Source of the DNA: a virus
Virus record (IMG/VR): IMGVR_UViG_3300031521_000253
Location: 1-31,381 of that record
Direction: 5' to 3' (one strand)
DNA length: 31,381 nt
Shown: positions 1 through 31,381 of the stretch, in pieces
Layout: the number at the start of each line of letters is the position of its first letter
Position numbering within the stretch: the stretch's first letter is position 1
Notes under the pieces: model-generated
What the model was told of the DNA's origin: nothing
The model's input: only the letters and a program-made list of their open reading frames with translations
Databases searched by the model: none
Translations under genes and position numbers: made by a program

Positions 1-557
1 CATACTTGCTTCCCTATGTTCCTACTTCCAGAATGAATCATAAACCAAACATGTCCTGTAGAATCATCCACTTGAAGTTCAATGAAATGATTCCCTCCCC
101 CTAAAGTTCCTATCTGATACTTTGAGTTCTCGTAATGGGAAGATAAAGGCGGGATAGAATCTATTATAGCTTTATTTTGTCCAGATGCCCATTCGATAGG
201 ACTCTTCCTTTTTGTAAATCCCGTAGGAATAGTATAACGTGCTACTGCAAGTATCTCTTTCAACATTTCAATGCTAACATCATTAATATCTAGGTCAGTT
301 TCCAAGGCTACCATCCCACATCCTATATCCACGCCAACGGCATTAGGAATTACAACTCCTTTTGTAGATATAACTCCCCCGATAGGCATTCCATACCCCG
401 CATGCGTGTCTGCCATTAATGCTACATGCTTATGAATGAAAGGAAGTTGGGAAAGGTTATATGCCTGATTAAAACAGGATGCTTCAATCTCATCTTCATG
501 TGGTAGCCATACTTTCAACGGTTTTCCTTTTATTATATCCAAGTTTAATACTATCAT
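1..557 (-). CDS. rtcB: RNA ligase RtcB, N-terminal part (cut by window edge)
   Basis: The first 185 codons of an RtcB-family 3'-phosphate RNA ligase are present; the rest lies beyond the left edge. RtcB joins RNA 3'-phosphate or 2',3'-cyclic phosphate ends to 5'-OH ends using GTP and Mn2+. Visible family motifs are MADTHAGYGMPIGG (residues 48-61), NAVGVDIGCGM (72-82, with Mn-binding D77 and C80), GGGNHF (153-158, H157) and HSGSRN (175-180). The spacing between C80 and H157 is shorter than in the E. coli enzyme. The ATG overlaps the upstream stop as TAATG. In a phage with its own tRNA array, the likely job is resealing tRNAs cut by host ribonucleases. Family assignment is firm; the biological role is inferred. 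Confidence 0.93.
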   Translation of the reverse strand, partial: MIVLNLDIIKGKPLKVWLPHEDEIEASCFNQAYNLSQLPFIHKHVALMADTHAGYGMPIGGVISTKGVVIPNAVGVDIGCGMVALETDLDINDVSIEMLKEILAVARYTIPTGFTKRKSPIEWASGQNKAIIDSIPPLSSHYENSKYQIGTLGGGNHFIELQVDDSTGHVWFMIHSGSRNIGKQV

Positions 558-922
558 TATATTCCCTCCCATCCCGCAATACTTCCATAATCATTTAATA
601 ACTCCTGCTGAGTTTCATCTAGCTTATGGTAATTCTTTTTAAGCCATTTTATTTGTGCTTCAGTAAAATCTCCTTTAAGAGGAGGACAGAAGTGGGAAGC
701 ACTTTCAAAATGCTTTCCCATACTTCCCATAGGAACATATAGAAACTCCTGCAAGGCTTCTTCATTAAACATAATTCCCTGCATGATCTTCTTAACACGT
801 AGTTCTTCATCCTTACTAATAAGTTTAGTAGCTAATTCGCTGTGGCATCCATACTTGCACCTGACAAACTTTCCTTCAGGGGTTAAAAATCCCGTAAGTC
901 CTAATCTAGTATTAGTAATCAT
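557..922 (-). CDS. hypothetical protein, 121 aa
   Basis: I do not recognise a characterised family. The N-terminus reads as a short folded segment (FLTPEGKFVRCKYGCH, residues 12-27) with two cysteines and a histidine, followed by a helical C-terminal half. Short phage proteins with a similar FLTPEGKF-type opening occur, but no function is known to me. The ATG has a strong site (GGAGG, 7 bases upstream), and the stop overlaps the rtcB start by one base, so the two are probably translationally coupled. It belongs to the same leftward operon as the next two small genes. Confidence 0.75.
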   Translation of the reverse strand: MITNTRLGLTGFLTPEGKFVRCKYGCHSELATKLISKDEELRVKKIMQGIMFNEEALQEFLYVPMGSMGKHFESASHFCPPLKGDFTEAQIKWLKKNYHKLDETQQELLNDYGSIAGWEGI

Positions 923-930
923 ATTTCCTC

Positions 931-1233
931 CTATCCTATATCTACATTAGAACATTGTCCCCTTACGCTATTAATAATAAACAATCTACATTCCTCTTCC
1001 GTCAACTTCTTAATATGATCGATATTTTGGAGAAAAATCTTCATGAGGAAGTCCATATTTAAAGGATAATCATACTCCTGTGAAGCTTCAATATAAAGAC
1101 GGGGAGAATTCTCAAAGTAAATGGTTAACTCATTAGTATAACAACTCCCATAATCACAAGTCTCGCATCCCCTATAATGAGAAGTATCTGTTTCAATTTC
1201 CTTAATAGATCCATCAATTAATTGTATTAACAT
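931..1233 (-). CDS. hypothetical protein, 100 aa
   Basis: Unrecognised small protein. It has a cysteine cluster near residues 23-31 (CETCDYGSC) that could bind a metal, then a beta-rich middle and an acidic helical end. The start is supported by GAGGAGG ahead of the ATG. It lies 8 bases ahead of the next gene in a tight operon that ends in rtcB. No membrane segment or signal peptide is visible. Confidence 0.72.
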   Translation of the reverse strand: MLIQLIDGSIKEIETDTSHYRGCETCDYGSCYTNELTIYFENSPRLYIEASQEYDYPLNMDFLMKIFLQNIDHIKKLTEEECRLFIINSVRGQCSNVDIG

Positions 1234-1246
1234 TAATATTCCTCCT

Positions 1247-1576
1247 CTAATTTAGTTCATCCAAACTGTCCCACGATCCCCCTGAGACATTAGTGAAACT
1301 TTCAGCATTCATACATTTCTTAGGTATTCTTTTAAACTTCCAGTTTTCTGACCCATCATACTCATGCCTTTCCATCCACCAATTATCTCCTACGACAACT
1401 AAGTCTCTAGCAATCTCTTGTCCTCCAAATCCTTCATCATATTCGATATTAGCTATCTTAGCAAACTCATCCCAAGACATTGCATAAATCCCGCTACAAC
1501 TTCCTACCCATCTCACATCGCAAGGAGTCTTTCCAAAAAGGATTAGGTTATCAATTGTTTCTAATAATAAATTCAT
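1247..1576 (-). CDS. hypothetical protein, 109 aa
   Basis: Unrecognised acidic, aromatic-rich soluble protein (for example WVGSCSGIYAMSWDEF, residues 23-38, and GDNWWMERHEYDG, 63-75). The start is an ATG with AAGGAGG at good distance. It is the first gene after the terminator-like hairpin that follows the SPFH gene. I see no promoter in the 20 bases between, so expression probably relies on read-through. Confidence 0.75.
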   Translation of the reverse strand: MNLLLETIDNLILFGKTPCDVRWVGSCSGIYAMSWDEFAKIANIEYDEGFGGQEIARDLVVVGDNWWMERHEYDGSENWKFKRIPKKCMNAESFTNVSGGSWDSLDELN

Positions 1577-1597
1577 CTATATTCCTCCTTAAAAGAT

Positions 1598-1618
1598 AAG
1601 AGGGGAGAAACCCCTCTT
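1598..1618 (-). terminator. intrinsic terminator-like hairpin after the SPFH gene
   Basis: An 8-bp perfect stem (AAGAGGGG / CCCCTCTT) with a 5-base loop lies 5 bases beyond the stop of the SPFH gene in the leftward direction, followed by a T-rich but interrupted tract (ATCTTTT). It is likely a partial terminator, because the next gene begins about 20 bases later without a visible promoter. Confidence 0.6.
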
Positions 1619-1622
1619 TATA

Positions 1623-2537
1623 TTACTTGATATTGATCATTGGAGTATTTGCTCCTAAAGCAGTTACAGGCAATGCCCCATTCCATTTTTCAATCCATTT
1701 AAGGGCAACAATGTCCTGAGTCAAAGTCTGTTGAAGTTTTTGGTTAGTGTAAGCTTGTGCATCTGCTTCGATAACTTTAGATTTAGCATTACCATTTGCT
1801 ACTGCAATCTGAGTTAATGCTTTGGCTTCTGCCGCGACTTTTTCATACTCAGCTTGACGTTGGGCATATTGGGCATTAGCTACAGCTTGAATGGCTTGTT
1901 TAGTAGCTTCATCGGGTTCAACTTTCCCTAATCCTGCTTGCTCTACAAATATACCATCAGCATCAAAGAAGTCTCCAACGGCTTTAAACAACTTAGCATT
2001 GAATTCCGCTTTCTTTTCCCCTACAATATCCATCATGGAGTACTGGGAAGAAAGGTCGTTTGCAATACGTTGGAAGTTCTGTCTCATATATCCATACTCA
2101 ATCGAGTCACTGTCGGCTCCTTTGAACTTGTTATAGACATGTGGAGAATTGGCACTTTCAACATGGTATGTAATCTGAGCATCAACTTTCATAGTTTTGC
2201 CATCTTTCGTTCCTATGACAATTGAATCATCTGATTTACGTCCCTCATGTTCCCCTCCCGTGTAGTAGGCTACTTCAGTGGAAACAGGGTATTCGGTAAC
2301 AGAAGTCCAAGGTGCTACCCAGTTATAACCTTGTCCCAAAACTTTGTCATAAACAACTCCTCCTGTCATTTTGTTGTTCATAACTCCCACATGTCCCTGC
2401 TTAACAGTGTGAGTGACGTTTCCTATTAGGATTCCCCCTACTACTAATGCGACAAGTACAGTTGCTTTCCCTTGACTAAAGAACCTCTTCTTTGGTAATT
2501 GCTGTTGCCCTCTGTCCATCATTTCTCTAATATCCAT
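1623..2537 (-). CDS. SPFH/band-7 (prohibitin-like) membrane protein
   Basis: A 304-residue member of the SPFH superfamily (stomatin/prohibitin/flotillin/HflK-C fold). A basic N-terminus is followed by one membrane anchor (about residues 25-41), then QGHVGVMNNKMTGGVVYDKVLGQG, a typical band-7 opening (47-70). The band-7 domain runs to about residue 215 and an Ala/Gln/Glu-rich coiled coil (about 215-270) follows. Such proteins form ring or cage scaffolds at the membrane and modulate proteases or channels. It is preceded by a 37-residue membrane peptide and followed by a terminator-like hairpin. Its role in infection is unknown; superinfection control or protection from membrane-associated proteases are possibilities only. 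Confidence 0.88.
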   Translation of the reverse strand: MDIREMMDRGQQQLPKKRFFSQGKATVLVALVVGGILIGNVTHTVKQGHVGVMNNKMTGGVVYDKVLGQGYNWVAPWTSVTEYPVSTEVAYYTGGEHEGRKSDDSIVIGTKDGKTMKVDAQITYHVESANSPHVYNKFKGADSDSIEYGYMRQNFQRIANDLSSQYSMMDIVGEKKAEFNAKLFKAVGDFFDADGIFVEQAGLGKVEPDEATKQAIQAVANAQYAQRQAEYEKVAAEAKALTQIAVANGNAKSKVIEADAQAYTNQKLQQTLTQDIVALKWIEKWNGALPVTALGANTPMINIK

Positions 2538-2538
2538 C

Positions 2539-2652
2539 TTAATCTCTCCTCATTTTTTCAAATATTTTATCAATCCATTTTCCTATACTTGTTCCAAAGT
2601 TATAGGAAATGACTAACCACAAGGAAAATCCAAGTACTAAAATCCATAACAC
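2539..2652 (-). CDS. small single-span membrane peptide, 37 aa
   Basis: This short frame starts at GTG with AAAGGAG about 9 bases upstream and an in-frame TGA immediately before it, so the start is unambiguous. The product has one hydrophobic span (WILVLGFSLWLVISYNFG, about residues 3-20) and a basic amphipathic tail ending KMRRD, which predicts N-out/C-in topology. It fills the gap between two genes: it begins 14 bases after the upstream stop and ends one base before the ATG of the SPFH gene, whose ribosome binding site lies in its last codons. Close coupling suggests a shared membrane function with the SPFH protein (inference). Confidence 0.65.
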   Translation of the reverse strand: MLWILVLGFSLWLVISYNFGTSIGKWIDKIFEKMRRD

Positions 2653-2666
2653 TCAAATCAACTCCT

Positions 2667-3173
2667 TTAAACACACCATCCACAATTTCCGAAGGATAAT
2701 TCCTCTGTAAGGAGATCACATACTGCATCATATTGATCATCATTGATGTTATACTTTGCAAGGACTTCGGCAGTTGAATCCATTCTAGTAAACTGCATAT
2801 CCCCACAAGCATAATCTTCTGCATAGTGGCTTCCTTCGTCACGCTTATCCCCAAAATCTTCATATGCTCCATAGATACCATTGATCCAAAAATCTTCCAT
2901 CGCACATAATGATCCCATAGACTTTCCAGTAAGTTCAAAAGCTAATAATTCAAAATCTCGGGAGAATACAAGATTAGACATAACAAACTTATCATAGGGA
3001 AACTGCTCAATGTAATCATCACATTCTTTACTGAAGGGATCAATTTCTTCGGGAATGAAAGATTCAACTACCCAGTCCCCTTGACGAAGGTTAAATCCCT
3101 CCTCATAGTTGTCCCAAGGTGCTCGGTATGCTTCCACAATTTGTCCCGTATTTTTATTACTGAACTTTGCCAT
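2667..3173 (-). CDS. ArdA-like acidic protein, 168 aa (possible DNA mimic)
   Basis: A strongly acidic protein dense in Asp, Glu and aromatics, with DDYIEQFPYDKFV, FWINGIYGAYEDFG and HYAEDYACGDM segments. Size, acidity and the spread of acidic patches resemble ArdA-type anti-restriction DNA mimics (about 165-180 aa), but I cannot confirm homology from reading alone. The chosen ATG (3173) follows GGAGG by 7 bases; the longer frame from 3197 would translate through that ribosome binding site. It lies just downstream of the base modification operon, which would fit a second anti-restriction layer. Treat the function as tentative and the gene as secure. Confidence 0.6.
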   Translation of the reverse strand: MAKFSNKNTGQIVEAYRAPWDNYEEGFNLRQGDWVVESFIPEEIDPFSKECDDYIEQFPYDKFVMSNLVFSRDFELLAFELTGKSMGSLCAMEDFWINGIYGAYEDFGDKRDEGSHYAEDYACGDMQFTRMDSTAEVLAKYNINDDQYDAVCDLLTEELSFGNCGWCV

Positions 3174-3330
3174 CACTATTCCTCCTAGATCTTTCATTAC
3201 GGAGTGCTAAGTAATATTCCTCTAAATCCTTATCAGAACTTTTTCCATAAAGGTAAGCAAATACAAGGCATTTAACGCTCTGATACTCAACGTTAAGTTC
3301 TTCATCAGACAGGAGTTTATAGTTGTCCAC
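3157..3330 (-). CDS. hypothetical protein, 57 aa, GTG start
   Basis: Short gene between two secure genes. GTG is preceded by GGAGG 8 bases upstream, which sits at the 3' end of the previous gene, and the stop overlaps the next gene by 17 bases. The sequence (starting MDNYKLLSDEELN) is predicted to be helical and charged, ending in a basic RNERSRRN stretch. No family recognised. Position, ribosome binding site and lack of any other use of this stretch support it. Confidence 0.62.
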   Translation of the reverse strand: MDNYKLLSDEELNVEYQSVKCLVFAYLYGKSSDKDLEEYYLALRNERSRRNSDGKVQ

Positions 3331-3331
3331 T

Positions 3332-3703
3332 TTAAACTCCTCCTAACGTCCTGTACTCTGTAAGCAGTCCCTTCATTACAACATCGCTTTCCGCATAATA
3401 TTCCAGTTCCTTTTCCTCTTGAATCTGCTTAATACGTTTGTTCATATTAACAGTCAGTTCCCTCAATCGTTTCTCATTTTGAAGACGGAGGTTATGTTCG
3501 GTAAGGTCTACTCTGCTTATCACCCATCTTGTTGCTTTCTTACTTGCTTCGTCTGTTACAGAAACTATCTCAGCAACAGCTAGTCCTGCAGAGGTATCAA
3601 CTACTACTAAATCTTTTTCCTTTAGATCCTCAATGATTGACCTAAAAACATAGACGGTGGAACTTACATACTGGTTAACGAATTTAACTCCTACAAATTT
3701 CAT
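3332..3703 (-). CDS. phage protein with N-terminal beta-barrel-like domain, 123 aa
   Basis: First gene behind the perfect consensus promoter at 3768-3796. The N-terminal 55 residues look like a small beta domain (YVFRSIIEDLKEKDLVVVDTS; VVVDTSAGLAVAEI at about 33-46), a type seen in several phage proteins and in PSP1-like domains. Residues 60-110 are charged and helical and probably form a coiled coil. Function unknown. The ATG has AAGGAG at about 8 bases. A 5' hairpin lies in its leader, so its expression may be attenuated or specially stabilised. Confidence 0.75.
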   Translation of the reverse strand: MKFVGVKFVNQYVSSTVYVFRSIIEDLKEKDLVVVDTSAGLAVAEIVSVTDEASKKATRWVISRVDLTEHNLRLQNEKRLRELTVNMNKRIKQIQEEKELEYYAESDVVMKGLLTEYRTLGGV

Positions 3704-3723
3704 ACTACACTCTCCTTATTAAA

Positions 3724-3770
3724 AATACGAACTGTAGAGGGTCTGTTGTTCCCTTGCTACAGTTCGTATT
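3724..3770 (-). promoter_or_regulatory. 14-bp inverted repeat at promoter start site, hairpin with U-run
   Basis: AATACGAACTGTAG (3724-3737) is exactly inverted at 3757-3770, with a 19-base loop holding a nested GGG/CCC pair. In transcript sense the first arm overlaps the -10 box and start point and the second arm is followed by TTTTTAATAAGG. It may be a repressor operator pair about three helical turns apart, or an attenuator hairpin that would release a roughly 50-base RNA. Both readings fit; the sequence alone does not decide. Confidence 0.7.
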
Positions 3771-3796
3771 ATAGGTTATTTTTTCCTTCTTGTCAA
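3768..3796 (-). promoter_or_regulatory. consensus sigma-A promoter (TTGACA-N17-TATAAT)
   Basis: A perfect -35 box (3791-3796) and a perfect -10 box (3768-3773) are separated by 17 bases on the minus strand. The -35 box contains the TGA stop of the dpdA-like gene. It should be read by the host housekeeping RNA polymerase without phage factors and drives the genes from 3703 leftward to SPFH and perhaps rtcB. Confidence 0.9.
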
Positions 3797-5763
3797 TCCT
3801 TTTTTTCTGGGGTTATGTCTATAGTCTCCTCTTCACTGTTTGCTTCCTTATTAGTATTAAAGGACATTCCCCCAAACAAACGGCTCAATATTCCCCCTTG
3901 ATCCCCATTTCCCCTGACTTCCTCTATAGTTTCGACAGTTCCGTTCTCATCCACAACCACTTTTCGCTGTGCAACTATCTGTTTTCCCATAGTTTCCATC
4001 TGTGTCATCATCTGCAAATACTTCATATTGGTATCCATTAAGGAAGTAACATTAGCATCCACCATTCCTCCATCCATCATCTCGAACATCATCATTCTTT
4101 GAAGTCGTTCTAAGTTTCCTTCTACTATAGAATGCATGGCATCCATAAGATCATCGCGGTTACGTGTGCTGAAACGTTTGAACATCTTATTGTAAGCACA
4201 TACATATCCTGCTTGATAGTCAGGGCAGTCTCCCGATTTATAACAGGTAGAACAAGATAGTTGATACATACTATCAGAGTATATCTTCTTAGGTTTCCTA
4301 ACGTGCTTCTGTCCCTTTAGGAACTTCCCCTTCTCATCTCTGACAACTACTATTCCCTGCTTCCTTAATTCATCATCATAAGCATCTACTTCAGGCATAT
4401 CACTTCCCTGTCCCAGTAATCCTGCTAAGTAAGAATCACAATCTTTCTTTGAAAGGTCTAATGCAATAGTCTGCTCCTCTTCGATGTATTGTTCCCTTTC
4501 CTTCCCTTTGATTTTAGTAAGGTCTACTTCCTCCTCAGAGAGGTTTGAGTACTCACTCCTCTTTCTGTCTGCATGATCCTTAAAACATTGTGGCAATGCT
4601 TCTAAGGCTTTCTTAGAGGTGTTCACATCTGAGACTCCGAATACATCACAAAATGCGAATAATTCCTCAGTAGTAAACATATCTAGCTTTTCCTTATCAA
4701 ATTCTATAAATGCTTTGAAAGTTCCTATTAGAGAAATTACTTCATCCATATTCCCATTAGTATCTATCCCTAGCACTTTAGCATAAGGTTTCCAATCCAC
4801 ACAATCCCCATCAAACCATTCTACAGCAGGGAGAGTTCCTCTAGGAAGTTCTTCAATATCTTCTTCCACAACTTTCACTCCCTTATTAGACAACCAATAA
4901 GATTTAGTCTTAATCCTCTTTCGTACATGTGCTTCCACTTCGAGGAAGGTGAGAACATTGATACGTATAAGTTCATAAGGTTCTTCTCTTTCGGCTAATG
5001 CCCAATTCGCTCCAAGCTTGATAAGTTTATTCTTAAACTGACGTTTCCACTTATCCTTTTTGAGACGTTTCATACATCTCCCATCAAAATAGTTTATCTC
5101 CCCATATTGTGTTCCTATTAGCCAAGTAGTGGAATCTACACTTCTCCAAGGGTAGGAACACATCATGTCGAATCCCGTGACTGCAAATCCATGAACTAAT
5201 GTAAGGTGCTTCTTAGCTAGGTTAAACATTGTAGATAGTTTCTTATCATCATACTCTGCTTCCTTTTCATTTAAGGATATTCCAACATAGTCATATTTAT
5301 TACACATTGTTTCCCAGTCTTTTAGGTCACGGCAAGCGTGCCATACATAAATAACAGTGACTCCCTGCTCCTCTAATGGTTTGAAGTATTCCTCTCTCCA
5401 ACGGTTAACAGTGTCCACTCCTACTAATCCCTCAATATCTAACTCGGCAATAGCATATACATGATCCTTATTCTCTAATGCCCACTTGGTATACTTATCT
5501 AAATACTTCTCCCAGTATTCGATAGGCTTATTTTCGTACTCTTCCTTATTCATAAAAGTATGTGCTCCTGAGTCTACTATAAGCTGTAGATTAGGACATA
5601 CTTCTAGTAATCCTTGTATAAACTTCTTCCCTTTCCTTTGAAGGTAATGAAAGGACATCAGCATTGTGCTAGTCTCTTTAGCTACAATGTTAAAGTACTT
5701 GTCACTTTCAACTCCTGAGAAGAATATACTAACTTCACTCTTCCTTATATCATTAATATTCAC
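3793..5763 (-). CDS. dpdA: DpdA-like TGT-family transglycosylase with long C-terminal extension
   Basis: A 656-residue protein whose first 300 residues match the tRNA-guanine transglycosylase fold as used by phage DpdA enzymes, which exchange guanine in DNA for a 7-deazaguanine. Visible: VDSGAHTF (63-70; D64 equals the catalytic TGT Asp), AIAELDIEG (104-112), LVHGFAVTG (189-197) and SVDSTTW (208-214; D210 as likely nucleophile). Residues about 300-656 are extra: charged helices, a cysteine cluster CSTC-x5-C-x8-C (504-522), a Met-rich helical stretch (540-595) and an acidic tail. Start is GTG, overlapping the radical SAM stop (GTGA). Co-location with folE and queD/E/C supports DNA modification rather than tRNA queuosine. 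Confidence 0.85.
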   Translation of the reverse strand: MNINDIRKSEVSIFFSGVESDKYFNIVAKETSTMLMSFHYLQRKGKKFIQGLLEVCPNLQLIVDSGAHTFMNKEEYENKPIEYWEKYLDKYTKWALENKDHVYAIAELDIEGLVGVDTVNRWREEYFKPLEEQGVTVIYVWHACRDLKDWETMCNKYDYVGISLNEKEAEYDDKKLSTMFNLAKKHLTLVHGFAVTGFDMMCSYPWRSVDSTTWLIGTQYGEINYFDGRCMKRLKKDKWKRQFKNKLIKLGANWALAEREEPYELIRINVLTFLEVEAHVRKRIKTKSYWLSNKGVKVVEEDIEELPRGTLPAVEWFDGDCVDWKPYAKVLGIDTNGNMDEVISLIGTFKAFIEFDKEKLDMFTTEELFAFCDVFGVSDVNTSKKALEALPQCFKDHADRKRSEYSNLSEEEVDLTKIKGKEREQYIEEEQTIALDLSKKDCDSYLAGLLGQGSDMPEVDAYDDELRKQGIVVVRDEKGKFLKGQKHVRKPKKIYSDSMYQLSCSTCYKSGDCPDYQAGYVCAYNKMFKRFSTRNRDDLMDAMHSIVEGNLERLQRMMMFEMMDGGMVDANVTSLMDTNMKYLQMMTQMETMGKQIVAQRKVVVDENGTVETIEEVRGNGDQGGILSRLFGGMSFNTNKEANSEEETIDITPEKKD

Positions 5764-6716
5764 ATTTCCACCCCATCTTTATAACAGAAATTCATAAGGG
5801 GGCATAAATCTCTACAGTAGCTACATTGGTTATTCTCTTTGCACACTGTAGCAAATTCACGATTCCTTTCTCTTGATCTATCCCCTGCTTCTAACAACTC
5901 TTCCACATCATCTAACACTATATTGCCCGAACTTCTTCTATCATACCCATCACTATACTCAAATCCGCATCCTAAAACTTCTCCGTCGGGAGTTATAACA
6001 ATTCTATTCACAAACTTCTCACAACTAAACTCAACTCTCAAATGTACATTAGTTATGAAGTCAAATTTCTCACTCTTTATTGCTTCAGCATATCCTCCCT
6101 TAACATCCACGGTGAAATTTCCCCATAATACTTCATGCTCTAAAAATCTCAATGTTTCAATTAATTGTAAAGGAGAAAGTATTAACTCTTTAGGAGTCTT
6201 TCCTAAAGCAAGAACAGGAATTATCCAGAAATCATTTACTCCGACTTCTTGTAATTTTTGAATGTTAGGTATAAGATTTTTATAGTTTAAAGAGGTGAGA
6301 GTAAGGTAAGCAGTCACATGGACACCTAAGTCAGTAAGCATCTTTATATTGTTTATCTCCTGAAAAGGACGTACTGACTCATCCCCCATAAAGGAATCAA
6401 TAGAAACTCCCACATCTGTAAGATTAGGGTACTGAGTGGGTGCAAGGTATCTAATATATGTTGGAATATTAACTCCATTAGTGACTAAACTAAATGTTTT
6501 GTCAGAAGGAATAAAATATATAAGTGAAAATATCTTAGAATCAAGCAACGGTTCTTTCCCCGCAAAGTGGTAATGATCGACATAAGGTGCAAGTTTTCTT
6601 ATAGTTTCTACCCATTCAATAACTGATAATGGAGTACCTACTAGTTTAGTATTCCCTTGGAAGCAATGCTTACAGCTAAGATTGCATATGTTATTAATAA
6701 TTAGTTCAGCTTGCAT
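5760..6716 (-). CDS. radical SAM protein with SPASM-like C-terminus
   Basis: A 318-residue radical SAM enzyme. The cluster motif CNLSCKHC (C11, C15, C18) is canonical CxxxCxxC; HFAGKEPLL (about 51-59) matches the GGEP region that contacts SAM, and ITPDGEVLGC (about 247-256) is a typical SPASM-type segment. The C-terminus carries C292, C298, C301, C305 and C311, enough for an auxiliary Fe-S cluster. It overlaps folE (TAATG) upstream and the dpdA-like gene (GTGA) downstream, so the three are one unit. It is not QueE, which is encoded separately at 8984-9622. The likely role is to modify the 7-deazaguanine base before or after insertion; the reaction is unknown. Confidence 0.88.
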   Translation of the reverse strand: MQAELIINNICNLSCKHCFQGNTKLVGTPLSVIEWVETIRKLAPYVDHYHFAGKEPLLDSKIFSLIYFIPSDKTFSLVTNGVNIPTYIRYLAPTQYPNLTDVGVSIDSFMGDESVRPFQEINNIKMLTDLGVHVTAYLTLTSLNYKNLIPNIQKLQEVGVNDFWIIPVLALGKTPKELILSPLQLIETLRFLEHEVLWGNFTVDVKGGYAEAIKSEKFDFITNVHLRVEFSCEKFVNRIVITPDGEVLGCGFEYSDGYDRRSSGNIVLDDVEELLEAGDRSRERNREFATVCKENNQCSYCRDLCPLMNFCYKDGVEM

Positions 6717-7282
6717 TATCTAATCAACTCCTTAAATGTTAGTAAATGATTAAGATTGGAAGAATGTGTAGTAATCATGGTACTATTTCGAGACTCTATC
6801 CCTCTACATGCAACACAGGTATGTAGGGATTCCACTATAACTACTACAGTCTTGGCATCTAACTCTTCTTGCAGGAAGTGCTGAATATCACTACCAAATC
6901 TCTCCTGTACTTGTGGTCTTTTACTAAAGTAATCAACTACTCTATCCAGTTTACTTATCCCGCAAATTACATCTCTTGGAATATATCCTATATGAACTTT
7001 TCCAAAGAAGGGCATGAAATGGTGCTGACACATAGAACTAAACTCTATATCCTTCTTTATAACCCAATTGCTATTTTCGTCCTCATTAGGAAACACAGTG
7101 AATTCAAAATCCATTTCCCCCAATCCACTAAATCTTTCTAACCACATCTTAACAATCCTCTTAGGTGTATTTAAGTTATGACTATCCTTTGCCTTAAACT
7201 TAGGGTATAGCACACTCAATAAATACATTGCCCTTTCAATATTCTGTTCCATTTCTTTTGTAATATCTTCTTTAATTGACAT
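6716..7282 (-). CDS. folE: GTP cyclohydrolase I (FolE)
   Basis: A 188-residue GTP cyclohydrolase I, the first step from GTP to dihydroneopterin triphosphate, which feeds QueD. Family features: SSMCQHHFMPFFGKVHIGYIP (start at 82; zinc ligand C85, with H87/H88), GISKLDRVVDYFSKRPQVQER (start at 108) and HTC (154-156, second zinc Cys C156). Length is normal for the family. Its substrate use here is almost certainly 7-deazaguanine synthesis, given neighbours. The ATG follows GGGGG at 7 bases; an extended -10 promoter and a strong terminator separate it from the queC operon upstream. Confidence 0.95.
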   Translation of the reverse strand: MSIKEDITKEMEQNIERAMYLLSVLYPKFKAKDSHNLNTPKRIVKMWLERFSGLGEMDFEFTVFPNEDENSNWVIKKDIEFSSMCQHHFMPFFGKVHIGYIPRDVICGISKLDRVVDYFSKRPQVQERFGSDIQHFLQEELDAKTVVVIVESLHTCVACRGIESRNSTMITTHSSNLNHLLTFKELIR

Positions 7283-7305
7283 ATATTTTCCCCCTTTTTC
7301 TTTTT

Positions 7306-7314
7306 AGTATAGCA
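7306..7314 (-). promoter_or_regulatory. extended -10 promoter candidate for folE-radical SAM-dpdA
   Basis: TGCTATACT (extended -10, TGn plus a 5/6 TATAAT match) lies between the terminator at 7328-7353 and the folE start, about 25 bases ahead of the ATG. No good -35 box is visible, as is allowed for extended -10 promoters. Confidence 0.55.
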
Positions 7315-7327
7315 TAAGAAACTGAAA

Positions 7328-7353
7328 AAGACCACTAAATTAATAGTGGTCTT
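7328..7353 (-). terminator. strong intrinsic terminator
   Basis: A 10-bp perfect stem (AAGACCACTA / TAGTGGTCTT) with a 6-base loop is followed by TTTCAGTTTC, and the stem end adds more T. It sits 14 bases past the stop of the small basic protein gene and ends that transcript before folE. Confidence 0.85.
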
Positions 7354-7366
7354 GTCCCTTCTGAAA

Positions 7367-7549
7367 TTACTTGTTGGCTTGTCTCCCGCCAGTACTTCCA
7401 AACATTGCTCGTCCTTTTTTAACGACACTAGCTACTGCAGTTCGGGCTTTATTGTAGACTTTAGCTACAGTACCCTGCTTTTTCCCTGCAGTCTTAGCAA
7501 CAGAGGCACTCTTATTACTTCCACCGTTGACAGCATAAACTTTAAACAT
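7367..7549 (-). CDS. small, very basic protein, 60 aa
   Basis: A Lys/Ala/Gly/Ser-rich protein (NGGSNKSASVAKTAGKKQG at 8-26; VKKGRAMFGS at 43-52) with almost no acidic residues, so it probably binds nucleic acid. No family recognised. The ATG at 7549 follows AAGGAG by 10 bases. A GTG at 7606 in the same frame also has AAGGAG (6 bases) and would give a 79-residue form. It stands alone between a candidate promoter (7660-7688) and a strong terminator (7328-7353), which suggests independent and possibly high expression inside the modification cluster. Confidence 0.7.
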   Translation of the reverse strand: MFKVYAVNGGSNKSASVAKTAGKKQGTVAKVYNKARTAVASVVKKGRAMFGSTGGRQANK

Positions 7550-7659
7550 GTAAATCACACTCCTTATAAGTTCAATGTGGGAATGAAACGAATTATTATG
7601 CTCCACTAGGGACTCCTTAAAAGAAGTGCGGGAGGAGTATTCGCTGTCCCATCTATTAT

Positions 7660-7688
7660 ATATTAACATAAAGATAGGAATGCTTCAA
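7660..7688 (-). promoter_or_regulatory. promoter candidate ahead of the basic protein gene
   Basis: TTGAAG (7683-7688), 17 bases, then TAATAT (7660-7665) preceded by TGT as an extended -10. It lies directly behind the queC stop. A TATAAT also occurs at 7656-7661 but at a spacing too long for this -35. The predicted leader is about 100 bases and contains GGGAC/GTCCC pairing. Confidence 0.5.
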
Positions 7689-7691
7689 CCT

Positions 7692-8324
7692 TCAAAATAA
7701 TCTTTTAACTTTTTCTGCAAAGGAATCAGATTTAGCAAATTCTTCTCTAAGTAAACAGTTTGCACATATTCCACATTCCTCTGCTTTTCCGCTACTCATA
7801 TCAGGGAAGTTACAACTCCATGTATCAGATAACTTAACTCCTAACCATTTAGCTTGTGCATATACTTCCTGCTTACTCTTATCTATAAAAGGTGCTTCTA
7901 ATTCCATTCCATACATTCCATTAATAAGAGCATCATAATCTCTCACAAATTTCTTAGTAGCATCGGGGAAGTTAATAGGACATCCCTCAGAAGATATTAA
8001 TCCCACATATATCTTTTTAATTCCATTCATCTCTGCATAGCGGGTAGCATAGGATAAGAAGATAAGGTTACGTGCGGGGTTATAACTCTCAGAATCAGCA
8101 TATAAATCTTGTGGATCAATATTAAGATGATCTAAGAAAGCATTGTGACCTTTCTTCCTCAAATTTTGAATGCATCTTATAGCATAATCCTCTTCAGGCT
8201 GTTCAAATTCCTGCCCATAATGAAAGAATAGTCCACAGACTTCTTCATTATTAACGTCTGCTACATAATGAGCAAGGGTCACACTATCTAGTCCACCACT
8301 CAACAACACTATTGCTTTTTCCAC
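7692..8324 (-). CDS. queC: 7-cyano-7-deazaguanine synthase (QueC)
   Basis: A 210-residue QueC that turns 7-carboxy-7-deazaguanine into preQ0 using ATP and ammonia. The N-type ATP pyrophosphatase loop is LSGGLDSVT (8-16), YNPARNLIFLSYA (81-93) is the characteristic QueC segment, and the zinc site is C171, C184, C187 and C190 (CGICANCLLRE). The start is GTG with GGAGG 8 bases upstream; no other start is plausible. It is the last biosynthetic gene of the queD-queE-hyp-HAD-queC operon. No amidotransferase domain that would point to an archaeosine-type product is attached. Confidence 0.96.
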   Translation of the reverse strand: MEKAIVLLSGGLDSVTLAHYVADVNNEEVCGLFFHYGQEFEQPEEDYAIRCIQNLRKKGHNAFLDHLNIDPQDLYADSESYNPARNLIFLSYATRYAEMNGIKKIYVGLISSEGCPINFPDATKKFVRDYDALINGMYGMELEAPFIDKSKQEVYAQAKWLGVKLSDTWSCNFPDMSSGKAEECGICANCLLREEFAKSDSFAEKVKRLF

Positions 8325-8336
8325 AATTAATTCCTC

Positions 8337-8708
8337 CTAAAAATCATCTACGTTTATAGCACGATCATCTAAGTAATGATGTGCAAATATCTTTGCTCCG
8401 CATCTCCCATTCTCAGCAGATAATATCTGTCTGATTTCGTCAACACATTCAAATGATTCTTTAATCCAAGGTGCTTGATCATTGACTGCATCGGGAACTA
8501 GACCATACTTCTTACACCATTTTAAAGCTTGTTCAAGAGTGTCTAACTCACGACAAGTCCAGAGGATGATAAAAGTTCCTCTACGTTGTAGGTCAATTAC
8601 TTTCTCAATTATGTCAAGTTTAGGTTCTCCAATATTGGGGAATGCGTTTTTGCAAAGTGTCCCATCAAAATCTACTGCCATTATTATTTTAGTTGAGCAA
8701 TCCGCCAT
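8337..8708 (-). CDS. HAD-superfamily phosphatase-like protein
   Basis: A 123-residue compact HAD-like protein. AVDFDGTL (about 11-18) is motif I with the nucleophile Asp, TFIILWTCRE (about 45-54) matches motif II, and YLDDRAI (near 113-119) is the acidic motif IV. No large cap domain. The start at 8708 has GGGAGG about 8 bases upstream; the frame extends further but through that site. It overlaps the previous gene by 20 bases and lies between queE and queC. Similar small HADs are common in phages and their substrates are mostly unknown; a nucleotide phosphatase role in base supply is possible. Confidence 0.82.
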   Translation of the reverse strand: MADCSTKIIMAVDFDGTLCKNAFPNIGEPKLDIIEKVIDLQRRGTFIILWTCRELDTLEQALKWCKKYGLVPDAVNDQAPWIKESFECVDEIRQILSAENGRCGAKIFAHHYLDDRAINVDDF

Positions 8709-8967
8709 TGTCATATCCTCCCTGTATTTTTTCTTCCTCATAGTCAAAGAATACAATCCCCTTGATTCCTATACTATTTATAAATTCAGTAGTAAATTCC
8801 TGTGCAACTAAGTAGAAGCATTCACTTAAAGGATCTTCTGCTTTAGAAGTAGTCACCATATTCAAGGCTATCTGTTCGGAATCTTCTTTGCTTTCTGCAA
8901 CGAGTAGCGTAGTGGCTATTTCTCTTTTATCCTCTGTAGAGAATACTATAAGGTAAGGGTATAACAT
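8689..8967 (-). CDS. hypothetical protein, 92 aa
   Basis: Unrecognised acidic protein with alternating beta/alpha character (YPYLIVFSTEDKREIATTLLVA at the start; a pattern seen in small phage proteins that resemble a ferredoxin-like fold). It sits between queE and the HAD gene in the queD-to-queC operon, with GGAGG at 9 bases ahead of the ATG and a 20-base overlap with the HAD gene. Its retention within the pathway operon suggests, but does not show, a related function. Confidence 0.75.
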   Translation of the reverse strand: MLYPYLIVFSTEDKREIATTLLVAESKEDSEQIALNMVTTSKAEDPLSECFYLVAQEFTTEFINSIGIKGIVFFDYEEEKIQGGYDNGGLLN

Positions 8968-8983
8968 AAGTATATTCCTCCTA

Positions 8984-9622
8984 TTATTTTAATCCTATTA
9001 CTTTATGAATTTGTATCCCAAGTCTCACATTAGGAAGCTTATCTCCCTCAATCCAATCTGCTAATTCCCTAGCATTACTTCCCCCGCTCTCATTAAAGCA
9101 AGGTGAGAATATAATCTGAGCAATGGTAGGATATTGCTTTATAACTCCTTTTGCAAAGAGATAATCGGTAAAGTCCGCGATCACAAACTTAACTTCATCT
9201 TTAGCTAATAGGTTTCCTAAATTAGCGTAGCAATTATTCCCCGCCATATTAGATGAAGGACACTTAACATCCATACAGTAGTAGAAACTCCTGTTGTAGT
9301 TATCTTTATCGATGGGAATACTCCCGTTAGTTTCTATATCAACTACATACTGTCTTTCTACAAGTGCATATATCAATGGATATACTTCATCCTGTATCAA
9401 TGGTTCTCCTCCTGTTAAACAAATATTCTTATTCCCTAACTTTCCTACGGTATTGAGTATCATATCAATACCAGCTTTACTCCGTTTTCCCTCCCTCGCA
9501 TACTGAGTATCACAATATGAGCAATACAGATTGCATCGGAAAAGACGGATGAAGGTGGTAGGAACTCCTGTGAATTTTCCTTCTCCTTGGAGAGAAGAGA
9601 ATATCTCACTTACTGATAACAT
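8984..9622 (-). CDS. queE: 7-carboxy-7-deazaguanine synthase (QueE)
   Basis: A 212-residue radical SAM enzyme converting carboxy-tetrahydropterin to 7-carboxy-7-deazaguanine. SEIFSSLQGEGKFTGVPTTF (start at 5) is the QueE signature, CNLYCSYC (about 30-37) is the Fe-S motif and ICLTGGEPL (about 67-75) binds SAM. ETNGS follows as in the family. I prefer the ATG at 9622, preceded by AGAGAGG, because the resulting N-terminus matches QueE; the frame also has an ATG at 9655 inside queD with a poor binding site. Second gene of the operon after queD. Confidence 0.95.
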   Translation of the reverse strand: MLSVSEIFSSLQGEGKFTGVPTTFIRLFRCNLYCSYCDTQYAREGKRSKAGIDMILNTVGKLGNKNICLTGGEPLIQDEVYPLIYALVERQYVVDIETNGSIPIDKDNYNRSFYYCMDVKCPSSNMAGNNCYANLGNLLAKDEVKFVIADFTDYLFAKGVIKQYPTIAQIIFSPCFNESGGSNARELADWIEGDKLPNVRLGIQIHKVIGLK

Positions 9623-9638
9623 TTCATCATCCCTCTCT

Positions 9639-10019
9639 TTAAATTTCTTCACCATTGTACTCTACATAACATTCGGGATAATTTTCCCATAACTTTACTG
9701 ATTGAAGGTACAATCCTAAATACTCATCATCTAGTTCGGACTGTAACTGGGTAAATATCCATACTGCAAGATTTTCTGCTGTGGGGTTAAAAGGCAGTAC
9801 TTCATTAAGAAACTTATGATCTAACTTACTAACTATAAGGTCATTTATTAAAGACTTCATAACTTTAAAATCTATGGCGATCCCCATACTATCCAATCCA
9901 TTACGTGCAACTGTTACACTAAATCGCCAAGAATGTCCATGAGTATTTCCGCAATCCCCCTTGTATCCTTCGATAAAGTGGGCTGAATCAAACTTAAATT
10001 CTCTTGTTACATATATCAT
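9639..10019 (-). CDS. queD: 6-carboxy-tetrahydropterin synthase (QueD)
   Basis: A 126-residue QueD/PTPS-family enzyme, making 6-carboxy-5,6,7,8-tetrahydropterin from the FolE product. Zinc ligands H14, H27 and H29 lie in FDSAHF and GNTHGHSW, with catalytic C23 two residues ahead of GNTHG; LDHKFLN and PTAENLA are the family's later motifs, and the Glu in WENYPECYVEY closes the site. The start is the ATG at 10019 (AAGGAG 7 bases upstream); a GTG two codons earlier is too near the binding site. The gene starts just beyond the terminator-like hairpin of the SpoVS-like gene without a visible promoter. Confidence 0.95.
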   Translation of the reverse strand: MIYVTREFKFDSAHFIEGYKGDCGNTHGHSWRFSVTVARNGLDSMGIAIDFKVMKSLINDLIVSKLDHKFLNEVLPFNPTAENLAVWIFTQLQSELDDEYLGLYLQSVKLWENYPECYVEYNGEEI

Positions 10020-10042
10020 TTCCACACTCCTTATAAAGAAAA

Positions 10043-10063
10043 ATCGGGGTCTTTAGCCCCGAT
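10043..10063 (-). terminator. intrinsic terminator after the SpoVS-like gene
   Basis: A 7-bp GC-rich stem (ATCGGGG / CCCCGAT) with a 7-base loop is followed by TTTTCTTT on the minus strand. It is strong by appearance, yet queD starts only about 24 bases further on with no promoter in between, so read-through or antitermination is implied. Confidence 0.8.
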
Positions 10064-10065
10064 AC

Positions 10066-10347
10066 TTACTTCAGTTCAACTATGAAACGAATGATTGTCT
10101 TCTCTTCTCCATTGATCTGAGCAACTTTAAATCCCATACGACTATAGACAGCTTGCCCATAGTTTCCGAGGTGTCCTGAACTAATGGCAATTGCTTTGAC
10201 AGCTTGATTGACTGCTCCCGCTCCAATAGCTAGGATTTCTACGGGACTTGCGGGGGCATCTCCATCACCTTTTAATGCATGAGAGATACTTCCTGCTACT
10301 TTCTTAACAGGTGAATCGGCTTTTACTTTTAGAGTTACAAATTCCAT
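10066..10347 (-). CDS. SpoVS-like (Alba-fold) protein
   Basis: A 93-residue homologue of stage V sporulation protein S. The match is clear: VKKVAGSISHAL (14-25), EILAIGAGAVNQAVKAIAISSGHL (start 38) and a closing NGEEKTIIRFIVELK (79-93), as in SpoVS where GAGALNQAVKA and GEERTAIKLIVEPR occupy the same places. SpoVS-type proteins are small Alba-like nucleic acid binders of sporulating Bacillota and Deinococcus-Thermus. The ATG has AAGGAGG at 9 bases; the gene overlaps the signal peptidase stop by 13 bases and ends in a strong terminator. Function in infection could be RNA/DNA binding or interference with sporulation. Confidence 0.9.
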   Translation of the reverse strand: MEFVTLKVKADSPVKKVAGSISHALKGDGDAPASPVEILAIGAGAVNQAVKAIAISSGHLGNYGQAVYSRMGFKVAQINGEEKTIIRFIVELK

Positions 10348-10712
10348 TTTCTTATTTCCTCCTTAAATTTTACTACTTGTCCTATCACTTTTGATGGATC
10401 AATAAATCCGAAGCTTCTACTATCAATTGAGTCCTCTAAATTATCCCCTACAAAGAATAAAGATAACTTTCCATCTGTGGGGGAAACTGCAATATAGTGC
10501 AGTCTTTTCAAGCAAGGTATTCCTAACGGACTATCAAATACATATACATTATCAACTGTCAGTGTTGCGGATTTCTTTACCAGAATCCACTGTCCTGAGT
10601 AGAATGTAGGATACATACTTGAACCTTCAACTTGATTGATAGAATACTTACGTACTAAATACAGAATACCTGAAATCAAAAGTAATGTCAAGATAATAGT
10701 TGTAGCTGTCAT
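10335..10712 (-). CDS. signal peptidase I (S26 family)
   Basis: A 125-residue minimal type I signal peptidase. One N-terminal membrane anchor (about residues 4-20) is followed by EGSSMYPTF (29-37, catalytic S32), CLKRLHY (67-73, general base K69) and FVGDNLEDSIDSRSFGFI (87-104, the box with GDN and DSR). All catalytic elements are present. It is shorter than cellular enzymes. The ATG at 10712 shares bases with the stop of the preceding 30-residue membrane peptide (TGATG), and its GGAGG lies inside that peptide's gene. A phage-coded Lep enzyme is uncommon; its substrate could be a phage-coded exported protein. Confidence 0.88.
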   Translation of the reverse strand: MTATTIILTLLLISGILYLVRKYSINQVEGSSMYPTFYSGQWILVKKSATLTVDNVYVFDSPLGIPCLKRLHYIAVSPTDGKLSLFFVGDNLEDSIDSRSFGFIDPSKVIGQVVKFKEEIRKWNL

Positions 10713-10804
10713 CACCAATCTCTCCTCCCGAAGTAAACACAAAACATGAAAAATGTAAGGAATAATAAATCTATATGAGTATTAGCAAAGTCCCAAAAAG
10801 TCAT
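10712..10804 (-). CDS. 30-aa membrane micro-protein coupled to the signal peptidase
   Basis: The frame begins at an ATG one base after the previous gene's stop, with GAGGAGG 8-13 bases upstream inside that gene, and ends in TGA overlapping the signal peptidase ATG (TGATG). The product MTFWDFANTHIDLL plus a hydrophobic FLTFFMFCVYF span (about residues 15-25) and a basic GRRDW tail fits a one-span membrane peptide. Exact filling of the gap and coupling on both sides make it credible despite its length. It may regulate or anchor the signal peptidase; that is inference. Confidence 0.65.
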   Translation of the reverse strand: MTFWDFANTHIDLLFLTFFMFCVYFGRRDW

Positions 10805-10805
10805 T

Positions 10806-11183
10806 TTACTCTTCCTCCTCATTATAGAATGGGCATGAAGCATCTAAGAAGACATCATGTTTTGCTGACTCCAACATTCCTATCTTCTCTAAGTAGTTAA
10901 GGTTTCCACAAGATACATGTTGGAAAGCATCTTCCTTTTTACTCTTCACAATGAACATTATTCCATCCACTTCTCCCCTATGATACATGGCAGTTACTTC
11001 CGCAATAACATTCCCTATATCATCCATGAATTCCACTTTAGCAGGCTTCTTGATATCTAAAACTGCTCCTGTAAGGAAGGTAGAAGTTTTCCCGCTATAA
11101 CCACACTCACAATAAGAGTTTCCATCAATTCTTCTCTCTGTAGATATATTCTTATCTCCATGACATTTAGGACATATATACAT
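10806..11183 (-). CDS. zinc-ribbon protein, 125 aa
   Basis: An N-terminal four-cysteine ribbon (CPKC at 4-7; CECG near 25-28) is followed by a beta-rich domain (about 35-90) and an acidic tail ending in four Glu. Two further cysteines (SCGNL, SCPFY) occur in the C-terminal half. No specific family recognised. The ATG has only a modest site (GTGGGGAAA), and its last codons hold the ribosome binding site of the following micro-protein. Confidence 0.78.
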   Translation of the reverse strand: MYICPKCHGDKNISTERRIDGNSYCECGYSGKTSTFLTGAVLDIKKPAKVEFMDDIGNVIAEVTAMYHRGEVDGIMFIVKSKKEDAFQHVSCGNLNYLEKIGMLESAKHDVFLDASCPFYNEEEE

Positions 11184-11185
11184 AA

Positions 11186-11734
11186 TTATTTCCCCACTTT
11201 CTTTAATATTTTCTTAGGTTTCACTTCATTCTTCTTTATTAATGATTCCTCATCCACTGCTTTTAGAAAGTCAGATAGTCTCAGGCATATGAAGTCATCC
11301 GCTTTCTGAGTCACTTTACCCTCTTTTATTTCCTGCTGTAGGTGAAAGGTCACACAAGCAATCTTCCCTGCAGGGCAGTCCTCCTGAGACTGTTTAAGCC
11401 AGTCTTTTAGTTTAAGGGTCTTCTGATTCTTTGCTTCAATGTGTAACAAAAATTCCACTTCCTCATTTACATTAGAAACATCCCCTCTTAATGAAGTATT
11501 ATTAGAACTCTTCTGGAATCCCCCACTAGAAGGAGTCCTTACTAGGTCTAATACAGGGAATCTATCCATTATTATCTTTGCGACTGTTCTTTCATAGGTA
11601 CTTCCTTTACTCTTACTCCTTCTTCCTCGTTTACTCTGTTCAATCTTTTTTTCTACTTCCGCAATTTCCTCTTTACTACAATTATGTGATTTAAGGAAGA
11701 GGAGTTTATCTTTCAGAAGATCAATCTTCTTCAA
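11186..11734 (-). CDS. PD-(D/E)XK nuclease, Holliday junction resolvase-like (first copy)
   Basis: A 182-residue protein with a helical, basic N-terminus (RGRRSKSKGS, 36-45) and a restriction-like nuclease core: E48 in YERTVAKII, D85 in RGDVSN, and E100-x-K102 in HIEAKNQ. SSGGF (69-73) between first and second motifs is typical for phage resolvase-like nucleases, which cut branched DNA in replication, recombination or packaging. The start is TTG with GGAGGAG upstream. Another nuclease of the same superfamily lies at 15778-16248, so the two may act on different structures. Confidence 0.82.
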   Translation of the reverse strand: MKKIDLLKDKLLFLKSHNCSKEEIAEVEKKIEQSKRGRRSKSKGSTYERTVAKIIMDRFPVLDLVRTPSSGGFQKSSNNTSLRGDVSNVNEEVEFLLHIEAKNQKTLKLKDWLKQSQEDCPAGKIACVTFHLQQEIKEGKVTQKADDFICLRLSDFLKAVDEESLIKKNEVKPKKILKKVGK

Positions 11735-11753
11735 TATAACTCCTCCTTACTAA

Positions 11754-12002
11754 CTAAACTAAGTATTGTTCCTCTTCCCATGTAAAAGTACACTCATAAC
11801 ATATAAAAATACAAGATCCATCATCATTAACTTCTGATATACCTATGTTCTTCTCTTCTCCGCAACTTTGACACACTTCCTTAATAGGAACTTCTTCAGG
11901 AAACTCAAAGAATGATTCACAGTCGTTACACTTGTAGTATTCACCACTATCCTCAAAGTCAGGGCTGAGACAAGATGGGCATACTTCATAACATAAGTCC
12001 AT
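11754..12002 (-). CDS. double zinc-ribbon protein, 82 aa
   Basis: Four CxxC pairs are visible (CPSC, CNDC, CQSC, CYEC), giving two successive zinc ribbons in 82 residues, each about 35 residues long. The start at 12002 shares an A with the upstream stop (TAATG) and has GGGAGG about 9 bases ahead. Likely a nucleic-acid or protein-binding adaptor; no family assignment. It follows a related single-ribbon gene, which suggests local duplication. Confidence 0.8.
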   Translation of the reverse strand: MDLCYEVCPSCLSPDFEDSGEYYKCNDCESFFEFPEEVPIKEVCQSCGEEKNIGISEVNDDGSCIFICYECTFTWEEEQYLV

Positions 12003-12133
12003 TAGATTACTTCCTCCCATTCATACTCACATTCTTTGCAAACATAGTACTCAACGGTGTACTCCCCTTCTTCATTCTCCATTGTTATTACGTCAAACAG
12101 AACATGCTCATCACTCCCACAGTTTGGACACAT
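12002..12133 (-). CDS. single zinc-ribbon protein, 43 aa
   Basis: Begins MCPNCGSDEH, with GAGGAGG 7 bases ahead of the ATG; CPNC and CKEC form one ribbon separated by about 26 residues, and the protein ends YEWEEVI. The adjoining 82-residue protein ends each ribbon in a comparable CxxC-(T/E)-x-x-W-E-E pattern, so these two genes probably share an origin. The longer frame to 12232 has no ribosome binding site and overlaps the previous gene, so I reject it. Confidence 0.78.
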   Translation of the reverse strand: MCPNCGSDEHVLFDVITMENEEGEYTVEYYVCKECEYEWEEVI

Positions 12134-12134
12134 C

Positions 12135-12719
12135 TCAATTCCTCCTCTTATTATTAACGTTATCAACTCTACCTTGATCTTTAAAATCCCCTTCTCTACG
12201 GGAAATTTCTCTTGATATACTAAATATTCCATCTACTAAATTGTCCATATAGTCTGACAGCATATTGTACTTTTCTTGAAGGAACTGAAGTTCTTCTATC
12301 TTCTCCATTGCTTCGAGATCCACGGATAATTTCAATTCCTTTTCGGTAACACTCATCTTTTTATCTTGTGACGAGAATACTCTGTCTTTAATAGGTGCAA
12401 ATTCATCTTCCTTTTCCCGCAACATCGCTCCTACTCTACTCATGAAAGTTCTTACCCAAATCTTCTGTTGGGTGAATGTATGCAAGTAACGTCCTAACTC
12501 CTTAGATTGTTCATCATCAAGATGTGGAGGCAATTGTAAGTATTCAGAGTCTACAGTATCATTAGTAAACATTTTAATTCCTGCAGTTGTCACTAATTCT
12601 GCTTCTATTTGCTCATAACGGGTATCACCTTTAAATACTACTTTAGCACTCTCTGCTACTTCGTCAGGTTCTTCTCTCTTTATCCGTTTTAACTCTCCCT
12701 TTTTTCCTTTAGGTATCAT
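12135..12719 (-). CDS. helical phage protein, possible UvsY-like recombination mediator
   Basis: A 194-residue, mostly helical protein. An N-terminal basic/acidic linker (1-35) is followed by LPPHLDDEQSKELGRYLHTFTQQKIWVRTFMSRVG (from about 63) and a run with MSVTEKELKLSVDLEAMEK (about 121) leading into a long amphipathic helix ending in ISREISRR. The order of a charged helix, a K-x(2)-S-x(4)-K-L-x-V-D element and a final helix is reminiscent of UvsY, the loader of T4 UvsX, and the window holds a UvsX/RecA-type recombinase and an SSB. This is a pattern-level resemblance only. The ATG has AGGAGGG upstream. Confidence 0.5.
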   Translation of the reverse strand: MIPKGKKGELKRIKREEPDEVAESAKVVFKGDTRYEQIEAELVTTAGIKMFTNDTVDSEYLQLPPHLDDEQSKELGRYLHTFTQQKIWVRTFMSRVGAMLREKEDEFAPIKDRVFSSQDKKMSVTEKELKLSVDLEAMEKIEELQFLQEKYNMLSDYMDNLVDGIFSISREISRREGDFKDQGRVDNVNNKRRN

Positions 12720-12749
12720 TGCTATATTTCCCTCCTATGGTATAAGAAT

Positions 12750-12776
12750 AAAGGGAGGAACAAAGTCCTCCTCTTT
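12750..12776 (-). terminator. intrinsic terminator-like hairpin
   Basis: GGAGGA/TCCTCC with a 6-base loop, extended by AAAG/CTTT across a single-base bulge, then ATTCTT on the minus strand. It follows directly after the stop of the 47-residue zinc-ribbon gene. Confidence 0.6.
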
Positions 12777-12777
12777 C

Positions 12778-12921
12778 TTATTCTACTACTGGAATTTCTT
12801 TTACTTCACGAATAGCACAGACAGGGCATTCCACAATAGCTTTATCTTTTGCTTCTCCTAACCAAGTGATTAGGCTCATCTGTCGTCCACATTTAGGACA
12901 TTCAATTGCAGGTAGGCTCAT
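12778..12921 (-). CDS. zinc-ribbon mini-protein, 47 aa
   Basis: Begins MSLPAIECPKCGRQM; CPKC (8-11) and CPVC (about 32-35) form a single ribbon and the tail is EIPVVE. The binding site ahead of the ATG (AAGAAGGGATGTG) is weaker than most here. It is flanked by a candidate promoter (12945-12972) and a terminator-like hairpin (12750-12776), so it looks like a one-gene transcription unit within the colinear region. Confidence 0.75.
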   Translation of the reverse strand: MSLPAIECPKCGRQMSLITWLGEAKDKAIVECPVCAIREVKEIPVVE

Positions 12922-12944
12922 ATTAATCACATCCCTTCTTTAAT

Positions 12945-12972
12945 AGTTTACCACAATCTGAAAAAAGTTCAA
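12945..12972 (-). promoter_or_regulatory. promoter candidate for the 47-aa zinc-ribbon gene
   Basis: TTGAAC (12967-12972), 16 bases, TAAACT (12945-12950) preceded by TGG (extended -10). It fills the gap between the stop of the gene at 12977 and the ATG at 12921, the only longer non-coding gap nearby. Confidence 0.55.
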
Positions 12973-12976
12973 GTGT

Positions 12977-13597
12977 TTACTTAGAGTTATATTGGACAAA
13001 CTTTAATCCTATTGCTTGGTCTGCTTGGGAAGCATATCCCCAAACATTGAAAGGGGTCTTTGCTATACGATAGTCTGCTTGAACAGCATATCCTCCCTTA
13101 GTAGCTTTACCTATCCCTATTCCCCACTTTGGTTGTGGTACTTCTACATTAATGTTCATACTAGAAGTACTGGAATAGTTAAACTGTCCTTTATCTAACT
13201 TAGCAAACTCTTTAAAGTCAGGCATAAATGACATAGGCTTTCCACCATTAAAACTCATAGTATAGGTCTGCTGTTTCTGATCCACTACAAAGTCAGGGTC
13301 ATTCTTAGGGTCAACTTTCTCTTTCATCTGTGCTACTGCTTCTGTTGTTCCCTGTGTCTGTAAGTTAACATAGATATCAGGGACTCTAGGGGTTACTTGT
13401 CCCGCTGAGTTTATATTAATAGGGGCAGGGGTTTGGACTACTACTTTATTATCTTTCCTTAGAAATCCTCTCACATCATCTAGTAGCGTCCATACTAATA
13501 TTAGAACAGCAATTCCCATTAAGATCTTAAACCAATTCTCTTTTAGTTCAGTCTTAAACCACGACTCAGCTTTAACTAATATCTCAGGTTCATCCAT
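12977..13597 (-). CDS. single-pass membrane protein, 206 aa
   Basis: A cytoplasmic N-terminus (about 20 residues) leads to one transmembrane segment (about residues 24-42, WFKILMGIAVLILVWTLL), then a Pro/Asn/Val-rich linker and a beta-rich C-terminal half with repeated GIGIGKATKGGYAVQADYRIAK-type strands (about 155-175), as in small outer or spanin-like beta proteins or tubular phage membrane proteins. No family assignment. The ATG at 13597 overlaps the upstream stop (TGATG) and has AAGGAGG. Confidence 0.75.
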   Translation of the reverse strand: MDEPEILVKAESWFKTELKENWFKILMGIAVLILVWTLLDDVRGFLRKDNKVVVQTPAPININSAGQVTPRVPDIYVNLQTQGTTEAVAQMKEKVDPKNDPDFVVDQKQQTYTMSFNGGKPMSFMPDFKEFAKLDKGQFNYSSTSSMNINVEVPQPKWGIGIGKATKGGYAVQADYRIAKTPFNVWGYASQADQAIGLKFVQYNSK

Positions 13598-13929
13598 CAA
13601 TTATCCTCCTTATTCCACTTCTTAACTTGTTGCATTACCAATGCAAGAGTTTGACTCATATTCCATATATTTTCTGTAGCATCTTTTTTAATATTAAACA
13701 TAGCTTCCTCTTCTTCTTCAAGAGGAATAATTCCTTCAAAACAAACATAGTGATAATTCTTATCCCTTAACTTGATCCCTAATTGAGATTTATCGATCCT
13801 CTGTCTCCAATTTCCTTTCACCATAATCATCTTCTCAGTTTCCTTAGTAACAGTTAATTCAGTTCGCTCGATTCTTACTCCAATTTCATTTACTTCCACA
13901 TGAATTTCAACTAATTTTTCCACTTTCAT
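13597..13929 (-). CDS. hypothetical protein, 110 aa
   Basis: Unrecognised protein with an N-terminal beta-strand region (VEIHVEVNEIGVRIERTELTV, from 7), basic middle, an acidic run of five Glu (about 71-75) and a helical end. It overlaps both neighbours by a few bases (ATGA at the start, TGATG at the end), so it is translated in step with the metallopeptidase ahead and the membrane protein behind it. Confidence 0.72.
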   Translation of the reverse strand: MKVEKLVEIHVEVNEIGVRIERTELTVTKETEKMIMVKGNWRQRIDKSQLGIKLRDKNYHYVCFEGIIPLEEEEEAMFNIKKDATENIWNMSQTLALVMQQVKKWNKEDN

Positions 13930-14312
13930 TCCCCTCTCTTTAAGTTTACTAATTGTCGGGCAGTGTCCTCAATTATTGAGTGCATTTCCCTATACTCAGC
14001 ACCATCTTCCTCATTATTACAGCTTAGTTTTGCAAACTGTAGATGAAGGATTTCGTGTACTAAAGTTTCTTCCATATCCCACTCAAAATCATAATTAGCT
14101 TCTTTGTAATCCTCATATCTAAGAATTTTTATAACAGCTTGTTTACTGGAAAGAACATAGGTCACGTTACCTAATTCATCTGGCATACTACAAGACCTAA
14201 CAAACTTAACACATATTTCCCAATTATTCAATCCTAATTTACACATCCAGTATTCTAATAACAGTTCTAGTTCATCCTGCGATCTGATATAAAAAGCTTT
14301 TTCTTTTCTCAT
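13926..14312 (-). CDS. small zinc metallopeptidase-like protein (HEILH)
   Basis: A 128-residue protein whose only clear motif is ETLVHEILHLQF, with HEILH at residues 86-90 as the zinc and catalytic site and E115 (HSIIEDTAR) as a plausible third ligand, a short gluzincin/minimal metallopeptidase layout. The first half has a WEICVKF strand and YVLSSKQAVIKI, as in small phage or host metallopeptidases of the SprT/ImmA-like size class. ImmA-like enzymes cleave repressors, so a regulatory protease is one option. The ATG has AAGGAG 5 bases upstream. Confidence 0.75.
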   Translation of the reverse strand: MRKEKAFYIRSQDELELLLEYWMCKLGLNNWEICVKFVRSCSMPDELGNVTYVLSSKQAVIKILRYEDYKEANYDFEWDMEETLVHEILHLQFAKLSCNNEEDGAEYREMHSIIEDTARQLVNLKRGE

Positions 14313-14321
14313 ACTCTCTCC

Positions 14322-15209
14322 TTAATGCCAACATTTGAGTTTATATTGACACCATCTACAATGTGTAGATGATTTTCCAGTAGCTTCAACAGGACGGGGA
14401 GGAGCAGTATCAGCTTCAATATGTTCATTGACATATTCATATCTCTCTACAAGGTCAGCAACTAAATCTTTATCCCACTTCACTCTAAACTCTTTTAAGT
14501 CTTGATTGTCCTTATTCTCATAAAGAAATATCATATCCTCGATAGGTTTAGAACATCCCCACAGGATATCTAATGCTTGCCCCATTGTATCAAGTTGGTG
14601 CTGAATCTTCTGTTCCTTTGTATACTTCCTTCCTTCTGTGACAAAGGTTACAAGAAGTTTCTTTAAGTCATTAAGTAGTTTCTTACGATACTTTTCAAAT
14701 GCTTTCTGATTGACACAATTGGAGTGTAATTCCTTCCGCAACTTCTCTAATGCCATCATATATACTTGTGCTTGTTCCTTATGATCGTCTTTAGCATCAA
14801 TCAACTTAGTATATCCATTGGAGTTGATCGACTTAATTTCCAGTACTGCAAGACTAAACTTGTTCAGCTTGATTAATCCGTCTGTATGCCCTAAGATCAT
14901 TAAGTCTCTATCCCATACAGGTACTTCATCCATTAGCAATATTCCAGATTTCATCATATACTCTTGAAGTCTCTCATGTACTCCTGTCCCATTATTAAAG
15001 ATCCTTCTAGTCCTTGGCTCCAATGCTCCATCCCTCTTTTCCCCTTTCCTATTATAAAACTGTGATAAGGGACAACTAGACACTCCTGAAGGAGAATTCC
15101 ATCCATGACCTCGGTCACTATCCTCCCCCACAGTAAGTAAATATTTATCAATTGCGGGTATAACTACTCCCTCATTCTTCATTACATTAAATAATTTCTT
15201 TAAACTCAA
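14322..15209 (-). CDS. RecB/Cas4-type PD-(D/E)XK exonuclease with Fe-S cluster
   Basis: A 295-residue nuclease of the PD-(D/E)XK (RecB/Cas4/AddB) group. H78, D110 (LGHTDGLI), E124-x-K126 (VLEIKSI) and a downstream QAQVYMMAL helix (start 146) form the active site; C46 and C284, C287, C293 (CRWC...C at the extreme C-terminus) are positioned for the 4Fe-4S staple of this family. Cas4-like phage enzymes process DNA ends in recombination or genome degradation. No CRISPR array or other cas genes are seen here. The start is TTG behind GGGGAG, overlapping the upstream stop (TTGA). Confidence 0.88.
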   Translation of the reverse strand: MSLKKLFNVMKNEGVVIPAIDKYLLTVGEDSDRGHGWNSPSGVSSCPLSQFYNRKGEKRDGALEPRTRRIFNNGTGVHERLQEYMMKSGILLMDEVPVWDRDLMILGHTDGLIKLNKFSLAVLEIKSINSNGYTKLIDAKDDHKEQAQVYMMALEKLRKELHSNCVNQKAFEKYRKKLLNDLKKLLVTFVTEGRKYTKEQKIQHQLDTMGQALDILWGCSKPIEDMIFLYENKDNQDLKEFRVKWDKDLVADLVERYEYVNEHIEADTAPPRPVEATGKSSTHCRWCQYKLKCWH

Positions 15210-15472
15210 TATATTCTCCCCATTTCCATTATTTTATCATAATAACTGAAATTAAAGTCATCTTCCGTAGACTCATATATAGCTACCACATTTGGGTAAA
15301 AAGTCCCTTCAGGAGTAGCATCAAATAGTTCTTTATCTTCTAAAAGGACTTCTATACAATTCCCTTTAAAATGATTTACCCTTAAATCTACAAAAGATGT
15401 AGTAGCGGGTAATTTTAAAACTTCCAAAAGAAGTTCGGGAGTAATACATAATACTGCTCTACTATCTGTCAT
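15206..15472 (-). CDS. hypothetical protein, 88 aa
   Basis: Unrecognised acidic protein with an N-terminal helix (ITPELLLEVLKLP, 10-22) and beta segments (FVDLRV, IEVLLED, VVAIYES). The ATG follows AAGGAGGG by about 6 bases, located just after the terminator-like hairpin of the upstream gene. It overlaps the Cas4-type nuclease by four bases (TTGA), suggesting coupled translation. Confidence 0.72.
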   Translation of the reverse strand: MTDSRAVLCITPELLLEVLKLPATTSFVDLRVNHFKGNCIEVLLEDKELFDATPEGTFYPNVVAIYESTEDDFNFSYYDKIMEMGRIY

Positions 15473-15496
15473 TCTCTTCCCTCCTTAAAAATTAAG

Positions 15497-15516
15497 GAAG
15501 GGGATTACTCCCCTTC
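15497..15516 (-). terminator. terminator-like hairpin
   Basis: GAAGGGG / CCCCTTC (7 bp) with a 6-base loop, followed on the minus strand by CTTAATTTTT. It overlaps the end of the coiled-coil gene and precedes a gene without a visible promoter. Confidence 0.6.
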
Positions 15517-15726
15517 TCCTAGAACATATCCTGCTTCGTCTAATTGATCTTGAATACACTCTAAAGCATACTCCAAAGAATCAATATCATCTTGAACATT
15601 CAGTAGTTTGTTCTTTGCTTTTACTAACTTGCATTCAAAGTTATCCCTAGCTTTTAACATATCATCCAATGAACGAACTTCCCCTGTTTCAACATCTACA
15701 ATTTTCTTTACAATCTTCTTTGCCAT
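15505..15726 (-). CDS. coiled-coil protein, 73 aa
   Basis: Starts MAKKIVKKIVDVETGEVRS, a common opening of small phage proteins, and continues as a regular heptad-like helix (LDDMLKARDNFECKLVKAKNKLL onward) to an acidic end. Probably a dimeric coiled coil. No family known. It has its own strong promoter (15760-15788) containing a palindrome and a terminator-like hairpin at its end, so it is expressed as an independent, probably regulated, unit. Confidence 0.78.
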   Translation of the reverse strand: MAKKIVKKIVDVETGEVRSLDDMLKARDNFECKLVKAKNKLLNVQDDIDSLEYALECIQDQLDEAGYVLGEGE

Positions 15727-15759
15727 TTATAAATCTCCCCTTTCTTTATCCATGTCTAA

Positions 15760-15788
15760 ATTATACAACAAGTGGCATCACTTGTCTA
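15760..15788 (-). promoter_or_regulatory. strong promoter with internal palindrome (TAGACA-N17-TATAAT)
   Basis: TAGACA (15783-15788) and TATAAT (15760-15765) are 17 bases apart. The spacer holds the near-complete palindrome ACAAGTG-ATGC-CACTTGT (15768-15785), a good position for a repressor operator. The -35 box lies within the end of the resolvase-like gene. Confidence 0.82.
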
Positions 15789-16248
15789 GAAGGAAATACT
15801 GATTCTTCTCCATTACTGCTAACTGAATTGCTCCAAAACTTAGCACTAATGAAGATGGCTCATACTTTAAATACTCAAAGTCTTTCTTCTTCATGCTCAT
15901 TGATTTATGAGGGGTATTAAAATAGGTTATGGAGACATGATTTCCTTCAGATAAGTATCCTTTAAAGTACTCATAGTCCACCATCACTAGTTGAAGATCT
16001 TGAATGTCGATCTGCATCATTGGCACTCTCATCCCATCCCTAAGTGCTTCATTGTCAATCTTCTTCCACGTTTTTAATTCCATTTTGTATGAGTCTGCAT
16101 CAGTATACTTGTTCTCTATTAGAAAGTCTGCTGTTCTTACATCCCCTTTTGCTCCTGTCAATGCTCCGCTGGCAGGAGTTACTCTCCCTCCAAATTCCTT
16201 TGCTGTGAGTGCTTCCTGTTTAGCTGACTTCCTTTTTATATACCCCAT
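15778..16248 (-). CDS. PD-(D/E)XK Holliday junction resolvase-like nuclease (second copy)
   Basis: A 156-residue nuclease. The order E12 (KQEALTAKEFGGRVTPASGAL), D36 (KGDVRTADF) and E45-x-K47 (LIENKYT) is the resolvase/restriction-fold site, with GRVTPASGAL resembling the segment of phage Holliday junction resolvases. I start it at ATG 16248 (GGAG about 10 bases ahead); a longer frame from 16299 lies inside the previous gene. It overlaps DUF3307 by 13 bases. Its role is probably resolving branched replication or recombination intermediates. Confidence 0.83.
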   Translation of the reverse strand: MGYIKRKSAKQEALTAKEFGGRVTPASGALTGAKGDVRTADFLIENKYTDADSYKMELKTWKKIDNEALRDGMRVPMMQIDIQDLQLVMVDYEYFKGYLSEGNHVSITYFNTPHKSMSMKKKDFEYLKYEPSSLVLSFGAIQLAVMEKNQYFLLDK

Positions 16249-16571
16249 ATAAACATCACTCCAATCAAAGTAAGTACATGTAGAAACTGGTCGATCCATA
16301 GGTCAAAGGTTAGATTATTTGTCTTATCCTCTTTCCTACATTTCCAATAATCAATAACAAAGTGGGTAATATAAAGGAATGCAATTTTTCCAATAGTAAG
16401 CAAATCAAACTGATAAAGAACTGCAGATATGCATAGAGTCCATGTCAGGCAATGAACATGAAGGAGGAAAGTATATTTAGACTTTCCTCCTCCAATGAAT
16501 TCTCCTTGCCAATGGAAGTCGTAAAGCAAATGAACTAACATCAATGCTCCAAATAATATAAGGTAATTCAT
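16236..16571 (-). CDS. DUF3307-like membrane protein
   Basis: A 111-residue integral membrane protein with about four hydrophobic segments. LMLVHLLYDFHWQGEFI (10-26) and THFVIDYWK (69-77) with a late WIDQFLHVLTL match the conserved H/D pattern of the DUF3307 family, whose function is unknown and which is often found in phages and mobile elements. The ATG abuts the previous stop (TAGATG). Which membrane process it affects cannot be read from the sequence. Confidence 0.78.
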   Translation of the reverse strand: MNYLILFGALMLVHLLYDFHWQGEFIGGGKSKYTFLLHVHCLTWTLCISAVLYQFDLLTIGKIAFLYITHFVIDYWKCRKEDKTNNLTFDLWIDQFLHVLTLIGVMFIWGI

Positions 16572-16910
16572 CTACTCCACTCCCATCAAGAAGATTCTAT
16601 TCTCAAACGATCCATTCTCTTCCCGCTTCTTTCCTCTAACTTGTGCAAGAGAGTTAGGAGTGATACCGTAGGAATCTAGTAAAGCGTCCACTACTTCCAG
16701 TATGTCAGCTAATTCCTCAGTCACAGCACACATAAGAGTAGGCTCAGTTTCAGCTAGTTCCCTAACTTCCTCCTGAAGCTTTTCCATTAGCAAGTAGCGA
16801 AAAGCTTTTGAGTTTTCCTGCCCCTTCAAGCTACAATACACGGGAGTCCTTCCCCCTTTTTTAATAACAGCGGGTATCTTATCTCTCACTAGTTTCATCA
16901 TCTTTTCCAT
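16572..16910 (-). CDS. MazG-like nucleotide pyrophosphohydrolase
   Basis: A 112-residue protein of the all-alpha NTP pyrophosphohydrolase (MazG/HisE-like) superfamily. KLVRDKIPAVIKKGG (6-20) is the standard opening of this group; EKLQEEVRELAE (about 43-54) and EELADILEVVDALL (about 65-78) supply the acidic Mg-binding residues in two helices. Such enzymes clean non-canonical nucleotides or alter (p)ppGpp in phage infection. Here, control of nucleotide pools beside a base-modification system is plausible. ATG start with AAGGAG. Confidence 0.85.
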   Translation of the reverse strand: MEKMMKLVRDKIPAVIKKGGRTPVYCSLKGQENSKAFRYLLMEKLQEEVRELAETEPTLMCAVTEELADILEVVDALLDSYGITPNSLAQVRGKKREENGSFENRIFLMGVE

Positions 16911-16924
16911 TAATTACACACTCC

Positions 16925-17143
16925 TTATTTATCTTCTTCACATTTCCAAAAAGTACAGTAGGTTCTTGTTGGTTCATAATTCATATCAAATTCAGATACA
17001 CAAGGATTCTGACAAGTTTCCTCAGAATCCCCCTTTCCTTGATAATAGTCTTTACAGCTATTACAATGAGCCACATATTTTCCTTTCTCCCGCATCTGTT
17101 TCCTTAAAGGCTTAAATCCCCTTTTAACTTTCCCGTATTCCAT
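16925..17143 (-). CDS. cysteine-rich small protein, 72 aa
   Basis: Basic start (KVKRGFKPLRKQMREKGK) with later cysteines HCNSC, CQNPC, YCTFWKC; six Cys in all and a His, consistent with one or two zinc sites. Function unknown. Its ATG shares a base with the recA stop (TAATG), so it is translationally coupled to recombinase synthesis. Confidence 0.75.
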   Translation of the reverse strand: MEYGKVKRGFKPLRKQMREKGKYVAHCNSCKDYYQGKGDSEETCQNPCVSEFDMNYEPTRTYCTFWKCEEDK

Positions 17144-18402
17144 TACTTCTTCCCTTTCTTAACTGCAGTTTTCTTCTTAGGGGAAACAGGTTCAGGAGAA
17201 TTTCCTATAGACTCTGTAAAATCAGCAAGTTCTTCTTCAGTAACTTCAGTAGTATTGTCAACGTGTTCGGGAACTTTAGTATCATCAAATGCAACTTTCA
17301 TTACTTTTGCTTTAATCTCCTCAAATAACTTAGGATCGTTACGGATGATATCAATAGTTTTCTCCGCTCCCTGTGCAATTAATTTCCCATTATACTTCAG
17401 CCAACTTCCTGTTTTCTCTACAATTCCATAACATATCGCTTCAATGATAAGTTCCTTTGCATTGTCTACGTGTCCTGCGGGAACTGTTCCACCCTCTTCA
17501 AAGTAGAAGTCAAATTCCCCATTAGTATAAGGTTTGTATGTTTTATTCTTCTCTACTTTGAACTTGATGATCTGTCCAATAGTAGTCTTGTTATCCCCTG
17601 TTCCTGTACAAATAGCATCTCCTTTCCGCAATCTTATCTCTACGGAAATGGTATATCCTATTGATCTTCCGCCTGGAACATATTCAGGATTCCCATATGC
17701 TCCAATCTTTTCTCTTAACTGATTGATAGCAATGATAGTTGTAGGAATCTTTCCTTCCCGTTCTAACTTGTTATTAATTGCTTGAAGTCTTCCATGATAA
17801 TCCCCAAATGCTTTCTGCTTTAGTCCCATCTGATAGGTATCTTCGGCACTCGCTTCCAGTGCTTTTGTTGGGATGTACGCCGCATATGAATCATGAATGA
17901 TTAAATCAACTTCCCCAGATTTCTGTAGCTGAATGGCAATCTCTAATGCTTCCTCCATACTCTCAGGTTGAACAAATATTAAGTTTGCAGTATCCAGTCC
18001 GATTCCTTCCGCCCAATCATTCGTATAGGAATGAGTTTCGGATTGAATCAATGCTACTGTCAAAGGAATTGCTCCTACATCATAAGCATCACACATTATC
18101 CAATGCATTACTTTATTAGCTTCAGTATAATACTGTTCCCAAGGAACTTGTTTCTTGCCAATTAATCTCTGAGCATTCTTTCCTATATGGTAAGCTATTA
18201 CTGACTTACAGGCTGAATAGTTCCCCGCAATCTGTATTAGTCTTCCTACAGGTATTCCTCCTCCTAATGCAATATCAAGGCTTAAACTTCCTGTAGAAAT
18301 ACGGGAGATTGCTCGGTCTTCAATATCTCTTGCAGGACGGACAGCGTTCTGTCCAAACTTCTTATTGATGTTAGCTAATAAATTAGATACTTCTTTCCTC
18401 AT
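17143..18402 (-). CDS. recA: RecA/UvsX-type recombinase with altered Walker A
   Basis: A 419-residue strand-exchange recombinase. RISTGSLSLDIALGGGIPVGRLIQIAG (from about 34) is characteristic RecA; VDLIIHDSYAAY (about 169-180) is Walker B, and TTIIAINQLREKIGAYGNPEYVPGG is the RecA L2 region. The P-loop is GNYSACKS (60-67): the Gly before Lys is Cys. T4 UvsX likewise has a bulky residue (Phe) there, so this is odd but not disabling. The tail is Lys-rich after acidic residues. I start at ATG 18402, overlapping the AbrB-like gene (ATGA) with AAAGGGG upstream. Confidence 0.93.
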   Translation of the reverse strand: MRKEVSNLLANINKKFGQNAVRPARDIEDRAISRISTGSLSLDIALGGGIPVGRLIQIAGNYSACKSVIAYHIGKNAQRLIGKKQVPWEQYYTEANKVMHWIMCDAYDVGAIPLTVALIQSETHSYTNDWAEGIGLDTANLIFVQPESMEEALEIAIQLQKSGEVDLIIHDSYAAYIPTKALEASAEDTYQMGLKQKAFGDYHGRLQAINNKLEREGKIPTTIIAINQLREKIGAYGNPEYVPGGRSIGYTISVEIRLRKGDAICTGTGDNKTTIGQIIKFKVEKNKTYKPYTNGEFDFYFEEGGTVPAGHVDNAKELIIEAICYGIVEKTGSWLKYNGKLIAQGAEKTIDIIRNDPKLFEEIKAKVMKVAFDDTKVPEHVDNTTEVTEEELADFTESIGNSPEPVSPKKKTAVKKGKK

Positions 18403-18644
18403 CCAAAAATCCCCTTTCGGTTCATACATCTAGTACATACTTCTCTGTCTGTCCTTACCTCAATTACTCCGCACACAACGCACATTTTCCTGACCACAGG
18501 GGAAACGGGAGATATAATTATCTTCCCGTTTTCCTCATATACATTTAAAGGTAAATCCCTATCAAGATTTAGTTTCTCACGCATTTCAATAGGAATCTGG
18601 ACTCTTCCATTCTGATCTAAATTTCTTACTACTCCTAGTATCAT
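18399..18644 (-). CDS. AbrB-like DNA-binding protein with C-terminal zinc ribbon
   Basis: An 81-residue protein. VVRNLDQNGRVQIPIEMREKLNL (5-27) with LPLNVYEENGKIIISPV (32-48) is the swapped-hairpin AbrB/SpoVT/MazE DNA-binding fold. CVVCGVIEV...CTRCM (about 55-74) adds a four-Cys ribbon. AbrB controls transition-state genes in Bacillus, so a phage copy may affect host or phage promoters. It overlaps recA (ATGA) and the previous stop. Confidence 0.85.
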   Translation of the reverse strand: MILGVVRNLDQNGRVQIPIEMREKLNLDRDLPLNVYEENGKIIISPVSPVVRKMCVVCGVIEVRTDREVCTRCMNRKGIFG

Positions 18645-18844
18645 ATCTTATTTACCTCCGCTTCATACTTCCAGTTAAGATAGATTCTTTTTCCATCCCC
18701 ATTATATACATATTGATATCCATTAATACGGAAGTCGTTTACGCAATAATATCCCTGCTCTTTCATATTATCCAATGAGTTTTGTAACGCTTCAGGGAAA
18801 GTTTTCCCATCAACTTTCCCCTCTATCTTAATTGAATTAATCAC
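18641..18844 (-). CDS. hypothetical protein, 67 aa
   Basis: A small alpha/beta protein with a basic/aromatic C-terminal half (NGYQYVYNGDGKRIYLNWKYEA). Start is GTG overlapping the previous stop (GTGA) with only a weak ribosome binding site (GGAAGA), so translation probably depends on coupling. No homology recognised. Ends in the overlap with the AbrB-like gene. Confidence 0.65.
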   Translation of the reverse strand: MINSIKIEGKVDGKTFPEALQNSLDNMKEQGYYCVNDFRINGYQYVYNGDGKRIYLNWKYEAEVNKI

Positions 18845-19380
18845 CAGACATCATCTTCCTCTCTTTGAGCATAAAATATTTTCCCGCATTCCTCACATTT
18901 TCCTGCCATTCCTATCATCTCATGTTCATCATTGTAGATAGGTTTTAGTTCAGTTCTTCCCTCACTAAATGTTAATTGGGCGGATTCTACTTTATCTGTG
19001 AATATGGAAGGGAAGGGACGGGGATGAGTATGCCTTACTTCATATCCCATAGGGACTCTAATAAAAGGAGTGTCAAATAGGAGGTCAAATAAGTGTCCCG
19101 CAATAAGAGGATTGATATCCTTTTTAGGGATAAATTTAGTTAGTGCTCTGGCAGTAACAGTTTCTGCACCTCTATAGGTATCGTCCCTACTCTTTTGACG
19201 GGTGATTCCTAAAGGAATAATTATTCCTGCATCTCCCTCCGCCATTCTTTCTGCAACTGCTCTCCCTATCTCCCTTAATAAACTACTTTTCACATAAGAC
19301 ATAAAATCTTTCACAGCAGAACGTTCCATAGTATCGCTAATACGTTGCCGAGTAGTTAATACTTCAAAATTTTTAAACAT
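18841..19380 (-). CDS. hypothetical protein with C-terminal CxxC, 179 aa
   Basis: Unrecognised. The middle has REIGRAVAERMAEGDAGIIIPLGITRQK (from 36) and HLFDLLFDTPFIRVPMGYEVRHTHPRPFP (from 96), which suggest an alpha/beta domain with a basic patch. The C-terminus contains GKCEECGKIFYAQ, half of a zinc site. Good ATG start (GGAGGG at 8 bases). Positioned between DNA polymerase and recombinase, so a DNA metabolism role is plausible. Confidence 0.75.
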   Translation of the reverse strand: MFKNFEVLTTRQRISDTMERSAVKDFMSYVKSSLLREIGRAVAERMAEGDAGIIIPLGITRQKSRDDTYRGAETVTARALTKFIPKKDINPLIAGHLFDLLFDTPFIRVPMGYEVRHTHPRPFPSIFTDKVESAQLTFSEGRTELKPIYNDEHEMIGMAGKCEECGKIFYAQREEDDVW

Positions 19381-19383
19381 GTA

Positions 19384-19608
19384 TTATCCCTCCGTATGGA
19401 ATCTTTGCACTACAGATTTAAAAGTGAAAGGAGTAGTACTATCTCTATAAGTATGAAGAACTTCCAATTGTCCACAAAGGAAGCATATTCTTGTAAGGGT
19501 ATGGGACATTGGAAACATTCCGATACTTCCTGATCCGTCAGACATAAAAATATGATCGCAATCATCTTTCCCCGCTTTTAATACTTTTGTTTCTTGTGTA
19601 ATTTTCAT
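19384..19608 (-). CDS. small Cys-containing protein, 74 aa
   Basis: Unrecognised soluble protein with CDHIF (17-21) and ICFLCGQLEV (41-50); together these Cys/His residues could bind one zinc, like the many ribbons in this region. Good ATG start (GGAGAG at 8 bases), 3 bases from the next gene, and 23 bases after the polymerase. Confidence 0.7.
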   Translation of the reverse strand: MKITQETKVLKAGKDDCDHIFMSDGSGSIGMFPMSHTLTRICFLCGQLEVLHTYRDSTTPFTFKSVVQRFHTEG

Positions 19609-19631
19609 AATATAATCTCTCCTCTTTTTTA

Positions 19632-21896
19632 TTACTTCGCTTCTGCGTAAGTATTGCCATAATCGGCATTAGCAAATAAAGGTACTATTAACTCCTGTGG
19701 TAAACAATGTGACATATGATACTGAATTCTTTCCATGCAAATATGAACATACTTTCGAGGGACAACTGCAACTAACTCATCATGGATCTGCATCCGTAGA
19801 GAGCATCCTAGAAGTCTTAGAGTGGCATCCTTATCAATAGCAATCTGTGCTAATGAAACAATATCGGAAGCACTTCCTTGAATAGGGGCATTGAGACAAA
19901 TACGCTCATAATAAGACTTAATTCGCATGTTATCATCTCTAATTCCTGTAACATGTCTCTTATGTCCTAGTATAGTTTGAACATATCCATACTTTCTCCC
20001 GAATCTCTTCTGATTATTTCCCCAATCAGCTAATTGGGCAAAACCTTCAAAGTAGTTATCGATATAGATTCTTGCTTGTGATTTTTCTATATCTAAATTC
20101 TTTGCAACGGTAAACTCAGTTCCCCCATAGTCAATAGCAAATCCTACGGTCTTGGCTATATCCCTAAGATCTGGTCTAAACTTCTTAACATCGTTAGGAT
20201 GTATTCCTTCCAACTCTTCCGCAAAGATCATCTTAGCTACGAATCCATGCATATCATATCCATTTAAAAGCAATTCAACTAATGCTTCATCCTCAGTCAT
20301 ATGTGCAGTAATTCGTTTTTCAAGATTAGAATAATCGGCAGAAATAATGACTTCATCTTCTCCGTTATCGGGAATAAATAAATCCCTTATCTCAAAGACA
20401 TGCCAATAGTTATATTCATCCATCTGCTTAGAATACCAAATTAACATTTCTTTGAGTGCTTCTTTATCATCGATTTCTTTAGGTTTTCGGGGAACTTCTA
20501 AAGGTTTAGGAAGTTGCTGAATGTTAGGCTCAGAACACGACAGTCTCCACGACTCAGTTCCACACTGATTAAATGAAGGATGTACTCTTCCATCTTTATA
20601 TATCTGTTCTTGAATACCTAATATGAATCCTTCGTTAAGCTTCTTCAGTCGATTATACTTCAGCAATATCCTAACGAATTTCTGTCCTTCTAATTTCCTA
20701 CTATCCTTTCCCTTAGTATATTCCTTCTTCAGAATTTCCTTCAATGAATCCTCATTTACTTGTGGGGCTTTAAGGTTTTTATCTTTATCTTTCCCTCCCT
20801 CAGTTAAGTGAGTGACAGCGAATCCAAAAGATAATGCAATATACTTCTCATTGAAACTTTCCTTATATCCTCCGTTAGCTTTATCCTTCATCTTCTTTTT
20901 ATGTCCATAGAGAAGTTCAGCCATCTGCTGTCCTGAGTTAAGGTTGATTTCACAATCCCCTATGATCTCAAACATATCATACTTCATCTTATCAAGTTCG
21001 ATCTTAGCTTTAACTTCCATATCCTTAATCTTAACTAAGTCAATCTTTATTCCCCGTCTCTCCATTTTCCATAGTGATCTCAGGAAAGGGATACGAAGTT
21101 TGCGGTACAAATCCCATTGTTCATCCTCTTTAAGACTTTCAATAATATCAGGATAATGATTCTTCATATACCACACATCTTCTGAGGAATACTGTGCTCC
21201 AATAGGAATCTGTACTAATGGGAATGTTGCTTTCTTTGAAGCACTTAATCCTAATGACTTCTTCTCATCATTAGTCACAGTAGCTACAACATCGTTGTAA
21301 TCCACTTTCTTTATCCCATATATCTTCTCAATAATCTTCTCTAATTTCTTCTCCGCTTCCTCGTTGAAAGTATGGTTCATAACCATTGTATCATCGTAGT
21401 TATTAGTAGGGATAAGCTTATTAATTTTGATTCCCATATTAGCTAACACATGCAGATCAAAGCTAATGTTATGAGCAATAAGATGATGACTCCCACTTTC
21501 CAGTTCCCCTTTACAATAGAATAGGAATAGTTCCTCATCTACATTCTCCCAGTAATGTCCTCCCGCGACAAGTTCATCCTGACTATCAATATCGAAGGAA
21601 GGAAAATCGTTAGGTTTCAAGTTTAGTTTGCTCATTAATTCTTCAGTAATATGTGCAGGATCATAAACTCCCTCAAACTCATGCCTTAATGGGACATAGA
21701 ATACTCTTGTATCAATCTCATCCTCAAAAGCAATAGTGAATCCTGTGATTAAAACTTCTCCCTGATGCCTTACTCTCAGTCCACTTGCTTCCGTATCAAA
21801 GAAGTAATACTTTGCTCTTATCATCTTATTCCTTAATTCAATCAGGTCTTCTTCAGTCTGTACAATTTTCGTTATACAATGCTCATGATGAAACAA
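19632..21896 (-). CDS. polA: family A DNA polymerase with 3'-5' exonuclease
   Basis: A 754-residue replicative-type Pol I. Exonuclease motifs: DTEASG (34-39), HNISFD (142-147) and YSSED (236-240). Polymerase: TESWRLSCSEPNIQQLP (448-464), motif A SADYSNLEKR (519-528, D521), motif B RDIAKTVGFAIDYG (578-591; R578, K582, Phe586, Y590), motif C QIHDELV (703-709, D706). The 5'-3' exonuclease domain is absent. The start is TTG preceded by GGAGGG 7 bases upstream. The phage replaces the host polymerase for genome replication, with its own primase, helicase and SSB in this window. Confidence 0.97.
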   Translation of the reverse strand: MFHHEHCITKIVQTEEDLIELRNKMIRAKYYFFDTEASGLRVRHQGEVLITGFTIAFEDEIDTRVFYVPLRHEFEGVYDPAHITEELMSKLNLKPNDFPSFDIDSQDELVAGGHYWENVDEELFLFYCKGELESGSHHLIAHNISFDLHVLANMGIKINKLIPTNNYDDTMVMNHTFNEEAEKKLEKIIEKIYGIKKVDYNDVVATVTNDEKKSLGLSASKKATFPLVQIPIGAQYSSEDVWYMKNHYPDIIESLKEDEQWDLYRKLRIPFLRSLWKMERRGIKIDLVKIKDMEVKAKIELDKMKYDMFEIIGDCEINLNSGQQMAELLYGHKKKMKDKANGGYKESFNEKYIALSFGFAVTHLTEGGKDKDKNLKAPQVNEDSLKEILKKEYTKGKDSRKLEGQKFVRILLKYNRLKKLNEGFILGIQEQIYKDGRVHPSFNQCGTESWRLSCSEPNIQQLPKPLEVPRKPKEIDDKEALKEMLIWYSKQMDEYNYWHVFEIRDLFIPDNGEDEVIISADYSNLEKRITAHMTEDEALVELLLNGYDMHGFVAKMIFAEELEGIHPNDVKKFRPDLRDIAKTVGFAIDYGGTEFTVAKNLDIEKSQARIYIDNYFEGFAQLADWGNNQKRFGRKYGYVQTILGHKRHVTGIRDDNMRIKSYYERICLNAPIQGSASDIVSLAQIAIDKDATLRLLGCSLRMQIHDELVAVVPRKYVHICMERIQYHMSHCLPQELIVPLFANADYGNTYAEAK

Positions 21897-22064
21897 TTAT
21901 TTATCCCTCCTTAATAACTTCTCAACTTTCCTTTCAACGGACTTTTTAAACTCCATTGCTTTCTTTTCCTGCATCTCTCTTTCCTCCGCTAATTTAAGAA
22001 TGTTATCCCAATACCCTTCTCCCATATATTTTGAAGGATCTGTAGGGTTAAAACATATACTCAA
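21897..22064 (-). CDS. small helical protein, 55 aa, TTG start
   Basis: A short protein ending in a charged helix (LAEEREMQEKKAMEFKKSVERKVEKLLRRDK), probably a coiled coil or nucleic-acid-binding tail. Candidate starts are GTG (22079), ATG (22070) and TTG (22064). Only the TTG has proper distance (8 bases) from GGAGG, so I use it. It is the first gene behind the promoter at 22084-22113 and lies immediately ahead of the DNA polymerase gene, whose stop/start are adjacent. Confidence 0.6.
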   Translation of the reverse strand: MSICFNPTDPSKYMGEGYWDNILKLAEEREMQEKKAMEFKKSVERKVEKLLRRDK

Positions 22065-22083
22065 TTCCATCCCCTCCACAGCA

Positions 22084-22113
22084 AGTGTAACATTTTATGT
22101 CATCAAGTGTCAA
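22084..22113 (-). promoter_or_regulatory. promoter (TTGACA-N18-TACACT with extended -10)
   Basis: A perfect -35 (22108-22113), 18 bases, and TACACT (22084-22089) preceded by TGT. It lies between the HU terminator and the 55-aa gene, and should drive the polymerase-to-recA genes. The heptamer ACACTTG occurs at both ends of the promoter. Confidence 0.75.
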
Positions 22114-22139
22114 TAAAAAACATTAACAAGGATAAAGAA

Positions 22140-22165
22140 ATTCCCTTACTTATCTGCAAGGGAAT
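22140..22165 (-). terminator. intrinsic terminator after the HU gene
   Basis: ATTCCCTT / AAGGGAAT (8 bp, 10-base loop) followed on the minus strand by TTCTTTATCC. The stem begins about 23 bases beyond the HU stop and ahead of a good promoter, so transcription units are separated here. Confidence 0.72.
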
Positions 22166-22187
22166 CTTCTTTTATTCTCTATCGAGA

Positions 22188-22469
22188 TTATTTAGCTAGG
22201 GCATCCTGCAAGGTAGAACCAGCTTTTACTTTTACTGCTTGATGGGCAGGAGTAGTAATCATTATAGCACGATTTTGAGGATTAGGGCGAGTAACTTCAG
22301 CAACATCTTTAATGTTAACAGTGAAATATCCTAATAGTTGCACTCCATCCCCTGTAGCAACTGCTGACTGGAATCCTGCAAGAACTGCATCAAGAGCACG
22401 TTCAGCTTCAACTTTCTTCAATGTATTAACCTCTGCAATACGGGCAATAAATTCTTTTTTATTCAACAT
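22188..22469 (-). CDS. HU-family DNA-binding protein
   Basis: A 93-residue HU/IHF family protein. It begins MLNKKEFIARIAEVNTLKK, continues GFQSAVATGDGVQLLGYFTVNIKDV (from 32) and has the beta-arm RPNPQNRAIMITTPAHQAVKVKAG (from 61) with the conserved RxNPQ motif and Pro at its tip. As in phage TF1 of SPO1, it may compact or bend modified phage DNA. The start has GAGGAG upstream. Ends in a terminator. Confidence 0.94.
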   Translation of the reverse strand: MLNKKEFIARIAEVNTLKKVEAERALDAVLAGFQSAVATGDGVQLLGYFTVNIKDVAEVTRPNPQNRAIMITTPAHQAVKVKAGSTLQDALAK

Positions 22470-22510
22470 AATATAAATCTCCTCTTTCCTTTTATTTTTT
22501 ATTTTTACAA

Positions 22511-22774
22511 TTACATTTTTGTGATAATGATTTTATCAACTTTACCCAACGTAGCTACCACAAAATCAACAACATTCTGGTCACTCATAGCAGGGAATGT
22601 TCCTTTTCCTGCTTTAATTTCATAGGCAAATTCATCAGAATAGATAGGTTCAGTTCCGCTAATGTATAATCCTTCGGCAGGTTCAAGATCCCTTGCTTCC
22701 TCAACTACAGGTGCAATAACTTCCGAAATTTCGGGTACAAATACTTCAGCTTTCTTAGATAGTTTTTTAGCCAT
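22511..22774 (-). CDS. hypothetical protein, 87 aa
   Basis: Unrecognised. A basic N-terminus (MAKKLSKKAEV) is followed by an acidic, Val/Glu-rich stretch and a folded end (SDQNVVDFVVATLGKVDKIIITKM). The strong GAGGAG site and location just before HU suggest it is expressed with it. No membrane segment. Confidence 0.75.
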   Translation of the reverse strand: MAKKLSKKAEVFVPEISEVIAPVVEEARDLEPAEGLYISGTEPIYSDEFAYEIKAGKGTFPAMSDQNVVDFVVATLGKVDKIIITKM

Positions 22775-22810
22775 TTTTACATCTCTCCTCTTTTATTTTA
22801 TTATAGGTTA

Positions 22811-23029
22811 TTAGTTCCCGCTTCCATCATTGGAAGGATTAAATACTGGTTCAGGGTAGGATGGAACAACAATTGGGTCGCAAACAAGGCAGTGAAATTC
22901 AGCGGAGTTGCTTACAAAAGTGTCTCCCTCATACACGGGGAAAGTAACAAAATGTCCTTGGTTAGCAATAACTTCCTTACCACAAATAGTACAAGTAGCT
23001 TTATCAAGGGTATCAGTAAATGTTGACAT
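22811..23029 (-). CDS. Cys-rich zinc-binding small protein, 72 aa
   Basis: CTICG (13-17) and HCLVCD (about 46-51) form one four-Cys zinc site around a beta-rich middle (HFVTFPVYEGDTF); the C-terminus is Pro/Ser/Gly-rich and disordered. I start at ATG 23029 (AAGGAG at 9 bases) rather than the ATG three codons earlier. It is the first protein gene downstream of the tRNA array. Confidence 0.74.
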   Translation of the reverse strand: MSTFTDTLDKATCTICGKEVIANQGHFVTFPVYEGDTFVSNSAEFHCLVCDPIVVPSYPEPVFNPSNDGSGN

Positions 23030-23080
23030 ATGAATCATCTCCTTTCTTAATAACTATATAAAATGGTTTAAATAATAAAT

Positions 23081-23155
23081 TGGTAGTCTCAAATGGAATT
23101 GAACCAATATCAAAGCCTTATAAGGACTCTGCACTAACCATTATGCTATGAGACT
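23081..23155 (-). tRNA. tRNA-Ile (UAU)
   Basis: Acceptor AGTCTCA/TGAGACT, discriminator A and encoded CCA. Anticodon loop CTTATAA gives UAU (codon AUA). D arm GCA...TGC and T arm with TTCAATT are present. One T:T mismatch in the T stem. AUA is rarely used by many Firmicutes hosts but common in AT-rich phage genes. Confidence 0.85.
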
Positions 23156-23156
23156 A

Positions 23157-23232
23157 TGGCAGGGATAACTGGACTCGAACCAGTGCATCGCAGATTAACA
23201 GTCTGCTATCTTACCAACTTGACTATATCCCT
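23157..23232 (-). tRNA. tRNA-Asn (GUU)
   Basis: Acceptor AGGGATA/TATCCCT, discriminator G, encoded CCA, anticodon stem GCAGA/TCTGC around loop CTGTTAA (GUU). T arm ACTGG-TTCGAGT-CCAGT is perfect. A cloverleaf without mismatches in the main stems. It carries a GUN anticodon, the substrate class for queuosine in tRNAs. Confidence 0.93.
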
Positions 23233-23235
23233 GTT

Positions 23236-23310
23236 TGGCAGTCCGTAGGAGAATTGAACTCCTATCTCTTGATTTACAATCAAGAATAATGACCATTATA
23301 CGAACGGACT
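23236..23310 (-). tRNA. tRNA with GUA anticodon in a class I body (Asp-like body)
   Basis: Acceptor AGTCCGT/ACGGACT, G73, encoded CCA, anticodon stem CTTGA/TCAAG with loop TTGTAAA (GUA, Tyr), T stem AGGAG/CTCCT. It has a short 4-base variable region, whereas bacterial tRNA-Tyr has a long one, and G73 and the GTCCG acceptor core resemble tRNA-Asp. A true class II tRNA-Tyr(GUA) is present at 23469-23554, so this one's charging identity is doubtful. Confidence 0.78.
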
Positions 23311-23313
23311 AAT

Positions 23314-23387
23314 TGGTGGGGACACTAAGATTTGAACTTAGGATCGCAGAATCAAAGTCTGCTGTGTTACCATTACACTATGTCCCT
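23314..23387 (-). tRNA. tRNA-Gln (UUG)
   Basis: Acceptor AGGGACA/TGTCCCC with an open first pair, as is usual for Gln tRNAs; discriminator A and encoded CCA. Anticodon loop CTTTGAT gives UUG. The D stem GTGT/ACAC, anticodon stem GCAGA/TCTGC and T stem CTAAG/CTTAG are perfect. Confidence 0.9.
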
Positions 23388-23390
23388 ATT

Positions 23391-23465
23391 TGGCGAGAAA
23401 GGTAAGAATCGAACTCACGACATTCTGTTTTGGAGACAGACGTTCTTCCACTGAACTACTTTCCC
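23391..23465 (-). tRNA. tRNA-Trp (CCA)
   Basis: Acceptor GGGAAAG/CTTTCTC (one G:U), discriminator G and encoded CCA. Anticodon stem TCTGT/ACAGA with loop CTCCAAA gives the Trp anticodon CCA. T stem GTGAG/CTTAC has one G:U. D stem GTTC/GAAC. Confidence 0.92.
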
Positions 23466-23468
23466 TTA

Positions 23469-23554
23469 TGGTGTGCGAGGTAGGAGTCGAACCTACGGTG
23501 TTTCTCTGTGAGGGATTTACAATCCCCTGTCTTCGCCACTAGACACACTCACAC
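23469..23554 (-). tRNA. tRNA-Tyr (GUA), class II
   Basis: Acceptor GTGTGAG/CTCGCAC, discriminator A, encoded CCA, D stem TGTC/GACA. Anticodon stem GGGGA/TCCCT around TTGTAAA (GUA) and a long variable arm of about 14 bases, as normal for bacterial tRNA-Tyr. T stem GTAGG/CCTAC. Confidence 0.92.
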
Positions 23555-23561
23555 ATAAAAT

Positions 23562-23635
23562 TGGAAGCGGGTGCAAGAGTTGAACTTGCTGTTTCTAGGT
23601 TATGAGCCTAGCGTGATCCGTGTCACTCCCCCGCA
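23562..23635 (-). tRNA. tRNA-Met-type (CAU)
   Basis: Anticodon stem CTAGG/CCTAG with loop CTCATAA (CAU), T stem GCAAG/CTTGC, encoded CCA. The acceptor TGCGGGG/ACCCGCT has an unpaired 1:72 pair (as in initiator tRNAs), a G:A pair at 7:66 and U73. It could be initiator, elongator or (if lysidine-modified) Ile2; the anticodon stem lacks the three G:C pairs of initiators. Confidence 0.78.
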
Positions 23636-23646
23636 ATGTTAATTTT

Positions 23647-23721
23647 TGGAGCGAATGAGGGAAGTCGAATCCCTGTTTCCAACTTGGAAGGATGGCACAC
23701 TAACCACTGTGTTACATTCGC
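23647..23721 (-). tRNA. tRNA-Gly (UCC)
   Basis: Acceptor GCGAATG/CATTCGC, discriminator U (usual for Gly) and encoded CCA. Anticodon loop CTTCCAA gives UCC (GGA codons). The anticodon stem CCATC/GTTGG has one T:T mismatch; T stem AGGGA/TCCCT is perfect. Confidence 0.88.
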
Positions 23722-23746
23722 AAATATAGAATAATACGGGTTGTAG

Positions 23747-23762
23747 GTGCGAAGTGGCGCAC
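23747..23762 (-). other. small hairpin between tRNA-Gly and the degenerate tRNA
   Basis: GTGCG / CGCAC with a 6-base loop. The 60-base spacer 23722-23781 has no other recognisable content; it could be a tRNA processing spacer or tRNA remains. Confidence 0.35.
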
Positions 23763-23781
23763 TCGTTAGTCATAATAGCAC

Positions 23782-23857
23782 GATGGAGAAGGTGTCGAAC
23801 CTATCATCACACTCTCCTATTACAGAGAATGAGTTCTTTCCACTTAAACTATCCATC
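23782..23857 (-). pseudogene. degenerate tRNA-like element
   Basis: GATGGA/TCCATC acceptor ends, a D arm (GTTT...GAAC) and an AGG-TTCGACA-CCT T-arm remnant are present in tRNA order. There is no CCA and T-stem pairing is poor. The anticodon arm is enlarged: CATTCTC/GAGAGTG, 7 bp, around an 8-base loop TGTAATAG. The anticodon cannot be assigned. It is the first element of the array and might be a decayed or unusual tRNA. Confidence 0.55.
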
Positions 23858-23883
23858 TTTATCCCTATTATCTCTCCCACATC

Positions 23884-24675
23884 TTACTTAGCTTTCTTTA
23901 ATAACTTAGGTTTTCGAGTAGCAGTGCGGTTCTCTTTAGGCTCGTCCTCTTTATCATCTTCTGAATCTTCTAAGGATTGAACTTTAGATTTTACACTAGA
24001 TTTCAATGCTTCCTTTTCCTCTTCAGTTTCAGTACTATCTTCAGAGTCACCTGTAGATGCTTTTGCTAGTTCCACTTCCATCTGAATTTGTCCTTCGACA
24101 ATATCATAAGGATCAAGTGTACGGAGTTCTTCAGGTAACTGGGCAAACAATGCTTTCATCTGCTTATCAGTCAACTCATCAGTATCTCCTCTATCAAAAT
24201 TCCAAACTGTTCCTGTCCCGTCTCCTGTTCGAGTTACATACCACATTTTATCTAACAGTCCAAACTTTCTTGAAAGTCTATCCAACTGCCCTGCAGTAGT
24301 CATTCCTCTCACTAAGACTTTAATGCGATCCTTGATAATCTTTTTCTTTCCGGTTTTACTTCCACTGGCATCTTTCTCATCAACTTCAACTTCTCTTCCG
24401 TCAACGATTAACCATCCTGCCATGTAAGTAGGCTTCTTTACATCACAGTGAGTGCATCCTTCTCCTATACATGGAATGTTTAGGAACTTTCCTCCCTCAT
24501 TGATCGTGTGTTCATAGAAGCAGATAGGTTCTTCAGTTAGGAATCTAATTGGAATATCTTCAGGATCTTTCTTCGAGATGAAGAATCTCCATAAACGTCC
24601 TTTCTTTAATTCCTTTGCTTTCTCTCTACGATCTGTTTCCTCACGAACTGCTTTGTAACCTCTTTTAATTTTCAT
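23884..24675 (-). CDS. predicted phage ssDNA-binding protein with zinc site and acidic tail
   Basis: A 263-residue protein. A basic N-terminus (MKIKRGYKAVREETDRREK) is followed by LWRFFISKKD (28-37) and FLTEEPICFYEHTI (45-58), with Cys69, Cys74 and Cys77 (CIGEGCTHC) as a likely zinc knuckle, and a folded core to about residue 195. The rest is an acidic tail rich in Ser/Asp/Glu ending in a basic KLLKKAK. This layout (core, zinc, acidic tail) is like gp32-type SSBs of large phages. I start at ATG 24675 behind GAGGGG. It sits beside primase and the tRNA array. Confidence 0.75.
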   Translation of the reverse strand: MKIKRGYKAVREETDRREKAKELKKGRLWRFFISKKDPEDIPIRFLTEEPICFYEHTINEGGKFLNIPCIGEGCTHCDVKKPTYMAGWLIVDGREVEVDEKDASGSKTGKKKIIKDRIKVLVRGMTTAGQLDRLSRKFGLLDKMWYVTRTGDGTGTVWNFDRGDTDELTDKQMKALFAQLPEELRTLDPYDIVEGQIQMEVELAKASTGDSEDSTETEEEKEALKSSVKSKVQSLEDSEDDKEDEPKENRTATRKPKLLKKAK

Positions 24676-24696
24676 ACAATCTATCCCCTCTCGTAT

Positions 24697-24732
24697 GCCA
24701 CTCATTGTGGCTTCATTGATCCCTTAATGGGA
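24697..24732 (-). promoter_or_regulatory. paired hairpins in the SSB leader
   Basis: Two small stem-loops lie just ahead of the SSB gene on the minus strand: TCCC/GGGA (24720-24732) and GCCAC/GTGGC (24697-24711), the second ending about 22 bases before the ATG and near its ribosome binding site. T4 gp32 represses itself through a structured leader, so this may be a self-regulation site. Confidence 0.4.
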
Positions 24733-24752
24733 CACATTTTCCATATAATAAT

Positions 24753-24774
24753 GAAATAAGAATTATTCTATTTC
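24753..24774 (-). terminator. weak terminator-like hairpin at the end of the HNH gene
   Basis: GAAATAGAAT / ATTCTTATTTC with one bulged T, straddling the HNH stop and followed by ATTATTATATGG on the minus strand. AT-rich and weak; probably only a modest brake on transcription. Confidence 0.3.
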
Positions 24775-25260
24775 ATTTAATAGGGCAAACTCTCCAAATA
24801 ATTCTATAGCTTTTTGATTGTAAGCAAGTCCTGCTTCTTCCTCTGTTTTAAAGCACCCTAAGTTAGTGAAAACTCCTTTTATGGAAATACGTGCAATCCA
24901 CTTAGATAATCTTCCAATCCAACTTACTCCCTTATATTTAGAAGAGCAACCTTTTCTTTTAGCAGAGTTCATATTATTCTGTAGAATAGTACATACTCTC
25001 AACATTTTCTTTCGATTATCTAATTTATTATGAAACTTATGGTCTACAGTTATATTGGCATTAAATACTCCCATAACTTCTCGGTGCATTCTAACGCTGT
25101 TAGGATATCCTCTGGCTCTTTCAGATGGGGTAGATGTTCTAACTACATAACCATCTTTGTTTAAGTTCCATCTAAATTGGGATAAGTACTCATAATCTTC
25201 TCTATCTACAGTAGCAAATTTGAATGCTCCCCTCTTACCTTTTAAGAAGATAATTTTCAT
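24763..25260 (-). CDS. HNH homing endonuclease with AP2 domain
   Basis: A 165-residue free-standing HNH-AP2 protein. MHREVMG (58-64) and VDHKFHNKLDNRKKMLRVCT (from about 72) form the HNH core, with His73-type ligand and Asn/Arg-rich helix; KYKGVSWIGRLSKWIARI (from about 108) to NLGCFKTEEEAGLAYNQKAIELFGEFALLN is the AP2 DNA-binding domain. Such genes spread as selfish elements between phages. It sits between primase and SSB genes and has a consensus promoter of its own at 25302-25330. Confidence 0.92.
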   Translation of the reverse strand: MKIIFLKGKRGAFKFATVDREDYEYLSQFRWNLNKDGYVVRTSTPSERARGYPNSVRMHREVMGVFNANITVDHKFHNKLDNRKKMLRVCTILQNNMNSAKRKGCSSKYKGVSWIGRLSKWIARISIKGVFTNLGCFKTEEEAGLAYNQKAIELFGEFALLNEIE

Positions 25261-25301
25261 ATAATCACTTCCTTAATTAGTAACTCACTGCAACTGTCAT
25301 C

Positions 25302-25330
25302 ATTGTAGCACTGGTAAAATCTTCTGTCAA
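25302..25330 (-). promoter_or_regulatory. promoter ahead of HNH gene (TTGACA-N17-TACAAT, extended -10)
   Basis: TTGACA (25325-25330) and TACAAT (25302-25307) are 17 bases apart, with TGC before the -10 box. It sits in the gap directly behind the primase stop, likely driving HNH, SSB and the tRNA array. Confidence 0.85.
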
Positions 25331-25335
25331 CACTT

Positions 25336-26334
25336 TTATTCAAGCTTTTTTAAAGAAAGTGTACTATAAAAAGTTTTCTCATCTAGCATAGCCTGAATTT
25401 GTTGCCTAGTAAGATCTTGTGGATCTTTTGCTCCTTCAGGATATTCTACTTTATACATTATAAAGTCATTCCTAAGTAGTTTATAGGCATGAGCATTTCC
25501 TGCTTGTCCTGCAGAATCATTATCGAGGAATAGAATAATTTTCTTAATACGTAGTCTATGAAGTAATAATATCTGTTCCTTACTTATAGTAGAGGTAAGT
25601 ATTGCAAGGAAATTATTGAATCCCAATTGCTTTGCCCACATCGCATCTAAACTTCCTTCAACTAATACTGCTGTATCACATTCTTTGGGAAACAAGTGGA
25701 CAGGGAATAAAGTATGGGATCGTTTGAAGTTATCGACGAGGTATTTGTCCGTTCCTCCATAGATAGATTTATAGTCGGGGTCTTTTTCATCAAGGACTGC
25801 TCTGACAATGAAACCAAGTAATCCATTCTCCCTGTTGAAGATTGGGATAGTAATTCTACATCTAGCTTCATCCCAACCAAGTTTGAATAGTCTACAAGTT
25901 TCTTTAGTGAATCCTCTTTGGAGCAAGTAATCATGACACACTTTTCCTGACTTGTAAGGAGCAAGTTTAAAATTAGGCAATATATCTGTAGTTGCTTCCC
26001 CTCCCTCCTCGACTTGATCTGCATCATATCGAAGGATCTTTCTTCCTGTTTTAGTATTTCTTTTCTCAACATTATATTTCTCCTCCAAAAAGTCTTTAGC
26101 TTTCCTAAATGAAACATCCTTCATATAAGCTACTAGGGATAGTATAGTGAATCCTTGCTTACATCCGAAGCAACTTCCATACTCTTTCTCCGCACTTATC
26201 CCTGCAGAAGGATTCTGTTCCTGATGCCACGGACAGCAGAACATAAAATTAGTATCAGAACTTCCCCTAATAACTCTCATCCTATTCCCTAATCCTATAT
26301 CACGAAGAAGTCCTTCTAATTGATCGGCATCCAT
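25336..26334 (-). CDS. dnaG: DnaG-type DNA primase
   Basis: A 332-residue primase. The zinc domain is C34-P-W-H37 ... C55-F-G-C58 (CHC2 type; FCCPWHQEQNPS). The TOPRIM domain has VLVEGSLDAMWAKQLG (223-238, E226) and IILFLDNDSAGQ (266-277, D271-N-D273). It lacks a helicase-interacting long C-terminus, so it is shorter than cellular DnaG. It makes RNA primers on the lagging strand for the phage polymerase, with the DnaB-type helicase gene close upstream. ATG with AGGAGG 6 bases ahead. Confidence 0.95.
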   Translation of the reverse strand: MDADQLEGLLRDIGLGNRMRVIRGSSDTNFMFCCPWHQEQNPSAGISAEKEYGSCFGCKQGFTILSLVAYMKDVSFRKAKDFLEEKYNVEKRNTKTGRKILRYDADQVEEGGEATTDILPNFKLAPYKSGKVCHDYLLQRGFTKETCRLFKLGWDEARCRITIPIFNRENGLLGFIVRAVLDEKDPDYKSIYGGTDKYLVDNFKRSHTLFPVHLFPKECDTAVLVEGSLDAMWAKQLGFNNFLAILTSTISKEQILLLHRLRIKKIILFLDNDSAGQAGNAHAYKLLRNDFIMYKVEYPEGAKDPQDLTRQQIQAMLDEKTFYSTLSLKKLE

Positions 26335-26335
26335 C

Positions 26336-26623
26336 TCATTCCTCCTCTACAAATCTGAGATTAACTCTTCCTCCGCATTTTGGGCATGTAGAGGGATATA
26401 CATAAAAATTTCCCTGCTTAGTCTCTTTAGGGGGATACTTACATAAGTCGCATATCATCGTCATTTCGGGTTTCTTTTTCTTCGCCATTTCAAATTCCTC
26501 CTTACATTTTTCTGCTTCTAAATAATCTATAAAACTATATACTTCATAAATATCCCCGTATCCTTCTCTCTTCTTCAAATGCTCATCAATCATTTGTGTT
26601 AGCTTTTGACTATCAATCAGCAT
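26336..26623 (-). CDS. zinc-ribbon protein, 95 aa
   Basis: The N-terminal half is charged and helical (MLIDSQKLTQMIDEHLKKREG), the C-terminal half has CDLC and CPKCGG, a four-Cys ribbon. The start at 26623 has AAAGGAGG at 9 bases; the longer frame reads through that site. It ends directly ahead of the primase gene (1 base apart) and may help the primase or helicase, which is inference. Confidence 0.77.
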   Translation of the reverse strand: MLIDSQKLTQMIDEHLKKREGYGDIYEVYSFIDYLEAEKCKEEFEMAKKKKPEMTMICDLCKYPPKETKQGNFYVYPSTCPKCGGRVNLRFVEEE

Positions 26624-26804
26624 CTCTATTCCTCCTTTCAAAACTATCTCTCGCATATTTGGGAAGATAGGGACAATATTTACAATTAAGTTCAAATAAA
26701 TTCTCTCCTATTTTAGTGAACAATTTCTCCTTACACGCTCTATCCTTAAAAAAATAGTTGCAATAATCAGAGTCCCTAAAATCACATTGTATATCAATAT
26801 CCAT
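26613..26804 (-). CDS. cysteine-rich protein, 63 aa
   Basis: Contains C7, C15, C24, C41 and C44 (CDF, YCNYFF, RACKEK, NCKYCPY), a spacing that could hold a metal or Fe-S cluster, followed by a basic tail (FERRNRDAD). Good ATG start (AAGGAGG). It overlaps the next gene by 11 bases and lies between helicase and primase genes. Confidence 0.75.
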   Translation of the reverse strand: MDIDIQCDFRDSDYCNYFFKDRACKEKLFTKIGENLFELNCKYCPYLPKYARDSFERRNRDAD

Positions 26805-26815
26805 TTCATTCCTCC

Positions 26816-28075
26816 TTATATCTTCTGAATTTTCTTAGGTTTCTCTTCCTCAGTAGGTTTTAATGGCTTAACCTTTTCTCCATACACGGGAGTCCAATCC
26901 ATCTTAGTAAAGTCCCATCTAATAACGAAACTTCCTCCCATTTCTGCATCTCTTAGTTTAATAGGTTTGATTTTTAATTCCTTATCATTAAACATCTGCT
27001 CATCCTGTTCCATCCCAATCATTACATCACAATACTGAATGATATACTTCGCCATAGCAATATTATCAGCACTTGCTTTCCCTGATTTCAACTGCATATT
27101 AGTAAATGTAGGAATACTACGGTTCAATGCGATCTGTTTAAATCCCCACCAAGTTTCTACTATTCCTTTCCAATCCTTATCATCAGAATCATCAGTCATT
27201 AAATATCCTCCATCTACAAAAAGGATTTCTGATTGATGAACGTCTAGGAAGGAAGCAATACTACTAACTCCCCCAGTAGCTAACTCCACTACTAAATTAC
27301 TTTCATCTTTTTCTGCTTGCCTATCTAGATACTTAAAGTACTTTTCCTTATCCTTTGCATCCAGTTTCCCTTCCTTCAACTTAGAATAGGAAAGGCGGGT
27401 CATAACAGCATGGACACGTTTAATGATCTGCTTAGTCCCCATCTCTCTTGTAACAAACAATACTTTGTATCCCATAGAGACTAAGTAACAGGCAATAATA
27501 ATTAGTAGCCAAGTCTTTCCAACTCCTGAGTATCCTAAGAACGTAACAAGATCTGTCTCCCCTATCCCTCCTGTCATTCTATCAAAGGGTTCTATCCCCG
27601 TCCTGATCCCAGTTATCCCTCCCGATTTTATTGCATCTTCATACTCCTGTTTCCAAGGTTCTGCATCGTCATTCAAATAACGGGTTTCGCGTTGAACATA
27701 GTCACGTTGAATCTTCAGAACGGTTTTAGCACATATTTGTATTGCTTCTTCAGTATCGAATTCATTAAGCTTTTCCTCGATCTCCTGCAAGGCATCTACT
27801 AAAGTATTATGCTTTACTTTGCTCCTTACTTCCTCAGAGTAATAAGCCAATGGCTCAGAAAGATCATTAGCATCATCTAATTCAATATTAGGAAACTTCT
27901 TAGCAAACTCATGAAGAGAAGGTACTTTTCCATACTTAGTTTTATGATCTTGAATCCACTTGAATCCTTTTTTATATCTCCCATTGAAATATATAGGTTT
28001 AATCTGTAGTTTATCTACTGTTTGAAAGTCTCCTGTCTCCAATAATTTAGAGATGAAATTTGTCTCTGCTGAAAT
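26816..28075 (-). CDS. dnaB: DnaB-type replicative helicase, probable AUU start
   Basis: A 419-residue helicase. N-terminal helical domain (about 1-120), linker, then the RecA-like motor: GIRTGIEPFDRMTGG (about 156-170), Walker A GYSGVGKT (181-188), Walker B ILFVDGGY (D288) and later LRDAEMGG. It unwinds the fork and is loaded by the DnaC-type protein from 28771-29412. No ATG, GTG or TTG has a ribosome binding site; the only one (GGGAGGGG, 28082-28089) is 8 bases ahead of ATT (28075). That start gives the family-typical opening SAETNFISKLLETGDFQ. A TTG at 28042 is an alternative. Confidence 0.9.
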   Translation of the reverse strand: MSAETNFISKLLETGDFQTVDKLQIKPIYFNGRYKKGFKWIQDHKTKYGKVPSLHEFAKKFPNIELDDANDLSEPLAYYSEEVRSKVKHNTLVDALQEIEEKLNEFDTEEAIQICAKTVLKIQRDYVQRETRYLNDDAEPWKQEYEDAIKSGGITGIRTGIEPFDRMTGGIGETDLVTFLGYSGVGKTWLLIIIACYLVSMGYKVLFVTREMGTKQIIKRVHAVMTRLSYSKLKEGKLDAKDKEKYFKYLDRQAEKDESNLVVELATGGVSSIASFLDVHQSEILFVDGGYLMTDDSDDKDWKGIVETWWGFKQIALNRSIPTFTNMQLKSGKASADNIAMAKYIIQYCDVMIGMEQDEQMFNDKELKIKPIKLRDAEMGGSFVIRWDFTKMDWTPVYGEKVKPLKPTEEEKPKKIQKI

Positions 28076-28104
28076 ATAAATCCCCTCCCACCTAACATAA
28101 AGGA

Positions 28105-28123
28105 CAAGGAGTTTATCTCCTTG
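28105..28123 (-). terminator. terminator-like hairpin ahead of the helicase gene
   Basis: CAAGGAG / CTCCTTG (7 bp) with a 5-base loop, followed on the minus strand by TCCTTTATGTT. It overlaps the stop of the gene at 28113. A promoter between it and the helicase start was not seen; the T tract is weak. Confidence 0.45.
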
Positions 28124-28568
28124 CCACGTTTATCTGTTTAGCTAATTCATCTAATGTTATTGCGTTTTTCATGCTAATTTTGCTAAGATGTTCCTTATCA
28201 TTACTAACATAAAAATAGTACTCATACTGGCATTTATGTCTTAGGAATTCTATAGAAGGATAAGAGAAGAGTCTGGTATAGCAAACATCATTTTCATTCA
28301 GTAACTCAGTAAGTTCTTCAGTAAATCCATACTGATCTGATAATGCAAAGTAGATAGATAAATCCTGTCCATACCAGACATTATTAATAGCATTTACAAC
28401 ATCTAAGTTAACTTTGCGGTTCAAAAAGTCAAACATAGCATTATTCCCCGCAAGCTTTCTAAATAACTTTCCCATCAAAGTAGCATTTACTGGCTCATTA
28501 GTAAACAGAATATTAGAGTCAAAACAAATAACAGGTGCTTGCCTATTTGAAATATCATTGTGTAACAT
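28113..28568 (-). CDS. hypothetical protein (possible HAD-like), 151 aa
   Basis: VICFDSNILFT near the start (13-23) has a D-x-x pattern as in HAD motif I, but with Ser/Asn rather than the usual Gly; EEYYFYVSNDKEHL-type sequence (about 115-128) could be motif II/III-like. I cannot confirm a family. The protein is mixed alpha/beta with many aromatics. Good start (GAGGGAGG). It sits between the helicase loader region and the helicase gene. Confidence 0.65.
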   Translation of the reverse strand: MLHNDISNRQAPVICFDSNILFTNEPVNATLMGKLFRKLAGNNAMFDFLNRKVNLDVVNAINNVWYGQDLSIYFALSDQYGFTEELTELLNENDVCYTRLFSYPSIEFLRHKCQYEYYFYVSNDKEHLSKISMKNAITLDELAKQINVARR

Positions 28569-28769
28569 TTAATCCTCCCTCGTTTTATAACTACAATAAG
28601 GGCAAAGTAGATCATCTTCTAGTGTCCTAGTCCATCCTACTTCAATAGCTTTCTTTTCAGCTTCTTCATAACTCCAAATTCCCAGTCTCTCACTTCCTAT
28701 GTCTAAGTATTCCCTGCAATTTAAACCATCACATGAAAAACATACGTTGTAATAACTACTTGTTCCCAT
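28569..28769 (-). CDS. zinc-binding small protein, 66 aa
   Basis: CFSCDGLNC (about 10-18) and CPYCSYK (about 56-62) form a zinc ribbon across a helical insert (WSYEEAEKKAIEVGW) typical of phage zinc-finger adaptors. I start at ATG 28769, 9 bases behind GGAGG; an ATG three codons earlier abuts the binding site. It overlaps the DnaC-type loader stop region. Confidence 0.77.
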   Translation of the reverse strand: MGTSSYYNVCFSCDGLNCREYLDIGSERLGIWSYEEAEKKAIEVGWTRTLEDDLLCPYCSYKTRED

Positions 28770-28770
28770 A

Positions 28771-29412
28771 TCATTCATCCTCCCCTAATAGCAATGCTAC
28801 TCCTTTACGATGTTTGAATACTTCATTCCTCTTATCATCTCCCCGCATTTCCAAACATACGGATTGCTTAATCATAGAGTAGAATGTTGCTCCATACTTT
28901 TTCTTAATATCATCTAGGTTAAGATTAGTGCAAATAATGGTGGGGAATCCCTGCTCCTCTCGTCCCTTCATTAATTCATCGAGGACGATTAGTTCATTGC
29001 CATTCTTTGTTACAGGTTCTTTCCCTAATTCATCAATAACTAAAAATTCAACATTCTTGACACGTTCAAGATAAGCCCAATCCTTATCAGACTTGTCACT
29101 ATTCCATAAAGTACTAATATACTTTGCTACAGTAGTTCTCTGAGTAGAATAGTAACTGCGGTAAACATTCTTCATTATAATGGAGGTTAGGAATGTTTTA
29201 CCATTCCCATTACTTCCATAAAGAGTTAGGTTAACACAATCCTCAAACATGTCATGGATATTATTAATATAACGATTAATGACATCTTTCAATTCCTCAT
29301 CTTCTTTATAATCCATGATCTCTGCATCAAATAATAAACGAGGAATCCCCATCAAGGCTAAATTCTTTTCCGACAATACTTCCCTCTGAGGTATTTCTCT
29401 ACGAGTCTGCAT
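28771..29412 (-). CDS. DnaC-type helicase loader (AAA+ ATPase)
   Basis: A 213-residue AAA+ protein. Walker A is GSNGNGKT (66-73), Walker B is FLVIDELG (123-130, D127-E128), followed by GREEQGFPTIICTNLNLDDIKKKYG (sensor 1 N), as in DnaC/DnaI-family loaders. It opens the helicase ring onto ssDNA. The ATG has GGGAGGGG at 5 bases. The gene sits between two small unknown genes and the helicase cluster. Confidence 0.93.
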   Translation of the reverse strand: MQTRREIPQREVLSEKNLALMGIPRLLFDAEIMDYKEDEELKDVINRYINNIHDMFEDCVNLTLYGSNGNGKTFLTSIIMKNVYRSYYSTQRTTVAKYISTLWNSDKSDKDWAYLERVKNVEFLVIDELGKEPVTKNGNELIVLDELMKGREEQGFPTIICTNLNLDDIKKKYGATFYSMIKQSVCLEMRGDDKRNEVFKHRKGVALLLGEDE

Positions 29413-29658
29413 CTATTCCCCTCCCATAATTTTTGACATATTATTAACAAGGGTTATAACAGGATCGGGGTTATAAGCACTATTCACACGAAGGGAGTAT
29501 AAGACTTCTCTTGCTATAGTTTTCCCATATTGATCTTCAATATCAATAAGTTTACTATTAACAGACCTAGCTAAACCATTCATAGCATTTAGTTGGTGGT
29601 CTATACTTCTTGCTAAATCCATTATTAAAATGTAAGGTAATTCAATTTGCTTACTCAT
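29413..29658 (-). CDS. hypothetical protein, 81 aa
   Basis: Unrecognised helical protein (SIDHQLNAMNGLARSVNSKLIDIEDQYG, from 15, then YSLRVNSAYNPDPVITLVNNMSKIM). Its stop abuts the loader gene start and its start follows GGAGGGGAAT. Probably part of the replication set. Confidence 0.72.
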   Translation of the reverse strand: MSKQIELPYILIMDLARSIDHQLNAMNGLARSVNSKLIDIEDQYGKTIAREVLYSLRVNSAYNPDPVITLVNNMSKIMGGE

Positions 29659-30204
29659 TTATTCCCCTCCTACTGAAATACGGGATTTCCTTTTAGGCTT
29701 CATAATGGAAACCTCTTCAGGTTCTTTATCTTCCCATTTTGATTCTGTCAATGGTCGGTTCTGTTTTGGTTTTAAAGTCCCTTCCTTCTTCCATAATATG
29801 AGGAGTTGGACAACTGAGTTAAGGTATCCCTTACTCAGTATCCATATCCCCATAGTAGATTTATGAGGAACTAAATTATGCTCATCACAATCCCATACAA
29901 AATCAATCATTTCCTTAATCTCATTAGGAGAAAATTCGGTCATTATTGATTTAAGAATTCCACTTTCCTTACGGGCATCTCCGCCACGGTACTTAGTAAC
30001 TCCATGTTGATTAGCTTTAAGTATAAAATATTCCTTCCAATCTTTCCATACAAATTCATCAAATAGTCCTTCGTTAAGTTTCTGTTTAAAAGAAGATAGT
30101 TTTACTAATGGAACTTTCTCTTCTACACAGTAGGAGTTAAACTCATCAACATCAAAATTGGCGGAAAATACGCCTTGCAACAGACTCCTATCTTTTATTC
30201 CCAT
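29659..30204 (-). CDS. hypothetical replication-module protein, 181 aa
   Basis: A mostly helical protein: ILKSIMTEFSPNEIKEMIDFVWDCDEHNL (from about 84) followed by IWILSKGYLNSVVQLLILWKK, then a basic Pro/Lys-rich tail (MKPKRKSRIS). Position next to the helicase loader would suit a replisome organiser or DnaD-like protein, but I see no diagnostic motif. Good start (GGAGAG). Confidence 0.68.
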   Translation of the reverse strand: MGIKDRSLLQGVFSANFDVDEFNSYCVEEKVPLVKLSSFKQKLNEGLFDEFVWKDWKEYFILKANQHGVTKYRGGDARKESGILKSIMTEFSPNEIKEMIDFVWDCDEHNLVPHKSTMGIWILSKGYLNSVVQLLILWKKEGTLKPKQNRPLTESKWEDKEPEEVSIMKPKRKSRISVGGE

Positions 30205-30509
30205 TACTTACTCTCCTCTAATAAGGACTCCTGCTCTTGCTCCACTACTTCGTCCAACAGTTCAGACATATCAGAAATTGATTTATTTATATCATGATCA
30301 TTATCTGGAACTACTCTTTCCATCCAAGCATCAATACGTGCGGATTGGTAATTGCCCATATTTAATGTCATTCCTTTTGCAAGTCCAATTCTTACTTGTC
30401 CCTCAGTGATTGAAGAAATCGGTTTACTAATCATATTCTCAGGGACTCCCTTTACTACTTCACTAGTATCTTTCTTCTTACTTAATGCGGGTTTCTTTTT
30501 TACTACCAT
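30204..30509 (-). CDS. hypothetical protein, 101 aa
   Basis: The N-terminal 20 residues are basic (VVKKKPALSKKKD), the core includes GLAKGMTLNMGNYQSARIDAWM (from about 42), similar in style to short phage domains with an N-M-G-N-Y segment, and the C-terminus is acidic and helical. Function unknown. Start has AGGGGA at 8 bases; coupling with the next gene by a one-base overlap. Confidence 0.7.
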   Translation of the reverse strand: MVVKKKPALSKKKDTSEVVKGVPENMISKPISSITEGQVRIGLAKGMTLNMGNYQSARIDAWMERVVPDNDHDINKSISDMSELLDEVVEQEQESLLEESK

Positions 30510-30511
30510 AA

Positions 30512-30664
30512 TTATTCCCCTTTCTCTTCTAAGTTTTCAAAATAGAAGTGACACTCTTTACATTTTTCATCATGCTCCAAAATGCAGTCCTCCATAGTAG
30601 CTTCACAGTGCAGATCTTGATAACCTCCACAATGGCATTGATTAAAACATTCAGGCTTATTCAT
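30512..30664 (-). CDS. cysteine-rich mini-protein, 50 aa
   Basis: MNKPECFNQCHCGGY begins a frame with eight Cys and four His (also HC at 19-20, CKEC at 35-38), enough for two metal sites in 50 residues. The ATG has AAGGGGG, about 10 bases ahead. It exactly fills the gap between the genes at 30204-30509 and 30669-31004, with its stop two bases before the next ATG. Confidence 0.72.
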   Translation of the reverse strand: MNKPECFNQCHCGGYQDLHCEATMEDCILEHDEKCKECHFYFENLEEKGE

Positions 30665-30668
30665 ATAA

Positions 30669-31004
30669 TTATTTCCCCCTTACTAATTTTCTGTTCACTT
30701 CAACCCAGTACTTAGCAATAGTTTCTTTGAAAGGAGTAAAGTGAAAAGCTGTCCCCTGTGTCAAGTTACATTCTACTACAGCTTTAACAATTATGTCAAC
30801 ATGTTCTTGCGAGTACAAGCGTTTTCCTCCGTGTCTGAAGGGTGTTTTAGGTAATATTCCTGCTCCTTCCCACTTACGAATTGTCTGAGTATCTCTCGGA
30901 TATCCCGCATCGGTAAGTGCTTGGCTAATTTTAGAGATAGGAAATAGAATAATCTTTCCTATTTTATCGATTTCATACTCTTTTCCATCAGTAAGTAATG
31001 GCAT
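30669..31004 (-). CDS. MerR-like helix-turn-helix DNA-binding protein
   Basis: A 111-residue protein. ISKISQALTDAGYPRDTQTIRKWEGAGILPKTPFRHGGKRLYSQEHVDIIVKAV (from about 24) is a MerR-type winged helix: HTH with IRKWEG-x-G-I-L-P and the wing GKRLYS. No MerR coiled-coil effector domain follows. It is probably a phage transcription regulator or replication-associated DNA binder. It overlaps the stop of the KilAC gene (TAATG). Confidence 0.85.
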   Translation of the reverse strand: MPLLTDGKEYEIDKIGKIILFPISKISQALTDAGYPRDTQTIRKWEGAGILPKTPFRHGGKRLYSQEHVDIIVKAVVECNLTQGTAFHFTPFKETIAKYWVEVNRKLVRGK

Positions 31005-31372
31005 TACTTATCCCCCTTATTTTCAACAAAGTTATTATTCAAAAGAAGATTTCGGATAAACTCCATTCCTTTTTGAGTAACTACAGTAACTAAAGTAATC
31101 TTCTCTGCATACTCATTATCAGTCCAGACCGACTCAGAGACTTTAAAGAATCCTTTATCCACATACTTTTGATAAGGCTCATTACTGACTCTCAACACTT
31201 TGTTGCTTCTAAGTATCTGGAATAAGGTGTTCCTTCCTACAGATTTAAAGTTAAGAACTTTAGCTACTTCAGCCATCTTCAAAGTATCTTCACTACTCAT
31301 TATGGCATTGTAGAATTCCACTTTAGGTTTTGCTTCCTCTAATAAATTCTCCGCAACTTTCCTTTTCGACAT
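31004..31372 (-). CDS. KilAC-type antirepressor domain protein
   Basis: A 122-residue protein matching the KilAC (phage antirepressor C-terminal, PF03374-type) domain: AKPKVEFYNAIMSSEDTLKMAEVAKVLNF (from 14), GRNTLFQILRSNKVLR (about 47) and a closing VTQKGMEFIRNLL. The usual N-terminal Bro-N or Rha domain is absent, so it may be a stand-alone DNA-binding form. The ATG has AGGAAG. As the last complete gene of the window it leads the leftward replication operon. Confidence 0.86.
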   Translation of the reverse strand: MSKRKVAENLLEEAKPKVEFYNAIMSSEDTLKMAEVAKVLNFKSVGRNTLFQILRSNKVLRVSNEPYQKYVDKGFFKVSESVWTDNEYAEKITLVTVVTQKGMEFIRNLLLNNNFVENKGDK

Positions 31373-31381
31373 TTCTTCCTA

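Follow-up and report, generated by a model that had tools for sequence, protein, structure and literature searches.

Phage 7-deazaguanines are known to protect DNA from restriction enzymes, and the locus considered here raises two questions about such a base: whether its genes act on phage DNA or on tRNA, and what a radical SAM gene embedded among them might contribute. The stretch analyzed, referred to as the window, is the whole of the 31,381-bp virus record IMGVR_UViG_3300031521_000253, probably a genome fragment.

The preQ0 gene set

The 7-deazaguanine cluster lies on the minus strand at window positions 3793–10025, with dpdA at its end (Table 1). A preliminary description of the same DNA placed its start correctly but ended it at 10019, a few nucleotides short. 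As that description had also proposed, all four preQ0 enzymes are present along with a DpdA-like protein, each as an intact ORF with family matches and characteristic motifs. The active-site motifs of the four are HH and CVACRG in FolE, CGNTHGH in QueD, the CX3CX2C sequence CNLYCSYC in QueE, which also matches Pfam Radical_SAM (2.6e-09), and SGGLDS and CGIC in QueC. On the curated NCBIfam cut-offs, QueD scores above (equivalog match of 96.5 bits vs. 89.25; 9.1e-28), while QueC, FolE, and QueE score below. The same five-gene set, FolE/QueD/QueE/QueC/DpdA, recurs in all four relatives examined (L001, L004, L215, and L216). Chance falls far short of explaining a cluster whose five functionally linked genes are all intact and recur together in relatives. 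FolE, QueD, QueE, and QueC would together convert GTP to preQ0.

Table 1. Genes of the 7-deazaguanine cluster and its upstream neighbor, in window coordinates
Feature	Position	Strand	Length (aa)	Family match
DpdA	3793..5763	(-)	656	PHROG 887 "queuine tRNA-ribosyltransferase", 9e-82
Radical SAM/SPASM protein, candidate tailoring enzyme	5760..6716	(-)	318	Pfam Radical_SAM, 1e-11; SPASM, 3.1e-4
FolE (GTP cyclohydrolase I)	6716..7282	(-)	188	Pfam GTP_cyclohydroI, 1e-48
Basic ORF between queC and folE	7367..7669	(-)	100	Pfam HisG_C, E 0.02, below cut-off
QueC (preQ0 synthase)	7692..8324	(-)	210	Pfam QueC, 4.3e-34
HAD-type phosphatase (BT0820-like)	8337..8756	(-)		NCBIfam BT0820 family, 1.9e-18, below cut-off
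QueE (7-carboxy-7-deazaguanine synthase, radical SAM)	8984..9655	(-)	223	NCBIfam QueE, 1.7e-54
QueD (6-carboxytetrahydropterin synthase)	9639..10025	(-)	128	Pfam PTPS, 8.6e-35
SpoVS-like gene	10066..10347	(-)		SpoVS, 6.3e-19

The default product of such a set had been given as preQ0 or a 7-carboxy form. The first agrees with the published rule for this gene set; the second would not be the default because QueC is intact. In Pfam, the window QueC consists of the QueC domain only, with no attached amidotransferase or radical SAM domain. The absence of an amidotransferase-type QueC fusion is thereby borne out for this probable fragment, and a Gat-QueC system of the dG+ kind was rejected for this 210-aa protein. 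The related claim, that QueF is lacking, likewise concerns a probable fragment. In six phage records of five lineages, the window record among them, all of which may be fragments, QueF-type matches fall solely inside FolE and below the cut-off. FolE and QueF belong to the same fold family, and QueF, which would mark a dPreQ1 system, was set aside as a likely FolE cross-match.

QueC is also the most divergent member of the set relative to L001, at just 31% identity vs. 50–66% for FolE, QueD, QueE, and DpdA. It could conceivably have changed together with the radical SAM protein, although this carries little weight because most pairs show lower conservation for QueC.

Three further genes accompany the set. 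The HAD-type phosphatase has an orthologue at the equivalent position in L001; its start codon is uncertain because the ORF overlaps 8689–8967. The basic ORF between queC and folE had no PHROGs match at E≤0.1. The SpoVS-like gene lies upstream of queD in all five lineages (the window, L001, L004, L215, and L216), and we regard it as a conserved neighbor without claiming it for the pathway.

DNA or tRNA as the target

A pathway of this kind could also serve tRNA: its preQ0 would feed the queuosine of tRNAs belonging to the host or the phage, and tRNA would be the substrate of the TGT-like protein. The window does encode one tRNA-Asn(GUU) and two tRNA-Tyr(GUA), which are normal queuosine tRNAs, and the core of DpdA has the TGT fold. 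When a model of residues 1–291 was compared with known structures, all 50 of those listed were TGTs, with Z scores of 14.2–14.7 over 263–281 residues; Foldseek alone put aldolases on top, and TGTs led solely after VIA-align. The core, at approximately residues 11–291, has pLDDT values mostly of 50–88. It is followed by a conserved C-terminal region with cysteines at 504, 507, 513, and 522, for which no fold is claimed because it was modeled poorly.

The finer features of the protein point away from tRNA. The DpdA landmarks named in the preliminary description are in place, DSGAH at residue 64 and VDSTTW at 209. D64 aligns with the catalytic Asp of the TGT motif DSGGF, and D210 appears to correspond to the Asp of FDCVxPxR, judged by eye from equal spacing to the next conserved Gly. 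In the alignment, H191 of the HGFA motif is present in all 13 DpdA-type rows and in none of the five TGT rows; a conserved histidine, absent from DpdA2, has been described at position 196 (PMC6884629). The CXCX2C zinc cysteines, found in four of the five aligned TGTs, are missing from the window core. No TGT match was obtained in Pfam or NCBIfam, and TIGR00430 matched in none of the three records searched, while all 14 controls were positive. A tree comparison set beforehand as the check on this point gave the same answer, a branch with 100/100 support separating the five tRNA TGTs from the 13 phage DpdA-type rows, with the window protein on the DpdA side.

Identification as a tRNA-guanine transglycosylase was accordingly rejected, and the sequence evidence supports assignment of the cluster-end protein to phage DpdA, of the DpdA/DpdA1 type. 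Cui et al. reportedly distinguished, in 2023, the further subfamilies DpdA2, DpdA3, and DpdA4. Given also that QueF was found only as the FolE cross-match noted above, a tRNA pathway is very improbable. The tree, together with the membership of both the window protein and the DpdA of phage CAjan in PHROG 887, instead favors the 7-deazaguanine DNA modification that had been thought likely at the outset. By analogy to TGT, DpdA would remove guanine from DNA and install the free deazaguanine base in its place, using D64 and D210 as putative catalytic aspartates, and the likely benefit to the phage would be resistance to host restriction enzymes.

The window DpdA has no close GenBank relative, the best covering 35% of the protein at 33% identity. 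A search of 398 genomes, run with no positive control, found no DpdA in prophages, and two of 72,556 plasmid records gave partial matches. A search with the LKKDKWK pattern of DpdA collected 55 stretches, among them the decisive relatives L175, L184, and L185.

The radical SAM/SPASM gene

The preliminary description mentioned the radical SAM protein as a mere caveat to the expected product, yet no other component of the locus is as interesting, since relatives have it fused to QueC. The protein matches Radical_SAM (PF04055) at 45.8 bits vs. a cut-off of 29.5, with the CX3CX2C motif CNLSCKHC (C11/C15/C18), and falls marginally short for SPASM (PF13186; 21.4 bits vs. 21.5). Beyond a CX12GX4C motif (C232 to C250), which is common to all three phage proteins of this kind (window, L004, and L215), it carries cysteines at 292, 298, 301, 305, and 311. 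The three also have GKEP (window residues 53–56), where all 15 comparators have GGEP. They are mutual best matches, at 82–139 bits vs. at most 61.2 for the comparators, and they group in a tree at 91/94 support, a grouping that is fragile because their branches are very long.

Its genetic setting ties the gene closely to the pathway. In the window, its neighbors on either side overlap it, folE by 1 nt (TAATG) and dpdA by 4 nt (GTGA). In two uncultured phage lineages, L004 and L215, the homologue is fused to the C-terminus of QueC, and the operon of L215 with its QueC-rSAM fusion is the same in G004. Between its folE and dpdA, L004 additionally encodes a flavodoxin/FMN-reductase-like protein, a possible electron donor. 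The core pathway can do without the radical SAM gene, given that neither the 93.8-kb record G005 nor L001, the nearest relative judged by DpdA, contains it.

One might therefore suppose a plain dPreQ0 system, as in phages CAjan and Rosebush, with the radical SAM protein a bystander or serving some unrelated cell role. The minimal gene set does yield dPreQ0 in two tested phages (PMC6884629), and both L001 and G005 carry the set without the additional gene. Fusion to QueC in two lineages, and overlap with both folE and dpdA in the window, are not what one would expect of a bystander, and we consider this account rather unlikely.

Most SPASM enzymes have peptide substrates, and the protein could conceivably be a peptide maturase, with a small neighbor such as the product of 7367–7669, or QueC or DpdA, as its target. 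The operon contains small unknown ORFs, and the SPASM enzymes PqqE and SuiB were among the Foldseek matches, together with viperin and NifB. Nevertheless, in two relatives the protein is joined to QueC, a small-molecule enzyme, and no conserved small ORF was noticed beside it in L004 or L215 among ORFs of at least 80–90 aa, which leaves peptide maturation improbable. The structure model itself is poor (pLDDT 54.8), and the substrate is not named from fold matches for that reason. Viperin, or a defense gene generally, was rejected as an identity (38.2 of 180 bits, with partial matches common to QueE), as was MoaA (35.9 of 325 bits, below cut-off).

A QueC-rSAM fusion was found in none of the 50,697 phage, 72,556 plasmid, and 793 genome records searched, and none was recognized as described within the literature searched. 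The window protein as a single query had no relatives in viral contigs or GenBank phages, the L004 fusion protein matched only itself, and a search with rSAM alignment A2 recovered the contig of L004 alone (as L006), with nothing in genome contigs. The back-translated HFAGKEP pattern occurred in 18 viral and at least 119 genome stretches; a profile search of all loci collected up to that point retained the window locus and the contig of L004 alone.

We favor a pathway in which the phage probably makes a 7-deazaguanine and inserts it into its own DNA, with the radical SAM protein most likely a tailoring enzyme. It would act right after QueC, on preQ0, on the amide intermediate, or on the base in DNA, and the final base would then differ from plain dPreQ0. 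What the sequences show directly is the gene content, the domain homology, the catalytic motifs, the overlaps within the operon, and the fusion of QueC to the radical SAM protein in two relatives; from these we infer the enzymatic steps in this phage, their DNA target, restriction resistance, and the tailoring role.

Place among phage modification systems

The DNA-guanine modification core is an already known kind of system; the radical SAM/SPASM gene is the new part. Like the window, Escherichia phage CAjan and Mycobacterium phage Rosebush encode FolE/QueD/QueE/QueC, have no amidotransferase in the gene set, and possess a PHROG 887 DpdA, as checked for CAjan (Hutinet et al. 2019, PMC6884629). 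It was said beforehand that known phages with this gene set replace G with 7-deazaguanines; those with exactly these genes do carry such a base, but the replacement is partial, with dPreQ0 at ~28–32% of G, and deletion of CAjan dpdA leads to its loss from DNA (PMC6884629). The window differs in its extra radical SAM/SPASM and HAD genes and in the length of its DpdA, 656 aa with a long C-terminal region vs. 306 in CAjan. The same cysteine-bearing C-terminal region forms part of DpdA in Streptomyces phage BRock, whose protein lacks the nucleophile Asp (SVSSTSW) that the window retains as D210. In Bacteroides phage BS162P1, it is a separate gene directly after dpdA, and no radical SAM tailoring gene was found next to it.

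In Gat-QueC phages, a glutamine amidotransferase (Gat) domain stands N-terminal to QueC, whereas L004 and L215 have the radical SAM/SPASM protein C-terminal to QueC, and the window encodes it separately. In both arrangements, an extra domain fused to QueC would change the pathway product, as with the dG+ of Enterobacteria phage 9g and BRET (PMC6884629). MoaA (GTP 3',8-cyclase), viperin, and PqqE/SuiB share CX3CX2C and CX9-15GX4C with the window protein and show partial profile or fold resemblance to it; the window protein differs in family scores far below the listed cut-offs, in GKEP for GGEP, and in its QueC/DpdA context.

At close to an even chance, the protein represents a new, QueC-coupled family of 7-deazaguanine tailoring enzymes, and the phages that carry it may hold an undescribed DNA base, formed when radical chemistry alters preQ0 or the dPreQ0 of DNA. 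Among the forms it could take are 7-position derivatives that are carbon-bonded, methylated, or rearranged. Phage 7-deazaguanines owe their product variety to enzymes that supplement QueC and DpdA, and a QueC-fused radical SAM protein, if truly one of these, would open a new route to that variety, with a new natural DNA base as its candidate product.

The preQ0 cluster and its surroundings

The main open reading frames (ORFs) of the window, a virus record of 31,381 bp, lie on the minus strand, and in gene direction the cluster runs SpoVS-like, queD, queE, small ORF, HAD phosphatase, queC, small ORF, folE, radical SAM/SPASM (rSAM) and dpdA. FolE, QueD, QueE and QueC all match their families and retain the expected motifs, bearing out the complete preQ0 gene set proposed in a preliminary description. 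Genes for RecA-like, PolA, DnaB-like, primase-like and IstB/DnaC-like proteins, along with eight tRNAs, mark the record as a phage replication region. SpoVS-like and signal-peptidase-like (S26, by eye) genes lie upstream of queD in 5/5 lineages compared, namely the window and the related phage lineages L001, L004, L215 and L216; L215 is exceptional in having an NrdD-like gene between the two.

Features of the window and of other phage records
Record	Position	Feature
Window	1623-2537	Band 7/SPFH domain protein (3.8e-24), in a phage
Window	3793-5763	DpdA
Window	5760-6716	rSAM, 318 aa
Window	6716-7282	FolE
Window	7692-8324	QueC
Window	8984-9655	QueE
Window	9639-10025	QueD
Window	10066-10742	SpoVS-like and S26-like genes
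Window	23081-23721	Eight-tRNA array, including tRNA-Asn(GUU) and two tRNA-Tyr(GUA) (75 and 86 bases)
L145 (MT835482.1), gut phage	9902-12142	Split DpdA ORF
L144, Bacteroides phage BS162P1	10941-11696	Separate DpdA C-terminal-region gene
L219, Streptomyces phage BRock	2995-4497	Annotated queuine tRNA-ribosyltransferase
L215	2108-2638, 12146-14320	Anaerobic ribonucleotide reductase and activase (by eye), flanking the operon

DpdA and the predicted product

The 656-aa DpdA had no TGT match in Pfam or NCBIfam and matched PHROG 887 (9e-82), to which the CAjan and BRET phage proteins also belong. Its predicted core aligned with TGT structures (Z 14.7, rmsd 4.2, 276 residues), TGTs making up 50/50 structure-alignment entries among the matches listed; Foldseek by itself ranked aldolases highest. 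D64 aligned with the aspartate of DSGG, and D210 was assigned to the TGT nucleophile via motif spacing. H191 is kept in 13/13 DpdA-type rows of the alignment and 0/5 TGT rows, and neither alignment nor motif check found the TGT zinc cysteines (CXCX2C) in the core of the window protein. The preliminary description had called for comparison with tRNA-modifying TGTs, and both comparisons favored DpdA: in an 18-row tree, a 100/100 branch separated five TGTs from 13 phage proteins, with the window DpdA grouped with L001, L004, L215 and L216, while the bacterial TGT profile TIGR00430 hit neither the window record nor its first two relatives, the same search being positive in 14/14 control genomes. 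Sequence comparison thus strongly suggests that the cluster serves DNA modification.

Under the product rule of Hutinet et al. 2019 (PMC6884629), the default for this core set would therefore be 2'-deoxy-preQ0 in part of the guanines; the 7-carboxy forms earlier offered as another default are not expected, QueC being intact. The core set is a further example of an already known system.

Variants of DpdA occur in other phages. In L145, a long insert that by eye looks like an intein splits the ORF within the active-site motif (DS...TTW). The cysteine-containing C-terminal region is its own gene just after dpdA in BS162P1 and lies within DpdA in BRock, as in the window; this region has a weak match (9e-05) to a PHROG labelled terminase small subunit. 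The BRock protein reads SVSSTSW, with Ser replacing the nucleophile Asp, and judging from its sequence may therefore be inactive or of changed function.

The radical SAM enzyme

In the window, rSAM overlaps both neighbours, with its start on the folE stop (TAATG) and its stop on the dpdA start (GTGA). The gene is missing from L001 (DpdA 53% identical), where folE directly overlaps dpdA, and an rSAM search of that record gave a single weak match, inside queE. L216 has a single-domain QueC and no rSAM match anywhere in its 93.8-kb record. Because these two lineages share the DpdA type, rSAM is a variable add-on. It occurs in 3/5 lineages and is fused to QueC in two of these three: in L004 (DpdA 36% identical), one 573-aa ORF joins QueC to a C-terminal rSAM homologue, and in L215 (84.5-kb record), the two form a single 617-aa ORF. 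A second record, G004, has the L215 operon again, with equal scores. Searches with the L215 fusion gave matches in 111 of 50,697 phage records and 53 of 72,556 plasmid records, none of them spanning 80% of the fusion. With a fusion profile (A5) in 398 + 395 genomes, the matches listed were QueC-side or radical-SAM-side only, with no two-domain match in one open frame.

The window, L004 and L215 rSAMs share 28-32% pairwise identity and are mutually best-matching (82-139 bits; the 15 comparators, 14 bacterial and one from a Stenotrophomonas phage, reach 61.2 bits at best). By motif, we take most comparators to be MoaA-like. The phage grouping had 91/94 support, which is modest because the branches are very long. 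All three share CX3CX2C, GKEP and CX12GX4C, GKEP being GGEP in 15/15 comparators. The window rSAM matched no curated NCBIfam radical SAM equivalog at cut-off, and its predicted structure was a poor model.

In Gat-QueC phages, the extra domain on QueC, a glutamine amidotransferase (Gat), alters the pathway product, and channelling from Gat-QueC to DpdA was inferred by the authors (PMC6884629). In L004 and L215, QueC likewise carries a further domain, here radical SAM. By this analogy, the domain would act on the QueC product or the DNA-bound base, and in L004, a flavodoxin/FMN-reductase-like protein encoded between folE and dpdA could be an electron donor for radical SAM enzymes. With good reason, we infer from the likeness that rSAM is a probable tailoring enzyme. 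The ribonucleotide reductase genes of L216, which is without rSAM, appear by eye to be of the aerobic class. The presence of rSAM may be linked to anaerobic hosts. The novelty of the system is its QueC-linked radical SAM enzyme.

Follow-up and report, generated by a model that had tools for sequence, protein, structure and literature searches.

Why should a viral cassette predicted to place a 7-deazaguanine base in DNA encode, in addition to QueE, a second radical-SAM enzyme? The question is raised by a gene on the minus strand, at 5760-6716, of the window, i.e. the whole stretch of 31,381 nucleotides analysed here (positions 1 to 31,381 of the virus record IMGVR_UViG_3300031521_000253). A sequence-only reading of this DNA had taken the product for a SPASM-type enzyme fused by overlap to folE and dpdA and involved in making or altering the inserted base. 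The frame starts with ATG, encodes 318 aa and has no internal stops; the protein carries the motif CX3CX2C (C11/C15/C18), exceeds the Pfam cut-off for Radical_SAM (PF04055; E 1e-11, 45.8 bits versus 29.5) and has fold matches to radical-SAM structures, which places it in that superfamily. Because a full frame matches a curated superfamily, has full-length homologues and lies in a confirmed cassette, the gene is not due to chance and, as had been claimed, is real.

The minus strand carries, in 5'→3' order, queD (9639-10025; 6-carboxytetrahydropterin synthase, TIGR03367 9.1e-28, above the cut-off), queE (8984-9655; 7-carboxy-7-deazaguanine synthase, the ordinary radical-SAM enzyme of the pathway, TIGR04349 1.7e-54, phrog_2076 1.8e-42), an ORF, a HAD-like ORF (8337-8756), queC (7692-8324; 7-cyano-7-deazaguanine synthase of 210 aa with a GTG start, PF06508 4.3e-34), a small basic ORF, folE (6716-7282; GTP cyclohydrolase I of 188 aa, PF01227 1e-48), the radical-SAM gene and dpdA (3793-5763; DpdA-like DNA-guanine transglycosylase of 656 aa with a GTG start, phrog_887 9e-82). 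All the genes of preQ0 synthesis—folE, queD, queE and queC—thus accompany dpdA in the window, as in other DpdA systems. The radical-SAM protein is distinct from QueE, as had been stated, the latter being encoded separately and its models being absent from the NCBIfam matches of the former. In an alignment to QueC of B. subtilis (3bl5) and to the fused QueC domains described below, both the PP-loop SGGxDS and the zinc cysteines of the window QueC are intact. The small HAD-like protein between queE and queC (phrog_24386 6.9e-27; HAD by motif, with no Pfam match) is 54% identical to that of L002 (6079-6480), and is thus found also in a relative without the radical-SAM gene.

The TAA stop of folE and the ATG of the radical-SAM gene have one base in common (TAATG, at 6716), and the TGA stop of the latter overlaps the GTG start of dpdA by 4 nt (GTGA, 5763-5760), this start being supported by L002, the DpdA of which begins at nearly the same residue. 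The shared bases reported earlier are therefore present, and the expression "fused by overlap" applies to the genes, not to the proteins, which form three separate chains in the window. A predicted intrinsic terminator upstream of folE (7328-7353, minus strand) separates folE, the radical-SAM gene and dpdA from the queC side, and a predicted extended -10 promoter element (TATGCTATACT; 7306-7316, minus strand), which has a consensus resemblance only, is situated 24-34 nt before the folE start; no further minus-strand terminator is predicted between this element and the end of dpdA. These consensus matches suggest that the three genes form one predicted transcription unit.

Several features were observed around the cassette. 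A gene for a SpoVS-family protein (10066-10347, minus strand; 6.3e-19) lies beside it, and genes of this family adjoin 7-deazaguanine cassettes in many of these phages (L002 3673-3957, L041 6305-6607, L028 4525-4941); in several of them, a small signal-peptidase S26-like gene is found just upstream of the SpoVS gene (window 10335-10742, minus strand; L002 3301-3660; L003 2368-2745). A perfect sigma-70 consensus promoter (TTGACA-17-TATAAT; 3768-3796, minus strand) is present at the dpdA stop codon. Farther away, at 23081-23721 (minus strand), eight tRNA genes are clustered in an array; GUN anticodons, which are queuosine targets in hosts, occur in three of them (one Asn GTT, two Tyr GTA).

Concerning DpdA, no Pfam family matched the window protein. 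The AF2 model of its N-terminal domain (pLDDT 86) has, however, TGT and archaeosine TGT as its best PDB matches in Foldseek, and DpdA (7ui4), which inserts preQ0 into DNA, comes 16th; together with phrog_887, this assigns the domain to the TGT fold. The C-terminal domain, which contains cysteines, is a separate gene in L004, L028 and L038-L041; in the Bacteroides-type phages this counterpart is a gene of about 250 aa adjoining dpdA (L004 6941-7696, L028 8148-8909). It may be added that dpdA is interrupted by an intein in L043 (7980-10178; Pfam intein splicing domain 5.7e-20) and, judged by length and a split TGT domain, in L028 (5947-8145).

The C-terminus of the radical-SAM protein had been described as a five-cysteine SPASM-type tail. 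Seven cysteines are counted there (232, 250, 292, 298, 301, 305 and 311), five of which (C232, C250, C292, C298 and C301) recur in the fusion protein of L003. The tail reads C232-x12-G-x4-C250 followed by C292-x5-C298-x2-C301, to be compared with the SPASM/twitch pattern CX9-15GX4C plus further cluster cysteines; the full-SPASM order CX2CX5CX3C is absent, and Pfam SPASM (PF13186) gives a borderline 21.4 bits, 0.1 bit short of its cut-off of 21.5. The conserved five-cysteine tail thus looks twitch-like and the label SPASM is generous. An unusual motif, HFAGKEP, occupies residues 50-56. The best PDB profile match is MoaA (1.3e-21), BlsE and PqqE being also among the closest, and no curated equivalog cut-off is reached. 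The conservation of the core and of the cysteine tail suggests that the protein performs genuine radical chemistry and has an auxiliary cluster, as do these three enzymes.

The predicted structure (pLDDT 68.5, pTM 0.71; of low confidence and unreliable in the tail) has SuiB, SkfB, PqqE, EpeE and viperin among its best fold matches. Peptides are frequent substrates of twitch/SPASM enzymes, and the presence of peptide maturases among the nearest folds likewise counts against a base-tailoring enzyme; the protein could accordingly stand outside base chemistry altogether, as a maturase of peptides or proteins, a viperin-like enzyme acting on nucleotides or the product of a gene that merely hitch-hikes in the operon. 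Matches to prokaryotic viperins are, however, weak and confined to residues 7-111, the viperin model NF038283 reaching 38.2 bits against a cut-off of 180 (8.9e-10, residues 7-110), which leaves the protein outside that family. Likewise, no peptide precursor gene specific to the cassettes with the radical-SAM gene was seen: the small basic ORFs near queC, considered as possible RiPP precursors, occur both with and without it and are hence non-specific. It is true that proteins can be substrates of QueC-like enzymes in CBASS (PMC11996544) and that two remote cellular relatives of the protein, detailed below, lack dpdA; given the recurrence of the domain in 7-deazaguanine cassettes of several lineages, mostly fused to QueC, a role outside base chemistry nevertheless seems improbable.

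The fusions connect the protein most directly with the pathway. In three phage lineages, a radical-SAM domain is found at the C-terminus of QueC, each time within a cassette of the order queD-queE-queC~rSAM-folE-dpdA, the fused ORFs being of 573 aa (L003), 528 aa (L031) and 617 aa (L033 and its near-copies L032 and L052). The frame in L003 occupies the place of queC; its first ~215 residues are QueC and the remainder is homologous to the radical-SAM protein of the window (BLAST 2e-25, 291 columns, 27% identity). As seen also from the reciprocal comparison, the window protein is homologous to the C-terminal halves of the fusions of L003, L031 and L033: its best matches are the fused domains (E 4e-27 and 9e-22), which outrank MoaA, viperin and further members of the superfamily. 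The homologues share only 25-31% identity, and in the tree their single clade with the window protein is neither supported nor rejected (p-AU 0.19). All of them, including the window protein, have the core CX3CX2C and GKEP in place of the common GGEP, and the fused QueC domains keep the PP-loop as well as the zinc cysteines, except the last one in L031. In addition, the best viral Foldseek match of the window model (E 1.9e-14, the next being 3.6e-8) is A0A8S5QS09, annotated as 7-cyano-7-deazaguanine synthase, the length of which (571 aa) would imply a further, putative QueC fusion.

The presence of a homologous domain on QueC in three lineages of phages with DpdA thus supports a pathway role for the enzyme, as had been postulated. 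Such fusions argue for a common free-base substrate or product of QueC and the radical-SAM domain, i.e. CDG, ADG or preQ0, and on this evidence tailoring at the QueC stage is favoured over alteration of the inserted base. The latter would mean that preQ0 or the amide is first put into DNA by DpdA and the base then modified in the strand by the radical-SAM enzyme. Since the window enzyme is a separate protein coupled to folE and dpdA, its gene overlapping dpdA and sharing a predicted transcript with it, such an order of events is conceivable, and RaSEA, an archaeal radical-SAM enzyme acting on 7-deazaguanine already in tRNA, offers a parallel. It is nonetheless rather unlikely, as the three fusions tie the domain to a free-base enzyme, no DNA-binding domain was seen and RaSEA is missing from the NCBIfam matches, listed in full, of the window, L003 and L031 proteins.

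Fusion to QueC would also suit an assistant of preQ0 formation—a redox or substrate-delivery partner of QueC—with an ordinary base, e.g. dPreQ0 or dADG, in the DNA. An FMN-reductase-like gene in L003 (7414-7971), located between folE and dpdA in the very slot of the window radical-SAM gene, gives a hint of redox support, and phages with FolE, QueD, QueE, QueC and DpdA alone contain dPreQ0 (PMC6884629). On the other hand, the QueC reaction depends on ATP and ammonia and involves no radicals, relatives as well as characterised QueC enzymes manage without such a partner, and the CX3CX2C conserved in all members suggests real radical chemistry; an assisting role hence appears unlikely.

The distribution of the gene has a bearing on the tailoring reading. 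A broader DpdA scan yielded 24 loci. In the close DpdA clade, the fused form occurs in L003, L031 and L033 (plus L032 and L052) and the stand-alone form in the window; the DpdA of L003 is about 35% identical to that of the window. Four close relatives (L002, L029, L034/L035 and L036) possess the whole cassette without the radical-SAM gene, among them L002, the nearest by DpdA (53% identical), which has the gene order of the window with folE overlapping dpdA directly. A four-row radical-SAM profile, run against all 29 records, gave strong matches only in those bearing the gene or domain, the others showing at most QueE, with L051 and the L044 contig (a viperin) as exceptions; as several of the records are fragments, the absence holds for the cassette and is less certain beyond it. 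In the DpdA tree, members with and without the radical-SAM module are sisters—the window with L002 (support 95/97) and L031 with L034 (100/99)—so that three or more gains or losses are needed to account for the supported branches, and the phages bearing it are not grouped in the QueC, DpdA or QueE trees.

Because four relatives keep the whole cassette without it, the enzyme is not needed for insertion: it is a patchily distributed, optional component of the pathway and not part of base insertion. A module that comes and goes while insertion stays is what would be expected of a tailoring, not a core, step. The overlap with dpdA, previously put forward as the key coupling, therefore loses this meaning, the closest relatives retaining the cassette without the radical-SAM gene and the domain being elsewhere attached to QueC, not to dpdA.

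The sequence-only reading had asked whether the homologues always neighbour dpdA. A viral-contig scan with the radical-SAM profile retrieved only contigs with 7-deazaguanine cassettes, a result that is partly circular, the profile having been built from such loci; the predicted-structure match to A0A8S5QS09 appears to provide a less circular support for the link to QueC. A motif-based scan of ~85,000 genomes found just two remote cellular relatives (25-27% identity), in termite-gut Bacteroidales bins, lacking both dpdA and the cysteine tail. A direct tblastn of the window protein gave no match at E 1e-5 among 50,697 phage records and otherwise only a partial match to a Streptococcus plasmid, and the first scans of viral contigs and of genomes were empty. 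The exact DNA scan for HFAGKEP hit 18 contigs, the motif being in a radical-SAM frame only on the L003 contig.

Some candidates were set aside. The radical-SAM protein of Burkholderia phage FLC6 (1e-5) is remote, and the annotated genes within 5 kb of it include no 7-deazaguanine gene; an ORF with CX3CX2C in L029 (10561-11487) seems not to encode a radical-SAM protein; and the match on the L044 contig is a true viperin, outside the family of the window protein. This viperin (L059 2003-2875, minus strand; NF038283 301 bits, cut-off 180), an antiviral enzyme here carried by a virus, is found on the phage contig IMGVR_UViG_3300006879_000036, which also has dpdA, queC, queD, queE and folE. The L051 protein is encoded in a 7-deazaguanine cassette but, with GAEP and a partial similarity of 26%, was not counted as an orthologue; in this DpdA phage, the stand-alone radical-SAM gene and an overlapping gene for a group-1 glycosyltransferase lie between folE and queC (4769-7008), and the glycosyltransferase may glycosylate a modified base. 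Finally, L057 (7006-8978) and L058 (6981-8978), both from termite-gut Bacteroidales bins, each encode a protein of ~300 aa, the N-terminus of which apparently forms membrane helices, and, after it, a tail-less GKEP radical-SAM protein, the pair in L058 being near the defence genes MzaB and MzaC; it is possibly an undescribed defence pair.

Based on the gene and its motifs, the cassette, the TGT fold of DpdA, the QueC fusions of homologous domains and the patchiness within one DpdA clade, all of them computed, we consider it somewhat probable that the window protein is an optional enzyme that tailors the substrate or product of QueC as a free base before insertion by DpdA. In the route envisaged, FolE, QueD and QueE would supply 7-carboxy-7-deazaguanine (CDG), which QueC would convert via a 7-amido intermediate to preQ0; the radical-SAM enzyme, with the aid of SAM, a 4Fe-4S cluster in its core and an auxiliary cluster at the C-terminus, would abstract hydrogen and change one of the candidate targets—the 7-carboxy-, amido- or cyano-7-deazaguanine—while still a free base; and DpdA would exchange guanine in DNA for the resulting 7-deazaguanine, other than plain preQ0. 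Its activity, its auxiliary cluster and its action at the free-base level are inferred. The location of the window gene, flanked by folE and dpdA and away from queC, speaks against free-base tailoring. More tentatively, and a little short of being probable, the base would be an undescribed 7-deazaguanine made by QueC-coupled radical chemistry on CDG, ADG or preQ0 and then inserted, with members that have an extra glycosyltransferase, flavin reductase or other gene carrying differently tailored bases.

The tailoring enzymes named in the 2019 phage survey are ArcS, QueF-L and Gat-QueC, and radical-SAM enzymes are not mentioned there by that term (PMC6884629); a term search of the 2026 QueC-family survey brought up no QueC-rSAM fusion (PMC13329287). 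None of the papers covered combines "7-cyano-7-deazaguanine synthase", "radical SAM" and "SPASM". In this literature check, which is incomplete, we found no description of a QueC-rSAM fusion or, in agreement with what had been supposed, of a radical-SAM enzyme besides QueE in the pathways to 7-deazaguanine DNA; with moderate confidence, neither seems to have been described. The phage 7-deazaguanine bases known to us owe their synthesis to amidotransferases, reductases and transferases; a QueC-coupled radical-SAM tailoring enzyme would, if true, represent a new type of chemistry in DNA-base diversity. Since 7-deazaguanine bases block restriction enzymes, a new base would be a candidate for counter-defence. 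Sister phages lacking only the radical-SAM module are natural controls and, together with the fused and stand-alone forms, make the question testable.

Compared with known systems, the MoaA/twitch-SPASM enzymes (MoaA, PqqE, BlsE, SkfB, anSME) share with the window protein the radical-SAM core and the auxiliary-cluster-like cysteine tail; the window protein differs from these enzymes by GKEP for GGEP, by its genomic partners and by the equivalog cut-offs it does not reach. Prokaryotic viperins resemble it weakly in the core domain and differ in genomic context, and we know of no viperin with a cysteine tail. RaSEA is likewise a non-QueE radical-SAM enzyme of a 7-deazaguanine pathway, but acts on tRNA in archaea and has no NCBIfam sequence match to the window protein. 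The phage systems with FolE, QueD, QueE, QueC and DpdA (PMC6884629) are like the window in having all five enzymes in one cassette and a DpdA of the TGT fold; the window adds the radical-SAM enzyme, and its DpdA is remote, with a fused C-terminal domain. The likeness extends to Gat-QueC of phage 9g, in which a second catalytic domain on QueC, the Gat domain, decides the final base, dG+, although whether the change precedes or follows insertion is not established even there (PMC6884629). The partner of QueC in the present case is a C-terminal radical-SAM domain instead of a glutamine amidotransferase and, in the window, a separate protein; tailoring of the free base by this enzyme would nevertheless be analogous to the making of dG+ by the phage Gat-QueC.
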